DNA of 64,000 nt from Caldilineaceae bacterium (GTDB taxonomy: Bacteria; Chloroflexota; Anaerolineae; Caldilineales; Caldilineaceae). The position numbers and the translations under genes are program-made. Each line of letters opens with the position of its first letter. The stretch's first letter is position 1. Shown piece by piece: positions 1 through 64,000 of the stretch. Under the pieces are notes generated by a model, which did no database searches, was not told the DNA's origin, and saw only the letters and a program-made list of their open reading frames with translations. The stretch is taken from positions 124,001 through 188,000 of the forward strand of contig JADLDO010000028.1 of assembly GCA_020846635.1 (NCBI GenBank). The letters run 5' to 3'.

Positions 1-834
1 TTTGACGACGATCGCCTCGCCGTGATCGCGCGCGCGCGCGCCGCGGGTGTATCGGCTATCGTCATCCCTGGCATTGACCTGCACCACTGCCGCCAGGCCA
101 TCGCCCTGGCGCAAGCGCATCACGATCTCTATGCCGCCGTGGGCATCCACCCCAACAGCAGCGGCGACTTTGACGCGGCCACCGAGACAGAATTGCGTGA
201 CCTGGCGCTCTCTGCTCAAAGTGGAGCCAAAAATGAAATCCCAAATAAGGTCGTGGCCTATGGCGAAATTGGGCTTGATTACTATTGGGACAAGGTAGAG
301 CCTGCTCGCCAGCGGGTTGCCTTCGAGCGACAATTGGAGTTGGCCGCGGCGTTGGGGCTGCCGGTCATCATCCACAGTCGCGGCGCCAATGATGATGTGG
401 CGGCGATTTTGAGCGAATGGGTGCAAAGCGCCAAGTTTGCCGCTTCTCCGCTCGCACAACGGCCCTTTGCGGGGGTACTCCATGCGTTCAGCGGCGATGC
501 AGTGCTGGCGGAAGCGGCCTATGGCTGGAACTTTGTGCTGAGTTTGGGCGGGCCTGTGACCTTTACCAACGCCAGACAACTGCACGCATTGGTTCCGCAG
601 TTGCGCCGCGACCGGCTCATGCTGGAAACCGACGCGCCCTATCTGACACCGCATCCTCACCGCGGCCAGCGCAACGAACCCGCCTATGTGGCGCTTGTCT
701 GTCACAAGTTAGCGGCGCTCTATGATGTACCCGCAGCACAACTGGCTGCGGAGAGCACAGCGTTGGCACAGCAGTTCTTTGGATTGACACTCTCGCACGT
801 TGACCCTAGTTCAACAGTGACGTACGCCCCATGA
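1..834 (+). CDS. tatD: TatD family metal-dependent hydrolase, 5' end outside window
   Basis: The frame is open to base 1 ([16 protein letters not shown]), so the gene begins upstream and the ORF-track GTG start at 22 is internal. The N-terminal HxH metal ligands are outside the window. The rest carries the TatD landmarks: GEIGLDYYW with the bridging Glu, VIIHSR and GVLHAFSG with metal-binding His, and LLETDAPYL with the C-terminal Asp. Family members are two-metal TIM-barrel 3'-5' exonucleases. A short insert ([12 protein letters not shown]) sits before the GEIGLD strand. The stop overlaps the next start (ATGA), which implies translational coupling to the prenyl synthase. Confidence 0.93.
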
Positions 835-1859
835 ACACAAAAACAACGGTCGAGATTGGCAAGGTGCTACAGCCCATTCAAGCAGGGCTGGCCCAAGTCG
901 AAGCCAAAATGAAGAATGTAGAGTCGTCGCTCTTTGCGCCGCTGGCCCATGCCTTTGTCGATCTGATCGGCAGCGGCGGCAAACGGCTGCGCCCGACGCT
1001 TGCCCTCTTGGCAGCCCAGGTGTATGCAGAACAGAGCGACACGCCTCTATTCCCACATATTGTAGCGCTGGCGGCTTCGGTGGAGATGCTCCACACCGCA
1101 ACCCTGGTCCATGATGATGTGATTGACGGGGCTTTGCTGCGCCGCGGTGCGCCCACGCTCAATGCACAGTGGAACCGTGGCGCGACGATCCTGGCAGGCA
1201 ACTTTATGTTTGCGCGCGCCGCCTATTTTGCCGCCGAAACCAACAACCCGCGCGTCATTCGCATCTTCGCCGATACGCTGGAGACCATCGTCAATGGTGA
1301 GCTGCACCAGCTTTCCGCTCGCCATGAATTCAGGCAGGACAAAGAGGGCTATTACCAGCGCATCTATGCCAAGACAGCTAGCCTCTTTGCGGCGGCGACG
1401 GAAGCCGCTGCCGTTTTGGCGGGGCTTCGGGAGAGTGAAGTCCAGTCCTTGCGCGCCTATGGGCATAATCTGGGCATGGCTTTTCAGATTGTGGATGACA
1501 TCTTGGACTTTACCGGCAGCGATGCCACGCTGGGCAAACCCGCGGGCAGCGATCTGCGCGGCGGCACGATGACGCTGCCTTTTTTCTACTTTTTACAAAG
1601 CCATCCCCAGGCAGAGCAGCTCATCGACCAGATGCAGGCGTCCTACCTCGCCGCCGAAGATGGTGACTCGCTGCAATGGGAGAGCCTCATCAGCCAGATC
1701 GTGCGTGAGCTGCGCGCCAGCCCCGCTGTCGAGGCTGCGCGGCGCGAAGCCGAAGCGTTCCTGGATCTGGCGCGTGCCAGCCTGTTGGGACTCCCGGCCA
1801 GTCCATACCAGCGTTCGCTGTTGGAGCTGTGCGACTTTGTGGTGCAGCGCACCTACTAG
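831..1859 (+). CDS. Trans-polyprenyl diphosphate synthase (long-chain, IspB/HepT type)
   Basis: A 342-residue all-alpha isoprenyl synthase. It shows the substrate-binding GSGGKRLRP (about residues 47-55), the first aspartate-rich motif HDDVIDGA (Asp 95-99) and the second motif VDDILDFTG (Asp 222-226). Such enzymes condense IPP onto allylic diphosphates to make the quinone side chain. Product length cannot be fixed by eye. There is a small residue (Ala) upstream of the first motif, in [13 protein letters not shown], which fits a long-chain product such as hepta- to decaprenyl. The start ATG lies inside the stop of tatD, so the two form one transcription unit. Confidence 0.93.
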
Positions 1860-1924
1860 CCGCCAATGCCCCATTCGCCAATGGACTCATTATCAAACAG
1901 ACTCGCTAAACGGACTCACTGCCA

Positions 1925-3085
1925 GTGAATCAGCCGCCTCGCCTGGGTATCTTCCCCGCAGATGTGCATAAAACCGGCACACCTGGGACGCCTGATGGCG
2001 AAAAAAGCGATCAGGGGATCGACCTCTCGATCATCATCGTCAGTTGGAATGTCTGGGATCTGCTGCGCGCCTCTCTTGATTCGATTGAGCAGGTAAGCCG
2101 CGATGTAGGTGCGCCTGCCACGGTTCGTGCCTTTGGCCCCAGCAGCCACGTCACCTCAAAAATTCCCGGCTCAAAAATTCCAAACGCAAAAGTACCCGCG
2201 CCCAATCGCCCCACACTCGAAGTCATTGTGGTGGATAATGCCAGCTCAGACGCAACCGCCGAGCTGCTTCCGGCGCGCTTTCCGTGGGTGCGATTTATCC
2301 GCAGCGCCACCAACTTGGGCTTTACCGCCGGTAATAACCTGGGCTATGCCGCCAGCCGGGGGCGCGCCATTTATTTCCTCAACCCGGATACCGAACTTAT
2401 CCAAACCGCGCCCCATGGCGATTCGCTGTGGACGCTCTACCGCGCGCTCATTTCGGAACCAAAGGTAGGGCTGGTGGGGCCACAACTGCGCTATGCAAAC
2501 AATACGCTGCAAAGCAGCCGCCGCCGCTTTCCAACCCGCGCCACCGGCTTTGCCGATGAAGGGGCGCTCGGACGATATTGGCACAACAATCCGTGGCAGC
2601 GCCAGGCCAAGATGGACGAGTGGCCTGCGACCTTTCGCCAGGAGGTCGACTGGCTGGTGGGGGCGGCACTGCTGGCGCGCCGCGCCGCGCTTGAAGCAGT
2701 ACGCCAGCCCGGCGCGACAGGGCCTTTTGACGAAACATTCTTCATGTATTATGAAGAAACGGATCTCTGCTACCGTCTCAAACAGGCAGGGTGGCAGATC
2801 GTCTATGTGCCCGAAGCGACCGTGGTGCATTATGAAGGGCGCAGCAGCGAACAAGCCGTTGCCGCGCGAGATATTCACTACGCTCGCAGCAAGATTCGCT
2901 ATTATGAAAAATACTTTGGTTCCCGCTGGGCAGCATTTCTACGCGCGTTTCTCCTCTGGAATTTCCGGGGACAATGGATGATCGAGGCAGCCAAGTGGCT
3001 GCTTGGGCATAAGCGCGCACTGCGCGCCCAGCGCATGGCAGCCTATCGCGAGGTGCTAGCGACCAGACTCCGCCCAAAACAGTAA
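1925..3085 (+). CDS. Glycosyltransferase family 2, rhamnosyltransferase-like
   Basis: A GT-A fold protein of 386 residues beginning at GTG. It has DLSIIIVSWN, IVVDNASSD, NLGFTAGNN and FLNPDTEL, the hallmarks of rhamnosyl/galactofuranosyl-type GT2 enzymes, and a later FFMYYEETDLCYRL acceptor-loop region. Oddity: about 35 extra residues with a small repeat (KIPGSKIPNAKVP) interrupt the first Rossmann strands, between SWNVWDLL and EVIVVDNASSD, where relatives have a short loop. No clear Shine-Dalgarno is visible and the N-terminal 30 residues are low complexity, so the start is uncertain. It probably decorates a cell-surface glycan. The stop codon lies inside the following palindrome. Confidence 0.85.
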   Translation: MNQPPRLGIFPADVHKTGTPGTPDGEKSDQGIDLSIIIVSWNVWDLLRASLDSIEQVSRDVGAPATVRAFGPSSHVTSKIPGSKIPNAKVPAPNRPTLEVIVVDNASSDATAELLPARFPWVRFIRSATNLGFTAGNNLGYAASRGRAIYFLNPDTELIQTAPHGDSLWTLYRALISEPKVGLVGPQLRYANNTLQSSRRRFPTRATGFADEGALGRYWHNNPWQRQAKMDEWPATFRQEVDWLVGAALLARRAALEAVRQPGATGPFDETFFMYYEETDLCYRLKQAGWQIVYVPEATVVHYEGRSSEQAVAARDIHYARSKIRYYEKYFGSRWAAFLRAFLLWNFRGQWMIEAAKWLLGHKRALRAQRMAAYREVLATRLRPKQ

Positions 3086-3139
3086 ACACAGAGGAATCTC
3101 GCCCAGAGCCGCGGCTCTGGGCGAGATTCCTCTGTGTTT
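3084..3139. terminator. Perfect 28-bp inverted repeat, probable terminator
   Basis: Two perfectly complementary 28-nt arms (AAACACAGAGGAATCTCGCC.. / ..GGCGAGATTCCTCTGTGTTT) meet without a spacer at the GAGCCGCGGCTC centre. The left arm starts inside the TAA stop of the GT2 gene, and the right arm runs into TTTT. It can form a very long hairpin on either strand. Rho-independent termination is the simplest reading, but a perfect palindrome this long is unusual and might be a mobile hairpin remnant. Confidence 0.7.
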
Positions 3140-3178
3140 TGCCCCCAGCGCGAGATAGACCCAAGCCCGAAAAGGCGA

Positions 3179-3207
3179 TTGGCTCCCCCTGACCTTTGTG
3201 CTACAAT
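3179..3207 (+). promoter_or_regulatory. Predicted sigma-70 promoter for the lipoprotein gene
   Basis: A TTGGCT -35, a 17-nt spacer and an extended -10 (TGC-TACAAT) lie about 110 nt before the lipoprotein start. They lie directly after the upstream terminator, which is where a promoter is needed. Confidence 0.45.
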
Positions 3208-3318
3208 AGCGGCTGAAGCGAGCTGGCTCTCTCTTTCGCTTACCCCTTACACCCACACCCATTGGATTTCTTTCATAATTTCATGGAAGAGCATAGCCGA
3301 ACGGAGGAAAAACCGAAT

Positions 3319-4323
3319 ATGCAAAGAGGAAATTTGCTCAAGCGAGGGAATCGGTCGATGGTGCTTGTGTCGCTCTTCATGGCGGCGCTTGTACTCTTGG
3401 TGGGGTGTGCGCCACGCGCTACGAGCGGCGCGGTCGCGGCATCTGCCGATGAATCACAAGTCGTGGTTGACCTACCGGCGCTTGTACTGGATGTACAGCC
3501 GGATGGCTCGATCAGCGTCGGCGGACAGCCCTTGACCGAACTCGGTGGCGGGCTTGGCGCGAGCCTGGCGGCAGCAAGTGTTCCCGCCGATATGGTCGAT
3601 CTCATTACTGCCTACAACATCCAACACATTCAAATTGACAACACTGCGGAAGGGCTGTTGATCCTGGTCAACGGCCAGGCTATCCCTTCATTGGCCTGGG
3701 ATGGTGAAAAACTGGTAGCAACAGCCGAGGTGCTGGACACCTTTGGCGCGGGCGTTGCCCTACTGGATCGGGTACTGCCCCTGCTGACCAATCTAGGTGT
3801 CGGCGTGATTATCCGCTTCCCCCTCGCCGCGGGTGAGGAGCCTCTGCCGTTAGTCTCACTGGATGACGAAGCGGCTACCCGCTCAATGGCTGCCCAACAG
3901 GAATTTTTGGCCGCGGTCGGCACACCGCCAACCTTCCAACTGACCGTCGAATATGCTGCGGATGGAACCTGGACAGTTGCCGATCTGGCCTCTGCGGAAT
4001 GGAGCCAACTTGTGCCTGGGGTGATGGAGATGCTCACCCTGACGCCGGGGACAGTTCAGTCCATGTCTGCTGCCGGTATTTCGGAGATCGGGCTTGCCAC
4101 CAACTCCGATGGTATTTTCATTTCGATTAACGGGAAGACCCTGCCCTACATCACCTGGGCCGATGGCCGGGTCAACCATCTGCTGACACTCGCCGAACAG
4201 ACCGGCTTGCTCTCGCAGGTGATCGGCGACTCGCCAGACATGGCTGCCCTGCTGGACACGGTCGAGGGACTGCTTCCTGCTGTACAAGCGTCTGACGTGA
4301 GCCTGCGCGTCACGTTCCCGTAA
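3319..4323 (+). CDS. Putative lipoprotein with two related beta-rich repeats, function unknown
   Basis: I place the start at the ATG at 3319 because GGAGG sits 11 nt upstream and a lipoprotein signal follows at once (KRGNRS, a hydrophobic stretch, then lipobox LVGC). The ORF-track start at 3262 would add 19 residues before the signal. The mature part holds two copies of one module. Each has an amphipathic helix, then ILVNGQAIPSLAWDGEKL in the first copy or ISINGKTLPYITWADGRV in the second, then a helix ending in DTFG or EQTG. The repeats share the pattern (I/V)NGxxxPxxxWxxxx. No known catalytic motif is seen. It is likely surface-anchored. It stands alone between its own promoter and a terminator. 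Confidence 0.8.
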   Translation: MQRGNLLKRGNRSMVLVSLFMAALVLLVGCAPRATSGAVAASADESQVVVDLPALVLDVQPDGSISVGGQPLTELGGGLGASLAAASVPADMVDLITAYNIQHIQIDNTAEGLLILVNGQAIPSLAWDGEKLVATAEVLDTFGAGVALLDRVLPLLTNLGVGVIIRFPLAAGEEPLPLVSLDDEAATRSMAAQQEFLAAVGTPPTFQLTVEYAADGTWTVADLASAEWSQLVPGVMEMLTLTPGTVQSMSAAGISEIGLATNSDGIFISINGKTLPYITWADGRVNHLLTLAEQTGLLSQVIGDSPDMAALLDTVEGLLPAVQASDVSLRVTFP

Positions 4324-4385
4324 GCTTTAAGACACGCGTGCCTGACGTGTAAAGTCGCTGCTCCCCAGATATACCAGATATAAAA

Positions 4386-4440
4386 ACAAACAGACCCAAT
4401 GGCGCATGCACCATTGGGTCTGTTTGTCTTTGAGTATTTT
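4386..4440. terminator. Bidirectional rho-independent terminator
   Basis: The 17-bp perfect stem ACAAACAGACCCAATGG / CCATTGGGTCTGTTTGT has an 8-nt loop, with an A-run on the left and T-rich sequence on the right. It lies between the convergent lipoprotein and dgkA genes, so it can end both transcripts. Confidence 0.85.
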
Positions 4441-4445
4441 CTGTC

Positions 4446-4907
4446 TTAGAACCACCACGCCCAGAGGCGCGGGCCGAAGATGGCCGCGGCCACGAAGATG
4501 CTGCCCAACACGGCAAAGATCATCGCACCCGCGGCTGTATCTTTGGCAATCTTCGCCAGCGGATGATAGTGGGGCGAAACGAGATCCACCACTGCCTCTA
4601 TGGCGGTATTGACAGCTTCCAGCGCCAGCACAACCGTGATGGTTAGCCCCAACAGGCCCCATTCCAGCGCGCTGATCCGAAACCAGAGCCCCGCCGCGGC
4701 AACCAGCGTCAGCGCACCCAACTCGATCCAGGCGTTGGGTTGGGTACGTAGTGTATAGGCAACGCCCTCCAACGCAGCAAGCAGGCTCAACCGGCGACCG
4801 CGCCAGAAATTGATATTGGTATGGTAGTTGAGCGGTTGGGTGTTCAGAAGTCCATCCGTGGAGCGTGTGCCAATGGAACTAACAGGCTTGCGCGCAGATT
4901 TATTCAT
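4446..4907 (-). CDS. dgkA: Diacylglycerol/undecaprenol kinase
   Basis: A small integral-membrane lipid kinase (153 residues) with the DgkA signature: EAVNTAIEAVVDL in the second helix and KIAKDTAAGAM in the third. The family phosphorylates diacylglycerol or undecaprenol at the membrane surface. In bacteria with this gene order it is usually the undecaprenol kinase type. The ORF track extends it to 5024, but that part overlaps ybeY. The ATG at 4907 gives MNKSARKP, overlaps the ybeY stop by 8 nt (ATGAATAA) and matches normal length plus a short hydrophilic N-terminus. It is the last gene of the yqeY-pgpH-ybeY-dgkA unit. Confidence 0.88.
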   Translation of the reverse strand: MNKSARKPVSSIGTRSTDGLLNTQPLNYHTNINFWRGRRLSLLAALEGVAYTLRTQPNAWIELGALTLVAAAGLWFRISALEWGLLGLTITVVLALEAVNTAIEAVVDLVSPHYHPLAKIAKDTAAGAMIFAVLGSIFVAAAIFGPRLWAWWF

Positions 4908-5418
4908 AGCGTCGTTGCGAAATCCCCGGATCGCCAAATTGCCCCAACACAGCATCCTGGCGCGCCCACATGGCAGCTTCGGCCTCTGGGGTGTCATGGT
5001 CATCACCCAACAAATGCAGCACACCGTGGACGACCATCAGGCGCAGTTCAGCCGCCGGGCTGTTGCCAAAGTGCGCCGCCTGCTCAACCGTATAGGGATA
5101 GGCAATGATAATATCGCCTAAATAGCGATCCAGTTCTGCGGCTACCTCCGGCGGCAGCGTTAAGCGCAGCATCAAATTATTCTCGTCTTGTATCCCCCCG
5201 GCGGCAAAACTCAGGACATCGGTGGGCGCATCGATCCCCAGATAGTCGCGGTTTAGCTCTTGTACGGCTTCATTGCTGGTCACGACAATGGTCAGCTTGG
5301 CTCTTTCCACAGCGTTTGCCTGCAATGCTGCCAGGGCCGCGGCGCGCAGATTTTCCGCATCGACATGCGCGGCATACGTCTCATCAATTTGAATCTCTAT
5401 CAGGATTTCAGGTTCCAT
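4900..5418 (-). CDS. ybeY: Endoribonuclease YbeY (16S rRNA maturation)
   Basis: A 172-residue protein with the invariant zinc site HGVLHLLGDDHD (H3xH5xH) and the preceding TDVLSFAA motif. YbeY is a metallo-endoribonuclease for 16S rRNA 3' processing and ribosome quality control. The start was moved from 5499 to the ATG at 5418 (MEPEILIEI) because the longer form would run inside pgpH. Only one base separates this ATG from the pgpH stop. The position between pgpH and dgkA matches the conserved order in Bacillota and related phyla. Confidence 0.92.
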   Translation of the reverse strand: MEPEILIEIQIDETYAAHVDAENLRAAALAALQANAVERAKLTIVVTSNEAVQELNRDYLGIDAPTDVLSFAAGGIQDENNLMLRLTLPPEVAAELDRYLGDIIIAYPYTVEQAAHFGNSPAAELRLMVVHGVLHLLGDDHDTPEAEAAMWARQDAVLGQFGDPGISQRRYE

Positions 5419-5419
5419 C

Positions 5420-7615
5420 TTAGACACCTGCCGGTTCTTCCATGCCACCGGGTAATGGCACTGTTGCTCCCGCACCATTGGCCCCACGCGCCTGCCCATC
5501 CTGGATACCCTCAGCGCCAGCCTCCGCCTCCGTTTTGCCTTTAGGCTTCCTCACCGGCTCTGGATATTGGATGCGCGGGTGGTGGACGCCCTGGAGCACT
5601 TGGAGGAAGACCTCTTTAATCACCTGAAGCTCGCGGAAGGTCAGGTTGCTTTCGTTGAGTTCGCCTTCACCCACCCGCTCGTCAATCAGACGGTTGACCA
5701 GCGTTTCCAATTCTTCGCGCGTGGCTGGACGTATGGCGCGCACCGCAGCTTCGCACATATCCGCCAAAAAGAGAATCGCCGTCTCCTTGCTGCGCGGGCT
5801 GGGGCCGGGGTAAGAGTAATCGGCGGGATCAACCACTTCGTTCTCGCCCGCCTCACGTTCGGCTTGCACATAGAAAAACTTAACCATCGTACGCCCGTGG
5901 TGTTCGCGGATAAAATCCTGGATGCGGGCGGGCAAATGATATTTATGCGCCAGGTCAAGACCGTCACTGACATGGCTAATGATAATCTGTGCGCTCGTCA
6001 GCGCGTCGAGCTTGTCATGGGGCGAGGCGCTGTCCACAATATTCTCGGCAAAGAAATAGGGGCGCACCGTCTTGCCGATGTCATGATAATAGGCCCCCAC
6101 GCGCGTCAGGAAAGCATCAGCGCCGATGGCAGCCGCGGCGCGCTCAGCCAGGTTGCTGACGATGATGGTGTGGTGATAGGTGCCGGACGCCTTGAGCAAG
6201 AGCTGGCGCAGGAGGGGATGGGTCGGGCGGCTGAGTTCGGTCAGTTGCAGGCTGGTGGTGATGCCAAAGAGATTGCCCAAGACCAGATAGCCGATCATGG
6301 CAACACTGGCAGAAAGCCCACCATTGAGAAAGACCACAACATGCAGTTGAATCAATCGCGAGGGGGTAAATTCATCAAAGGGCAGGCGGAAGGCCGCCAA
6401 CGTGAGCCAATTGACCACTGCCACCGCAAGGCCCGCCCATAAAAATGCAGTCAACCGCTCTGCCCGCCCGAGGACAACCGCGCCCGCCAGACTGCCCAAA
6501 CAGAGGTAGACCACCAGCATGGTATTATTGGGGGCCAAGAAATGCGCAATCAACGAAAAGCCAATCACCGTGATCACCGCAACGCGCAAATCGATCATCA
6601 CCGCCACCAGCATCCCCAGCGCAGCCAGCGGATAGAGATAGGGCAGCCAGTCATGCGGAACAACCATAAACTTGGCAGCCAGGAGCCACACGACCACCAA
6701 GATCACCAACATGCTATATTCTTGCATATTGGTCAGCGTGCGTGGGCGCAGCCGGTAGAGTGTTCCCCCCATCACCCCGAAGAGCGCCAGTACCAGGGCA
6801 AAACCGCGCGCGGTCGTCCACCAATTCCATTGATCGCGCAGCAGCCCAATCTGCGTAAGCGCTTCGACATGCTCAACCGTGGCAATGTCGCCGGCACGCA
6901 CAATAATCTCGTTGCGCTCCAGGTCTACGCGCTGCACAGGAATATCGTTGCGCGCACGCTCGCGCATTTCATCGGTACGCGTCTGGTTAAAGAGACTGTT
7001 GGGGCGAATGAGCGCGCGCACAAGTTCGGTCACAACCTGGGCCGTCGGCTCGCTCAGATCACTGGCAAGCTGTGCAGGCACACGCCGCTGGTAGGCAGCC
7101 AGGTTGCTCTCACGAATCTCCTCGCGCATCAAACGATCAAGCGTTGCCGGCACTTCGTCTACAGATCGCTGCCATTCTTGTGGGGAGAGTGCAAGGATCT
7201 GTTCGGCCAATTCTGGTGTCAATGCAACATCGGGAATGGAAAGCAGATAATCTGTCCGCAGCGAATCCGAGGCATACTCATCAGCGCGCACAATGCTGAT
7301 ATACTCCAGCACATCCTGCGCCCGCTCCATCTGTTGGCGACGCACACGCCCGTCGGGTGTATCAAATTGGTCAGGCACGCCCTGTGCCGCTCGCTCACGG
7401 GCGCGTTCGGTCAACACCTGGCTCTCATAGCTGATCTGCCGCGGCGCAACCACATCATAGGGCGCGACCTGGCCTTCGCTCAGTTGAACCTGGCTTCCAA
7501 AGGGGACTTGCCACGAAAAAAGACCCACAAGCAAGATGCCCACGGACGCGGTTAAACAACCGGCCAGCAGCCGGTCGAACCACTCATATGACCTAAGCTT
7601 CATAGTTAATGCCAT
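5420..7615 (-). CDS. pgpH: 7TM-HD phosphohydrolase PgpH/YqfF type (c-di-AMP phosphodiesterase family)
   Basis: The 731-residue protein has one N-terminal membrane helix, a roughly 240-residue extracytoplasmic 7TMR-HDED domain (FDTPDGRVRRQQ..., DIPVQRVDLERNEIIVRAGD), a block of seven membrane segments and a cytoplasmic HD domain. Visible HD ligands are TYHHTIIVSN (about residue 482) and YYHDIGK (about 510), then an RPATREELETLVNRLID helix. Characterised relatives hydrolyse cyclic di-AMP to pApA. The C-terminal 40 residues are a Gly/Ala/Glu-rich tail. A second possible start lies four codons downstream (MKLRSYEW). Neighbours YbeY and DgkA are in the usual order. Confidence 0.9.
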   Translation of the reverse strand: MALTMKLRSYEWFDRLLAGCLTASVGILLVGLFSWQVPFGSQVQLSEGQVAPYDVVAPRQISYESQVLTERARERAAQGVPDQFDTPDGRVRRQQMERAQDVLEYISIVRADEYASDSLRTDYLLSIPDVALTPELAEQILALSPQEWQRSVDEVPATLDRLMREEIRESNLAAYQRRVPAQLASDLSEPTAQVVTELVRALIRPNSLFNQTRTDEMRERARNDIPVQRVDLERNEIIVRAGDIATVEHVEALTQIGLLRDQWNWWTTARGFALVLALFGVMGGTLYRLRPRTLTNMQEYSMLVILVVVWLLAAKFMVVPHDWLPYLYPLAALGMLVAVMIDLRVAVITVIGFSLIAHFLAPNNTMLVVYLCLGSLAGAVVLGRAERLTAFLWAGLAVAVVNWLTLAAFRLPFDEFTPSRLIQLHVVVFLNGGLSASVAMIGYLVLGNLFGITTSLQLTELSRPTHPLLRQLLLKASGTYHHTIIVSNLAERAAAAIGADAFLTRVGAYYHDIGKTVRPYFFAENIVDSASPHDKLDALTSAQIIISHVSDGLDLAHKYHLPARIQDFIREHHGRTMVKFFYVQAEREAGENEVVDPADYSYPGPSPRSKETAILFLADMCEAAVRAIRPATREELETLVNRLIDERVGEGELNESNLTFRELQVIKEVFLQVLQGVHHPRIQYPEPVRKPKGKTEAEAGAEGIQDGQARGANGAGATVPLPGGMEEPAGV

Positions 7616-7661
7616 GAATCACCCTGATCACGGCACACGAAAATGCCTCTTACCCAGAACA

Positions 7662-8138
7662 TCATGCACCTAAGAGACGGCGTACAACCTGGCTCACAAC
7701 TTTGCCGTCGGAAACGCCTGCGACACGCGCCATCATCACCGGCATGACCTTGTTGAGATCACGCGGGGAAGTTGCCCCAACTTCGGCAATCACCGTACGC
7801 GCCAATGCCTCCACCTCTGCCTCGCTCAATTGGCGAGGCAAATACCTCTCCAACACAGCCAACTCGGCCCGTTCTTGCTCGGCGGGGGCTGTCGCGCCGA
7901 CCTTATCATATTCGGCGGCGGCTTCACGGCGACGTTTCGCCTCACGCTGAATCACCGCCATCACCTGCTCCTCGGTGAGGTCATGGTTGGCCCCACTCTT
8001 GGTTGCTTCGGTCAGCGCCGTCTTGACCGCGCGTAATGCCAGCTTGGCAATGGTATCTTGGCTGCGCATGGCCTGTTTCAAATCGGCGTCGATGCGCGCC
8101 CCCAACTCTGTCTGATCAGCACTCATGCCTTGATCCAA
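7662..8138 (-). CDS. yqeY: GatB/YqeY domain protein
   Basis: A 158-residue helical protein with the YqeY pattern: DLKQAMRSQDTIAKLALRAVKTAL, IQREAKRRREAAAEY, ERYLPRQLSEAEVEAL and the terminal GKVVSQVVRRLLGA. YqeY resembles the tRNA-binding tail of GatB and the helical domain of amidotransferases. Its own role is unsettled. It precedes pgpH with a 46-nt gap, as in many Gram-positive genomes. Alternative start: ATG 8126 (MSADQTEL), which removes four residues. Confidence 0.88.
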   Translation of the reverse strand: MDQGMSADQTELGARIDADLKQAMRSQDTIAKLALRAVKTALTEATKSGANHDLTEEQVMAVIQREAKRRREAAAEYDKVGATAPAEQERAELAVLERYLPRQLSEAEVEALARTVIAEVGATSPRDLNKVMPVMMARVAGVSDGKVVSQVVRRLLGA

Positions 8139-8202
8139 TCTAGCAATTTACGCACTGGAATAACATAAGATACGTTACACACTGGTCAACTGCACACGCT
8201 AG

Positions 8203-8985
8203 TCAACTGCCTAAGGTCTGGTCGACGTGCTGCTGTGCGTGCCGGTCGCTCCACCGTACAATCTGATCCTGGTAGCGCAAAAAGACAACCAGCAGCCCAG
8301 CTAAAGCCACCAAGATCAGCGCGATTTGCCACCAGCTCAACAACATAACACCCGCCCCCGCCGCAGCCACCACAAAAACGCTGGGAACGCGGACGACTAG
8401 GGTGAGCAGGAGGACCTTGATGAACGACACACGCGCCAGCCCTGCCAGAAAATAGGGAAGATCGCCAATGGGACTGAGAAGCAGCACAAACCAGACCACT
8501 GTACTGCTGCTGTGCGTAACACGCTCCCACTGATCCAAACGTTCGTGACCCACCAAGCGCCCTGCCAGCGGACGCCCATAGAAGCGCGCCAGCCAAAAGG
8601 CCATTGATGCCCCCATCAGCAGCCCCAGACTGCCCCACACACCTCCCCACAAGGGGCCAAACAGGAAACCCGCGGCCACCTGCACAACATAGCCAGGGAT
8701 CGGCGCTACGACAATCTGGATGGCATTGAGCGCAATCAGCGCAATTGGCCCCAGCCAGCCCAAGCCCACAACCCAGGCTTCCAGTGCCTCTGCATCCTGG
8801 ACCAACTGCCAAATTTGTGGGCCAATCCAAAAGAGGGCAACCAGCAACAGCGCCACACCGCCAGCCACAAGCCACTTTCCAAAACGACCTTGGCGGGAAG
8901 ATGTGCCCTCTAGCGGTTGGCCTGGGACGTTGGGGGGGACAAGCATATCACTCGTTTGATCAGACTGATCGCTTCCTATCTGCAT
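8203..8985 (-). CDS. TVP38/TMEM64 (VTT/DedA-like) membrane protein
   Basis: A 260-residue protein with a polar N-terminus, then about six hydrophobic segments. It contains the VTT core: [22 protein letters not shown] and a second half with [28 protein letters not shown]. Members are thought to be lipid scramblases or transporters. The exact substrate is not predictable. It is transcribed away from obg, and the 340-nt divergent gap holds a large inverted repeat. It is on the same strand as the yqeY block, 64 nt upstream, so it may be co-transcribed with it. Confidence 0.85.
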
Positions 8986-9047
8986 CGCCTGTCCATTATA
9001 CTATCCCCTAACCGAGTGTCAACCGCAAGACGACCATTGGGGCGTTT

Positions 9048-9257
9048 CACGTTGGGGGCAGAAACCCCAGAGACCCCACCCCGACCCTCCCCAGCTTGGG
9101 GAGGGAGCCGGATCGTCGCGATGAGATCACACTTCTCCCCCAAATCTGAGCAAGAAGCCGAATCGTCATCTACGAGCTTACAGTTCCCTCCCTGTTTGGG
9201 GAGGGGTTCTCCGGCGCGGGTGGGGTTCTGCCTCTGCCAACTCTTGCCCCCAACGCG
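9048..9257. repeat. Composite ~210-bp imperfect inverted repeat (MITE-like)
   Basis: The ends CACGTTGGGGGCA and TTGCCCCCAACGCG are inverted. Inside them the left part (GACCCCACCCCGACCCTCCCC) is mirrored by GGGGAGGGGTTCTCCGGCGCGGGTGGGGTT on the right. A local hairpin CCTCCCCAGCTTGGGGAGG lies in the left half. A fragment of the right half (TTCaCCGGCGCGGGTGGGGTT) recurs near 57238. The element fills most of the 339-nt divergent gap 8986-9324, which holds no credible ORF. Confidence 0.6.
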
Positions 9258-9289
9258 AGAAGCTACAGTTGGGCTGTACCCTCTGGTTT

Positions 9290-9318
9290 TGGACAAGCAT
9301 GACGGGCGCGACTACAAT
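9290..9318 (+). promoter_or_regulatory. Predicted obg promoter; transcript would be leaderless
   Basis: TGGACA, a 17-nt spacer, then TACAAT. The expected start site, seven bases after the -10, coincides with the A of the obg ATG at 9325. No Shine-Dalgarno precedes that ATG, which is consistent with a leaderless mRNA. Confidence 0.55.
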
Positions 9319-9324
9319 GGTTCA

Positions 9325-10608
9325 ATGTTCTTTGATCAAGCACGAATCTATGTAAAAGCCGGTGATGGTGGCAACGGCATCGTTGCCTTTCGCCGAGAAA
9401 AATTTGTACGCCAGGGTGGGCCGTTTGGTGGCACAGGCGGGCGCGGTGGCAATGTGATCTTCACGGTCGATCCGTCGCTGAACACGCTTTCACCGTACCA
9501 ATACCAGGTTCACTATCGCGCCGAGCGGGGTGCGCATGGCGGCGGGGCCAACAAGACGGGCGCGCGCGGCCCCGATTTGGTGCTGCGTGTGCCACCAGGG
9601 ACGGTGATTCGCAATGCAGACACCGGCGAGGTGATTGCCGACCTTTCGCGTCCAGGGCGCAGTGTGCTGGTCGCGCGCGGGGGACGTGGCGGGCGCGGCA
9701 ACTCGGCCTTTAAGTCAGAACGCAACAAGGCCCCGCGCATCGCAGAAAATGGTCAGCCGGGCGAGGAACTCTGGCTAACGCTGGAACTGAAGCTGGTCGC
9801 CGATGTGGGCATTGTCGGCGTCCCCAACGCGGGCAAGTCTACCTTGCTCAGCGTTATCAGCGCGGCCAAGCCTAAAATCGCCGATTATCCCTTTACCACC
9901 GTTGCGCCAACGCTGGGCGTTGCCGAAGTAAACCACCGGCAAATTGTCTTTGCTGATATTCCGGGACTGCTGGAGGGCGCGCATACCGGCGTGGGGTTGG
10001 GGTTGGATTTCCTGCGCCACGTCGAACGCACCCGCCTCTTGATCCATCTGCTCAACGGTGACAGCCCCGACCCGTTGGGTGATTACGAGGCAATCAACCA
10101 GGAGCTGCTTCTCTTTAATCCGGCCCTGGCAGAGCGCCCACAACTGGTCGTCTTTAACAAACTCGACCTGCCCCATGCGCGCGAACTGTGGCCCACGGTC
10201 GAAGCAGCCATCCGCGCCGAGGGACGTCCTGTGTTCGCCATCAGCGCCGCCACAGGCGAAAATGTCCAAACCTTGCTCTATGAAGTGCAAAAGATGCTGG
10301 ATGCACTGCCCGCAGAGCCGGATGAGGAAGCATTTAGCGAAACAGAGCTGCTGGCAGCACCGGTTGATGAAAAGGCCTTTGAAATTCATCGACTCGATGA
10401 AGGGGAATGGCAGGTCACCGGCATCGCCATCGAGCGAACCGCGCAGATGACCAACTGGGACTACTATGAAGCATCCATGCGCTTCCAACGCATCCTGCGT
10501 GCGATGGGCATCAGCGATGCCCTACGCAAAGCGGGCATCGAAGACGGCGACACAGTCCAGATTGGGCCAGTCGAATTGGTCTGGGGCTACGAGAGTTTAG
10601 AAGGCTAG
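9325..10608 (+). CDS. obg: GTPase Obg/CgtA
   Basis: The 427-residue protein starts at [18 protein letters not shown], the invariant Obg N-terminus. The ORF track start (8917) runs through non-coding repeat DNA. Domains: Gly-rich Obg fold (1-157), G domain with GVPNAGKST (P-loop, about 165), [10 protein letters not shown] (switch II) and NKLD, and a C-terminal OCT domain ([15 protein letters not shown] ... [13 protein letters not shown]). Obg is an essential ribosome-assembly and stress GTPase binding the 50S subunit. nadD follows 18 nt downstream, so the two are probably co-transcribed. Confidence 0.96.
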
Positions 10609-10626
10609 ATAAAAAAGAACCCATTA

Positions 10627-11388
10627 TTGATAATACCTGAACGCCAGCCGGTCCAGCGTGGGCCGCTAGAAGATGGGCATGTGGCGAACGAAAGTGCAAC
10701 TCCCACTGAAAGAGTGTCCAATGGGAATGACCGGCTTCATTCTAGCCACGATCCCACCTATGACCATGATCGGGTTCATGACCGGGGCCGCCAGCGGATT
10801 GCCATCTTTGGGGGAACGTTTGACCCAATTCACATTGGGCATTTGATCTTAGCCGAAGAAGCGCATTTTCAACTAGCGCTGGATCAAGTCTATCTTGTCC
10901 CCGCGGGCGACCCACCCCACAAGCAAACACGTAAGCTCACACCCGTCGCGAACCGGATCACCATGTGTGAACTGGCAACGGCAGATATCGAGTATATCAG
11001 CGTCAGCCGCGTGGACGCCGACCGTCCGGGACCACATTATACCGCCGACATGGTACGGCTTGTGCGCGAAGCGGTTGGCCCTAGCGCCAAGCTCTTCTTC
11101 CTCATGGGTATGGACAGCCTGCGCGATCTGCCCACCTGGCGCGAAGCGGCGTGGCTGGTCGAAAACTGTACACTGGTCGCCCTCAGCCGCCATGATGTCA
11201 CCCTGGATTGGGCAAAACTAGAGGCTGCGCTCCCTCGCATCAGAGAGCGCGTTATCATCCTCGACATGCCCGAACTGGAGATTGCCAGCCACCAGATTCA
11301 GAACCGCGTGCGCCTGGGCCAGCCCATTCGCCACCAAGTGCCGCGCCTGGTGGAAGGGTATATTCACAAATACAAGCTCTATCTGTAG
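10627..11388 (+). CDS. nadD: Nicotinate-nucleotide adenylyltransferase
   Basis: The enzyme core starts at [17 protein letters not shown], the nucleotidyltransferase GxFxPxHxGH motif. [26 protein letters not shown] and the C-terminal [19 protein letters not shown] (variant of the SSTxIR motif) follow. It adenylates nicotinate mononucleotide in NAD synthesis. Oddity: the open frame begins about 56 residues before the core with hydrophilic, His/Asp-rich sequence ([19 protein letters not shown]) that normal NadD lacks. The true start could be the TTG at 10627, the GTG at 10681 or a later codon. No clear ribosome site decides this. It follows obg, a common pairing. Confidence 0.9.
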
Positions 11389-11435
11389 CTCCCTCGTCGC
11401 ACGAATCTATTCACAAGAAAACCCGCCAATAGAAA

Positions 11436-11481
11436 ACCCTCCCTGAAGCGGCCCAAAGGGCTCCCCAGCTTCCGGGAGGGT
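11436..11481. repeat. Dispersed hairpin repeat, copy 1 (probable terminator)
   Basis: ACCCTCCctGAAG ... CTTCCGGGAGGGT forms a 13-bp stem with one mismatch around an inner GCGGCCCAAAGGGCTCC segment. It lies between convergent nadD and the S41 gene, so it probably ends both. Related copies are at 16452, 19962, 39270 and 45770. Confidence 0.6.
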
Positions 11482-11500
11482 AACAGGTAGATCGAGCTGT

Positions 11501-12799
11501 TTATTCCAGTGGCGTAGGCACTTGGAATGCCTGATGGACCGGTGGCAGGTTGGGAGAGGTTAGCCAACTCAACGCCGCTTGGAACTGGCGGTCGGGATGG
11601 GTACGCACATCGGCGGCGCTGATCTCCTCGAGGAGCAGCGAATCCATCAACTCGACAGAGCCTTCCTGCTCGATGGATAGATCCGGCTGCACACCCTGTC
11701 CCTTGATCAAGGCATAGTTGGGCGTCAACCAGTTTGTAACCCCAAGCCGCAACACGGAGCCATCGCTCAGGCTAAAGGGGCGCAATACCGTCCCCGTACC
11801 GACCGTGGGCATGCCCACCAGCTTGGCCCGGCCATTTTCTTGCAAGGCTCCAGAGACGATCTCGGCGGCACTGGCTGAACCTTGATTGACCAGCACAACG
11901 AGCGGAATCTCGCGCGCCAAGCCACTGCCTTCTACGCGATAGGTTGTAATCTCGCCTTTGGCATCCTGCTCGTGGAGGATGACATCACCCTCGGGCAAGA
12001 ACTGATTGGCAACGCGCAGCGCCTCCTGCAAATAGCCACCCGGATTGTTACGCAAGTCCAGGATAATGCCCGTAATCGGGCGATCCGCAGTTCGCTCGGC
12101 GTTGATTTCCTGGAGCGCGGCGCGCAACTCGCGGCTTGTATCGCTGGCAAATTGGGTAATTTGCAGATGGGCAAAACTCGTGCCGGGGATGCGCGCCCAA
12201 AGCACACTTTCTATGTCGATCCAGCCCCGCTTAATCGTCATCTCCACAGGTTCTTCGGCTTCCGCATGCAAGATCGACAGCGCCACGGTTGAGCCTGCCG
12301 GGCCGCGAATGAGCGAGATGACCTCCCATTCGGCCATGCCGGTGATCTCGGTGCCGTCGACCGCCACAACAATATCCCCGGCGACAATGCCCGCTTCATC
12401 TGCAGGTGAGCCACGGATGGGAGAGACAATGATAAACTGCCCTTCCTCCTGCCCCACATAGGCCCCAATCCCCTCGAAGGAGCCTTCCAGGGCGCTGGCC
12501 TGCTGTTGGGCTTCATCTGGAGAGAAAAAGACCGTGTGGTTTTCATCACCCAGCGTGCTTAACATGCCCTGAATCGCGCCATAGGTCATGGCCGTGAAGT
12601 CCACTTCCTCGCGATCGACAAAGTACTCAACCACCAGATCCCACGCCTCCCAAAAGACGGCAAATTCGGTAGGCGTGCTGCGCTGCGCCAAGACAGGTTG
12701 CACCCAAAAGCCAGTAAAATTTCCGGCCACAAAGGAGATGAACATCAAGGCAACGGTGACCAGGCTGGCGGTAGTGCGCTTGGCAAAAACTGATTTCAT
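11501..12799 (-). CDS. S41 family carboxyl-terminal processing protease-like protein with Lys-to-Thr change
   Basis: An N-terminal signal anchor (about residues 10-35) is followed by an N-terminal helical region, a PDZ domain ([19 protein letters not shown] ... [14 protein letters not shown]) and the S41 core. The nucleophile region [15 protein letters not shown] (about residue 308) is intact. In Tsp/D1P the catalytic lysine lies 25 residues later in (F/Y)GKG. Here the aligned sequence is VGTG, so that lysine is threonine. The nearest Lys (GRAKLVG) is 9 positions earlier. It may be an alternative-base subfamily or a non-proteolytic member. The start ATG has GCAGGA upstream. Confidence 0.88.
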
Positions 12800-12866
12800 A
12801 TCTATTGTCCTGCGTGAATGAACTGCTTGAACGCGTGAGCCAACTCCCTACTCTATCTTTTACATC

Positions 12867-12905
12867 CTGTTTTTATGCACTGTTTTTATGCACTGTTTTT
12901 ATGCG
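12867..12905. repeat. Three tandem 13-bp units CTGTTTTTATGCA
   Basis: Two exact copies of CTGTTTTTATGCA and a third ending in G, followed by a partial CTGTTT. The array lies 68 nt upstream of the S41 start codon. It could be a regulator-binding array or slippage; the sequence does not decide. Confidence 0.75.
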
Positions 12906-13111
12906 CTGTTTCTCTATAACGCATATTGCATAGGGTTTGTTCGCCGCGCATTGTATCAGAATCAAGCGGATTCGTCTTGCATCAACTTCGTCTTGCGTTA
13001 ACATCTTGCATTAACATAGACGACTTTTACAACAGAATTGTACTGTGGATTTTGCGCGAGGTGAGGCAATGGCACTTTCATCTGAAAGCTACATTTCCAG
13101 GTCACTTTTGT

Positions 13112-13147
13112 TTGTGATTAGCGTTACAATGACACTTGTGCTATCAT
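13112..13147 (+). promoter_or_regulatory. Candidate Rex operator overlapping the rex promoter
   Basis: TTGTGATTAGCGTTACAA (13112-13129) matches the Rex consensus TTGTGA-N6-TCACAA except one base. An extended -10 (TGC-TATCAT, 13139-13147) follows. Its -35 position falls inside the operator, an arrangement suited to NADH-responsive self-repression of the rex gene 210 nt downstream. Confidence 0.6.
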
Positions 13148-13359
13148 GCGAGAATATCACCATGCCTCGCTGCTGTGAGGGAGGGGCGTACAGATTTGCT
13201 CACGTCGTCGGTTATGCAATGAGAAAACCACCTTTGCGCCTCAGGCGGCGTGTTCAACTCGAGGAACAGCACGCGCCGCTCTCTCTGTAGGTCCCTTGTT
13301 GTATCCTTGCCCGTCAATTCTCACGCATAGCCTACATCAAACCGTTCAAAAACAGGCAT

Positions 13360-14046
13360 ATGAATTCACGGACAGTCACACAGGATCATCTTGACGAAAC
13401 ACTGGACGAGCACAAGAACGGCATCCCAGACATCGTTATTGGCAGGTTGCCCGTCTACTTGCGCACCTTAAAGCTGCTGGCAGCCGAGGGACAAGAAGTT
13501 GCCTCAAGTCAGGAGTTGGGAGAGCGGCTGGGCATTAGTTCCGCCCAGATTCGCAAGGATTTGAGTCACTTTGGCGAGTTTGGCAAGCAAGGCACAGGCT
13601 ATAATGTGGCCTATTTGTGCAAACAGCTAGAGAAGATTCTCAAAGTCGATACGGTTTGGCCGGTAGTGTTGGTGGGCGCGGGCTACTTGGGTCATGCCCT
13701 TGCCGCGTATAACGGTTTTGAGAATCGTGGTTTTCGGATTGTCGGCGTTTTTGATAACGATCCAAACAAAATCGGCAATAAAGTGGGCGATACGATCCTG
13801 ATCGAACCCCTGAGCAATATCCCGCTCACCGTACGCCGCCACAAGGTACAGATTGCCATCATCGCCGTTCCTGCCGAAGCGGCTCAGGGCGTCAGCGACG
13901 TACTTGTCGAGGCAGGGATCAAGAGTATTCTCTGTTATGCGCCGCTCACGCTGAATCTACCCAACCATGTTCGCGTGGAGTATATCGACCCGGTGATCCA
14001 CTTCCAGCATATGACCTTCTATCTGGAGAAGAACACAAGCGAATAA
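13360..14046 (+). CDS. rex: Redox-sensing transcriptional repressor Rex
   Basis: A 228-residue protein. The winged helix (about 30-95) shows [45 protein letters not shown], diagnostic for Rex. The Rossmann NAD(H) domain begins [16 protein letters not shown], then [12 protein letters not shown]. The C-terminal helix HFQHMTFYL is the domain-swapped dimer arm. Rex leaves DNA when NADH/NAD+ rises and so controls fermentation and respiration genes. It has a hydrophilic 25-residue N-terminal extension. It is monocistronic here, with a probable self-operator upstream. Confidence 0.95.
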
Positions 14047-14217
14047 ACGGGCGCGCCCCTTTGTCCCACTCTTAGCAGTGCGAGAAACGCAGTACGAAAG
14101 ACAAGGAGTCTGCACCGCAGCACCGCTCTGGCTCAGCGACGAGTTCAGAGGACTCCAAACAAAACCCCTCTTTCCACGTTCTGATTCCATCCCCCTAACC
14201 ACATTAATTATATGGAG

Positions 14218-15024
14218 CTAGCCCAACGGCTTCTTGCGGGGCAATCCCTGGCCGCGGGGAAAGCGTTCCGGCGTCGGCTTCTGCTTTTTGATCAGCAGCA
14301 CATAGCGTTGTTCATCTAAAAATGGCACTTTGACAGGGGCAAGACGCTCCATCTCGCCCCCCAACAGGTCAATGGCCTTGCGCGCCTCAATAAACTCTTG
14401 GGGCGCGCTGGCTCCCTTGTAGATCACGGCATACCCGCCGCGACGCACCAATGGCAGCAGGTATTCGACTAGTGTATTGAGCGCGGCCACTGCCCGCGCT
14501 GTCACCAGATCGAATTGGCCTCGATAGCCAGGATCGTTGCCCAACTCCTCCGCCCGGCCTTGCACGACCTCCACCTGGGTCAAGCCCAACTTGGCCACGA
14601 TCTCGCGCAGGAAGATGATCTTCTTGCCTGTGCCATCCATCAACGTCACCTTGAGCCGCGGGGCAGCGATCTTCAGGGGGATGCCAGGAAAACCGGCCCC
14701 CGTACCCACATCAAGCAAGTGCAGCGGTCGCGTAGGGGGGATCGATTCACCCAGTTCGTTGGCAACCAACGGCAGCGCCACGAGGCTGTCGAGAAAATGC
14801 TTCGTCTGCACATCGGTATAATCGGTGATGGCGGTCAGGTTAAACTTTTCGTTCCACTCCACCAACTCGCGATAGTACAACTCGAACTGGGCCAGTTGTT
14901 GCGTGTCTAAAGGGATGCCCAATGCCTGACAGCCTGCCTGTAATTCGGCAAGGTGCGTTTGGGGGTCAAAATCGGGAAGTACCATCAATGGCGCGTTCCG
15001 AGATTCGGGTAACGATTCAGTCAC
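14218..15024 (-). CDS. rsmG: 16S rRNA (guanine(527)-N7)-methyltransferase RsmG
   Basis: A 268-residue SAM methyltransferase (GidB family). Evidence is [19 protein letters not shown] before the fold, [18 protein letters not shown] as SAM motif [18 protein letters not shown], and [18 protein letters not shown]. It methylates G527 of 16S rRNA; loss gives low-level streptomycin resistance in other bacteria. The C-terminus is extended by a basic tail ([20 protein letters not shown]). It converges on rex with about 170 nt between. Confidence 0.94.
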
Positions 15025-15071
15025 AGTCTTGCCTTTGGTAGCTCATATTGCCTAGAGCAGAAAGGGAGAAT

Positions 15072-15147
15072 CTCACGCAGAGTCGCGGAGTACGCAGAGA
15101 TTCAGAGAGTTTCACTTCTCTCTGCATACTCCGCGACTCTGCGTGAG
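15072..15147. repeat. Long inverted repeat with 29-nt arms
   Basis: The arms CTCACGCAGAGTCGCGGAGTACGCAGAGA and TCTCTGCATACTCCGCGACT... are complementary except one base, with an 18-nt loop. It lies upstream of rsmG and directly downstream of the release-factor-like gene, both on the minus strand. It may act as a terminator of the latter, or be a mobile hairpin copy. Confidence 0.7.
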
Positions 15148-15167
15148 CAATTTCTGCGAGACTTCTG

Positions 15168-16256
15168 TTAGTAACGAGTCAGCGCAGCGATCTTGCCGAT
15201 TTTCGCCAGCCCCGCATGTTGGTCGAGGATGGTAACGCCGATGCCCTGGGCCAGTGCGCGCCGCAGGACACTCTCCACTCCATCGGGCAATTCTTGCACG
15301 CGACCACTGCCTAACTCTTGTTCATCACCCAAATCTAACAGGATGTAGCCACTATCCACAAACCGGTAGGCAGGTTGGGAAAAATCCGCCAGCACAATCA
15401 CCTGCATCGCGCGCCCTTCTTGCACCGCGGTCAACACCTCCGCCAGCCCTGCCACAGCGTTGCCCGCCTTATGTACCGTGGTGACCACCTGGTCGGCCAG
15501 GGTCATGGCTTCGCCTGTCGCGGCCTCGCGTGCCAACTTAAGGGCCTTTTGGCTGATCTCCGCAGGCGTGGCGTTGGCTCCCGCGGCAAAGCGCCCCACG
15601 ACCATGCCACGCAGGCGATGGCTCAATAGCTCCTGAAGGCGGGCGACATTCTTCTCTGTTCCCGCCAAGAGTAGATAGCGGGTATCGTTGGCCCGATAGA
15701 ACTCCTCCGCCATCTCGGCAGCGTCCTGCAGGTTTTGCTTGGCGACCTCTGTTTCGCGGCGTTGATAGCGCGAGGAGGCCCAGCCACCCGCCTTGTGCTG
15801 TTTGACCTCTTCGCCCAGATAGCCCTCGGCGCTCTCCAACACGCCCATGTGAAAGACATAAAGACGCGCCCCCTCTTGGTCTACATGGATGACGCCACAA
15901 CGGGCATAGGTTTCATTCAGTTGGGCCAATTGGCGCACATTAGCTCGCCGCCCCACAAAAGCGGCATCTTCGACAGGAACCATGTAACTCTTTGCCAGCC
16001 AAAAGTCATGGGCGGCACAGCTAAACATGACCAGGCTGCGCCCCTGGCGGTTATAGCCCATCTCGACGTAGTTTTGGATACGTTTCACGTCCTCGGCAGA
16101 TGCGCCATCCGTGTTACTGAGTAGATTGCGAAGGGCCAACTTGTAGCGGTCGACAGTACGACGATCGGGGTCAACGTTGAGATAAACGCTCAGGATCGGG
16201 GTTTGCGTGTCACTCTCAAATTCAAGCGCCTGACGGACATCGGGGTCGAAAAACAT
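15168..16256 (-). CDS. Archaeo-eukaryotic release factor-like protein (bacterial RF family 10 type)
   Basis: A 362-residue protein in three parts. These are an N-terminal beta/alpha domain ([28 protein letters not shown]), a middle RNase H-like eRF1-domain-2-like part ([20 protein letters not shown]) and a C-terminal L7Ae-like part ([11 protein letters not shown]... [12 protein letters not shown]). Between strands lies [19 protein letters not shown], the position where eRF1 has the GGQ loop and Vms1-like hydrolases have a GxxQ/R loop. Such bacterial homologues may release or rescue nascent peptides; this is inference. A strong GGAGGGAC precedes the ATG. Confidence 0.75.
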
Positions 16257-16414
16257 AGTCCCTCCTCAAGATATCTCGTGTGACAAAAATATGAGTATGC
16301 GCATGGGATAGCTTGCGGGGCAGCATATCATATACAATACGTCGCTTACTGCATGAATGGCTACGGTTAATGAGGGAAGTAACGCATCCCACGATCCAAG
16401 CCTTTCGCCTGTGG

Positions 16415-16420
16415 TATAGT
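16415..16420 (+). promoter_or_regulatory. Extended -10 (TGG-TATAGT)
   Basis: A good extended -10 with no clear -35, 144 nt before the YyaL-like gene. If used, hairpin repeat copy 2 lies inside the 5' untranslated leader. Confidence 0.35.
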
Positions 16421-16451
16421 AATTACTAGCTCATGTTTACCAGGGTATACC

Positions 16452-16498
16452 ACCCTCCCGGAAGCTTCTGACGGGAGCCCATTGGGGCGCGGGAGGGT
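16452..16498. repeat. Dispersed hairpin repeat, copy 2
   Basis: ACCCTCCCGGAAGCTTC ... GCGGGAGGGT. The outer stem ACCCTCCC/GGGAGGGT is perfect. It lies within the 307-nt divergent gap (16257-16563) between the release-factor-like gene and the thioredoxin-domain gene, which otherwise holds only a candidate -10. Confidence 0.55.
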
Positions 16499-16563
16499 TT
16501 CATCAAGCAGATCATGCACCCCGCCCAGGGGCTGCGCTTCACCATAGATAGAAAGAAGAGACC

Positions 16564-18630
16564 ATGCAGGAGCAAACTATTCCCAAGCACACCAACCGGC
16601 TGATCGACGAAACCTCTCCCTATTTGCGCCAGCACGCCCACAACCCGGTCGATTGGTATGCCTGGGGTGAAGAGGCGTTGCAGGAAGCCGCCAACAACGA
16701 TAAGCCGATCTTCCTCTCCATCGGCTACAGCGCCTGTCACTGGTGTCATGTCATGGAGCGGGAGAGCTTTGAGCATGAGGCGACCGCGGCGCTGATGAAC
16801 GAGTTGTTTGTCAACATCAAGGTAGATCGCGAAGAGCGTCCCGACCTGGACTCGATCTACATGGATGCTGTGCAGGCGATGACAGGGCAGGGCGGCTGGC
16901 CCATGAGCGTTTTTCTCACACCTGATGGCAAGCCTTTCTATGGCGGCACCTATTTCCCACCTGAGCCGCGCTATGGTATGCCCAGCTTTGTGCAGGTGCT
17001 GCGCTCTGTCTCCGAAGCCTATCGCGATCGCCGCGACCAAGTGGAGGGACAGGCCGAACGGCTGACGGATATGCTGCGGCGCACAGCCCAGTTTGAAAGC
17101 CAGGCGGTTGATTTGGGCGTAGAGACACTGGACGAGGCAGTTGCCCAGCTACATCAGAATTTTGATGAGGAACATGGGGGCTTTGGCACGCAGCCCAAGT
17201 TTCCCCAGCCGATGACGCTGGAGTTTATCCTCACCCAATATCTGCGGACAGGCGACCTCGACACGCTCTACATGGCCGAATTGACGCTGGAGCAGATGGC
17301 GTTGGGCGGAATCTATGACCAGTTGGGAGGAGGGTTTCATCGCTACAGTGTAGATGCCTATTGGTTGGTTCCCCACTTTGAAAAGATGCTCTATGACAAT
17401 GCCCAATTGCTCTCCATCTATCTCCACGCCTGGCAGTTGAACAAGCTGCCGCTCTACCGGCGTATTGTGGAGGAGACGGTGGATTATGTGCTGCGCGAGA
17501 TGGCCGCGCCTACAGGCGGCTTTTATACCGCGCAAGATGCTGACAGCGAGGGAGAAGAAGGCAAGTTCTTTGTCTGGACGCCCGCAGAGATCGAAGCGGT
17601 CTTGGATGCCAACGCAGCAGAGGTCTTTGAGGCGATTTATGGCGTTTCGACACGGGGCAATTTTGAAGGCAGCAACATCCTGCATCTGCGACGCACAGCA
17701 GAGAGTGTCGCCAACGATCTCAATCTTTCGCAAGAGCAGGTGGAGCAAATCCTGGCAGAATCCAAAGCCAAGCTCTTTGCCGAACGTGAGAAGCGGGTAA
17801 AACCGGCGCGCGATGAGAAAATCCTGGTCGAGTGGAATGGGCTGATGATCCATGCGCTGGCAGAAGTGGGTGTGGTCTTGGGGCGACAAGATGCGCTGGA
17901 CGCTGCTATTGCCGCGGCAGACTTCATCCTCACCCAGATGAGCCAGCCCGATGGCAAGCTCTATCGTTCGTATAAAGATGGGCGTGCCCGTTTCAACGCC
18001 TATCTGGAGGATTACGCCGCCTTTGCCCGCGCCCTTGTCGCGCTCTATGAGGCTACCTTTGATCTGCGCTGGCTGGGCGAGGCCAGCCGCCTGACCCAAC
18101 TGATCTTTGAGCAGTTTCACGATGCCGAGAGGGGCGGCTTCTTTCAGACGGGCCTCGACCACGAACAATTGGTGGCGCGGCGCAAAGACTATATTGATAA
18201 TGCCATACCTAGCGGCAATTCGCTGACGGCTGAGTTGCTGCTGCGCCTGGCGGTGCTGGTGGACAACGAGCAATATCGCCGCGAGGCGACGCGCGTTATT
18301 TTGACGCTCAAAGAGGCGATGGCGCAGCAGCCCACCGGTTTTGGGCGCATGCTCACCGCGCTGAATGCCTTGCTCCACCCCAGCCAAGAGATCGCCATCG
18401 TGGGCGATCCCAACGACGCCACGACCCGCGCGATGCTGGCGGAGGTGCGGGGGCGCTACCTGCCTACCACTGTCCTGGCGCTCAAGCAGCCCGGTATGGA
18501 AAGCATGCTGCCTCTGCTGGCGGATCGCGACCTGGTCAACGGTCAGCCTGCGGCCTATGTGTGTGAAAATTATGCATGCAAGCTGCCGGTAACGACGGCT
18601 GAGGCATTGGCAGCGTTATTGGATCAGTGA
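16564..18630 (+). CDS. Thioredoxin domain-containing protein, YyaL/SSP411 (DUF255) family
   Basis: A 688-residue protein. The N-terminus has the DUF255 signature [28 protein letters not shown] and a thioredoxin-like CxxC in [16 protein letters not shown] (Cys 58 and 61 approx.), then [19 protein letters not shown]. The remaining 500 residues form an (alpha/alpha)6-barrel like N-acyl-glucosamine epimerases: [58 protein letters not shown]. The family is widespread but its reaction is unknown. The Uma2 gene begins 7 nt after the stop, so they are likely co-transcribed. Confidence 0.9.
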
Positions 18631-18637
18631 GGTGACG

Positions 18638-19357
18638 ATGAGCGAATTATTAACAGCAAGTCAGCTTTCATCGGCGTTGGAAGAACAGATCGCGCAAATC
18701 GCCCCGGAGTGGCTGGCGGAACGGCCTGATTTGCATGAGCGCTTGGTCGAGGTACTCGCTGATCATCCCCATCAATTAATGAGACCCACCATGAGTTATG
18801 AAGAATTCTTGGCTTGGGCAAAGCATGATATTCATGCCGAATGGATAGAGGGCAAGATACTGCTGATGAGTCCTACGTCAAGCCGCCATCAAGCCATTGT
18901 AGTCTTTCTCATCACCCTGCTGAATCTATACGTTTCTACCCGCAATCTAGGCGTGATCTTTACCGCCCCCTATCAGATGCGGCTGCACCAACCGCCACGC
19001 GGTCGAGAACCCGACGTCCTCTTCGTGGCACAGGCCAACTTGGGGCAAGTCACCAATCAGTACCTAGATGGCCCGGCTGACTTAGTCGTGGAGGTGATTT
19101 CACCGGAAAGCAGCGGGCGCGACCGCGGCGATAAATTCTATGAATATGAAATGGCGGGCGTGCGCGAGTATTGGCTGGTTGATCCGCAACGCGAGCAGGT
19201 GGAGTTCTACCAACTTGACAACCAGGGGCGTTATGCATTGGCGCTCGGTGGGCACACAGGCGAATATCGCTCGGTGGTGATCCCTGGGTTGGCCCTTGAT
19301 GTGGCATGGCTCTGGCAAGAACCGCTACCTCCTGTATGGGCAACCGGTCAAGGGTAA
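18638..19357 (+). CDS. Uma2 family (DUF820) PD-(D/E)XK nuclease-like protein
   Basis: A 239-residue protein from the ATG at 18638, which has GAGGTG just upstream; the ORF-track GTG is two codons earlier. The catalytic frame is visible: EWIEGKILLMSP (Glu), REPDVLFVA (Asp), DLVVEVISPES (the ExK-like strand) and REYWLVDPQREQVEFYQL. Uma2 proteins are expanded in cyanobacteria and Chloroflexota; their biological role is unknown. The N-terminal 50 residues (a helical LSSALEEQIAQIAPEWLAE segment) are an addition to the core. It follows YyaL by 7 nt and precedes the acetyltransferase by 22 nt. Confidence 0.88.
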   Translation: MSELLTASQLSSALEEQIAQIAPEWLAERPDLHERLVEVLADHPHQLMRPTMSYEEFLAWAKHDIHAEWIEGKILLMSPTSSRHQAIVVFLITLLNLYVSTRNLGVIFTAPYQMRLHQPPRGREPDVLFVAQANLGQVTNQYLDGPADLVVEVISPESSGRDRGDKFYEYEMAGVREYWLVDPQREQVEFYQLDNQGRYALALGGHTGEYRSVVIPGLALDVAWLWQEPLPPVWATGQG

Positions 19358-19379
19358 AGAGCATATTGTAAAGAGCATT

Positions 19380-19913
19380 ATGGCAATTGTGATCCAAGAG
19401 TTCAATGAGCAGAATCGCCACGATCTGAATCGCTGTGATGGCGCTTTTACGGTGGATTCCAAGCTGGTTTTGCGCGCAGAGGATGGAGTGATCAGCTATG
19501 CCATTGTCACTGTGTCTCCCTATCAGAAACAGTATCCACGCAGCAGCATTGAGTACAGTACGTATATCGCGCAACTAGACAGAGGAATCTTCTTTGCCTA
19601 TGTGGATGGAGAGTTAGCGGGCCAGCTTATTCTCTTCAAAAACTGGAACGGCTATGCGTACATTGATGATCTCGCGGTCGATGCCAGCTTTCGCCGGCGA
19701 GGTGTTGGCCGCGCTCTCATCCAACAGGCAGTCACCTGGGCAAAGGCAAAGAAACTGCCCGGTATCATGCTCGAAACGCAGAATACCAATGTTGCAGCCT
19801 CTCTTTTCTACCAGCAGTGCGGATTTACCCTGGGCGGCTTTGATAGATATCTGTATACAGGTCTGGAGCCTAATACGGAGGAGATTGCCCTCTATTGGTA
19901 TCTACTCTTTTGA
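19380..19913 (+). CDS. GNAT N-acetyltransferase, streptothricin acetyltransferase (SatA)-like
   Basis: A 177-residue GNAT from ATG 19380; the ORF-track start overlaps Uma2. The acetyl-CoA loop is RRRGVGRALI, preceded by YIDDLAVDASF and followed by LETQNTNVAASLFYQQCGF and GGFDRYLYTGL. The string NWNGYAYIDDLAVD ... MLETQNTNVAA.FYQ.CGF is close to what I remember of Bacillus SatA and related streptothricin acetyltransferases. Whether it acetylates streptothricin or another amine is inference. It appears to be third in a YyaL-Uma2-GNAT run. Confidence 0.82.
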   Translation: MAIVIQEFNEQNRHDLNRCDGAFTVDSKLVLRAEDGVISYAIVTVSPYQKQYPRSSIEYSTYIAQLDRGIFFAYVDGELAGQLILFKNWNGYAYIDDLAVDASFRRRGVGRALIQQAVTWAKAKKLPGIMLETQNTNVAASLFYQQCGFTLGGFDRYLYTGLEPNTEEIALYWYLLF

Positions 19914-20426
19914 GGGTTACATATGCAGAGGGTTGCCCAGGGCTAAAACCCTGTCGTGACCACCCTGTCGGGAGCTTCAGAGCTTCCGGGGGGGTTAATA
20001 CTAAGATGCTGTATATATCAGCTCGTAATTCACCGTATATCTTTTTGCGTTCTTACGTCAACTATATTAATCAGATGATACTAATTTGGTGATTTACTCT
20101 CCCCGATCTGGCTTTACAGGTTCTCGGTTTCCCTACAGGAAGATGCTTCTGTATCTTCTTATATATCCTTTTTTGCACCCTAATCTATTACGCTCGAAGC
20201 TGTTTTCTACTAATCTTGTGAAGTGGGACAACAATGGCGTTATTCCACTCGGAGAATGTGTATTTGATCTCTGAACAACACAGTTTGAAAAGGAAAGTGG
20301 AAAGGACTACCCAGCGGCACTTGGCTGGATAGTCTCTGGGCAAGGAACAAAGGGGTAATACGCAACTTATTGCCTCGTTGTGACATTAAACGGATATTTG
20401 TTCAAGCATGCAGAAAGGAAACCATC
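19914..20426. other. AT-rich intergenic region
   Basis: About 510 nt, clearly AT-richer than the flanks, notably 20000-20280. It holds hairpin repeat copy 3 and a 10-of-11-bp hairpin (GACTACCCAGC / GCTGGATAGTC, 20305-20334) in the presumed glsB leader. The 62-codon ORF at 20086 has no recognisable features and no good ribosome site. No other gene is seen. Confidence 0.5.
19962..19995. repeat. Dispersed hairpin repeat, copy 3
   Basis: ACCCTGTCGGGAGCT-TCAG-AGCTTCCGGGGGGGT, a stem with a few mismatches, 49 nt after the acetyltransferase stop. It probably terminates that transcript. Confidence 0.5.
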
Positions 20427-20699
20427 GTGATTAACTTTATCATTTGGATCGTTGTCGGCGCGATTTTGGGCTGGTTGGCAAGCATGATTATGGGTCGGAA
20501 CGCTCAGCAGGGGCTATTGCTCGACATCGTTGTGGGTATTGTCGGTGCATTTCTCGGCGGATGGCTGCTGGCACCGCTCTTTGGTACGGGTACAATCAAC
20601 CAAAACGATTTCAGCCTGTCGGGGCTGCTCGTCTCGCTCTTAGGCGCTATCATTTTGTTGGCGATTGTCAATCTCTTCCGTCGTGGCTCTGTACGCTAG
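20427..20699 (+). CDS. GlsB/YeaQ/YmgE family stress membrane protein
   Basis: A 90-residue, three-helix membrane protein from GTG 20427, with AAAGGAA 8 nt upstream. The ORF-track start would add a basic 19-residue leader that breaks the family alignment. Motifs: FIIWIVVGAILGWLASMIMG and DIVVGIVGAFLGGWLLAPLFG, the two Gly-zipper repeats of the transglycosylase-associated/GlsB family, then GAIILLAIVNLFRRG. The family is induced by general stress; its function is unknown. It is monocistronic, ended by the hairpin at 20752. Confidence 0.88.
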   Translation: MINFIIWIVVGAILGWLASMIMGRNAQQGLLLDIVVGIVGAFLGGWLLAPLFGTGTINQNDFSLSGLLVSLLGAIILLAIVNLFRRGSVR

Positions 20700-20751
20700 C
20701 AGGGGAGCGCCACACTGGCCTATTCACAACAGACAACGGAATAGCGCAGCG

Positions 20752-20790
20752 AAAAGTCTGGCAGGGGTTGACCTGTCAGACTTTTTAATT
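20752..20790. terminator. Bidirectional terminator between glsB and elp3
   Basis: AAAAGTCTGGCAGG / CCTGTCAGACTTTT is a 14-bp stem with one G-U pair, a 6-nt loop and TTTTT on the right. It lies between the convergent genes. Confidence 0.8.
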
Positions 20791-20816
20791 TTCCAGTCTG
20801 CCATCTATTCAGTTAT

Positions 20817-22586
20817 CTACAACGTCCCACTCATATACAACTCGCCCTGTGTAAAGCCGCGCGCAGCATAATAGGCGCGCGTGCCGGTGGCAGCGATGAC
20901 GCTGATCTGGTGGAAGCCCGCCTCGCGGCTCATGCGTTTGGCCGCGTCGAGCAGTTCTGTACCCAGGCCGCGGTGTTGTGCTTGCTCGCCGCTCTCTGCG
21001 CCAATGCCCAGGGCAGGGCCATAGACATGCACTTCACGGATCAGCGCGCTCTCGGCGATCTCATCCAAAAAAGCCCGGCTGCCCGCGCCTTTTGCCAACG
21101 GCCAACTCAGCCGCAGGAAGCCAGCAATCAGCCCCGGTTCTTCGTGTGCATCGGTGGTCACAAAGTGGAGGAAGTGCTCTTGGGTGAGGTCGGTCGTATA
21201 GGAGTGGATACGTAATTCCACTTCACTGGCGTTCACTCGCCGCCGCTTTACCTCGCGACAGCGAATACAGCCGCACTGTTCTCCACGCCGGATTAATTCC
21301 GCCTGTACCACTTCGCGCAGGTTGCTCACCTTCACACCAGCTTGGATGTGATGGGCCGGGATGTCGCGAAAGAGCCGGTTGATGCGCGTATAGGGGGGAA
21401 TTGTGGGCTTCACATCAGCCAGCAGATCGACCAGTTCGTCGAGTGCATAGGGCTGGTACTCGCCAGCCAACCAACGGTCATAGAGTTCTGTGTCGGCGAT
21501 GAGCGAACAGGGATAGATCTTCATTTCGTCGGGACGAATGGCGGGGTCGCTGAAGAAACGGGTAAAATCAGCCCGATCCTTCTCTGGTGTAGCCCCATAC
21601 AAGTTGGGCATCCAGTGTAGGTGCAGCTTAAAGCCCGCCGTCCGCAGCAATCCGAGTGCCTGGCGCACAGCCTCAACATCATGCCCGCGCTTGTTGAGCG
21701 CCAGCACTTCATCATCCAGACTCTGTACACCGATCTGTACCTTCGTCACACCGAGCTTACGCAAATGGCGAATCTCGTCGGGCGTAATCCAGTCGGGCCG
21801 CGTCTCAATCACCAACCCCACATTGCGATGGGCAGCGGTCACATTGATCTGCTGTGCTTCTGCCAACGAGGAGGAGCCGGTATAGCTGGGATCGCCCGCG
21901 GCGTTCATGGCATCAAAGCAGCGTTGCACAAACCACTCGCGATAGTCACGGCTGTATGCGCTCCAAGTGCCGCCGAGGATCAACAACTCCACTTTGGCGG
22001 CGTCGTGCCCAATACTTTCAAAGGCGCGGATGCGCCCCAGGGTCTGTTTATAGGGGTCAAAGCCATCACGCTCAGCGCGCTGTGCCCCTGGCTCGTCAAA
22101 GATATAGCTCTTGGGCATGCGCCAATCATCGGGGCAGAAGATACACTTGCCAGGACAGCCCGCGGGCGCAGTCAGCACCGTCACCGGCGCGACGCCGCTT
22201 TGCGTGCGCATGGGCTTCATACGGATGCGCTTCATCAAAAGCGGATCCGGCTCCAGATCGCCCTCATCGACCAGATGGCGATAGCCCGCCACCAGGTCGG
22301 CTTTGGAGTAAAAGCCCTTGCCATCCTTCGGAAAATGTACCAAAATGTGGCGCAGGCTGGCGGCTGTCCACTCTGCTTCCGGCGTCTGCTGGATCTTCTG
22401 GAAAACAGCATAGAGAATGGCGGCATGGGCCGCGGCGTCAAAGTTCGCCCGCCGCTCTTGCCAGGCGCGCCCCTGGACAAGCACATCTTTAGGAATTTGG
22501 TCTTCGGTCAGAATTCGTCGCATATCAAACGGCACAGTCAAAACCAACATCAAAGAGGAGCGCGGGGACAGCTCCACCCCGTCCAC
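20817..22586 (-). CDS. elp3: Elp3-type radical SAM / GNAT tRNA uridine-34 modification enzyme
   Basis: A 589-residue protein. The radical-SAM cluster is APAGCPGKCIFCPDD (Cys 144, 148, 151), followed by LGGTWSAY, NVGLVIETRPDWI and KVQIGVQSLDDEVLALNKRGH. A zinc-site-like CGCIRCREV lies near residue 430, and the C-terminal GNAT domain has QHRGLGTELLDAAKR and YYAARGF. This is the Elp3 domain order, as in the Dehalococcoides homologue whose structure is known. Elp3 installs carboxymethyl on wobble U34. Starts at 22550 (MLVLTVPF) or 22523 (MRRILTED) are also possible. It is divergent from a Trm9-like methyltransferase. Confidence 0.93.
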   Translation of the reverse strand: MDGVELSPRSSLMLVLTVPFDMRRILTEDQIPKDVLVQGRAWQERRANFDAAAHAAILYAVFQKIQQTPEAEWTAASLRHILVHFPKDGKGFYSKADLVAGYRHLVDEGDLEPDPLLMKRIRMKPMRTQSGVAPVTVLTAPAGCPGKCIFCPDDWRMPKSYIFDEPGAQRAERDGFDPYKQTLGRIRAFESIGHDAAKVELLILGGTWSAYSRDYREWFVQRCFDAMNAAGDPSYTGSSSLAEAQQINVTAAHRNVGLVIETRPDWITPDEIRHLRKLGVTKVQIGVQSLDDEVLALNKRGHDVEAVRQALGLLRTAGFKLHLHWMPNLYGATPEKDRADFTRFFSDPAIRPDEMKIYPCSLIADTELYDRWLAGEYQPYALDELVDLLADVKPTIPPYTRINRLFRDIPAHHIQAGVKVSNLREVVQAELIRRGEQCGCIRCREVKRRRVNASEVELRIHSYTTDLTQEHFLHFVTTDAHEEPGLIAGFLRLSWPLAKGAGSRAFLDEIAESALIREVHVYGPALGIGAESGEQAQHRGLGTELLDAAKRMSREAGFHQISVIAATGTRAYYAARGFTQGELYMSGTL

Positions 22587-22625
22587 TCAACACGCGCCCC
22601 CATCCATTGCATAGACAGCTGCCCT

Positions 22626-22636
22626 AGTATACCATA
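22626..22636 (-). promoter_or_regulatory. Extended -10 for elp3 (TATGG-TATACT on minus strand)
   Basis: The 58-nt gap between elp3 and the methyltransferase contains TATGGTATACT reading toward elp3. The methyltransferase has only AGTAGGAAATG ahead of its start, so both genes must share or overlap this small control region. Confidence 0.4.
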
Positions 22637-22644
22637 AGTAGGAA

Positions 22645-23391
22645 ATGAACCTACAGACGCAGCAGCAGCTTTTGGCGCTGAACAAAGATTTCTACGCAAC
22701 CGTGGCAGAGCCCTTTAACGCCACGCGCCTTGCCCCCTCTATGGGGAAAAGCCAGTTGGTGAAGCGGCTGCCGTTGAAGCCGGGCAGTACGATAGCCGAT
22801 ATCGGTTGCGGCAATGGGCGGCTCGCCTGGCTGTTGAATGAGCGCTGCATACCGCTCGACTATACCGGCGTGGATGCGAATGAACAGTTGTTGACATTCG
22901 CCCAGGAGCATACCGCCAGCCTGCGCCATGTACGCACCCGCTTTGTCTGTGCCGACCTGGCTCAGCCGGATTGGACGACGCGGATCGCGCGGCCAACACA
23001 GGGGTTTCGCATCGTAACCTGTCTCGCGACGCTGCACCATTTGCCGGGGTATGATCTACGCCAGACGGTTATGCAAGGCTTGGCAGAGTTGGTGATGCCT
23101 GGGGGTGTGGTGGCAATCTCGACCTGGCAATTTCTCACCAGCCCGCGCTTCACAGCCAAGTTGGTGGATTGGCGTGAGATCGGGATCGATCCTGCCCAGG
23201 TGGAGCCAGGGGATGCGCTGCTGCCCTGGCAGCAAGGGGGCTATGCTGTGCGCTATCTCCACCAGCTTGACAGGGAGGAAGTGATGGCGCTGGCGAGCCA
23301 TGCAGGGCTGCGGATGGAGGGGACCTATCTTGCCGATGGCAAAGAGGGCAATTTGAATCTCTATGCCCTTCTGCGGCGACCTGAACAGTAA
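22645..23391 (+). CDS. Class I SAM methyltransferase, Trm9/ALKBH8-like
   Basis: A 248-residue protein. The pre-fold helix NKDFYATVAEPFNATR resembles the Trm9 YNEIAPHFSQTR region. SAM motif I is IADIGCGNGRLAWLL, and LATLHHLP, PGGVVAISTWQF, DALLPW and YAVRYLHQLDREEV ... TYLADGKEGNLNLYALL follow. The run of HH, the STW after the Gly-Gly loop, the LPW, the RYxH and the closing YxxxxGN match in order with Trm9 and the ALKBH8 methyltransferase part. Those enzymes methylate cm5U34 to mcm5U. The location next to elp3 supports a tRNA role. Assignment is by eye; a generic methyltransferase is possible. Confidence 0.72.
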   Translation: MNLQTQQQLLALNKDFYATVAEPFNATRLAPSMGKSQLVKRLPLKPGSTIADIGCGNGRLAWLLNERCIPLDYTGVDANEQLLTFAQEHTASLRHVRTRFVCADLAQPDWTTRIARPTQGFRIVTCLATLHHLPGYDLRQTVMQGLAELVMPGGVVAISTWQFLTSPRFTAKLVDWREIGIDPAQVEPGDALLPWQQGGYAVRYLHQLDREEVMALASHAGLRMEGTYLADGKEGNLNLYALLRRPEQ

Positions 23392-23444
23392 ACCGAACAA
23401 TAGACGTGAACAGCAGACCAACAAATCATTCCTAAGGATACAGG

Positions 23445-24623
23445 ATGAAGAGCAGCGAACAACGCACGCAAATGATCATTGAGGAATTTAGCCGACACTT
23501 TAAGCAGTCACCGACCTTGCTCGCCGTTGGCCCTGGTCGTGTCAATCTGATTGGGGAACACACAGACTATAACGACGGTTTTGTGCTGCCGGTCGCGATC
23601 AAGCGCGATATTCGTATTGCCCTGCGCCCGCGCCCAGATCGCCGCGTCAAGGTCTATTCGCTGGAGTATGACGACTGGTACGAGTTCAGCCTGGACAATT
23701 TGGCCTATAACCAAGATGCACTGTGGACGAACTATGTCATGGGTGTGGCGTGGGTGCTGCAAGAGTTGGGGATCAAGCTCGCCGGCTTTGATGGCGTTAT
23801 CAGCGGCAATGTTCCGCGCGCCAGCGGCTTGAGCAGTTCGGCAGCGCTGGAAGTTGCCACAGCCACCGCGCTGCTGGCTGCGTCGGATCAGAGTGACGCG
23901 CTGGATGGCGTCCAGATTGCGCTTGCTGCCCAGCGCGCAGAGAATCAGTTTGTCGGTGTCAACTGCGGCATTATGGATCAGTATATCAGCGTCTTGGGCC
24001 AGGAAGGACAAGCGCTGCTCATTGACTGTCGCAGCCTCGAATATCAACTCGTCCCTGTCCCCAAAGAGGCAGCCCTCGTGATCGGCAACACCAAAGCCAG
24101 CCGCTCATTGGCAGGCAGCGCCTATAACGAGCGCCGCCGCCAGTGTGAAGAAGGGGTCGCCCTGCTCCAGACCGTGTTGCCTGGTGTGCGCGCCTTGCGC
24201 GATGTCAGCAGCGACCAACTGGAAGAACACAAAGGGCTGCTGCCGGAGGTCGTCTATCGCCGCTGTCGCCATGTCGTGAGCGAAAACGAACGTGTCCTGC
24301 AAGCGGTGGAAGCCTTGCGCAGCAACGACCTGACGACGATGGGCCGTTTGATGAACGCCAGCCACAGCAGTTTGGCGGAGGATTATGAGGTGAGCAGCGC
24401 GGCGCTTGATGCGATGGTAGAGGCTATGCGCAGTGCGGGCGGCTGCTATGGCGCGCGCTTGACGGGTGCGGGCTTTGGCGGTTGTGCCATAGCGTTGGTG
24501 CAGCCTGGCCGCGAACAAGCGGTGGCGGACGCCATCTTCGAGAAATATCCCAAAGCCGCCAACATCTGGCCCGAAGTCTACATCAGCCAGGCAGGGCCAG
24601 GGGCACAGTTGATCAAGCTGTAG
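23445..24623 (+). CDS. galK: Galactokinase
   Basis: A 392-residue GHMP kinase. The galactokinase signature [19 protein letters not shown], the ATP loop [17 protein letters not shown] and the C-terminal [13 protein letters not shown] are all present, with [13 protein letters not shown] holding the catalytic Asp. It phosphorylates galactose at C1 (Leloir pathway). The start is preceded by AAGGATACAGG. No galT, galE or sugar regulator is in the window, so the rest of the pathway must be elsewhere. It is converged upon by the histidine phosphatase gene with a 15-nt gap. Confidence 0.95.
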
Positions 24624-24638
24624 AGAAGGGGTTTCCCT

Positions 24639-25280
24639 TTACACATCCAGCCCGATCAGGTGCTCAACTCGATTATGATAGTGCAGCCGCCATGTTTCGC
24701 GCGTCGCATGTTTCACAAATTCAAAATGGGTGATCGCCGTGTTATGATCCCACACTTCGCAGCGACGCCAGGGGCCAATGTTAAAGACGTGGTCAAAGAC
24801 AGCTTCGACCACGCCACCGTGGGCCACAACTGCGACCGTCTGCCCACGATGCAGATCGGCTAATTCTTCAACCAGAATACCGACGCGCGTGCGAAAGTGC
24901 ATATAGCTTTCGGCAGCTTCCACGTTGAGCGCCAGGGGTGAAAAGGGGCGTTCGCTGGACCAATAATCGGCGAAATCTCTGGGGAGCGCATCATTGGGCC
25001 AGGGGGAATGGTCAAGCCGGTTGTTGCCGATCTCGCGCAGCCGGTCGTCAAACTGGACTTCCACATCATACGCTCCTACAATCGCGGCAACTGTCTCGCG
25101 TGCGCGCTTCATGGTGCTGGCGTATAGGGCGTCCAGGGTGGGGAGATGGCTGGGGAGCCACGCGCCAAGCCGCTCGGCCTGGGCTTTGCCCAATTCGGTC
25201 AACCCTTCATCGGTGTTGCCGTTGGGCCAATCTTTCAAATTGACATAGCTTTGACCATGCCGGATAAGATAGAGTTGCAT
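24639..25280 (-). CDS. Histidine phosphatase family protein
   Basis: A 213-residue protein with the phosphohistidine motif [12 protein letters not shown], the [11 protein letters not shown] arginine region, [15 protein letters not shown] and the second catalytic His in [14 protein letters not shown]. It belongs to the cofactor-dependent phosphoglycerate-mutase-like branch; the substrate cannot be read from sequence. It is monocistronic. It could act on phosphosugars, or be a phosphatase such as CobC or GpmB type; the family is too broad to decide. Confidence 0.88.
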
Positions 25281-25456
25281 GGAGTTCCTCGCTCATAGAT
25301 ATGATATGACTACCTTGCTCGGATGACCCCGATAGTGCAAGGCTTCTGATTTGCGTGTAAGTGTAAGTAACGATGTCCATACGGGCGACTCATGTGCTAG
25401 ATGAGCAATTGAGCATTATTACAGGATTGCCCTTTGAATACAAATTGCCCTTAACT

Positions 25457-26680
25457 ATGACAACAAAGCGCCTTTACTATACCGATGCCTATACAACCGG
25501 CTTTGATGCCACGCTGCTTGAGGTGACTGAGCATGAAGGGCGGCCTGCGCTGCTGTTGGATCAAAGCTACTTTTACCCCACCTCCGGCGGGCAGGCCAAC
25601 GATCTAGGGACAATCAACGGCTGGCCTGTGATCGATGTAGTCGCCGGTGAGAATGGGCAAGTGTACCACATTCTGGCTGCTCTGCCGGGTGCTGATCTGG
25701 GTGCGATCCCTGGGCCGGTTCATGGGGAGATCGACTGGTCACGGCGCTATGATCATATGCAGCAGCATGCAGGACAGCACTTACTTTCGCAGCTCTTTTA
25801 TCGCCACTTTGGCATGGAGACGCTCTCTGTGCATTTTGGTGAGTCGGAATCGACACTAGACCTAGACGCGGCAGCGGTCACGCCCGCAGAGTTAGCGCAG
25901 GCAGAAGCCGTGGCAAATGAGTTGGTCTATGCCGCGCTGCCGATTACAGCCTATTTTGTCACCGATGACGAGCTAGCACGCGTGCCTCTGCGCCGCCCGC
26001 CTAAGGTCAGTGGCGAGATTCGCATTGTCGAAATCCAGGGCTATGACTATTCAGCCTGTGGCGGAACCCACGTGCATAATACCGCTGAAATTGGCCCGAT
26101 CAAGTTGCTGCGCCAAGAGCGGCGGCGTGGACAGACGCGCATCACCTTTCTCTGTGGCAAGCGCGCCCTGGCTGACTATCTACGCAAACATGATCTGCTG
26201 ACCCAGGCCGCGGCCCTCTACAGCACCGATGTTGCCCAGGTACCGGAACTGCTGGCGCGCGCCCAGGAGCAGGTCAAGACGCTACAACACCAGGTTGATG
26301 AGCTAATGACCCAGTTGCTCTCCTATGAAGCAGAAGAAGTGGCAGAAGCGGCGATTCCGGTGGGCAGCCGTCAGGTTGTGGTACAGCATTGGGAAGATCG
26401 CCCGGTGGAGGTGCTCAAGACAATGGCGCACCTGTTCCAGGAACGCCCTAACACGATTGCATTGTTGGCGACGACGGCAGGGGGCAAGGCAACGGCGATC
26501 TTTGCGCGCAGCGCCGATGTGGACGACCATATGGGGAATCTGCTGCGTGATGCGCTCAAAGCCTTTGGTGGCGGGGGTGGCGGTCGTCCAGAGTTCGCCC
26601 AGGGTGGAGGTGTGGCGCTAGAGCAAATGCCCGCGCTGCTGGAGTACGCGCTGAAGCGCCTTGAATTGTTCTGGAAATAA
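25457..26680 (+). CDS. Alanyl-tRNA editing protein, AlaX-L type with DHHA1 domain
   Basis: A 407-residue protein from ATG 25457 (MTTKRLYYTDAY); the ORF-track start adds 28 residues without homology features. The editing core has YFYPTSGGQANDLG, zinc ligands HMQQHAGQH and CGGTHVHNTAEIG. A central coiled coil (LARAQEQVKTLQHQVDELMTQL) follows, and then a C-terminal DHHA1 domain ending FGGGGGGRPEFAQGGG. AlaX proteins hydrolyse Ser- or Gly-tRNA(Ala) in trans. The C-terminal domain helps bind the tRNA elbow. Confidence 0.92.
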   Translation: MTTKRLYYTDAYTTGFDATLLEVTEHEGRPALLLDQSYFYPTSGGQANDLGTINGWPVIDVVAGENGQVYHILAALPGADLGAIPGPVHGEIDWSRRYDHMQQHAGQHLLSQLFYRHFGMETLSVHFGESESTLDLDAAAVTPAELAQAEAVANELVYAALPITAYFVTDDELARVPLRRPPKVSGEIRIVEIQGYDYSACGGTHVHNTAEIGPIKLLRQERRRGQTRITFLCGKRALADYLRKHDLLTQAAALYSTDVAQVPELLARAQEQVKTLQHQVDELMTQLLSYEAEEVAEAAIPVGSRQVVVQHWEDRPVEVLKTMAHLFQERPNTIALLATTAGGKATAIFARSADVDDHMGNLLRDALKAFGGGGGGRPEFAQGGGVALEQMPALLEYALKRLELFWK

Positions 26681-26700
26681 TTTGCTAGAAAGTTGAATTC

Positions 26701-27231
26701 GTGGAGATGTCCGTACAACCAATCAAGGATCAGCAGACCGTTACGGCAGAAGGCAAATCGGTCAGGAAGCAGATCGCCGATCTTGTCATTGACCGGCGCC
26801 CCCCTCTCGAAGATGAGCGCGGCGAAATTGTCGAGGTCTATCGTCCCGCGTGGAATCTGAACCCAGACCCTCTGGTCTATGTCTATCAAGCCCTAGTACG
26901 GCCCGGTGCGGTGAAAGGGTGGATTGTGCATGAAAAGCAAGAGGATCGTATCTTCATCAGCCAGGGCGTGCTGCGCTGGGTTTTCTTCGACAATCGCCCG
27001 CAATCACCCACCTATCGACTGCTCAATGACTTTACCTTTAGCGATCGCAGCCGAGCCTTGATCGTCATCCCCAGAGGAGTTTTTCACGCAGTCAAAAACA
27101 TCGGGCAGCAAGACGCCACCTTTATCAACATGCCCACAAGACCCTATAACCACGAAGACCCCGATAAATATCGCCTGCCTCTGAAGAATGATCTGATTCC
27201 TTTTGATTTCAGCGATGGCCCTGGTTGGTAA
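26701..27231 (+). CDS. RmlC-like cupin (dTDP-sugar epimerase family)
   Basis: A 176-residue cupin from GTG 26701, with ATG 26707 as the alternative. It has the dTDP-4-dehydrorhamnose 3,5-epimerase layout: DERGEIVEVYRP, VYVYQALVRPGAVKGWIVHEKQEDRIF, GVLRWVFFDNR and IVIPRGVFHAVKNIG, ending NMPTRPYNHEDPDKYRLP. The expected HxxxxD core (here IVHEKQEDRIF) keeps the catalytic His-like position. Because it lies 6 nt before a glycosyltransferase, it likely epimerises or isomerises a nucleotide sugar for that enzyme. The exact sugar is unknown. Confidence 0.82.
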   Translation: MEMSVQPIKDQQTVTAEGKSVRKQIADLVIDRRPPLEDERGEIVEVYRPAWNLNPDPLVYVYQALVRPGAVKGWIVHEKQEDRIFISQGVLRWVFFDNRPQSPTYRLLNDFTFSDRSRALIVIPRGVFHAVKNIGQQDATFINMPTRPYNHEDPDKYRLPLKNDLIPFDFSDGPGW

Positions 27232-27237
27232 GGCGCT

Positions 27238-28152
27238 ATGGCACCCGCGACAAACTCACCGCGCGTTACGGTGATCATCGCCACCTATAACAGCAGCAAA
27301 ACGTTAACGTTGGCGCTCCAGAGCCTGCTGGCTCAGGACTTTACTGATTTTGAGGCATGGGTTGTGGGAGACGCGTGTACGGATGATAGCGCGCAGGTCG
27401 TCGCTTCCTTTGGCGACGAACGGCTGTATTGGACAAATCTCCCCCAGAACTCAGGCAGCCAGGGTGGGCCTAATAACGAGGGGCTGCGCCGGGCGCTTGG
27501 GGAATATGTCGCTTACTTAGGTCACGACGATCTATGGTTTCCCTGGCATCTCTCCGGCCTAGTCGCCCACATCGAAAACAGCCAAGCCGATCTGGTTCAT
27601 CCCTTAAGCGCAGTCCACAAGCCGGAGGGACTCGCCGCCGTTGTTGGGCCTCCTGGGGAGGGAAAGAACTATGCCGAACACTTTGTCTTCCCCTCTAGTT
27701 GGCTGCATCGCCGTGACCTTGTGCAGGAATGTGGAGGGTGGCGGGATGCCTCGAAGTTGTCAGTGGCAGTAGACTTTGATCTGCAAAGACGCATTTGCTA
27801 CGCGGGCAAGCGCATAGAATACTGCCCACAGTTAAGCGTCCTCAAGTTTCCATCTCCCTACTGGCGCATCTATGCGTGGCAAGGCGTACCACCCCAACAG
27901 GAATACCTCCAACGGATGCGCGAGACGCCTCAGGCATTTCACCAGCAGCAGCTACTTGAAATTGCGACGTTGTGTGCTCGCCAAAGCGCGCAATGGTATC
28001 CAATGCGCCGCACGCTGGGCGACATGACGCTGCGGATGCGTAGAAAGCTTATCAAACTCTACGGACGCGACCGCGCACCCTTGCGCCAACTCCTGGTTTG
28101 GGAATTTCAAAGGCAGCGGCGTATGGCTCGCAAGAAACGGGGGCTTTCCTAG
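27238..28152 (+). CDS. Glycosyltransferase family 2
   Basis: A 304-residue GT-A enzyme. RVTVIIATYNSSKTLTLALQSLL, WVVGDACTDDSAQVV, NSGSQGGPNNEGLRRALGEYVAYLGHDDLWFPWHL carry the nucleotide-binding and DxD-like (HDD) motifs. A basic C-terminus (RRMARKKRG) may contact membrane or polymer. It follows the RmlC-like cupin by 6 nt and probably uses the sugar that cupin modifies. Its TAG stop shares the CTAG at 28149-28152 with the stop of the convergent adaptor gene. Confidence 0.88.
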   Translation: MAPATNSPRVTVIIATYNSSKTLTLALQSLLAQDFTDFEAWVVGDACTDDSAQVVASFGDERLYWTNLPQNSGSQGGPNNEGLRRALGEYVAYLGHDDLWFPWHLSGLVAHIENSQADLVHPLSAVHKPEGLAAVVGPPGEGKNYAEHFVFPSSWLHRRDLVQECGGWRDASKLSVAVDFDLQRRICYAGKRIEYCPQLSVLKFPSPYWRIYAWQGVPPQQEYLQRMRETPQAFHQQQLLEIATLCARQSAQWYPMRRTLGDMTLRMRRKLIKLYGRDRAPLRQLLVWEFQRQRRMARKKRGLS

Positions 28153-29255
28153 TCCTGAATCTCTACTTCTACGCTCATGCCCCAGCGCAGATCGGGGGGC
28201 TGTTCGTCCAGGTCGATGACAACGGTATAGACCACGTCGCCCCCGATCACAGTTGCCTGGGGTGATACCCGCGCCACGCGTCCAGGGGTTTCCCGATTCA
28301 ACGCTTTGACAAAGACAACGACGGGCTGCCCTGCCGCCACGCGCACGACATCACGCTCGCTGAGATCGGTCGTCTCCACTTGCATGTGGCTGAGGTCGGC
28401 GATCGTTAAGACAACCTGGCCCACCTGGACCATCTCACCACTGTTGACTTCGATGGCTGTCACCGTACCGGCGAAGGGGGCGAGTAGCTGCGACATGGCG
28501 AGATCGGCTTCGGCGTGCGTCAGCGTCGCTTGGGCTTCGGCAACAGCCGCTTCCGCCGCGGCGATCTCCTCGTCGCGTGCGCCCGCCTTGAGCAAATCGA
28601 CTTCGGCTTGCGCGCTTTGCACCTGCGCCTCTGCCGCGGCAACTTCGCTTGCAGTCGCCGGATGCAGCAGCCGATCCAGAGCCGCTTGCGCCTGCTGCAC
28701 ACTGGCCCAGGCCGCGGTGACAGCCACATCATCCGGTTCCGAATAGAGCGCATCGAAGCGCGCTTGGGCTGCATCCAGCTCCGCCTGTGCAGCAGCAAGA
28801 TCCCCAGGGCGCGCCTCCTCCGAGAGTTGGGCAAGGTGCGCTTGGGCGACCTCTAAAAGTGCCTGGGCGACAGCGATCTCCTGGGCGCGTGGACCGGCAT
28901 GCAGTTCGTCCAACTGTGCTTGCACGCGCAGCAGCGCGGCCTGTGCCTGTGCCACCGATGCGCTGGCGGCTGCGTTCTCCAGCGCAATCAGGAGTGTCCC
29001 CGCCTCCACTTGATCGCCCTCAGCGACAGCCAGATTTTGCACCCGGCCCGACACGGCAAAGCTCAAATTCGTTGCGCCCACAGGCACGACCTTGCCTGCT
29101 GCCCGGGTTGTACCCCCGGCAGCCATGCCCACAGGCGGAAGCGGCGTGGCGGCAGGGGTTGGGGTGGGGGTAGGTTGCTGGGCACAGCCTACCACGAACA
29201 GAAGCAACACGCCGCTGCCAAGCAGCGCGTTACGCAACTTGGCGAAGTTCAACAT
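28149..29255 (-). CDS. HlyD/MacA-like lipoprotein efflux adaptor
   Basis: A 368-residue protein from ATG 29255. The ORF-track start at 29327 lies inside the ATPase gene. A lipoprotein signal ends [14 protein letters not shown], followed by a barrel-sandwich segment ([34 protein letters not shown]). A long Ala/Glu/Gln-rich coiled-coil hairpin of about 170 residues comes next, with tandem AQAxLDxLxxG repeats, then a beta-barrel ([28 protein letters not shown]). It should link the FtsX-type permeases to the outer surface. It overlaps the ATPase stop by 26 nt. No TolC-like partner is in the window. Confidence 0.88.
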
Positions 29256-29952
29256 TCGTCTGTACCTCAGTAGGGACGCCATCGTCAACGATCTGTCCAT
29301 CGCGCATCTTGACCACGCGGCGCGCATAGGACATCACCCGCGGGTCATGGGTGGCAAAGATAAATGCTGTCCCCGTCTGTTGATTGAGTCGTTGCATGAT
29401 TTCCATCGCCTGTTCACCGTTGGCAGTGTCCAGGTTGGCGGTAGGCTCATCTGCCAGGACCATCAGCGGGTGAGGGGCGAGCGCTCGCGCAATGGCAACG
29501 CGCTGCTGTTCGCCGCCGCTCATCTGGTTCGGGCGGTGATCTACACGGTTGGCTAGCCCGACCGCGTCCAGCATCGCCAGGACTCGCTCTCGCCGCTCTT
29601 TGGCGCTGACGTTGGTCAACAACAGCGGCAGTTCCACATTCTCATAGGCGTTTAGCACAGGAACCAGGGCATAGAATTGGAAGATAAAGCCAATCACCTG
29701 GCCGCGCAGTTCCGCCCGTTGGTCGGCGCTTAGATGGGTGACATCCCGCTGGTTGATCTTCACCGTACCACTGTCGGGACGGTCGAGACAGCCCATTAAC
29801 TGCAACATGGTGGTTTTGCCCGACCCTGAAGGCCCCACGATGGCAGTAAATTCGCCTTCTTCAATCGAGAGGCTAACGCCGTTGAGCGCGCGCGTCTCGA
29901 CTTCGCCGATGCGGTATATTTTGGTTACATCTTCCAATCGAATAATTTCCAT
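29230..29952 (-). CDS. ABC transporter ATPase, MacB/LolD type
   Basis: A 240-residue ATPase with Walker [11 protein letters not shown]-loop [19 protein letters not shown], signature [15 protein letters not shown], Walker [14 protein letters not shown] and H-loop FATHDP. The [13 protein letters not shown] string after the Q-loop is typical of LolD/MacB-type lipoprotein or macrolide exporters that work by mechanotransmission. It powers the two FtsX-type permeases encoded upstream on the same strand, 51 nt away. Confidence 0.94.
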
Positions 29953-30003
29953 GATCGACTCCTAAGAATTATCACCTTCCACGGGCCTAGCCATGCACAT
30001 TTT

Positions 30004-31230
30004 CTACACGGCACGCAACGCTTCCGCAGGCTCGCGGCGAATCGCAAACCAGGCGGGATAGAGCGAAGCCAGCAAGATAACGACCAGCGTCCAGAAGGCA
30101 AGCGATGCAAAGGTCGCCGGAACAAATCGGGCATGAATTGTCGAACTGATGGCGATGCCACCAGCAGATGAGGCGATTTCGCCAATGTAGATACCCACAG
30201 TCGCCAGATAGGCGACCCCGGCCAGGCCAAGCGCAACGCCCGCGACAATGCCGGCGATGCCCAACGTGGCGGCTTCCAGCAGGAACATCAACATGATCTG
30301 CCGTCCCTTCATCCCCAATGCTGCCAGGATGCCCATTTCACGGATGCGCTCAAAGACAGCCATCAGCAGCGTGTTGGCGATCACCACCGCCACGACCAGC
30401 ATCACGATGATGTCCATCACCAGATAAAAGGACATACTCACTTCTGCCAATTGCAGCAACACCTGGTTGATATCGCGCCAGGTGAGCGTCGTGATCCCTG
30501 GGTCTGCCAGGGCAGCCGCCACGCCATCCGCATCGGACTGGCGGTTGAGCATGATCACGATTGCGCTCGCATGTCCATCTGTGACCGTAAAGGCCTGCGC
30601 TCTGGCAAGCGGCATAAAGACCGCGCTTTCGTCATAGCCGGGAATCCCGGTGGCGAATAGGCCACGCACAGTAAAATTCGCCTCATCCGGCTGTCCATCG
30701 GCATTGATCACCGTCAGATTCACCTCTTGCCCAAGCACAATTCCCATCGTCTGCGCCAGCCGTTGACCGATCACGATGCCACCGCGATCATCCGCCTGCA
30801 AGAACTCACCCGCGACCATCGCCCCTCGAATGGGTTCATAGAGGGCGGAGGTGACATCCACCCCATAGAGGCTCAATCCAGCCGAATCGTCAATCGTGTT
30901 GAGAATGGCGCTTGCCCATAACACAGGCGCGGCTGCTTTTACTCCGGGCAGCGCCCTGGCACGCGCGGCCAACCCCTCTGGATCGTCAAGCAAGTCTGCC
31001 CATTGCAAACTTACCTTCTCCTCCTCGTAGGTGGCTGCCCGAATTTGCACATGCCCGGTGCGTAGGCGAATGTCATTCTGCAGCGATTCTTCCATCACAC
31101 CGGCGATGTATCCATTCATCAGAATGAGAAGCCCCAGGCCCAGCGCCACAGCAATCCCCGATAAGATCGAGCGCCGGCGGTTGCGCCCCAGGTCTCGATA
31201 GGCAATGACCCATAATTTACTGAACGCCAT
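30004..31230 (-). CDS. ABC transporter permease, FtsX/MacB type (second permease)
   Basis: A 408-residue MacB/LolC-like permease. It has a cytoplasmic start (KLWVIAYRDLGRNRRRSILS), TM1, a periplasmic MacB core of about 220 residues (VGQEVNLTVINADGQPDEANFTVRGLFATG-like segment), then three helices with the FtsX motif [29 protein letters not shown]. It ends WFAIRREPAEALRAV, the usual cytoplasmic tail. It is homologous to the preceding permease, so the transporter is probably a heterodimer. Confidence 0.9.
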   Translation of the reverse strand: MAFSKLWVIAYRDLGRNRRRSILSGIAVALGLGLLILMNGYIAGVMEESLQNDIRLRTGHVQIRAATYEEEKVSLQWADLLDDPEGLAARARALPGVKAAAPVLWASAILNTIDDSAGLSLYGVDVTSALYEPIRGAMVAGEFLQADDRGGIVIGQRLAQTMGIVLGQEVNLTVINADGQPDEANFTVRGLFATGIPGYDESAVFMPLARAQAFTVTDGHASAIVIMLNRQSDADGVAAALADPGITTLTWRDINQVLLQLAEVSMSFYLVMDIIVMLVVAVVIANTLLMAVFERIREMGILAALGMKGRQIMLMFLLEAATLGIAGIVAGVALGLAGVAYLATVGIYIGEIASSAGGIAISSTIHARFVPATFASLAFWTLVVILLASLYPAWFAIRREPAEALRAV

Positions 31231-31291
31231 ATCCCATCCCTTCCATTTTTCCAGGATTTTTCACTGAATCCACTTCACAGAGCGGCGCGCC

Positions 31292-32604
<1,313 letters not shown>

Positions 32605-32608
<4 letters not shown>

Positions 32609-33306
32609 GCACGTACCTCCTGCTCTTCGAGAGAACTTTCCTTCTGTGCGGGCTGCCAATTGCCCAGGCCGCGTTCGAGAATATCAATGGCCTGGTCAAA
32701 GATGCGGGCCACCCCCGGCACTTCGATAAATGTGATCTTCCCCTGCTGGTAATCTTCGTTGGCGGTGAGACGGGGCAGGATATATTGGCCCAGGTTTGAA
32801 AGCGTCATGTTAAAGGTAAACGCCGCCAGGTCTTCATCAATATCCGGTGAAATGTCGCCCTGCTCTTTGCCGATCTTCACAAGATGCACATAAAACTTGT
32901 GCGACTCCTGCTGAACACGCGACTGAAACTCCTGTGGAAAAGCGTTATGGAGGAAACCTCGATAGGCCACCTTGACGAGTTCAGGATAGGCTAAATGAAA
33001 CTGCACACCAGCCTGAGCCGTCCAGCGCAAGTAGCGAAAGACGCCCATATGCTGGGGATCGGGATGGTCGAGCGAGAGCAATTCCCATTTCTTTTGGACT
33101 GCCAGATCGAGTAAATAGCTGTATAGGTCTTCTTTGCCCTCGAAGTATTGGTAAAAGCTGCCCTTCGCAATGCCAGCGCGGGCCACCATGCGCGAAATGG
33201 AGACATCGGCGTAATCGTTGTTGGCAAATTCGTCAATCGCAATATTGGTAATGTTTTCCCGTTTTTCTTCGGGAAGATTGAAAAATGTCTCTTTCGGCAC
33301 AGGCAT
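32605..33306 (-). CDS. TetR family transcriptional repressor of the exporter operon
   Basis: A 233-residue protein from ATG 33306 ([17 protein letters not shown]), which has AAGAAGGGG directly before it. The ORF-track start at 33336 would lie inside the operator palindrome. The helix-turn-helix (about 15-60) reads [46 protein letters not shown], a clean TetR DNA-binding domain. The C-terminal helical ligand domain is unassignable. It is first in the operon tetR-permease-permease-ATPase-adaptor and is likely self-repressing through the 22-bp palindrome. Confidence 0.92.
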
Positions 33307-33333
33307 CCCCTTCTTAGAATATGACTCTCCAGT

Positions 33334-33355
33334 CATATGACTGATCAGTCATATG
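33334..33355. promoter_or_regulatory. Perfect 22-bp palindrome, TetR operator candidate
   Basis: CATATGACTGATCAGTCATATG is a perfect palindrome. It starts about 7 nt downstream of the predicted transcription start and 28 nt ahead of the tetR ATG. Extra half-sites (CAGTCATATG-like) flank it on the left at 33320-33333. Confidence 0.75.
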
Positions 33356-33368
33356 GCCGCGCAGTCAC

Positions 33369-33397
33369 ATTATCCACCCAAAAATGCGACTTGTCAA
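33369..33397 (-). promoter_or_regulatory. Near-consensus sigma-70 promoter of the exporter operon
   Basis: On the minus strand: TTGACA, 17-nt spacer, GATAAT. This is the best promoter in the window and drives tetR and the exporter. The expected start is near 33362. Confidence 0.75.
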
Positions 33398-33509
33398 TAC
33401 CCACGCAGAACAGGCATGGGTAGCGATGTTTTGCACATATGGCCCACAGCGTAAATAATGAACCGCGGTACTTTGATCGTCTATAGCCTAACAAGAGGGA
33501 GTCAACAGC

Positions 33510-34376
33510 ATGACCAACCTGGGCATACTTCACCCTGGGCAGATGGGGATTTCGGTGGCGGCTTCGGCAAAAAATAGCGGATGTGCGGTCTATTGGGTGG
33601 GTGCAGGGCGCAGCAGCCAGAGTCATGCCCGCGCCGAACAGCATGGGCTTCTCGATGCTGGTACTTTGGCCGAACTCTGCCGCATCAGTGAGATTATTGT
33701 CAGCGTCTGCCCACCCCACGCCGCAGAAGAGGTTGCCGGGGAGGTGATGGCGCAGGGCTTTCAGGGCATTTACGTCGATGCCAACGCCATCGCGCCCCAA
33801 CGCGCCCACAGCATCGCCAAGCAGGTCACGCGCGGCGGCACGACCTTTGTCGATGGGGGCATTATTGGCGGCCCTGCCTGGAAACCTGGCACTACCTGGC
33901 TTTATCTAGCAGGCCCAGACGCGCAACAGGTCGCAGCCTGTTTTGCCGCAGGGCCATTAGGCACGCAGGTGATTGGCTCCGAGATCGGCAAGGCGTCGGC
34001 GCTCAAGATGTGCTACGCCGCCTATACCAAAGGCACCACCGCACTGCTGGCAGCCGTCTTTGGTGCAGCCGAGCAACTTGGTGTACTTGAAGAACTGATG
34101 GCGGAGTGGGGCCGCAACGGCGCAACGGATAGAGCGGAGAATGAGCGCAAGGTGCGCGAGGTCACAGCCAAAGCGTGGCGCTTTACGGGCGAGATGGAGG
34201 AGATCGCTGCTACCTTTGCCGCGGCGGGGATGCCTCCCGGTTTTCACCAAGCCGCGGCGGATATTTACCAGCGGTTAGTCGGTTTTAAGGATGCGCCCGC
34301 CACGCCTGCATTGGAGCCAGTCCTGGATGCCCTGCGCGCCCCAGCCGAAAGTGCGGCCCATGCTGTTCGCCGTTGA
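33510..34376 (+). CDS. NAD(P)-dependent dehydrogenase with DUF1932 C-terminal domain
   Basis: A 288-residue protein. The N-terminal Rossmann part has LGILHPGQMGISVAAS (GxxGxG variant with Pro-Gly-Gln-Met), VYWVGAGRS and IIVSVCPPHAAEEVA. The C-terminal part has FVDGGIIGGPAW, KASALKMCYAAYTKGTTALLAAV and the family-typical FTGEMEEIAATFAAAGMPPGFHQAAADIY. This places it in the 6-phosphogluconate/beta-hydroxyacid dehydrogenase-like group; the substrate is unknown. AAGAGGGAG precedes the ATG. Its 3' end overlaps tsaB by 17 nt, so the two are coupled. Confidence 0.87.
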   Translation: MTNLGILHPGQMGISVAASAKNSGCAVYWVGAGRSSQSHARAEQHGLLDAGTLAELCRISEIIVSVCPPHAAEEVAGEVMAQGFQGIYVDANAIAPQRAHSIAKQVTRGGTTFVDGGIIGGPAWKPGTTWLYLAGPDAQQVAACFAAGPLGTQVIGSEIGKASALKMCYAAYTKGTTALLAAVFGAAEQLGVLEELMAEWGRNGATDRAENERKVREVTAKAWRFTGEMEEIAATFAAAGMPPGFHQAAADIYQRLVGFKDAPATPALEPVLDALRAPAESAAHAVRR

Positions 34377-35043
34377 TACCGCCACTGTCACGGCCTCGAT
34401 CGCGCTCTATGATCTGGCAAATGGGCTGCTGTTGGGCGAAAGCACCTGGCAGGCGCGCCGCCGTCACACCCAGGATCTGCTGCTTACCACCCAAGCCTTG
34501 ATGGCGCAACTGGGCGTGCAGCCCGCACAGCTTACCGGCCTGGCTGTCACCACCGGCCCCGGCAGCTTTACTGGCGTGCGTATTGCGATTAGCTTGGTGA
34601 AAGGCATCGGCATTGGCCTGTCCACGCCGCCCCAAGTGGTCGGGCTGCCCACGCTGACCGTCACCGCGGCCCCCTGGTTAGCTGTGGCGCAAGCGACTTC
34701 TGCTGTCGTGTGGGCTTATATCCAGGCAGGACGCGGGCGCTATAACTGGGCGATCTTTGACCAGGGTCTTTATGCGCCCGGCGCAGCCGACCACCAAGCG
34801 GGGAGTGCTGCCGACTTTGCCACGGCGCTTGCGGCTCATGCTGATCATCCCATCTGGCTCATAGGTGAAGCCGCGTCCGACCTGCGCGCGGCTGTCTCCT
34901 CCTTGCGCCATGTGACCCTGGTCGATGGCATCAGCGCCATGCGCCGCGCCGGTGTGCTGGCGCACCTGGCCGCGCAGCGAATTGCCGCGGGGCAGGTTGA
35001 CGAGCTAACGACGCTCCAACCACTCTACCTGCAAGGGCCGTAG
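34360..35043 (+). CDS. tsaB: tRNA threonylcarbamoyladenosine biosynthesis protein TsaB
   Basis: A 227-residue ASKHA-fold protein from ATG 34360 (MLFAVDTATVTASIALYD). The ORF-track start at 34291 is inside the dehydrogenase gene. TsaB marks are HTQDLL, VTTGPGSFTGVRIAISLVKGIG and VVGLPTLTVTA. TsaB scaffolds TsaD and TsaE in making t6A37 on ANN-decoding tRNAs. Usual neighbours tsaD, tsaE and rimI are not adjacent. Two hairpins follow its stop. Confidence 0.93.
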   Translation: MLFAVDTATVTASIALYDLANGLLLGESTWQARRRHTQDLLLTTQALMAQLGVQPAQLTGLAVTTGPGSFTGVRIAISLVKGIGIGLSTPPQVVGLPTLTVTAAPWLAVAQATSAVVWAYIQAGRGRYNWAIFDQGLYAPGAADHQAGSAADFATALAAHADHPIWLIGEAASDLRAAVSSLRHVTLVDGISAMRRAGVLAHLAAQRIAAGQVDELTTLQPLYLQGP

Positions 35044-35051
35044 CATCAGTC

Positions 35052-35073
35052 GCCGGACGGTAAACCATCCGGC
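35052..35073. terminator. Hairpin after tsaB
   Basis: GCCGGACGG-TAAA-CCATCCGGC, a 9-bp stem with one mismatch, starts 8 nt after the tsaB stop. A weak terminator because there is no T-run. Confidence 0.5.
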
Positions 35074-35079
35074 TAACAA

Positions 35080-35140
35080 ACAACGCCCCCTGAACGGGGC
35101 TTGGCGAGCCGTGTCTTAAGCCCCGTTCAGGGGGCGTTGT
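35080..35140. repeat. Perfect 23-bp inverted repeat with 15-nt loop
   Basis: ACAACGCCCCCTGAACGGGGCTT and its exact complement flank GGCGAGCCGTGTCTT. The first arm alone can also fold (GCCCC..GGGGC). It sits between tsaB and the methyltransferase gene. Its arm sequence differs from the other long hairpins in the window. Confidence 0.75.
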
Positions 35141-35207
35141 CCTGTAGCCCTGCGGCTTTAGCCCTGGGCGGCCTCACCACTGCGGCACATCACTCAGGAA
35201 GACCAAA

Positions 35208-35942
35208 ATGCCCCAGAATATCTACGATGATCCTGATTTCTTTGAAGGCTACAGCCAGTTTCGCCGCTCGCGCGAGGGGCTAGCGGGCGCAGCGGAATGG
35301 CCGGTGATGCAAACCATGCTGCCGCCGATGCAAGGAATACGCGTGCTTGATCTTGGCTGTGGCTTTGGTGCATTTGCGCGCTGGGCGCGAGAGATGGGCG
35401 CGGCGAGCGTGCTTGGCCTGGATCTCTCGGAGAAGATGATCGCGCGGGCACAGGAACTGACCTCTGACCCCGGCGTGACCTATCGCGTGGCGAACATCGA
35501 GAAGATTGATCTACCAGACGATTCCTTTGAGTTGGTCTACAGTTCACTGGCGCTGCACTATATCGAGGACTTTGGAGCGATCTGCGCGGCGGTGCGGCGG
35601 TTGCTGGTTGCGGGGGGTCGCTTTGTCTTTTCGGTTGAACATCCGATCTACACTGCGCCAAGCAATCCGGGGTGGCAAGATGATCCGAGCGGCATCAAGG
35701 TTTGGCCGGTCAACAGCTATCTTGTGGAAGGAAGGCGTGTTACGGATTGGATCAGGCCGGGCGTTGTAAAACAGCACCGGACAATTGCCAGCTATGTGAA
35801 CAACCTGCTCGACCACGGCTTCCGGCTGCTGCGCCTCGAAGAGTGGGGGCCAACCCCAGCACAGATCACAGAACATCCCGACTGGGCTACTGAAGTGCAT
35901 CGCCCGCCCTTCCTGCTAATTGGAGGGATGAAGGATGAATAG
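35208..35942 (+). CDS. Class I SAM-dependent methyltransferase
   Basis: A 244-residue protein: VLDLGCGFGAFARWARE (motif I), VLGLDLSEKMIARAQEL (motif II), LVYSSLALHYIEDFGA and LVAGGRFVFSVEHPIYTAP. The EHPIYTA pattern is frequent in small-molecule methyltransferases of the UbiE-like/type 11 superfamily. The substrate is unknown. The N-terminus NIYDDPDFFEGYSQFRRSREGL is family typical. Its 3' end overlaps the convergent hydrolase gene by 27 nt, a tail-to-tail overlap with no room for a terminator. Confidence 0.88.
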   Translation: MPQNIYDDPDFFEGYSQFRRSREGLAGAAEWPVMQTMLPPMQGIRVLDLGCGFGAFARWAREMGAASVLGLDLSEKMIARAQELTSDPGVTYRVANIEKIDLPDDSFELVYSSLALHYIEDFGAICAAVRRLLVAGGRFVFSVEHPIYTAPSNPGWQDDPSGIKVWPVNSYLVEGRRVTDWIRPGVVKQHRTIASYVNNLLDHGFRLLRLEEWGPTPAQITEHPDWATEVHRPPFLLIGGMKDE

Positions 35943-36542
35943 ATTCACCACCTCGCGCAGCACAATTGGATCGTGGAGCAGCGTGCCGTGGAAGGGCGAA
36001 AAGATGCGCTGTGCAGGGAGCGTGGGTAAATAGGCGTGGTGGGCAGGGGTGACGGAGAGGTCAAAGGGTGTCCACAATGCTATAAAGTCATGCTGCGCCA
36101 GCAGCGTCAAATCCTGATTGAGTTCGCGCAGAAAGTCACTGTCGGAATACATCTGGAGCAGGGCAGGGCGCGCCGGGATCAGCCGCGCTGTCCATGAACC
36201 GCGGTGGGGCGTTGCCAGCGTCACAATGCGCCGCATCCGTTTTGCGCCACCCAACTTCTGCAAATAATAGCGCCCAATCAGCCCGCCCATGCTAAAGCCA
36301 AAAAAGTCAAAGGGCTGGACTAAGCCAAGATGGTGCTCGATCTCCTCAGCCAAGCGCGATGCCAGGTAGTCGATGCCCACGCTGCCATCAGTCGGCTGGG
36401 GCGAAATGACAACGGGCTGGAGTCCGCTGCGCTGCATCAGCCCGGCCAGCCAGGAGAGCTTGCGCTTATCATCCTGGAATCCAGGGGTTAATACGACCGG
36501 ATAGGGTACGTTCGAATCGGGATCGATAGCTGTCTGCGTCAT
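35916..36542 (-). CDS. Alpha/beta-hydrolase, lipase-like
   Basis: A 208-residue hydrolase with VVLTPGFQDDKRKLSWL (oxyanion region), nucleophile elbow FFGFSMGGLIGRYYL (Ser in GFSMGG) and IVTLATPHRGS, as in EstA/LipA-type bacterial lipases. The acid and base residues are less certain; TPFDLSVTPAHHAYLP and the FHGTLLHD region probably supply His. No signal peptide is seen, so it is probably cytoplasmic. The start overlaps the stop of the upstream subtilase gene (ATGA), so they form a two-gene unit. Confidence 0.85.
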   Translation of the reverse strand: MTQTAIDPDSNVPYPVVLTPGFQDDKRKLSWLAGLMQRSGLQPVVISPQPTDGSVGIDYLASRLAEEIEHHLGLVQPFDFFGFSMGGLIGRYYLQKLGGAKRMRRIVTLATPHRGSWTARLIPARPALLQMYSDSDFLRELNQDLTLLAQHDFIALWTPFDLSVTPAHHAYLPTLPAQRIFSPFHGTLLHDPIVLREVVNLFILHPSN

Positions 36543-38503
36543 GGCTCGGCAAAGGCAAAAATGGGGGCCAGATAGTGATGGTACTCAACAGTAGGAGCCC
36601 CGGCACGATAGGTGAAATTGAATGTACTTGCCGCGCTGCTGCCTGACACGTCGAATGTAAGCAGTTCGACGCCCTCAACCGTCGCTGTCTCCGCACCGCT
36701 TTGCACTTCTAATGTATACCCCCCAAGCAGCATAGGCGTTATCACTGCGCTGCCGTCAATGCGCGTCGTGGTGGTGTAGGTATAGCCTGTGCGTGCGTCG
36801 AGCCAGTTCACCGTCGCGCCCTCAACCGGCGCGCCCACACTGTCTGTCACCGTCACCGTGACCTCCAGCGGCTGCATCGCCAATTCCAGCGCCGCAGCCA
36901 CATCCAGTCGCCCATAGCCAAAAGCGGGATTGGGCGAAGCGGCTTCTGTGCTGCCACAGCGGTTGTCATTGACTGCCGTCGCGCTTTTCAGCAGCACTTG
37001 CTCGGTCAAATCCGGCTCACCCACCAGCCAGGGTACGGCTGACCAGAGGAGCGCGACGGCCCCTGCGACATGAGGCGAGGCCATGCTCGTCCCCGACAAG
37101 GTCGTTGTACCACTGAAGCGAGTGGTTGAGAGGATGCCGACCCCCGGCGCTGTCAGATCGGGCTTGAGCCGCCCGCTGCCATCCACCGTCACCGGCCCCC
37201 GGCTGCTAAAGTTCGCCAAATTACCACCCGCATCATGCGCGCCCACGGTCAAGGTGGCGTCATAGATGGCGATGGGATCCACCACACTGGCACAACCTGA
37301 GAAGCCCGCATTGCCAGCCGATGCCACCACCATCAACCCGGCGGCGCGCACCGTCTCCACCACCTGGCGCAGCGAATCCGTGTTACAGCCCTCGGAAGGT
37401 GGACAGCCCCACGAGTTGTTAATGATATGGGGGGCCAGATCGGGGCGACCCTCGGTGAAGGGATCGCCGTGGGGTGGGTAGGGAGCGAGAAAGAACTCGA
37501 AGCAAGTCGTGTAGGAGTCGGGTGTGCCAACGCCGTTCCGCATATTGCGGCATCCCATCCATTGAGCATCGGGCGCGACGCCATAGGTAATGACATCCGT
37601 ACTCCCGACCATTGTCCCCACCGTATGGGTTCCGTGACCGTGGTCATCACAGGGAGCGTCGATCCCGGCGCAGGCATCAAAGCCAACACTCGCGGTGACA
37701 CCATCCAGCCAATTGTAGGTGTGATCGACTGTCTCGCCATTCACCCCGCGATAATGGGGGCGCAAGGCAGGGTGATCCCATTCGACGCCTGTGTCTTGGC
37801 TGGCAACCGTGATGCCCTGACCCCGGTAGCCCTGCTCCCACACCTCCGGCGCGCGCGTCGCCGCGATGCCATAGGGGACGTTGAGCGTAGTCGCTGCCAC
37901 CGGCAAGTCAAGCGTCTGTGTCCACGCAGCCACGGGCGCGGCGATCCAGTGGATGGCATTGACCTCTGGGTTGGCGTCCAGGCGGGCGACATCGGGGCGA
38001 TGGCGCAGCGCCTCTACAAGGCGCGCGTCCCCTGTGACGCTGATCATGTTGACGAGATAATGGGCGCGATAGGGGATACCCTGGGCATCCAACCAAGCGC
38101 GCAGATCGGCCTGGCTGGCGAGAGCGTGGGCGGTCAAGGCTTGATAGAGATAAGTGACGCGGTCAATACGGCGCGCTGCTGCCGAGGTTGCGGCGCTGCT
38201 AGCACCAGCAGCAGCCGCTTCGAGTGCGGGCAAATCCGGCTGATCCTTGAGCAGCACCAGCAGCGGCACATCTTCCACACTCGCAGCCAACTCAGCCGCC
38301 AAATAAGGGCTGACTTGGGCCAGTTCGGTGGCTTGTGGCGTCACCTCCTGGGCGTGCAGCGCGCTGCTGCCCAGCAGCAGGGAGATCGCGCCGACCAACG
38401 TGATCACCAGCATGATCATCAACATCAACAGGTAAGGGGTCTGCTGATGCCCCACAGCCGGACGCTGTAATTTTCGTAAATAGATTTGCTTCACGCTTCT
38501 CAC
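36539..38503 (-). CDS. Secreted S8 family serine peptidase (subtilisin-like)
   Basis: A 654-residue pre-pro-protease. It has an N-terminal hydrophobic signal (about 20-50), an I9-type propeptide with VTYLYQALTAHALASQADLRAWLDAQGI, and a catalytic domain. The triad is Asp in ASQDTGVEWDHP (about 236), His in DDHGHGTHTVGTMVG (about 288) and Ser in LSGTSMASPHVAGAVALL (about 473), with oxyanion Asn in IINNSWGCP. A C-terminal 110-residue CarboxypepD_reg/CnaB-like beta domain (VTVTVTDSVGAPVEGATVNW) follows. It is likely exported and cell-surface associated. Confidence 0.93.
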   Translation of the reverse strand: MRSVKQIYLRKLQRPAVGHQQTPYLLMLMIMLVITLVGAISLLLGSSALHAQEVTPQATELAQVSPYLAAELAASVEDVPLLVLLKDQPDLPALEAAAAGASSAATSAAARRIDRVTYLYQALTAHALASQADLRAWLDAQGIPYRAHYLVNMISVTGDARLVEALRHRPDVARLDANPEVNAIHWIAAPVAAWTQTLDLPVAATTLNVPYGIAATRAPEVWEQGYRGQGITVASQDTGVEWDHPALRPHYRGVNGETVDHTYNWLDGVTASVGFDACAGIDAPCDDHGHGTHTVGTMVGSTDVITYGVAPDAQWMGCRNMRNGVGTPDSYTTCFEFFLAPYPPHGDPFTEGRPDLAPHIINNSWGCPPSEGCNTDSLRQVVETVRAAGLMVVASAGNAGFSGCASVVDPIAIYDATLTVGAHDAGGNLANFSSRGPVTVDGSGRLKPDLTAPGVGILSTTRFSGTTTLSGTSMASPHVAGAVALLWSAVPWLVGEPDLTEQVLLKSATAVNDNRCGSTEAASPNPAFGYGRLDVAAALELAMQPLEVTVTVTDSVGAPVEGATVNWLDARTGYTYTTTTRIDGSAVITPMLLGGYTLEVQSGAETATVEGVELLTFDVSGSSAASTFNFTYRAGAPTVEYHHYLAPIFAFAEP

Positions 38504-38688
38504 CTTCGCCTACCGTCGTACTCTGTGTACTATCATTGCGATACAGGGCAGAACAAGGCAAAATACGACCAGGCGGCAACAATACACTTTCGTAGCACAC
38601 AAGATACTTCAACTTGCACAAAGCATCAATAGGGTAAATGGGAGCAAAGTTGCGGACTCTGGCCCATCCATAAAAGACAATTGTCATC

Positions 38689-38694
38689 TATAAT
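38689..38694 (+). promoter_or_regulatory. -10 TATAAT upstream of bcp
   Basis: A consensus -10 (CTATAATCAG) 85 nt before the peroxiredoxin start; no matching -35 is seen. Confidence 0.35.
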
Positions 38695-38778
38695 CAGAGA
38701 TGAGATATACCTGAAAGGGTGAACAAATATACCCTTCAACCCAAAGATAGCTCCAAAGACAGATAAGGAAATCGCATT

Positions 38779-39243
38779 ATGCCACAACTTCAAGTTGGTG
38801 ATCTGGCTCCAGATTTTTCAGCAGTGACAGATGAAGGCAAGACGGTCAAACTTAGCGACTATCGCGGCCAGCGCGTGGTTCTCTACTTTTATCCGGCAGA
38901 CGACACGCCGGGCTGCACCACCCAAGCATGCAGCTTTCGCGATAATTATGTAGATATTCAAGAACAGAACGCGGTTGTTTTGGGCATCAGCCCCGACAAC
39001 CAAAGCTCTCACCAAAAATTCAAGACCAAATACAATCTGCCCTTCACGCTTCTGGTGGATGAAGACCACGCCATCACCGATCTCTATGGCGCTTGGGGTG
39101 AAAAGACCAACTTTGGTAAAACGTACATGGGCGTCATTCGCAGCCACATAGTCATTGACGAAAATGGCAAGGTCATCGACACCCGTTACAATGTCAAGGC
39201 CGACGCCAGTATGCCCCAAGCGTTGGAGGCACTAAAAGCCTAG
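38779..39243 (+). CDS. bcp: Thioredoxin-dependent peroxiredoxin, Bcp/PrxQ type
   Basis: A 154-residue peroxidase: LQVGDLAPDFSAVTDEGKTVKLSDYRGQRVVLYFYPADDTPGCTTQACSFRD. The peroxidatic Cys is in PGCTTQ and the resolving Cys five residues later (QAC), as in the E. coli Bcp type. LGISPDNQSSHQKF and TLLVDEDHAITDLYGAWGEK complete the fold. It reduces H2O2 and alkyl or fatty-acid hydroperoxides using thioredoxin. It is monocistronic, ended by the hairpin at 39270. Confidence 0.95.
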   Translation: MPQLQVGDLAPDFSAVTDEGKTVKLSDYRGQRVVLYFYPADDTPGCTTQACSFRDNYVDIQEQNAVVLGISPDNQSSHQKFKTKYNLPFTLLVDEDHAITDLYGAWGEKTNFGKTYMGVIRSHIVIDENGKVIDTRYNVKADASMPQALEALKA

Positions 39244-39269
39244 CCTGGGCTCCCTTACCTGAGACACCA

Positions 39270-39303
39270 ACCCTCCTGGAAGCTTCCGAGCTTCCGGGAG
39301 GGT
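39270..39303. repeat. Dispersed hairpin repeat, copy 4 (terminator of bcp)
   Basis: ACCCTCCTGGAAGCT-TCCG-AGCTTCCGGGAGGGT: a 15-bp stem with a single G-U pair, the cleanest copy of the family, 26 nt after the bcp stop. Confidence 0.7.
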
Positions 39304-39608
39304 ATTCTCAGTTCACCTCATCCTTCATCCCACATCCTTCATCCCTCCCTGTGGAAGCCAAAGTCCCAACGACCCTGTCACGGTATGGTATACTCACCAA
39401 CGCCATGGCGGAACTGTGATCGCGTAAACGGGTCTTGATCGTGGCGCAGGGAACAGGCCACCAGCCGATACCGTCTATCTAGGTTGAGGTTGGGGTTGTT
39501 CAGTTGGCCCGGCTGGATAGCGGCAACTTGCGGCAGCCCGTTTGTATCTATGAGGCATGTAATGCGCTCTTATAGATCAGTGCATCTTGAATGATAAATG
39601 AGGAACCT
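39304..39608 (+). promoter_or_regulatory. Long leader region of arsA-like gene with extended -10
   Basis: An extended -10 TGG-TATACT (39386-39394) lies about 210 nt before the arsA start. The leader holds a CGCCATGGCG palindrome (39401-39410) and a hairpin close to the start (ATCTAT GAG GCAT / ATGC CTC ATAGAT, 39546-39577). No known riboswitch class was recognised and no ORF is credible here. Confidence 0.35.
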
Positions 39609-40880
39609 ATGCGTATTCTTCTCTATACTGGGAAAGGCGGCGTGGGCAAAACCAGCACCAGTGCTGCTACGGCGCTCCGCTGCGCCGAATTGGGCTATCG
39701 AACGGCAGTTGTCAGCACTGACCCCGCCCACAGTTTGGGCGACAGCTTTGACCGGCCCATTGGCAAAGATATGACCGAGCTTGCGCCCAACCTCTGGGGC
39801 CAAGAGATCGATCTGCTCAACCAAATGGACAAATATTGGGGCAAGGTGCAGAGCTATCTCAACACGATCTTTGCGTGGCGCGGCATGGACAGTTTGGTGG
39901 CGGAAGAGGCCTCGGTCCTGCCGGGGATGGAAGAGTTGGCCTGTTTGATGCAGATTACCCACCTGGCGGACAGCGGTCTTTATGATGTGATTGTCATCGA
40001 CGCCGCGCCCACCGGTTCGACGCTGCAACTCCTCAGCTTTCCCGATATGGCGCGCTGGTATCTTGAGAAAATCTTTCCCTTCCAACGCAAAACCATGCAG
40101 ATTGCCCGCCCACTCATGCGGCGTATGACGGACATACCCATGCCCGAAGACGATCTCTTTGAATCGATTGAGGAGTTGGTGGGCTATCTGGCGCGCATGA
40201 ATGAGTTATTGAGCGACCCCACGATCAGCAGCATGCGCCTGGTGCTCAACCCGGAGAAGATGGTGATCAAGGAGGCGCAGCGTGCCTACACCTACCTCAA
40301 TCTCTATGGCTATGCCGTCGATGCCGTGATCTGCAACCGTGTCTTTCCCAAAGAGTTGGTGGACAGCTATTTTGACATCTGGAAGAATGCACAAAGCGAG
40401 AATCTCGAACTGATCCGCGAAGCCTTCCACCCACTGCCCATCTTTGAAGTGCCTTTCTTTCCTCAAGAAGTCACGGGGACGGAGATGCTCTTGCGTATGG
40501 CGCAGACCATTTTCGGCTCTGTGGGGGAGCGCGGGGGGGAAGGGGATCCAACCAACCATTATTACACCGGCAAGCCCCAAGAGATCTTCCGCCAAAATGA
40601 ACACTATGTCTTAAGCATCCCGCTGCCTTTGGTGGAGCGTGATCATGTGAATCTGCACCGCAGCGTCTTTGACGAATTGATCGTGCGCATTGGCAATTGG
40701 AAACGCAACATCTCGCTGCCAATGGGGCTTGCTAAACTGGAGATCGACGGTGCCAAATATGTGGATGATCGTCTCAACATCTTCTTTAACGCAGAAGGAG
40801 AGGACGCCAATGTCACACCCGATGCACTCAAGGCCAACGCGTGGCAAAATCTCATGACGCGCATCGGCGGCAAATCCTAG
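39609..40880 (+). CDS. ArsA/Get3-like ATPase with C-terminal HSP20-like domain
   Basis: A 423-residue protein from ATG 39609, with GAGGAA 5 nt upstream; the ORF-track start is six codons earlier. Deviant Walker A TGKGGVGKTSTSAA, switch I STDPAHSLGDSFD and IDAAPTGSTLQLL identify the ArsA/Get3 SIMIBI family. The last 90 residues (HYVLSIPLPLVERDHVNLHRS ... LVVRIGNW-like, DDRLNIFFNAEGE) match the HSP20-like domain known at the end of bacterial ArsA homologues. No arsB, arsR or arsD lies nearby. A role in targeting or chaperoning tail-anchored or membrane proteins is therefore as likely as arsenite export. Confidence 0.88.
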   Translation: MRILLYTGKGGVGKTSTSAATALRCAELGYRTAVVSTDPAHSLGDSFDRPIGKDMTELAPNLWGQEIDLLNQMDKYWGKVQSYLNTIFAWRGMDSLVAEEASVLPGMEELACLMQITHLADSGLYDVIVIDAAPTGSTLQLLSFPDMARWYLEKIFPFQRKTMQIARPLMRRMTDIPMPEDDLFESIEELVGYLARMNELLSDPTISSMRLVLNPEKMVIKEAQRAYTYLNLYGYAVDAVICNRVFPKELVDSYFDIWKNAQSENLELIREAFHPLPIFEVPFFPQEVTGTEMLLRMAQTIFGSVGERGGEGDPTNHYYTGKPQEIFRQNEHYVLSIPLPLVERDHVNLHRSVFDELIVRIGNWKRNISLPMGLAKLEIDGAKYVDDRLNIFFNAEGEDANVTPDALKANAWQNLMTRIGGKS

Positions 40881-40913
40881 CCCGCCGTCTATTTATGCGA
40901 CCAAGACACCCGC

Positions 40914-40938
40914 GGCTGGCGGGGGCAGCCCGCCAGCC
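40914..40938. terminator. GC-rich hairpin after arsA-like gene
   Basis: GGCTGGCGGG-GGCAG-CCCGCCAGCC, a perfect 10-bp stem 34 nt after the stop, without a T-run. A possible terminator ahead of the sigma-factor gene. Confidence 0.5.
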
Positions 40939-41046
40939 TGTCCAGTTGGGTATCTGGACATCTACCCCCTTCTATACCCCGGCATGTCTGCGGTCGTATC
41001 TTCTCTTATCCGCTCATCGTATAGCTAGTGACGCAAGTAATAAGGC

Positions 41047-41643
41047 ATGACCCAGATTCAACGTGGTGATCCTGTTGAAGAGACCATTTTGGTCAATCTG
41101 CTGCAACGAGCGCAGGATGCTTGTGATCCAGCGGCATTTGATGGGTTGTACCTACTCTTTGCCGACCGGGTCTTTCGCTATCTACTGGCGCGCATCGGCG
41201 ACCCAGATTTAGCCGAAGACATTACGGCTCAAGTTTTCCTGCGTCTAATCGAAAAGGTCGGTATTTTCCGAATTGGCCCGCGCGATAACGTGGCAATCTT
41301 CTCGGCATGGCTCTATCGCCTGGCGCATAACAAGATGGTGGATGTGCTACGGAGTCACAAACGAACGAAAGAATCGCCTCTGGAACACGCCGCGCATGTG
41401 GTCAGCGGACATACGATGGAGGTCGTTGAGGATCAGCTGGATTTTCAGCGGGTCTTGGACACACTGCGGATTCTTAATGATCAGCAGCGTGAAGTGATTG
41501 TACTGCGGTTTGTCGAAGAGTTAAGCATCGCCGAAACCGCCCAGATCATGCAGAAAAGCGAAGGGGCTGTGAAAGCGCTCCAGCACCGAGCACTGGAATC
41601 TCTCCGCCGCCACTTGCAAGATGTAGGGGCACATGGTACCTGA
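41047..41643 (+). CDS. ECF-type RNA polymerase sigma factor
   Basis: A 198-residue sigma factor. Region 2 reads FDGLYLLFADRVFRYLLARIGDPDLAEDITAQVFLRLIE ... AWLYRLAHNKMVDVLRSHKR. Region 4 reads LRILNDQQREVIVLRFVEELSIAETAQIMQKSEGAVKALQHRALESLRRHL. Regions 1 and 3 are absent, so it is group IV (ECF). Its stop overlaps the start of the following membrane protein by 11 nt. That is the arrangement of a sigma factor with its membrane-anchored regulator. Confidence 0.93.
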   Translation: MTQIQRGDPVEETILVNLLQRAQDACDPAAFDGLYLLFADRVFRYLLARIGDPDLAEDITAQVFLRLIEKVGIFRIGPRDNVAIFSAWLYRLAHNKMVDVLRSHKRTKESPLEHAAHVVSGHTMEVVEDQLDFQRVLDTLRILNDQQREVIVLRFVEELSIAETAQIMQKSEGAVKALQHRALESLRRHLQDVGAHGT

Positions 41644-44098
41644 AGAACTTTTGACTCACTGTATCGCCGCAGTTGAAGCAGGCGAAAACCCCACACAAGT
41701 TGCTGCCCGTCATCCTGACTTTGCCGCCGAATTGGAGCCGATTCTCAAGACAGTAGCGGCTCTGCGCGATGCGGATAAACCGAAGATGTCGGGGGTAGGC
41801 TTTGTGGCAGGCCGTCGAGTCGTTGCCGCGGAGGCTGCTTTGCGTGCATCCCAACTTCAATCGGATGCATCTGCGGCGGCGTCCACTATAGAGCTAGAGC
41901 AACCCGCAACGCGCTCCAGCGAACAGGCGGCTTTGCCGCTCTCTGCATTGCCACCCTCAGAGCCCACGCCCGTGGAACCTTCTGTCGCCAGCCGGAGTGA
42001 TCTGCCCGCCGAATTAGGCGCGGCATCGCTGCGCCCCACGCCAGAGCCGGATACCGCGCCCTTCACCTCTATCGCCATACCTGCCTTGCCATCCAGCGGT
42101 ACGCCTGCGCGCCGTCGCGGTCTGTTTTGGCCTGCTATCTATGGCAGCATAGCTGTGGCCGCGGTGGCACTGCTGGTGGTGGTCGTGGCCGCGGCGAATG
42201 GGGGGAGCCTTCCCGGCGACCCGCTCTACACGCTCAAACGCTCCGCGGAGTCCTTCCAGCGGGTGATCCTCAGCACGACAGGCGATGAAGCGGAATGGTA
42301 TGCGGATCAGGTGGTTCGCCGTTTTGGTGAGGCAATCGCGCTCGAAGCTGAAGGGGCAGCCGTTGACTCGTCCCTGATGGCGGAGATTGTGCAGAATACC
42401 AACGCTGCGCTCATGGCGGTTAACGATCTGCCGACGAGTGAGCGCGCCCGCTTTCTTCTGGAATGGCGGCAAGAATTAGCCGATCTGGATGCCCAAACGA
42501 CGGCAGACACCCTGACTACGCAGACATTGGCGCAGACCGAAATGGCAGTGACTATGGCGTTGGATGCTGCGCGCACGCCCCCTACGGTGCTGCCCCTGTC
42601 GTCCACAGCCACGCCCACACCTGCCACGCCGACAGCATCGCCCGCGCCGCTAACATCGACCCCTACGGAAACTGCGACGGAAATCGCAGCAGTGAGCGCA
42701 ACGCCCACCGCGCTGCCCATCCTGACACCCGTAGCTGCCGAAGTAGAAGCCACGACCACCGGCGCTCCGGCTCCTGCCCAGACCGACACAGCGACGCCTG
42801 TGCCGCCTACCGCCACCGAGCCGGAAGCGACAGCGACGCCGACAGCCACCAGCGGGCCGACCCATATACCGACAGCCACATGGACAGCGCAGCCCAGCGC
42901 GACCGTACCGCCTGTCGATACGCCCACACCCGAAGTGACCTGGACTGCGACCGCGGCTCCGACCTTCACCGAGACACCTAGTGTCACGCCGGAGGAACCA
43001 ACCACCGAACCCACGGATGAGCCGACTATCGAGCCCACAGTAGAGCCCACGGCAGAGCCAACTATAGAACCGACGGCTACACCGCTAGAGGAGCCAACGG
43101 TTGAGCCGACTGGTGAACCAACTGATGAGCCAATAGAGGAGATCACGGTAGCCCCCACGGCAGAACCGACGGAAGAAGCAACCGAAGAACCTACGGCTGA
43201 ACCGACTGTTGAAGCTACCACAGAGCCAACCGCGACCGTCACGCCGGAAGCGAGCGTGCAACCGACAGCTACGGTGGAAAGTACAGTAGAAAGTACAGTG
43301 GAGCCTACCGCCGAAGCGACGCCCACCGCGTTTGAAGGAACGCCCGATCCGGCAGAAGAACCGGGTGATGGAGCGGTTGATGAGGGGGACGTGGCTGCAA
43401 CCCCAGAGGATCAAACACCGGAGGAGCAAGCCTCTGAGGAGATCACAGCCACCGTCGAGGCGACATCGACCCAGCGTTTGAATTTACGCCGCGCGACGAT
43501 GACACCGGAAGCCACAGCCGATGAGCCAACTGAAGGATCAGAAAATAATGGATCAGAAGCGACGGATGAGGCTACCAGCATGGGACAAGAGGGAGAATCT
43601 TCTGGGGAGGCGAGTGCGGCTGACACGGAGATTTCCACGGGCGAGCCAATGACGCCTACGCCAGAGGTGGAGACGCCGCCGGGTGTTGAAGGCAGCGATG
43701 GAGAGGCAGACGAGGGGGAAACAGACGCGGCGCAAAATGAAGCCGGTGGCACGCCATCCCCAAGCGAACAACCAGAGGCGACGCCGGTTCCTGCGACGCA
43801 ATCTTCTCGCGCTCAAAATCAGCCGGTCACGCCAACCCATACCCCTGCCCTTACCCACACACCGACGATTACATCAACGGTTACTGTGATGTCTACTTGG
43901 CTTCCATTGAATACACCGACCGCAACGGCAACCGAAACACCGATTCCTCTGCCTACAGTCACGCCGACGCCCGTACCCCTTTTGCCGACCGTGACACCGA
44001 CCCCTTTACCGCTGCCCGATAGCCCAGAGCCGCCCGCCGCGCCACCGGATGCAGACGCGCCCGCGCAAGACGAAACAACCTCACCAGAGCAGCCCTAG
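41633..44098 (+). CDS. Membrane-anchored mucin-like protein with DUF5667-type domain, possible anti-sigma partner
   Basis: An 821-residue protein. A cytoplasmic helical start (LLTHCIAAVEAGENPTQVAARHPDFAAELEPILKTVAAL) and a Pro/Ser/Ala-rich linker precede one transmembrane helix (about 165-185, IYGSIAVAAVALLVVVVAAA). A DUF5667-like helical domain follows (GDPLYTLKRSAESFQRVIL ... LLEWRQELADLDAQ). More than 500 residues of Thr/Pro/Glu low-complexity sequence follow, including a dense EPTxEPT array. The N-terminus resembles cytoplasmic sigma-binding segments. Coupling to the sigma gene supports that, but no ZAS or Asp-box motif is seen. The stalk would project from the cell. Confidence 0.8.
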   Translation: MVPEELLTHCIAAVEAGENPTQVAARHPDFAAELEPILKTVAALRDADKPKMSGVGFVAGRRVVAAEAALRASQLQSDASAAASTIELEQPATRSSEQAALPLSALPPSEPTPVEPSVASRSDLPAELGAASLRPTPEPDTAPFTSIAIPALPSSGTPARRRGLFWPAIYGSIAVAAVALLVVVVAAANGGSLPGDPLYTLKRSAESFQRVILSTTGDEAEWYADQVVRRFGEAIALEAEGAAVDSSLMAEIVQNTNAALMAVNDLPTSERARFLLEWRQELADLDAQTTADTLTTQTLAQTEMAVTMALDAARTPPTVLPLSSTATPTPATPTASPAPLTSTPTETATEIAAVSATPTALPILTPVAAEVEATTTGAPAPAQTDTATPVPPTATEPEATATPTATSGPTHIPTATWTAQPSATVPPVDTPTPEVTWTATAAPTFTETPSVTPEEPTTEPTDEPTIEPTVEPTAEPTIEPTATPLEEPTVEPTGEPTDEPIEEITVAPTAEPTEEATEEPTAEPTVEATTEPTATVTPEASVQPTATVESTVESTVEPTAEATPTAFEGTPDPAEEPGDGAVDEGDVAATPEDQTPEEQASEEITATVEATSTQRLNLRRATMTPEATADEPTEGSENNGSEATDEATSMGQEGESSGEASAADTEISTGEPMTPTPEVETPPGVEGSDGEADEGETDAAQNEAGGTPSPSEQPEATPVPATQSSRAQNQPVTPTHTPALTHTPTITSTVTVMSTWLPLNTPTATATETPIPLPTVTPTPVPLLPTVTPTPLPLPDSPEPPAAPPDADAPAQDETTSPEQP
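42990..43330 (+). repeat. EPT-rich codon repeat inside the mucin-like gene
   Basis: About 110 codons built on (E/A)PT(V/D/I/A)EPT units, for example EPTVEPTAEPTIEPT. Codons vary between units, so it is protein-level repetition rather than recent DNA slippage. Confidence 0.85.
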
Positions 44099-44208
44099 TA
44101 CTGTCACCAGGCTGTCACCCCGTAGCGGTCTCTCTGAGTACAGTGGCAGAGCGGAGAGATGCCTCCGCGCCCTGGGGGCTCCCGACAGGCTCGCGTGCAT
44201 CCCTACTC

Positions 44209-44772
44209 CTACGTCTTCATGCGCGGCAGCGTGATCCCCGTTTGGCCCTGATATTTGCCCTGGCGGTCGGCATAGGAGATCTCCGGCTCCTCCCCTTCAA
44301 AAAACAAGACCTGTGCAATGCCCTCATTGGCATAAATTTTGGCGGGCAGTGGCGTCGTGTTGGAGATCTCCAACGTCACAAACCCTTCCCATGCCGGTTC
44401 AAAGGGGGTCACATTGACGATGATCCCGCAGCGGGCATAGGTGGATTTGCCCACGCATAAGGTAATGACGTTGCGCGGGACGCGAAAATACTCCACGGTG
44501 CGCGCCAGGGCAAAACTATTGGGGGGAATGATGCAGACCTCTCCCTGATAAAAGGACATGGCGCTTTCGTCAATGGCCTTTGGGTCAACGACCGTCAACC
44601 GGCCTGTGGCTGCGGTAAAGATGCGAAATTCATCAGCCACGCGAATGTCATAGCCGAAGCTGCTCAGGCCAAAGGAGATTGTGCCGCGGCTGACCTGCCG
44701 TTCCTCAAAAGGCTCGATCATCCCCACTTCGCGTGCCATACGCCGGATCCAATGGTCGGGTTTAATGGACAT
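44209..44772 (-). CDS. dcd: dCTP deaminase
   Basis: A 187-residue trimeric deaminase from ATG 44772 ([13 protein letters not shown]). The ORF-track start at 44952 adds 60 residues overlapping the transporter gene and is rejected. Motifs: [66 protein letters not shown] with the catalytic Glu in TLEISN, and the C-terminal [11 protein letters not shown] lid. It converts dCTP to dUTP for dTMP supply. It is probably last in the GNAT-ABC-dcd run, 94 nt after the permease stop. Confidence 0.94.
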
Positions 44773-44866
44773 AGTGGTTCCTTGTATGATGAGGCAATGC
44801 GTCTTGATAATACGTTGGAGGATACTCGCAAAGGGGCAAGCTGTGCAAACTCTACGGAGTTCTACT

Positions 44867-45715
44867 TCACGCTGTCTGCAACGCCAGTCGCCGCCAGACC
44901 AGACCGCGCGCGGGTGCCAGCAGAAAGACCAGGCCAAAGACCGCGGTTGCAACGAGCACCATCGCCGGACCAGAGGCGATATTGATGTAATAACTGATAT
45001 AAAGCCCTGTTACATTGGAGAACGCGCCGATCACGGCAGCAGTTGCCATCATCGTGGGCAATCGCCGCGTGAGTAATTGGGCAGCAGCGGCAGGTGTCAC
45101 CAACATGGCAAGCATCAACGCCATACCCACCGTTTGCAGCGAAATCACAATCGTCACCGCAATCAGAATGAGCAAAAGATAGCGCAGCACCTTGACCGGC
45201 AAACGCAGCACCACCGCCAGGGTGGGGTCGAAGGCCATCACCAAAAATTCTTTGTAGAAACCAAAAACCACCAACAGCACCACCGCGCCCAGCCCTGCCG
45301 TGACCCACAAATCCGTGGGCGAGACGCCGAGCACGTCGCCAAAGAGAATATGGGCCAAATCCACGGCATAGGAGCGCACGGTACTGAGCATGGCAACGCC
45401 CAGGGCAAAGCTCCCCGCAAAGATCACGCCGATGGCTGTATCCTCGCGCACCTCGCCCCGTTGGCTCAACGCACCAATGCCAATGGCACTGATCACGCCA
45501 AAGATCAGCGCCCCCACTGCCAAAGGCCAGCCAAAGAGATAGGCGATCACCACACCCGGCAAGATGGTATGGGCCAGGGCATCACCAAAGAATGCCATCC
45601 CTTGCAGGATGACATAGGTTCCCAGCACCGAACAGATGATGCCTACCATGATCGCGGCCAGCAGCCCTCGCCACATAAATCCATAGCTCAATGGCTCAAT
45701 CAACCAATCCAACAT
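44867..45715 (-). CDS. Metal ABC transporter permease (ZnuB/MntB/TroC family)
   Basis: A 282-residue permease with eight or so helices. It shows the ABC-3 signature: [45 protein letters not shown], the loop [23 protein letters not shown] and [24 protein letters not shown]. It forms the channel for Zn2+, Mn2+ or Fe2+ uptake with the ATPase encoded upstream. The metal-binding lipoprotein is not in the window. The gap to the ATPase carries a hairpin-repeat copy. Confidence 0.93.
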
Positions 45716-45769
45716 CGCCTCTGCCTCTAAATTTACTCTACGTCGTACCGTCGAAATCCTGCCGCCTAC

Positions 45770-45804
45770 ACCCTGCCGAAAGCGGCCCAGAGAGCTCCCA
45801 GGGT
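45770..45804. repeat. Dispersed hairpin repeat, copy 5 (degenerate)
   Basis: ACCCTGCCGAAAGCGGCCCAGAGAGCTCCCAGGGT: the outer ACCCTG/CAGGGT pairs and the inner GCGGCCCA(A/G)AG matches copy 1. It lies between the ATPase and permease genes of the same operon, so it is not simply a terminator. Confidence 0.5.
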
Positions 45805-45811
45805 GGTATGC

Positions 45812-46675
45812 TTATGGGATCTCCGGCAGCGCGTCGGGCGTGCCCACGAATTGCGCCACGGGCGGCTCGCCACCGCCACAGCACGAATCGGTGACTACCA
45901 GATCGCCGCCATCGGTATGCACCACATGCAACTGGCCTCCATAGGCGCGCGCCAGATTTTCCGTGGTCAAGACTTGGGCAGGCGCACCATAGGCTACCAC
46001 CCGCCGGTTGAGCAACATCATTTGGTCAAATTGCTCGGCAGCCTGGTTGAGATCATGGGTGGCAATCAAGAGCGTAATCCCCTCCGCGCGCATCTCGGCG
46101 AGGATACGCAGGATGGCTTCCTGGCTTGGAATATCCAGCCCCGCCAACGGCTCATCCAGCAGCAAGAGTTCTGCCTCTTGGGCGATTGCGCGCGCCAGAA
46201 AGACCCGCTGCTGCTGCCCGCCGGAAAGCTCACCAATCTGACGATTGGCGAAGGCTGACATGCCCACCTGTGCCAATGCCTCTTGCACGCGCTGGCGATC
46301 CACGCGGCCGGGGCGACGCAGCAGCCCCATCTTGCCCACGCGCCCCATCATTACCACATCGGAGACACTCACCGGAAAGCGCCAGTCGATCCGGTTGCGC
46401 TGCGGGACGTAGCCCACGCATATATGCCCATTGGGGCCGCTGCCGGCGATGCGAACGATACCTTGTTGGGGTTTGAGGATGCCGGTAATCACGTTAAAGA
46501 GGGTGCTTTTGCCGGCGCCGTTTGGCCCCACCACCGCAACTTGATCGCCGCGCCGCACGCTGAATGAGACATTATCCAACGCGGGCATGCCTTCATAGCG
46601 CACAGTCACCCCCTCCAATTCCAGAGCGGGCGCGCTTGCGTCATGAACGACAGGCCGTTTGAAAAGACCAAACAT
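45812..46675 (-). CDS. Metal ABC transporter ATPase (ZnuC/MntA type)
   Basis: A 287-residue ATPase from ATG 46675 (MFGLFKRP); the track start adds 12 residues. Walker A GPNGAGKST, Q-loop GYVPQRNRIDWRFPVSVSDVVMMGR, signature LSGGQQQRVFLARA, Walker B LLLLDEPLAGLD and H-loop LIATHDL fit the metal-uptake group (the RIDWRFPVSV string is typical). Oddity: after the ATPase fold the tail carries VVTDSCCGGGEPP, two adjacent cysteines that could touch metal. The GNAT gene precedes it by 39 nt. Confidence 0.93.
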   Translation of the reverse strand: MFGLFKRPVVHDASAPALELEGVTVRYEGMPALDNVSFSVRRGDQVAVVGPNGAGKSTLFNVITGILKPQQGIVRIAGSGPNGHICVGYVPQRNRIDWRFPVSVSDVVMMGRVGKMGLLRRPGRVDRQRVQEALAQVGMSAFANRQIGELSGGQQQRVFLARAIAQEAELLLLDEPLAGLDIPSQEAILRILAEMRAEGITLLIATHDLNQAAEQFDQMMLLNRRVVAYGAPAQVLTTENLARAYGGQLHVVHTDGGDLVVTDSCCGGGEPPVAQFVGTPDALPEIP

Positions 46676-46714
46676 GCATACATTCCTTATGTAGTTCCGC
46701 TGCAAATACAACCA

Positions 46715-47251
46715 TCAAGATGACTCGGTAACAAGTCGCAGAGGCTTGACCATATCGACGCGCCAGCTATCGCCTGAGTGCCGGTGGCCCTCGGAATTCA
46801 CAAACTCCCAATGGAATCGATAAGGCTGCTCTTGGAGCGGCTGGTAGCCGAGCCGCAAGTACAACCCATAGGCACGCGGATTACTTACTGCGTCTACCCA
46901 CAAATAGAGCGTCTCGGATCCCGACTCCGCGGCTAATTTTTCTACTTCCTGCAAAAAGAACGAACCATACCCTCGACTCCGCAATCGCGGGTCAATCAGT
47001 AGATCGATAACCGTAGGCAAATGTTCAACGCTATCCCCGTCAGACCAATAGCGCGGGCGAACAAAAACTAAGCAGACAAATCCAATGATAGTTTGATCAA
47101 GCTCCAGCACCAGATATCGAAAACCCGGCTGGCGGGCATCACGGATGCGGTCACGGTGTACAGCCGGTGATGGCTTGAGATGTACAAGCGTATTTAAATC
47201 AGCTTCGGTCGCCTCGCGTACCGATAAACTCTTGCCGGCAGATACATCCAT
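46715..47251 (-). CDS. GNAT family N-acetyltransferase
   Basis: A 178-residue GNAT. IDLLIDPRLRSRGYGSFFLQEVEKLA carries the acetyl-CoA loop (RSRGYGS), and LYLWVDAVSNPRAYGLYLRLGYQPLQ follows. The substrate is unknown. It is the first gene after the divergent control region with a Fur-like inverted repeat, 39 nt ahead of the metal ATPase. It may be metal-regulated with the transporter. Confidence 0.85.
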   Translation of the reverse strand: MDVSAGKSLSVREATEADLNTLVHLKPSPAVHRDRIRDARQPGFRYLVLELDQTIIGFVCLVFVRPRYWSDGDSVEHLPTVIDLLIDPRLRSRGYGSFFLQEVEKLAAESGSETLYLWVDAVSNPRAYGLYLRLGYQPLQEQPYRFHWEFVNSEGHRHSGDSWRVDMVKPLRLVTESS

Positions 47252-47593
47252 TCACAAGCCTTCCCAAGTCTGAGTATCAAGTCTGAGTGCCAACGCTGTG
47301 GCCCAACGAATTGTACCATACTCTCTGCTCGTCGCAGGAAACAATGAGACTTATTCTCATTAAGAACAATTGGCGCATATTTTTAAGCTCACCACTCCGC
47401 CACTCAATAAGACAGTTATTTGTCAGTTTTTTTTGCCCAATGTGCGGATATACTGGAGCGAACAGAGCGTAAATGCGTGAGGCTGGTGGCGCTACGAGTG
47501 GTGAGTTCGTCATCGCTCGGTGGAGTGTACCCCTTTAGACGAATCAGGCCTGTGACCGAATGGTAAGTTTATGAGATAGAAGGCACTCCTACA
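47252..47593. other. Divergent control region between GNAT/metal operon and IolE-like gene
   Basis: 342 nt without a credible gene. It holds an 11-bp direct repeat CAAGTCTGAGT (two copies, near 47265-47289), the leftward extended -10 and Fur-like palindrome (47310-47361), and a rightward TATACT (47449-47454) after a T-run. Confidence 0.5.
47310..47361 (-). promoter_or_regulatory. Extended -10 and Fur-like 7-5-7 inverted repeat for the metal operon
   Basis: The minus-strand TATGG-TACAAT (-10 at 47310-47315) lies downstream of AATGAGA-CTTAT-TCTCATT (47343-47361). The repeat resembles Fur/Zur family boxes (TGAGAAT...TCTCA halves) and lies upstream of a metal uptake operon. Confidence 0.45.
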
Positions 47594-48469
47594 ATGAAGC
47601 AGACTTGGATCGGCTGCGGGCAACTCACTTGGAAGAACATGGACGAAGCGCAGATTTTGGCAGAGATTGCCCTGGCAGGCTATGACGGCGCACCCGCCAG
47701 CCCACGCCGCGGCGAAACTACGGCACAAACGCTTGCCCGCTTCGAGCAAGCCGGTCTCAAACCCGCACCCGGCTATTTGGGTGCAGAATTTTGGCGAGTT
47801 GATCAGGAAGCGGAGATCCTGGCACGCGCCGAACAATATGCGGACTTTGCCCAAGCCGCCGATTGCACAGAGCTTTATGTAGCTGCGGGAGGTGGGGGCT
47901 ATGTGACTGCACGCGGGCTCACGCGATGGCAAATTTCGGGGCATGTCCAACCTGCTGATAGTTTGAGCGATGATGAATATCGCCAATTCGCCAAAGTGCT
48001 TAACCGCGTGGGGGCAATTATGTTGGAGCGAGGGGTCAGCGCTTGCTTCCACAACCATGTGGGCACTGTGATAGAGACCAAAGTTGAAATCGACCGGCTG
48101 TGGGATATGGTGGATCACAGCAAGGTCTTTATGGGGCCTGATACGGGTCATCTGGCCTGGGGAGGGGTTGATGTCGCCAGTTTCTGTCGAGAATATGCCT
48201 CGGCCATTAAGACCATGCACATCAAAGACATTGACCCCACTGTGCTTGCCGAAGGCCGCGAGAAGAATTGGGATTACCGGACCTTTAGCGATCAAGGCAT
48301 CTTTACGGAGTTGGGGCGCGGATTTGTCGATTTCCCCACGGTCTTCAAAATTCTCGAGAAGGTAAACTTCCAGGGCTGGCTCATTGTCGAAACCGATGTG
48401 ACGCAGCAGCCCACCCCGCTGCTCAGCGCCCAGATCAGCCGCGACTACCTCACAAGCCTCGGTTACTAA
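47594..48469 (+). CDS. Sugar phosphate isomerase/epimerase-like TIM barrel (IolE-like)
   Basis: A 291-residue xylose-isomerase-like TIM barrel. WIGCGQLTWKNMDEAQILAEIALAGYDGA, metal ligand regions ACFHNHVGTVIE, FMGPDTGHLAWGGVD, TMHIKDIDP and GWLIVETDVTQQP, with terminal SRDYLTSLGY, resemble inosose dehydratase IolE and relatives. No other inositol genes are nearby, so the substrate is open. The ATG is preceded only weakly (GATAGAAGGC). It is monocistronic. Confidence 0.87.
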   Translation: MKQTWIGCGQLTWKNMDEAQILAEIALAGYDGAPASPRRGETTAQTLARFEQAGLKPAPGYLGAEFWRVDQEAEILARAEQYADFAQAADCTELYVAAGGGGYVTARGLTRWQISGHVQPADSLSDDEYRQFAKVLNRVGAIMLERGVSACFHNHVGTVIETKVEIDRLWDMVDHSKVFMGPDTGHLAWGGVDVASFCREYASAIKTMHIKDIDPTVLAEGREKNWDYRTFSDQGIFTELGRGFVDFPTVFKILEKVNFQGWLIVETDVTQQPTPLLSAQISRDYLTSLGY

Positions 48470-48942
48470 TCCCTTTCCACGTTAGCTGTTAAAATTATCC
48501 AGCAGGGAGCCATAGCTTTCTGCTGGATGAGCCTGTCTCCTGCTTCGCAATCATTTGCTCACAAGGTATGATGCTTGTCGGGCAGCCAGTCCATTACTCT
48601 AGTGCAACATATCGTATAATTTATGACTTCTTCTACATTAATAAACATTGAAATGTGCAAGTGACAGCTTTTCGATTACTCGGTGCCATTGACAGGATTT
48701 TAGACAGCAAGAGGAGTAGAGACACTGTAAGTTGCTCAAAGCAGAAAACCCGCCGGGAGGCGGGCTTTCTGCAGACAAGACAGACAGTTTGGTATGGAGG
48801 GAGGTACAATAGCTAGATAAAGAGCAGCGGATGTGCGGTGATGTGGAGGTGATGCCGCTGCTACTGATTGCTATCATAGCACAGCTTTTCCCTAGCGTTC
48901 CTGTCAATTCCCTGTCAATTCTGTCGAAGCAGGATTTATCTC
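48470..48942. other. Intergenic region with terminator-like hairpin and structured leader
   Basis: 473 nt. A TATAAT (48615-48620) is followed by the 14-bp hairpin GCAGAAAACCCGCC-GGGA-GGCGGGCTTTCTGC (48741-48772, one mismatch). Then come a second possible promoter (CAGACA, 18 nt, TACAAT at 48805) and a GCAGCGG...CCGCTGC hairpin (48824-48861) in the presumed leader of the phosphoesterase gene. The 89-codon ORF on the minus strand is not credible. Confidence 0.45.
48627..48772 (+). ncRNA. Candidate small RNA between TATAAT and hairpin
   Basis: A consensus -10 at 48615 and a strong 14-bp hairpin ending at 48772 would bracket a transcript of about 145 nt with no ORF. No known RNA family was recognised. 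The -35 is poor and the tail after the hairpin has few T residues. Confidence 0.2.
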
Positions 48943-49611
48943 ATGCGAACTGCAATCTTCTCTGATCTGCATGATCGAACCGTTGGTTTTCATGCGATTA
49001 TGCGCCATGCCCAGCGCCACAATGCCGATCAACTTATCTACTTGGGCGACGTTGGCGATGACCGCGCGCTCTTTGACGCCTTGCGCGCCCGCGAAATCCG
49101 CTGCACCTTTGGCAACTGGGAAGTTAGCGGGCTGCGCCGCTTCCCCACCCCTTTGAAGGAATGGGTTGCAACATGGCCCGCAAAAATTGAAATCGACAAC
49201 ATATGCCTCACACACGCCACCCCCGATCTGCCGCCCACTGTCACGGACACAGCCAGCGCGGCTGCATACATGGCACAAGGCATCGGATGGAACCAGTTGT
49301 TTCCACGTCTCAACAACAATGAGGAGGCACGCTGGTCTGCGTTGGCTGCGCTAGAGATGCACAGCCAGCGCGCCGTCTTTCATGGACATACGCATATTCA
49401 ACAGGTCTGGGTCGATGCAGCGCGGCGCTGGCGTAGTTTTTATGGGCCGGCTGCCTTTACGCTGGAAATGGGGACAGAGGATCAGCCCACGCGCTATCTC
49501 ATCGGTGTCGGCAGTGCGGGCGCGCCGCAGGATGGCCGCGCCCTGCGCTATGCCCTCTATGACGATAGCGACAAGAGCGTGCAATTGTTTGCGGTCACGC
49601 CAGATGGGTAG
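48943..49611 (+). CDS. Metallophosphoesterase (calcineurin-like)
   Basis: A 222-residue enzyme with the two-metal motifs in order: AIFSDLHDR (DxH), IYLGDVGDD (GDxxD variant), CTFGNWEVSG (GNWE replacing GNHE), CLTHATPDLPP and FHGHTHIQQVW (GHxH). The YfcE/MJ0936-like small phosphodiesterase group fits the size. The GNW substitution at the Asn-His pair is notable because that His normally helps protonate the leaving group. Its leader contains a hairpin. It converges on the DUF2142-like gene with a 21-nt gap. Confidence 0.9.
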   Translation: MRTAIFSDLHDRTVGFHAIMRHAQRHNADQLIYLGDVGDDRALFDALRAREIRCTFGNWEVSGLRRFPTPLKEWVATWPAKIEIDNICLTHATPDLPPTVTDTASAAAYMAQGIGWNQLFPRLNNNEEARWSALAALEMHSQRAVFHGHTHIQQVWVDAARRWRSFYGPAAFTLEMGTEDQPTRYLIGVGSAGAPQDGRALRYALYDDSDKSVQLFAVTPDG

Positions 49612-49632
49612 GGATATTGTGTCCGCACGATA

Positions 49633-51846
49633 TTATTCCGCACGTAGGAGGGTGAAATAGCCTTGCGACGATGGCTCCACCACTTCCAGCCGTCGCCCAC
49701 TCTGGTCATAAAGCCCCACAATCAGTTGTGACCATTGATCTACTGCTTGACCGCTAGGAGGCGGCAAGTCGATCTGATCCTCGATCACATCACCGTTGCG
49801 CCACGTCGACGTGGGCCATTGCCCCTGCTGCGGCTGGCGATCCACCTGGGCCATCACCTGATTGCCAGCATCCAGGAGTTGGACAAAGACCGTGTAATCC
49901 TGATGCACCACTTGAGAAGCCTGCCAGCGCAGCGTTACCCTGTGGGGCACGCCTTGCGCGTCCAATGTGACGCTTTGCGCGGCCAATTCAATGCCCTTTT
50001 GCCAGCGCGCAACCGGAGCTTTGGTAAAAGGCAGAGGATCGGAATTGGCATGGAGGCGTACGGTTGCCAAGAGGATGCGGTCGCCCAACGGCTCGCCTGT
50101 TGCCAGCGCGGTGGCGATCTGACGCCGGTTGATCGCGTCATAGGGATAGAAGCCCACACTGAGGGTAGCCAACTCGCCTGCATCACCTTCTAGCTTACCC
50201 TTTGCGACAGTCAGCGTATAGGGATCGGCGAAGCGTTGACCGGGCAGCCATTGGCGCGTAGGGTGGCGACCGTTGTAGGGAACGCCATCAAACTGGTAGA
50301 GCAAACGGTTTTCACGATCCGCCAGATGGATAAAGAGGGTGTAATTGCCGGTAATCACCTCGCGGGTCGTCCAGTAGAATGTTATGGGGAGCGCCTCCCC
50401 CGGCTCCAGCGCAGCCCCGTTGGGTAAGTCGATGCCCAAAAGCGTCATACCGGCGTCGAAGCGAGCCTCCACCGCGCGATCATAGGCAACTGGCTCGCGC
50501 AACCCAGGTGGCATGGCATAGGCGGCGCGCAGTGTCTCCACCTGCGAAAACCCCAACGCCACCATCAGCGCAACCGCCGCCAGCGCGCCCCAGGGCTGGA
50601 TGCGGCGCGGCAGCCATGCGGCCCAACCCAACAGGATGAAGATCGCCAGCGCGGGCGCAGCGGGAAAGAGCAACCGTCCTTGATCGGTAAAGCGCATGAC
50701 GCGCATCCAATTGAGCAAACCAAAAAAGGCCATCACAAACCAACTGCCTGCCAACAAAAGCGCCAGCCCCGGCTGCTTCAACCCTCCACGATGACGCTCC
50801 ATGATCCAGCGCGCCGCCCAAACAGCATAGCCCGCCAACGATACCAGCAGCATATTCTGGACAACGCCATGATAGGCTGCGGGGGCAATGATGCCATAGC
50901 CAAAGACACCCCAATAGGAGCGCAGCAGCCAGCGCACGCCGCGCCAAAGCGACTCATCACCCCAGGCCAAAGGCGCGGCCCAGGCCATGTCCGGCTGCAA
51001 GGCGATCATGTGCGCCAGCGGGATTGCCTCGCCCACAGCCAGCCAGTTGCGTACGAACCACCAGCCCGCCACCAGCGCCAACCCCAATGCCGCGCTCGCC
51101 GCACTCTGCACAAGATAACGCCATGCTCGCCAGCCGCGCCGGTGCAGTTGTACGAGGCAGACTATGCCGAGGGGGACGACCACTACCAGCGCGCTGTATT
51201 TGGTTAAAGCGGCAGCACCGACGATCATGCCGGCCCCCAGCCACACGCGCCACGGGTGGGGCGCGTCCTCTGCGCCCAACGCCAGCCACAGCGCCCAAAC
51301 AGGCAGTGCCGCCGCCCAGGTATCGTTGGTGATGGTGGCCGCGCTAAAGAGAAACTGGGGATTGAAGCCGACCAGCACCACTGCTACATAGGCCGCCCAC
51401 GGCATTTGGGGCAGCAAGCGCCGCACCAGCAGCCATGTTCCCAACAGCGCCAACATAGCCCCCAGCAGCGAAACCATGCGCGCCGCGCGCACTGCCCAAG
51501 TCCCCTCTACAGGTGCATCGGGCAGGGTGAGATAGGCGCGGTGGCTCAGATTCTTGTCCACATAGGGGTCTACTTCAGCGTTGGCAAGCGCCACATCCAC
51601 GGGCAGCCATGCACTGGCAGCAGCAGCCAGCGCATAGAAAAGCGGCGGCTGCTGCACCAACTCGTGCGAGATATGGGCTGTGGCCTCGTCCAGTTTGGGC
51701 AGCTCTTTTTCCTGGCGCAAATAGCCGACATACTTGAGATGGGCATATTCATCTGGCCCCTCATACAGGGGAATCACCCAGGAATAAACCATGCCCAGCG
51801 CCATAAAAAGCACAAGGAGCAACCCTAGCAAGGCTGAGGATTTCAC
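49633..51846 (-). CDS. Polytopic membrane glycosyltransferase-like protein (DUF2142/GT39-like)
   Basis: A 737-residue protein. TM1 is followed by VIPLYEGPDEYAHLKYVGYL, the acidic first-loop motif (PDExxH) seen in DUF2142 and in PMT-like GT-C enzymes. About eleven helices span residues 5-450. The final 270 residues form two beta-rich domains (LPITFYWTTREVITGNYTLFIHLADRENRLLYQFDG, repeated as VTLRWQASQVVHQDYTVFVQLLDAGNQVMAQVDRQP). The repeat suggests a tandem carbohydrate-binding-like fold outside the membrane. It probably glycosylates surface polymers. It is adjacent to other envelope genes on the same strand. Confidence 0.82.
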   Translation of the reverse strand: MKSSALLGLLLVLFMALGMVYSWVIPLYEGPDEYAHLKYVGYLRQEKELPKLDEATAHISHELVQQPPLFYALAAAASAWLPVDVALANAEVDPYVDKNLSHRAYLTLPDAPVEGTWAVRAARMVSLLGAMLALLGTWLLVRRLLPQMPWAAYVAVVLVGFNPQFLFSAATITNDTWAAALPVWALWLALGAEDAPHPWRVWLGAGMIVGAAALTKYSALVVVVPLGIVCLVQLHRRGWRAWRYLVQSAASAALGLALVAGWWFVRNWLAVGEAIPLAHMIALQPDMAWAAPLAWGDESLWRGVRWLLRSYWGVFGYGIIAPAAYHGVVQNMLLVSLAGYAVWAARWIMERHRGGLKQPGLALLLAGSWFVMAFFGLLNWMRVMRFTDQGRLLFPAAPALAIFILLGWAAWLPRRIQPWGALAAVALMVALGFSQVETLRAAYAMPPGLREPVAYDRAVEARFDAGMTLLGIDLPNGAALEPGEALPITFYWTTREVITGNYTLFIHLADRENRLLYQFDGVPYNGRHPTRQWLPGQRFADPYTLTVAKGKLEGDAGELATLSVGFYPYDAINRRQIATALATGEPLGDRILLATVRLHANSDPLPFTKAPVARWQKGIELAAQSVTLDAQGVPHRVTLRWQASQVVHQDYTVFVQLLDAGNQVMAQVDRQPQQGQWPTSTWRNGDVIEDQIDLPPPSGQAVDQWSQLIVGLYDQSGRRLEVVEPSSQGYFTLLRAE

Positions 51847-51861
51847 AAGAGGGGCTTACCT

Positions 51862-53469
51862 CTAGCGGAAGCCGGTGCTGGCGACCTTGATATAGTCGTG
51901 GAGTTGGGTATAACCGGGGGGTGGTTCGAGGATAAAGGCTTGCGGCGTATCCATGCCCGTCTGTTCGCGCTGGAATTCAAAGAAGTTCCAGGTGATGCGG
52001 CTGATCGCCTTCATGGTGCTGTTGCTGGTAAACCAATCCATCCAGCCTTTGCTATGCAGGAAGATGCTGATGACATAGGGGCCGGTGGGTCCCCAGACGA
52101 GGGCAACGTCGCTGTGGCTCTCATAGGCAAAGCCATGTTTGTGGACAATCCACGCGCTCTCAGGACGGGGCAGCCCTGCCCACACAAGTTCCTGAAATTC
52201 ATCATGGCTCATATAAAAAAGGATAGCAAGACATTCGTCGGGTGTGATGGCATCGCCAAAGGTTTCAATCAACAGCCCGCGCCCATGCGTACACTCATAG
52301 ATTGCCGCCATCGTGCGGCCCATTTCTTCGGTGGTGGTCTGCAAATTGGAATCGGGGTTGGTGTTCCAGTCGGTGCGCCGGTTGCCGGGCGTAGCAATCG
52401 GCGCAAGCTGCACTTGCGCGTCATAGCCCGATTGCATGTAGGTGCTGTGCATCCCCAGTTCGCGCATAAAGGCCGTAAAGCGCCCTGTGCCTGCTTCCAC
52501 GCTCCCATCCCCCAGGTAGCTCAACAGTTGGTTGGCGGCATGGTTATTGCTCTCGCCCAGCGCATAGTCGACCCACCGGCCCACCAGGTCGGATTCCTCA
52601 TCATCGGCGGCAATGCCGTTGGGCAGTTTTGCCATGATGGCGGAGACAATGCCGATCTTAAGTGTGGACATGCCGGAGAAGGAGACATCCGCATCCACCC
52701 GCGCTTCTTCGCCGCTGCGTAGGTCCTGGACATAGGCCGCGCCAAAACCGGGGAAGTTGAGCAAATAGGCGTCGATCTCGCGCGCCAAGTCCTCCATCGT
52801 CGGCAGCGGCGCTGGCGTTTCATCCAACGCCAGCCGTACAATGCGGTCGTCGTCGCTGATCAACGCCTCCACCAGCAGCGGAATACTCGCTTCTACATCG
52901 AGTGTCTGCCCTGGCTGTCCAGCGACCCAACTCCAATCACGGCTGTAGACTCCCACAAACCCCGGAGGCACTTTCGCACCTGCCGGGCTCCCCTCGGTCC
53001 AGCGCGGCGATGGAGCCAGTAGGCGTGCGGAGGAGGGGGGATGGTTCTGTTCCGCAGCCACCTGGGCCAACCACGCCCGCAATTTTTCGTGGTTGAGCAT
53101 AAAGCGCACAGGAATATCGCGCCGCCGTTGGTCAAAGCCTAACGCCTCGCGCACTGCAATGTCGAGGAATTCTGTCCCCTGGAGATATTGCCCTGCCTCC
53201 GAAACCATCTGATCCACATCGACCATGAAATCTACATTTTCGGGGAGCAGCACCAAGCGCGCATCGCCAAAACGCACGTCAACGGGTTGTTGGTAGATCT
53301 GGTCGATATGTTGGCGGATCTCGCTTGGGTCTTTGACGTTGCTCAAATCCATGCCGCCCAGATAGACCCCAGGCGGCACAGGAGCCGCCTCTACCTTAAA
53401 ACGGGTGTAGAGCGGAAAGAGCGCCAAGATCAAGACCAGACACAGGACAAATTGAAGAAATCGACTCAT
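51862..53469 (-). CDS. Class A beta-lactamase-fold serine hydrolase with peptidoglycan-binding-like N-terminus
   Basis: A 535-residue exported protein with one N-terminal helix. Residues 30-190 resemble the YoaR/VanW-type peptidoglycan-binding domain (PPGVYLGGMDLSNVKDPSEIRQHI). The C-terminal part has SGMSTLKIGIVSAI (SxxK, about 268-275), SNNHAANQLL (SDN-like) and HKHGFAYESHSDVALV (KTG variant KHG). These are the order and spacing of a class A beta-lactamase-like hydrolase. Whether it opens beta-lactams or cuts cell-wall or ester substrates is open. It lies 15 nt upstream of the DUF2142-like gene. Confidence 0.83.
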   Translation of the reverse strand: MSRFLQFVLCLVLILALFPLYTRFKVEAAPVPPGVYLGGMDLSNVKDPSEIRQHIDQIYQQPVDVRFGDARLVLLPENVDFMVDVDQMVSEAGQYLQGTEFLDIAVREALGFDQRRRDIPVRFMLNHEKLRAWLAQVAAEQNHPPSSARLLAPSPRWTEGSPAGAKVPPGFVGVYSRDWSWVAGQPGQTLDVEASIPLLVEALISDDDRIVRLALDETPAPLPTMEDLAREIDAYLLNFPGFGAAYVQDLRSGEEARVDADVSFSGMSTLKIGIVSAIMAKLPNGIAADDEESDLVGRWVDYALGESNNHAANQLLSYLGDGSVEAGTGRFTAFMRELGMHSTYMQSGYDAQVQLAPIATPGNRRTDWNTNPDSNLQTTTEEMGRTMAAIYECTHGRGLLIETFGDAITPDECLAILFYMSHDEFQELVWAGLPRPESAWIVHKHGFAYESHSDVALVWGPTGPYVISIFLHSKGWMDWFTSNSTMKAISRITWNFFEFQREQTGMDTPQAFILEPPPGYTQLHDYIKVASTGFR

Positions 53470-53512
53470 AATTTGGATTTAGGTGCAACGTAGGATGGGG
53501 TTTCTGCTCCCC

Positions 53513-55093
53513 TTATTCCCACTCTATCGTCGCCGGTGGTTTGCTGCTAATATCATAAACCACGCGGTTCACTCCGTCTACCTCGTTGACAATGCGGTTA
53601 CTGACGCGTGCCAGCAGATCATAGGGCAGCCGCGCCCAATCTGCCGTCATAAAATCATCACTGGTGACGGCGCGCAGGGCCAGCGCGTTGCCATAGGTGC
53701 GCCCATCGCCCATGACACCGACGCTCCGCACCGGCAGCAGCACAGCAAAAACCTGGCTGGTCGAGCGATAGAGCCCGGCATGGCGCAGTTCTTCAAGAAA
53801 AATAGCGTCGGCGTGGCGCAACGTCTCCAGCCGCTCCCACGTCACCTCGCCGATGATGCGAATCGCCAGCCCTGGGCCGGGGAAGGGATGCCGCCAGACA
53901 ATCTCCTCGGGCAGCCCCAATGCCTCACCCACTGCGCGTACCTCATCCTTAAAGAGCATACGCAGCGGTTCGATCAACTGAAAACTCATATCCGCAGGCA
54001 AGCCACCGACATTGTGATGGGTCTTGATGGTGCGGGCGTGGCGTGTATCTTCATTCGAGGCTGATTCAATGACATCGGGGTAAAGCGTGCCCTGGGCCAG
54101 GAACGCCGGGGTATCGCTGCCCCATTCGATGGCTTGGCGCGCCGCCTCGGCTTCAAAGACACGGATAAAGCGGTTGCCAATCAGCTTACGCTTGCGCTCT
54201 GGGTCCTCCACCCCTGCCAGGTCGGAGAGAAAATCCTCTTTAGCATCCACCGCGGCCAGACGCATCCCCTGGTGCTGGCGGAAGGTTTCGATCACCTGTT
54301 CGGCCTCGCCCAACCGCAGCAGCCCATGATCCACAAAGACACAGGCAAGCCGGTCGCCAATGGCGCGGTGTACCAATGTCGCCGCCACCGCGCTGTCCAC
54401 GCCACCGCTCAACCCGCAGATCACATGCCCCGTTGCGCCCACCTGCTCCTGGATGCGCGCCACGCTCTCTTGGATGAAATTTCCCGGCGTCCAATCACCC
54501 TCACATTGGCAAATGCGCCGCACGAAGTTCGCCAACAGCGCCGCGCCCTGGGGGGTATGCACCACTTCGGGATGAAACTGGATGCCATAGATCTGGCGGC
54601 TCTCGTCTGCCACCGCGGCCAACGGCGAATTGTCGCTGTGGGCGATGGAAAGAAAGCCGTCGGGCAGCCGTTCGACACGGTCGCCGTGACTCATCCACAC
54701 CTGCATGGAGGCGGGCAGCCCCGCAAACAAGGGGCTGGCACTACCGGCAGAGCCACCCGTTACATTGAGCGTCGCCGACCCATATTCGCGCGCGCGTCCT
54801 GGCTGAACTTCGCCCCCCAGGGTATAGGCCAACAATTGCAGCCCATAGCAGATGCCCAAGACCGGCACACCGGCATCCAGAACAGCCGGGGGCAGCGTCG
54901 GCGCGCCCTCCTCATAGACACTGTTCGGGCTGCCCGACAGAATGATCCCCTGGGGCTTGAGCTGCGGCAGTTTGGTCTGGGCGAGATCCCACGGGATCAA
55001 CTCCGCATAGACCTGCGCCTCGCGCACACGCCGGCAAATCAACTGGCTATACTGCCCGCCATAATCCAACACCGCAATTGTTTGATGCTTCAT
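53513..55093 (-). CDS. guaA: GMP synthase (glutamine-hydrolysing)
   Basis: A 526-residue two-domain enzyme. The class I amidotransferase has nucleophile Cys 82 in [11 protein letters not shown] and [11 protein letters not shown] with His and Glu. The ATP-pyrophosphatase part has [15 protein letters not shown] and [11 protein letters not shown]. The C-terminal dimerisation region ends KPPATIEWE. It converts XMP to [38 protein letters not shown] confirms the family. The start is 21 nt downstream of the metalloprotease stop, so it may be in the same transcript as envelope genes, an unusual setting for a purine gene. Confidence 0.97.
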
Positions 55094-55114
55094 CCACGCG
55101 ACTCCCGTGTTTGT

Positions 55115-57151
55115 TTATGGCTGTTGAAGATCGATCCAATATTCATAAGGTGCGGCTTCCATCATGACGGGCGCGGCCCCACTGATGGCGATCACCGCGC
55201 TGCGCCCCGCGCCCAGCCCCGGCACTGGCAGCGATACGCGCCCCTGCGCGTCTACCTCGGCGCGCTCGATTCCGGTCAACGTTCCATTTTCCAATGTCAA
55301 TAGCTGGACAATCCAATCCTGGCGCAGTTGGTTGTCGGTAAAGAGCCACCCTTCGCTCTCCCAGCCATCTGCGCCCTGCTCAAAATCGCTGGCATACTCA
55401 ATGGCAGGGATGGCAATCTCCTTGACAAAGAGGCCGCGACGATTGAGCGCATCATCCGTTACATATTCAAAACGCACAGCCACTTCTTCCCCGGCATAGG
55501 CGGACAAGTCGAAGCGTTCTGTGCGCCATCCATCGCTGCTGCCCGTGTAGCCAGGCCCTAGCGCATTGCTGCTGTCGCTCTCTAGGGTTGAGCTTCCCGG
55601 CAGAATTGTCCATGTCTCTCCGTCGCGGCTGGCCGCGACATAGGCAAAATCATAGCCCTGTTCAATCTCCCACCAAAGCCCTGCCGTCATCTCTATCGGC
55701 GTCCCTGCTGGCAGGCTGCTCAGGTCAAAATGGCGCGTCAGCCGGACATCAGAGTTATCGCCCCGGTTGCTCCACCAGAAATAACGCGGCGTCGTCGATT
55801 GCAGATCGGCCAGTTGCGTCATCGCGTCGCCTCGAAAATGAAAGACGAGATCCCCTTCCCCTTCCAAGAGCAGATAATCTGTGCCATAGTTGGCGACAGT
55901 GCTCTGGCGCAGCACAGTGGGATACTCGTCATAGGAGGCGTCCACGGGCGGCTGCTCCTGGTTGAAAGAGCGATAGCCATACAGTCCTTCACGCCCCAAA
56001 GCATCCGGGTCATCCACGTAGTTAGCAACGACCCAATCCGCAAACAGGTCATCAAAGGTTATGCCGCTTTCGGTCGCGGCCAAGACGTCATCGAAGCCGA
56101 GAATGCCATTGGCAGGATGGGCGACGAGCGCGCGCGTCAATTCCGGGCCAAAGCGTTGGGCGAAATAGGCCATAAAGAGATAGGCCGCGCCATAATGGGC
56201 ATTGTTGCCCGCGGAACCAATGCCCCAGCTATTCAACTGGGTATCCGGCACCCGAATGAAATCTCGCGAGAAGGTGATTGTGGGGCCAAAGCCTGCTACA
56301 TCCTGGGCAAACTCGCTCAGCCCTTCATTGACCCATGTTTCCTCATTGCGATCCGTATGCCAATGAACCATGTGCTGAAATTCATGCGCCAACACGGTAT
56401 CGTAACTTTGAGCGCTCGCACCAAACAGGCCGGTGGCCCAATCCAGGTCGATGTAGAACATCTCTTTCTCATTGGAGTGGGGCTGGGCCAAGCGGCTGTA
56501 TTCGTCGCTGCTGGAGTAGTAGCCGGCAATGCCGCTGCCCAGCCCCCTGGCATGTAGGATGTGCAAGCGCGGGTCATTGTCGACGCCAGGCTTCCATTCG
56601 CTGCCAAAGAAGGCGCGCAGCGAAGGATAGCTTTGCGTGCTAAAGCGATCCACAGCCTCCACCATGCGGTTTACATCGACGCGTTGACCGGCCTCGACCC
56701 AGACATAAGCCACGTCGGTTTTGTGGATCAATTCGGCGGTAACGGTGAAATTGGTGCCATTGCCCATATTATGCGCCCAGAACTCAAGGCGATCCCCGAC
56801 GTTGTAATCGGGCGTGCGCTCATTAACGACGAGAGGGATCTCGCCCAACTCCGGCTTGAAGCGCATGGCAAGATCGCGCACATCGCGCGCCGGTGCAACC
56901 ACCACAGCCATCTGTTCGGCAGTAGACAGCTTGACCAGTTCATCGGTCGAAAGGAGCGGCGGCGTGGCAACAGGAACCGGCTGGAGCAGCCCACCGCCAG
57001 GATCAGCGCCCAGGTAACGCGTGGGGGTTGCGACCGGACGCAGCGGATCAGATTGGAGGCCCCAGCGCAGGGTACATGCGCCCAGAAGCAGCGCCACCCA
57101 TACGATGCCGACTGCCAATCCTACGTTACGTGTCTGTTTCATCAAATCCAT
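55115..57151 (-). CDS. Lipoprotein zinc metalloprotease, immune-inhibitor-A/M6-like
   Basis: A 678-residue protein. A lipobox (LLLGACTLRW) ends the signal. The catalytic helix is VLAHEFQHMVHWHTDRNEETWVNEGLSEFAQ: HExxH near residue 255 with a downstream Glu (NEGLSE) as third ligand, the gluzincin-like arrangement. The C-terminal 300 residues are beta-sandwich domains (DYLLLEGEGDLVFHF, FDLSSLPAGTPIEMTAGLWWEIEQGYDFAYVAASRDGETW, VAVRFEYVTDDALNRRGLFVKEI). These resemble the immune inhibitor A/MAM-like tail. The metal site reading is certain; the exact MEROPS family is not. Start at M4 (57142) is also possible. Confidence 0.82.
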   Translation of the reverse strand: MDLMKQTRNVGLAVGIVWVALLLGACTLRWGLQSDPLRPVATPTRYLGADPGGGLLQPVPVATPPLLSTDELVKLSTAEQMAVVVAPARDVRDLAMRFKPELGEIPLVVNERTPDYNVGDRLEFWAHNMGNGTNFTVTAELIHKTDVAYVWVEAGQRVDVNRMVEAVDRFSTQSYPSLRAFFGSEWKPGVDNDPRLHILHARGLGSGIAGYYSSSDEYSRLAQPHSNEKEMFYIDLDWATGLFGASAQSYDTVLAHEFQHMVHWHTDRNEETWVNEGLSEFAQDVAGFGPTITFSRDFIRVPDTQLNSWGIGSAGNNAHYGAAYLFMAYFAQRFGPELTRALVAHPANGILGFDDVLAATESGITFDDLFADWVVANYVDDPDALGREGLYGYRSFNQEQPPVDASYDEYPTVLRQSTVANYGTDYLLLEGEGDLVFHFRGDAMTQLADLQSTTPRYFWWSNRGDNSDVRLTRHFDLSSLPAGTPIEMTAGLWWEIEQGYDFAYVAASRDGETWTILPGSSTLESDSSNALGPGYTGSSDGWRTERFDLSAYAGEEVAVRFEYVTDDALNRRGLFVKEIAIPAIEYASDFEQGADGWESEGWLFTDNQLRQDWIVQLLTLENGTLTGIERAEVDAQGRVSLPVPGLGAGRSAVIAISGAAPVMMEAAPYEYWIDLQQP

Positions 57152-57237
57152 ACTCTAGCTTGGATCCCTGCCGGTGCAGGCCCATCCTCTAGCGATTGTA
57201 TCACAACTGTCCATAATGATGGTTCTGAAAGAAGAAT

Positions 57238-57262
57238 TCACCGGCGCGGGTGGGGTTTCCCT
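57238..57262. repeat. Fragment of the 9048-9257 repeat
   Basis: TTCACCGGCGCGGGTGGGGTTT matches TTCTCCGGCGCGGGTGGGGTTC at 9208-9229. The copy touches the 3' end of the 1296-residue gene. Confidence 0.5.
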
Positions 57263-60200
57263 ACTCCGCCCGCAGCCGCCAAAGGCCAACGCTGCATGTG
57301 GCGCTGTCGCCCACGACCAGGTTGACAAAGCCATCCTCGCGGAAGCTCGTCGCCACTCCCATTGGATTGACGAAGGCATCCGCATAGCCCAACTGCCCCA
57401 CAGGTTGGCCGCTTGGAGCCAAGTAGAGGACCGTACGCCGTACCGGATCGCTCAGGAAAAAACCAGAGCCATCGGGTAGCCCGGCCAACTGTGGCCCCGT
57501 CAAGGTACTGGTGCGGTCGCTCACAGGCACGCTGCCCATCACATCCAGCCGCCACAGCCGCCCATGATCTGCCGCAATCGTCCACCACTGGTCGCCCAGT
57601 GCCAGCACATCCACCGGCTGCCCCTGCCCCACGGCTGTCTCCAGCCCGCCATATTGGGTCAGGAATGAGCCGTTGCCATCCAACAGGGCCACGCGTGCGC
57701 CGCCTGTGTCTGCTACGGCAATGTTGCCCGCTCGATCCACTGCCAGCCCGCGTGGACGATAGAAGCTCGTCCCCAACACCAACGCCGCCGCTTCACCCGT
57801 TGCCCGGTCGATGCGAAAAATGCTCTGCGCCATCGCGTCCAGCACCAGCAATGCGCCATGCGGGTCAATCGCCACGTCCACCGGCTCTTGAAATTCGGGC
57901 AGCGCATAGCTGGTGACCCGCGTGCCATCGTCCAGCCGCATTTCTACGACGCGGCGATTTTCGCTATCGGCGACATAGATGCGCCCATTCTCAGCATCCA
58001 GCGCAACCCCGCGCGGCGAAGCAAACTGTGTGTCGCCCGCGCCACAGCCATTTGCCACGCTCCACTCTGGATCGGCGATGAGCAGCGGCAGCGATGTAGG
58101 GGGCAAGCTGTGCGTGGGCTGGTAAGGCTCCAGATTGGCGGACAGGGCAAAATCGTCATTCCCCAGGCGCGCATCGATCAATTCCGGGGCCAGCGGCAGC
58201 GGCAGATCGGAGAGGGTGACAGGGGCCTGGCTGGGCAAGAGATAGCGACCAGCCAACAGCAGCGGCCCGCTGCCTGGCGGCTGCCAGAGCACGCGCAGGT
58301 CGGATGTATTGGCGGGCGCATAACGCAGATCAATCGTGTGCCAGCCCTTTTCGAGATAGACGCCTGCCTGGCTATAGCCTGGCCCACTTGCCAAATCGGT
58401 GGGAGGCTGGTGGATCAGCGTCTCGCGCCCATTCAAAAGCAGCGTCACAGGCCCATTCGCCGTGACGGCAAAGAAGTATTCCCCAGCACGCGCCGCCGCC
58501 AATTTGCCTGTCCAATGCACGCTGTAGGGGAGCGGCAGATCGACGGGCGTACCCAATACCATATCCTTGCGCGTTGTCAGCGTCGGGCCATCCCAGGTGT
58601 TGCCCGCATAGTAGGTGCCGATCAGGCCAATATTGGGCAGCGGCGGGCTATAGAAGTGCGTGCGCGGGATCTCCTGCGGCTGACCACCGGGGGGCGTCCA
58701 GCGCAGCGCCCAATCTGCCGCGGGCGTGCTGGTGCGATAGCGCAAGGTCATTTGGTAAGCTCCCTGGGCCAATTTCTCCGGCTTCTCAACCAAGCCCAAC
58801 GAGCTGTCCAAGACCAGGTTGCCATCCAACTGCAAGTTGATGATCGGCGCATCCGCCCCTGTTGCACTACTCGATTGCAGACCGGCGATCTCAAAGAAGT
58901 AAGTGCCTGCGCTGGGGACTAACAGCGACCCTTCCCACACGACACTAAATGGGGCATCTAGCGGCGGCTCGCTGCCCCAGGCAAAGCGCAGCGGCCCATC
59001 CATGCGCGTCTCCAGCGCGGTTCCTGTGACCTCTGCACCGGCATAATAGCGCCCCACCAACCCTTGATGCGAAAGCACATCGGTCAAGGGAATCTGGATG
59101 ACCAAGAAGAGCGTGGGGCCCACGCGGTCGGTCGGCTCGGCGTGCATTTGTGCCGTGGGATAGAGCTGGCGCAACAGTTCGATGACTGGCTGATTCTCCA
59201 GCGCGACCAGATAAAAGAGATCGCCGGTGGGCGTGGTGGAAGGGAGCAGATCGCGACCGGGGTCGAAGGGGCGCACCTGCCCGCTTTGCTGTGCCGAACC
59301 GAGAAGCAGCCGCGTGGCGGGGTGGTTGAGCGCGGCAGGAGGCACATAGAAGATGGGTGCGTTCTCTCCCTGCTGCGTGCATGGATTATCTGTTGCTTCT
59401 GCGCGCAAGCAGTTGGCGAGATATTGGCCGATTGCCACCTCGGTTTCGCTTTGGGCGGTTGCCCCGGCGCGCCCCAACTGTCCCATCAGCGCCAACGTCC
59501 CGCGCCCCGCCAGCAGGGCCAGCGCCAGCAGCGCCACCGTCACGGTGCGCGGCAGCGGCCAGAAGATCGACCAGGCGCGGTCAAAGGCAGTGAGCCATTG
59601 GTCGGCGGCGAAGCCAATCGCCAGCGTCACAAAGGGTAGGAGCGGCAGCCACGCCTCGGCAGCGCTCACAATCGGCAAGGTCAGCAGAGTCGCGGGTGCT
59701 GTCGCCGAAACCAGCCCCGACGCCACCATCGGTGGGATCACGACCAACAGCGCCACTGCATACAACAGCAGCCCCATCGCCACAACCGCGGCCCGCGGCT
59801 GGCGTGCCCAACGCAGCAGCGCAGCCAACCCCGCTAGCGCCAACGCCGCCGACCAGGGCGGCAGCAATGGATGGCGCATGAAATAGTCCAGGGTCGCGCC
59901 ACCGCTGTCCAGCAGCCCTGCCACCAGGGACAACGGCCCAACCGCAGCAGTGCCCGCAGCTATGGGTTCCACCAGCAGCGCCGAACGCCACAAGGGCAAA
60001 GCGAAGGGCAGCCCCACCGTCAAGGCACAGCCCACCAATACGGCTGCCTGGTCGATAAGACCGCGGCGGCTTCCGCTCTCTGTCTGCCCCGGCATCTGCC
60101 CTTGCGCCCACCAGGCCGCGCCGCCCAACAGCACCAGCCACGCCACGGTCGCGCCCCACAGCGGCAGCGGCTGCATCAACAACAGGCCGAGCGTGATGCC

Positions 60201-61151
60201 GGTGAGTCCCCATGAGCGATGGCTGGGACGCAGCAGCGCGCGCCCCGCCATGCCCAATACCAGCGCCAGCAGCAGCGGTGCTGCGCTCCACACACTGCCC
60301 AGGCGGCTGCTCCACACGGCCCAGGGCAGCAGCGCCATCACCAAGAGCGTGACCAGCGCACCCGCGGGTTTCATGTAGGTACGCGCCGCCCAATAGATGA
60401 CGGGCAGCGTGAACGAGCCGAGGATCGCACTCGCCCAACGCAGCGCGCCCACACTCTCGCCCGTATAGCTGTAAATGGCCCTGGTGAGCAAGGCAAACAG
60501 GCTCAACGCCTCGGCATGGAAGCCCTGGGGCCAGCCCCCCTCGACCAGCCGCAGTGCTAAAACACATTCCACGTCGATGCAGGTTGCGGGGAGCGAAGTC
60601 AAGTGCCAGACGCGCAGCAAGACGCCCACGCCCAGCAGGATCGCCACCAAGATTAAATTGAGGGGATGATGCCAAGCAGAGAGAAAAGGCGTGGGGTCGG
60701 CAGGTTGGTCAGGGTCGTCAAGCGCATAGCGCACATAGTTGCCTGCGGCATCGACACGCCAACGAAAGGCCGGTGCCGGGTAGATTTCCACGCGCCCCGG
60801 CCAAAATAATCCCACCAGCAGCGCCAGCACGCCCACAGCCCACAGGCTGTTGCCCAGCCATCCCGCCCAGCTTTGCGTACCCCACAGGGACAGCAAAAGC
60901 GTTGCAGCAGCGCCACAGGCAAAACCTGTGCCAAAGAGGATGCGGCCCCACAAGGGCCATTGGCGTTGTCCACCACTCGAAGCAAAAGGGGCAAAGGGGC
61001 CTATGTGCCAGGCAAAAAGGAGCGCGCCAACCAGGGCGACCAGCAGCCCATCGCGCAGGCGATAGGTGGCAAAGCCATCGCCCCCCGCAATCAGCCCAAA
61101 ACCATACCACGCCAGGCCAAAGCCCAGCGTTAACCAAAGCAGTCTACGCAC
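57261..61151 (-). CDS. Fusion: PMT-like membrane glycosyltransferase + two PA14 + NHL propeller
   Basis: A 1296-residue protein. The N-terminal half (about 5-560) has roughly thirteen hydrophobic helices with a PMT/GT39-type first-loop acid (ATCIDVECVLALRLVEGGWP). Two PA14-like domains follow: VGRYYAGAEVTGTALETRMDGPLRF (about 699) and IGTYYAGNTWDGPTLTTRKDM (about 842), each ending in YRT/YAP plus a W-rich LRWTPPGG/LRVLWQPPGSG motif. The last 260 residues are an NHL beta-propeller (ASPRGVALDAENGRIYVADSENRRVVEM, RPRGLAVDRAGNIAVADTGG). PA14 and NHL modules usually bind glycans. The protein could build and hold a surface polysaccharide. Confidence 0.82.
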   Translation of the reverse strand: MRRLLWLTLGFGLAWYGFGLIAGGDGFATYRLRDGLLVALVGALLFAWHIGPFAPFASSGGQRQWPLWGRILFGTGFACGAAATLLLSLWGTQSWAGWLGNSLWAVGVLALLVGLFWPGRVEIYPAPAFRWRVDAAGNYVRYALDDPDQPADPTPFLSAWHHPLNLILVAILLGVGVLLRVWHLTSLPATCIDVECVLALRLVEGGWPQGFHAEALSLFALLTRAIYSYTGESVGALRWASAILGSFTLPVIYWAARTYMKPAGALVTLLVMALLPWAVWSSRLGSVWSAAPLLLALVLGMAGRALLRPSHRSWGLTGITLGLLLMQPLPLWGATVAWLVLLGGAAWWAQGQMPGQTESGSRRGLIDQAAVLVGCALTVGLPFALPLWRSALLVEPIAAGTAAVGPLSLVAGLLDSGGATLDYFMRHPLLPPWSAALALAGLAALLRWARQPRAAVVAMGLLLYAVALLVVIPPMVASGLVSATAPATLLTLPIVSAAEAWLPLLPFVTLAIGFAADQWLTAFDRAWSIFWPLPRTVTVALLALALLAGRGTLALMGQLGRAGATAQSETEVAIGQYLANCLRAEATDNPCTQQGENAPIFYVPPAALNHPATRLLLGSAQQSGQVRPFDPGRDLLPSTTPTGDLFYLVALENQPVIELLRQLYPTAQMHAEPTDRVGPTLFLVIQIPLTDVLSHQGLVGRYYAGAEVTGTALETRMDGPLRFAWGSEPPLDAPFSVVWEGSLLVPSAGTYFFEIAGLQSSSATGADAPIINLQLDGNLVLDSSLGLVEKPEKLAQGAYQMTLRYRTSTPAADWALRWTPPGGQPQEIPRTHFYSPPLPNIGLIGTYYAGNTWDGPTLTTRKDMVLGTPVDLPLPYSVHWTGKLAAARAGEYFFAVTANGPVTLLLNGRETLIHQPPTDLASGPGYSQAGVYLEKGWHTIDLRYAPANTSDLRVLWQPPGSGPLLLAGRYLLPSQAPVTLSDLPLPLAPELIDARLGNDDFALSANLEPYQPTHSLPPTSLPLLIADPEWSVANGCGAGDTQFASPRGVALDAENGRIYVADSENRRVVEMRLDDGTRVTSYALPEFQEPVDVAIDPHGALLVLDAMAQSIFRIDRATGEAAALVLGTSFYRPRGLAVDRAGNIAVADTGGARVALLDGNGSFLTQYGGLETAVGQGQPVDVLALGDQWWTIAADHGRLWRLDVMGSVPVSDRTSTLTGPQLAGLPDGSGFFLSDPVRRTVLYLAPSGQPVGQLGYADAFVNPMGVATSFREDGFVNLVVGDSATCSVGLWRLRAE

Positions 61152-61345
61152 GCAAGATAGTACCTGTTGTTATCATACAGTCACGGTACAATTTGGAACC
61201 TACAAGTAAGATGACACCGTAGGGGCTGTGCCTCTGTGCCAGCCCTTCTGCCATCTGGCCTCTCGACGATCTCATTCTATCACAGCTAACAGATGACTGG
61301 TTGACCCATGCTTGCAGCAGGTGACATCTGGAAAAGGTGACAGCA

Positions 61346-64000
61346 CTAGCTCCCCCTAGAGAGCGCACGCCGCAGCACTGCCATCTCCTCGCCGCGCAGC
61401 GCGCCGAGCAGCCAGAGCACGCCCGCATAGACCACGACGCTCGCGGCAGTGGCGGCCCACAGATTTACCCCCACTTGGGTCAGCGCATAGAGCGCGCCAC
61501 CCATCGCCGCCGTCGCCAGCAGTGGGCGCACAATGATGTTCGCCCACGGTACGACGCCAACATGACGGCGCACACTGTAATAGAAGGGAAAGAGCAGGCT
61601 GAATTCGCTGAGAATGGTGACAATGGCCGCGCCCACATAGCCAAAGCGGGGAATGACCAGGAGGTTGCCCACCACATTAAAAACCACACCCATGATAAAG
61701 GCGCGCGTCAAATAGTGCTGTTGGTTGACGGCGATCAGCACATATTGGGTCACACTGTTGACAAAGCCAATCGGGATGCTCCAGATGATGACCTGCAACG
61801 CCAAATCGGAGCCACCCAGGTAGGTGAACTCGCGACCGAAGATCTGCACGCTCTCAGGGATGTTGAGGTATTGCGCGCCGCCAACCAGCCAGACCAGCGG
61901 TTCCGCCAAAATGGTGATGCTCATGGCGATGGGCAAGCTCACCAGCACCAACAGGCGCAAACTCAACACATAGGAGCGCAGTAGATTGTCGCTGCCCTGG
62001 CGCGCATAGCGGCTCATCAGCGGGAAGATCGCCATCGTAAAGACGCTGGGGACAATGTTCAGCCCATCTAAATACTTCAGACCGACGCTGTAGAGACCGA
62101 CACTCGCCGCACCTGCCAGGGGTCGCAAAATCCAAACGTCAATGCGCCAAAAGATCGTCGCTAGCAAGTGGTTGAGCATCAACGGCCCGCTGATCTTCAG
62201 CATAAAGCGCTGCAAAGATCGATCCGGCTGCCATTGAGGCCGGAACAAGGTCGTCCGTACCAAGAGATAGAGCCAAAGCACCTGGACGATGTTCATGGCA
62301 AGGCTGACAGCCGCCAGCCCCACATAGCCCCAACCCAAGAGCAAGACCAGCGCGCCCAGCGTCACCTTCAAGAGCGCAATGGCGTTGGTCAGCCCGGCGG
62401 GATACTCCATCTTCTCAAAGGCATAAAAGAGGCTGCTGAGCGCATCGGCCCAGTTGGCAAAGAGCATGGCAAGCGCCAGGATGGCAATCGCCTGGATTTC
62501 CTGCGTGCCGATGCCCGTTGCATCCAGCCAGGGCACATCGCCCACGACGCGATAGCCCCAGACGACCAGCGCCAGCAGCGGCAAACTCGCCAGCCAGAGC
62601 AGCGTGCGCAGGATCATGACGTTGGTCAGATAGCGGCTGGATTGATCCTTGTCGGCGGCGACATCGCGCGTCAGCAGCGTGCCAAGCCCATAGCGCGAGA
62701 TGATCTCAAAGAAGCCGTAGATCGCCACCACAAAGGCATATTGCCCCGTACCCACCGGTCCCAAGAGGCGCACATAGAGCATGGCAAAGGCAAAGTCAAT
62801 CGCCTTATTGATGAGGCTGAGGCCCATCGGCACCAGCGAATTCTTGGCAACCGTACGTACCTCGCCCTCGGTGCTTTCCGGGCGATAGTAGCGACCCCAC
62901 AGCCAATAGAGCCCCAAGAGCAGCAGCGTCATCCCCGCCAAGAATGATGTGTACAGCCCCAGCTTAAAGCTCATGGGCGAATAGACCAGCCGCACCGTCC
63001 ACTGTCCCGCCTCCGGCAGATAGACAGCGCGCAGGCTGCCATTCGCCCTGTAGATCGGCAGCTCGGTTTCTTCGCTCTCCTCGCTGCCAAAGGGACGGAC
63101 AAAGGCCTTCCAGCCGGGGAAATAGGCATCCCCCACGACCAGCCAGCCGCGGTCACTGAGATTGACATCCACAAAGAGATCGTTGGCGGTATAGCGGCTG
63201 ATCTGCGCCTCGGTCAATTGCGGGCTGGCGGGAACCAGCGCATTTTCCGCCGCGGGCATCTCCTCAATAAAGAGAGTCTGGCGCAGGTCTGTGGTCAGCA
63301 AGGGCTGGCGATCCGCCTGGGCAATCACCGCTTGGGGCACAATCCACGCGCGCGGAAAAGCCTCGCTGTTCTCATAGACGCCGATGCTCGCATCACGATA
63401 GACCTCTGTCCAGCCAGGATTGGGGATGTGATGCTCGCTGAGGATGTACTTCACGTTGAGCAAGTCGAGCAGCGGATTATCGAGCGCAGCGTAGACATCG
63501 CCCCCCGGTCGGCTGTAGAGCGGCGCAATCTGGTTATAGAGCAATTCGTTGGCTTGGGGCGCAATCTGCTCCATCAACGCCACATACTGGCGAGGGATGA
63601 TCGAGTCATAGCCGCGCAGGTCATGCCAGCCATAGTACATGCCCACGTTGGCTTGAAAAGTCTTTTCGCCAGGGGCGTTGAAGGTGGTGAAACGCCACGG
63701 CTCAAGCGGCTCGCCAGCCGGAGCATCCGCCTGGGCAGGCCACGGCTCGCGCGCTTGCATGAACTCGACGACAGGTGGCGTGCCGGTCGCCTGGAGAGGC
63801 GAGAGTTCAACCGGCGCAGCAGGGTTAAAGCTGCCATGCGCCCAATAGAGATCGCCCGCCAAAATTACCACAGCGAGCAGCCCCCATCGACGCCGCGCCT
63901 GGGGTGCAAGCCAGAGCCACAGCCCCGCCACCACTGCCCACAGGCCAAAGCGCGCCAGGTTAAAGGCCTCGTAGCTCCAGGCCATGCCCCCATCTTGGAA
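61346..64000 (-). CDS. Fusion of YfhO-like membrane protein C-terminus with Wzx-type flippase, gene start beyond window
   Basis: The frame is open to base 64000 ([13 protein letters not shown]), so the gene starts to the right and the track Met at 63985 is internal. Residues 1-370 resemble the extracytoplasmic part of YfhO-like proteins ([48 protein letters not shown]), with a terminal helix. Residues 375-879 form a 12-14 helix polysaccharide flippase ([41 protein letters not shown]). It joins a GT-C-like sugar-transfer module to a lipid-linked oligosaccharide flippase, an unusual fusion. Confidence 0.82.

Follow-up and report, generated by a model that had tools for sequence, protein, structure and literature searches.

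A BldN-like ECF sigma factor and its predicted RsbN-type membrane anti-sigma factor, a gene pair linked across the Chloroflexota

An overlapping gene pair in the Caldilineaceae window

The 64,000-nucleotide stretch of Caldilineaceae DNA analyzed here (the window; source assembly 6.8 Mb) carries an ECF sigma factor gene that is directly followed by the gene of a one-pass membrane protein, and to judge from the sequences this pair appears to be a distant relative of the Streptomyces sigma-BldN/RsbN pair rather than a new anti-sigma type. The pair is real and well conserved, and the initial annotation was right in reading the second gene product as an anti-sigma factor and wrong in calling it a new type. 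With the two genes linked phylum-wide, the 821-aa protein is very probably the cognate RsbN-type anti-sigma factor of the sigma factor encoded upstream. The following features were assigned:

39591-40880, + strand: ArsA/Get3-type ATPase, upstream neighbour outside the switch (assigned from the sequence by eye)
40995-41022, + strand: predicted autoregulated promoter, CGTATC as -35-like element (40995-41000), N17, CGTAT as -10-like element (41018-41022)
41047-41643, + strand: BldN-like ECF sigma factor gene, 198 aa, with sigma2 at aa 35-107 and sigma4 at aa 134-187 (ORF; Pfam; best PDB match 6dxo_A)
41633-44098, + strand: predicted membrane anti-sigma factor, 821 aa (ORF, architecture, linkage)
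41633-41896, + strand: predicted cytoplasmic anti-sigma domain, aa 1-88, with four predicted helices (4-15, 20-25, 28-46, 54-88)
41897-42130, + strand: disordered cytoplasmic linker, aa 89-166 (pLDDT about 50)
42131-42205, + strand: single transmembrane helix, aa 167-191 (hydropathy 2.64 over 19 residues; helix in the model)
42203-42475, + strand: DUF5667 (PF18915), first outer domain, aa 191-281 (motif SLPGDPLYTLKRSAE; predicted helical bundle)
42536-44095, + strand: T/P/A/E-rich outer tail ("stalk"), aa 302-821 (composition, EPT count, tandem repeats finder)

Both open reading frames were found where the initial annotation had placed them, on the + strand and with an overlap of 11 nt (41633-41643), but they are two adjacent and overlapping genes and not a fusion, as its wording had it. 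The overlap was also thought to couple the pair; it is real here but not conserved, as the two genes are separated by 6 nt in the closest relatives and overlap by 4 nt at many other loci. The start codon of the 821-aa frame is backed by conservation across relatives. A chance adjacency, a wrong gene call or an assembly artefact would find some support in the GC-rich repetitive DNA, which yields spurious long opposite-strand ORFs here. However, the pair, the start codon, the domains and the promoter are all conserved in independent assemblies, and this conservation rules out such an origin, to which we attach practically no probability.

The gene order with the ATPase upstream of the pair is kept in the window and at four other loci (L038, L050, L053 and L054). 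At two of these (L050 and L053) both a BCP-like peroxiredoxin and the ArsA/Get3-type ATPase are present upstream of the sigma gene, as in the window (38779-40880).

The sigma factor is related to BldN

The assignment of the 198-aa protein to the ECF sigma factors was borne out by Pfam, where Sigma70_r2, r4 and r4_2 are all over cut-off. A PDB search returned sigma-BldN (6dxo_A) as the best match with an E-value of 2e-26, eleven orders of magnitude ahead of any other solved sigma factor (runner-up 3.5e-15). The best NCBIfam model, at the top of 113 families, is TIGR02952 for the BldN family, and because the score of 138 bits is below the curated cut-off of 206 bits we name the protein BldN-like and not BldN. 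Within its own genome it is the best match to the BldN of Nonomuraea, narrowly above a second ECF sigma factor on contig C54.

The same genome has a second BldN-like sigma/anti-sigma pair (G000:C54:143.7-145.9 kb; L142:1211-3385). Its anti-sigma factor ends in LysM domains where the window protein has its stalk, and a CGTATT-N16-CGTCAT motif is located near the start of the sigma gene.

Architecture of the membrane protein

The predicted topology agrees with the one-pass protein with cytoplasmic N-terminus that had been proposed initially: there is a single hydrophobic helix at about residues 167-191, and the 15 residues preceding it have a charge of +3/-0, i.e. a positive cytoplasmic flank. 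The N-terminal domain (aa 1-88) was modelled by AlphaFold2 with a mean pLDDT of 92, and the linker behind it is short or missing in most of the aligned relatives. DUF5667 reaches 27.9 bits in the full protein and 31.4 bits in the region alone (cut-off 27); its helices are modelled at pLDDT >90 and the columns P, Y, R and E are invariant in the alignment. The only other Pfam match of the full-length protein is the PT repeat.

The tail comprises 520 residues (T 23%, P 18%, A 14%, E 14%) and contains 16 EPT triplets compared with 2.9 expected after shuffling (shuffle maximum 9), in agreement with the stalk of more than 500 residues rich in EPT of the initial annotation. Tandem repeats finder placed the 12-nt repeats of EPT type mainly at about 43000-43300. 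The term "mucin-like" can refer to the composition only; the serine content is about 6% and the tail is acidic. Opposite the stalk, a 339-aa GVGVAVGS-rich ORF on the - strand (42307-43326) is a shadow of the T/P/E codons and no gene.

Linkage and spread of the pair

DUF5667 was surveyed in 61 genomes, the one of the window and 60 relatives, and was found in 32. At 30 of the 32 DUF5667 loci read, an ECF ORF lies directly upstream, the remaining two being paralogous loci within the genome of the window. A family profile built on the first 85 residues detected the N-terminal domain in 134 of 301 sampled Chloroflexota genomes and in 80 of 179 genera. Among the 30 best-scoring loci, which makes this a statement about strong matches, the ECF gene is immediately upstream in all 30, a single transmembrane helix follows the domain and most have DUF5667. 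The pair is linked across the phylum, so the separation of the two genes in relatives, named at the outset as an argument against the anti-sigma reading, is not what we found.

Distances between sigma factors correlate with those between anti-sigma proteins (r = 0.58, 0 of 5000 permutations), which may only reflect species relatedness. A search with the sigma alignment led to seven named related loci (titles Caldilineaceae, uncultured Litorilinea and Chloroflexi), while the same search with the anti-sigma protein found nothing, and plasmid records searched by tblastn with the anti-sigma domain gave nothing outside Chloroflexota.

These data also bear on the question whether the 821-aa protein could lack an anti-sigma role and instead be a surface protein whose gene is controlled by the sigma factor and simply shares a transcript with the sigma gene. 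Its large outer region resembles surface proteins and the Streptomyces BldN is known to control surface sheath proteins (PMC4125116). On the other hand, conservation sits in the cytoplasmic and membrane-proximal domains and not in the surface part, the linkage to the ECF gene is complete among the strong matches, and relatives weakly match NCBIfam anti-sigma models (NF052375 in 7 of 37 relatives). We regard a mere surface target as very improbable and retain the anti-sigma reading.

BldN and RsbN have been presented as characteristic of actinomycetes with a complex morphology, and among actinobacteria convincing BldN hits were restricted to these (PMC4255298). In the Chloroflexota sample, about 45% of the genomes have a relative of the BldN-RsbN pair in which the domains follow in the same order and the promoter elements are similar.

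Two paralogues in the window's genome have tandem anti-sigma domains followed by a transmembrane helix, DUF5667 and a T/P-rich tail, with no ECF gene nearby. The first has three such domains (G000:C32:29.9-32.3 kb; L134:2924-5281, - strand) and the second has two (G000:C28:932-934.5 kb; L135:6109-8547, - strand). Both look like orphan anti-sigma factors, which might each bind several sigma molecules or deplete the sigma factor of the window by titration. Three anti-sigma domain units, two of them weak, were also seen in another family (L030).

Relationship of the N-terminal domain to RsbN

Pfam has no model that covers the N-terminal domain, which adds an anti-sigma domain that this database lacks, and single-sequence searches of the N-terminus against PDB and Pfam gave nothing useful. 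A profile of 37 Chloroflexota N-terminal domains (A5) ranked 6dxo_D first among 177,635 PDB sequences with an E-value of 0.096, which is not significant alone; the match gains weight because this chain was the one predicted beforehand. The alignment covers the last two helices of the domain, with LLALASGLGDLPKPQLDPEVKVVQRAQLVAAMEAM aligned there. A smaller profile of 21 sequences missed RsbN, which was reached only with the 37-sequence profile. Chain D, which has 91 residues and differs from the sigma chain A, is labelled "BldN" in the deposit; we take it to be RsbN. The chain names of 6dxo seem to be swapped, as chain A is the sigma factor, and PMC7406223 likewise swaps the names BldN and RsbN.

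Stronger similarity was found beyond this domain. The gene after bldN in Nonomuraea encodes a protein of 211 aa in all with a short N-terminus, a transmembrane helix and a DUF5667 over the Pfam cut-off, and in a profile comparison its TM/DUF5667 region matched the Chloroflexota profile with 96.9% probability and an E-value of 1.7e-10. The window protein has the same RsbN-type outer segment, a single transmembrane helix and then DUF5667, where the RsbN side is judged from the Nonomuraea homologue.

It could still be that the N-terminal domain constitutes a separate, undescribed anti-sigma class that is not homologous to RsbN; in Chloroflexota it would have taken the place of the RsbN domain, with DUF5667 and the sigma factor being retained. 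This would be in line with the missing Pfam model and with Foldseek searches of the PDB with a 301-aa and a 91-aa model, in which nothing matched, RsbN included. It would also agree with the restriction of the weak RsbN similarity to the last two helices, with a direct comparison of the Chloroflexota domain and the Nonomuraea N-terminus that failed to match, and with the motif LDxCL..G..xxCLARYP in the first helices, which is missing from short forms such as L013 and L021. Against it stand the top rank of 6dxo_D with the larger profile, the unusually fast divergence known for RsbN proteins (PMC4255298), and the downstream helix, transmembrane helix and DUF5667 that short and long Chloroflexota forms have in common. 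We consider a separate class unlikely and prefer the RsbN-type reading.

Class III anti-sigma factors are described in PMC8103513 and PMC7406223. RsbN, which belongs to this class, is reported to contact sigma4 through helices 1-2 and sigma2 through helix 3 and to inhibit transcription. The pair of the window resembles sigma-BldN/RsbN of Streptomyces (PDB 6dxo) in the adjacent genes and the BldN-like ECF factor, in CGTA-CGT promoter elements at the junction or upstream and, via the Nonomuraea homologue, in the short helical cytoplasmic domain, the single transmembrane helix and DUF5667 outside. It differs by extra N-terminal helices with the LDxCL..CLARYP motif in the Chloroflexota proteins, by the disordered cytoplasmic linker and the long outer tail, which the short Nonomuraea protein lacks, by a promoter that precedes the sigma gene and overlapping genes, and no developmental targets were seen here. 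With class I anti-sigma factors (RseA, ChrR, RskA, zf-HC2) it has a four-helix cytoplasmic domain and an ECF partner in the same operon in common. In contrast to these, the domain of the window had no match to class I Pfam models, nor had those of 23 relatives, and the zinc motif HxxxCxxC is absent from the domain alignments.

Promoter and predicted regulon

The sequence CGTATC-N17-CGTAT ends 24 nt before the start codon of the window sigma gene. In nine aligned and otherwise diverged upstream regions of the family it is the only common element, with fixed spacing and about 25-30 nt before the start, and a tenth orthologue (G006), which was not used for motif discovery, has it at the same place. 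As the promoter precedes the sigma gene in 10 of 10 orthologues, autoregulation is predicted. All nine relatives with a close orthologue have one exact site upstream of the sigma gene, whereas in genomes that lack such an orthologue exact sites occur at background frequency, similar to a reversed control.

Three exact sites are present in the window's own genome compared with none for the reversed control. Besides the sigma gene, one lies inside a gene and one (G000:C28:331257-331284) is located 28-29 nt before the gene of a 730-aa exported protein (L136:3040-5229, - strand) with matches to a beta-propeller and a di-haem cytochrome c peroxidase, which is the best candidate target besides the operon. 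Leaving the sigma genes aside, almost all exact sites in the ten genomes are intragenic and look like chance, and the strict motif therefore gives no support to a wide regulon. The output with the best support would be negative feedback on the operon itself.

A looser CGTA...CGT pattern with one spacing, chosen after the sequences were seen, is present at 13 of 21 other Chloroflexota loci compared with 0.12 in shuffles. It was also found at 7 of 29 further loci (one of which repeats an earlier locus), where about 0.2 are expected. The Nonomuraea bldN-rsbN junction contains CGTAAC-N17-CGTTAA, and for rsbN of S. venezuelae a separate promoter that depends on BldN is reported at this position (PMC4255298). 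This suggests a promoter grammar that is common with BldN. The site also gives searches for the regulon a defined promoter to start from.

We interpret the locus as a BldN-RsbN-like switch in which an ECF sigma factor and its anti-sigma factor are autoregulated. With its helical N-terminal domain, the anti-sigma factor would bind the sigma factor on the cytoplasmic side of the membrane and inhibit it, and one helix would connect this domain with DUF5667 and the long disordered acidic T/P/E-rich tail on the predicted outer side. An envelope or surface signal might be read by DUF5667 and/or the tail and lead to release of the sigma factor, most likely via regulated proteolysis. The freed sigma factor would then transcribe its own operon from CGTATC-N17-CGTAT, resulting in more sigma factor and more inhibitor, together with a few other genes. 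Homologues of the Peptidase M50 site-2 protease are present in the genome, as in nearly every genome.

The outer tail as a possible sensor

Long disordered outer regions have been connected with signal perception in other anti-sigma factors. The disordered outer region of B. subtilis RsgI is reported to sense wall defects, and RsgI (anti-SigI) of Bacillus subtilis and Clostridium has an outline like that of the window protein, i.e. a cytoplasmic anti-sigma domain, one transmembrane helix, an outer domain and a long disordered region, which is trans-wall in RsgI (PMC11175481; PMC12203970). RsgI differs in the sigma family and in the anti-sigma and periplasmic domains, and neither an autocleavage domain nor the RsgI N-terminal domain was found in the full-length protein. 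RsdA (anti-SigD) of Corynebacterium is likewise a one-pass anti-sigma factor whose long disordered outer region has been suggested as sensor (PMC11175481), but this region has about 160 residues and the sigma and anti-sigma families are different. The stalk-sensor idea of the initial annotation is therefore reasonable but has precedent. Its claim of a new type of anti-sigma sensor is not supported, as the protein very probably groups with RsbN, and sensing of wall defects by a disordered anti-sigma region has previously been described for Bacillus RsgI (cited in PMC11175481).

Neither the length nor the composition of the stalk is conserved across relatives. The tail position is occupied by four DUF5666 repeats (L031), LysM domains (C54 pair), Asp/Asn-rich, Gly-rich or short tails at other loci, while the transmembrane helix and DUF5667 are conserved. 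In the family of the window, all eight orthologues with a readable tail have a T/P-rich tail of at least 337 residues after DUF5667; a ninth (L026) with a broken or mis-assembled tail was left out of this comparison. The tail might be a passive surface polymer, be it a spacer, an S-layer or wall anchor or a charge coat, without a role in signalling, and the signal would then be read by DUF5667 or the membrane. The wide variation beside a conserved membrane helix and DUF5667, the easy drift of low-complexity tails and the translation, in which no C-terminal anchor or second transmembrane helix is visible, are all consistent with this, and we regard it as a serious possibility that falls short of an even chance. 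The retention of the long T/P-rich tail in the family speaks against a passive polymer, as do the defined modules (LysM, DUF5666) that other families place there, as one would expect where a sensor sits. An inner switch that stays constant while the outer parts are exchanged is also easier to reconcile with a sensor than with a structural protein. Sensing by the tail itself seems feasible but less likely than not.

Taken further, the pair may belong to a phylum-wide, uncatalogued class III-like anti-sigma family with one conserved cytoplasmic switch and interchangeable outer sensors, and in Caldilineaceae a long disordered T/P/E stalk would serve as a mechanical sensor of the surface or wall state, as RsgI does. 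This reading as a whole is rather unlikely; if it is true, the BldN/RsbN logic of Streptomyces is older and broader than actinobacterial development. The Chloroflexota proteins form a large set of natural variants with a constant inner switch and a changing outer sensor, so that what the outer part senses can be tested by tail swaps. A further variant was observed in one family (f38; L150, L157, L158 and L159) with genomes of 1.8-2.1 Mb, where the anti-sigma domain is encoded beside an ECF gene and the outer domain is devoid of the DUF5667 motif.
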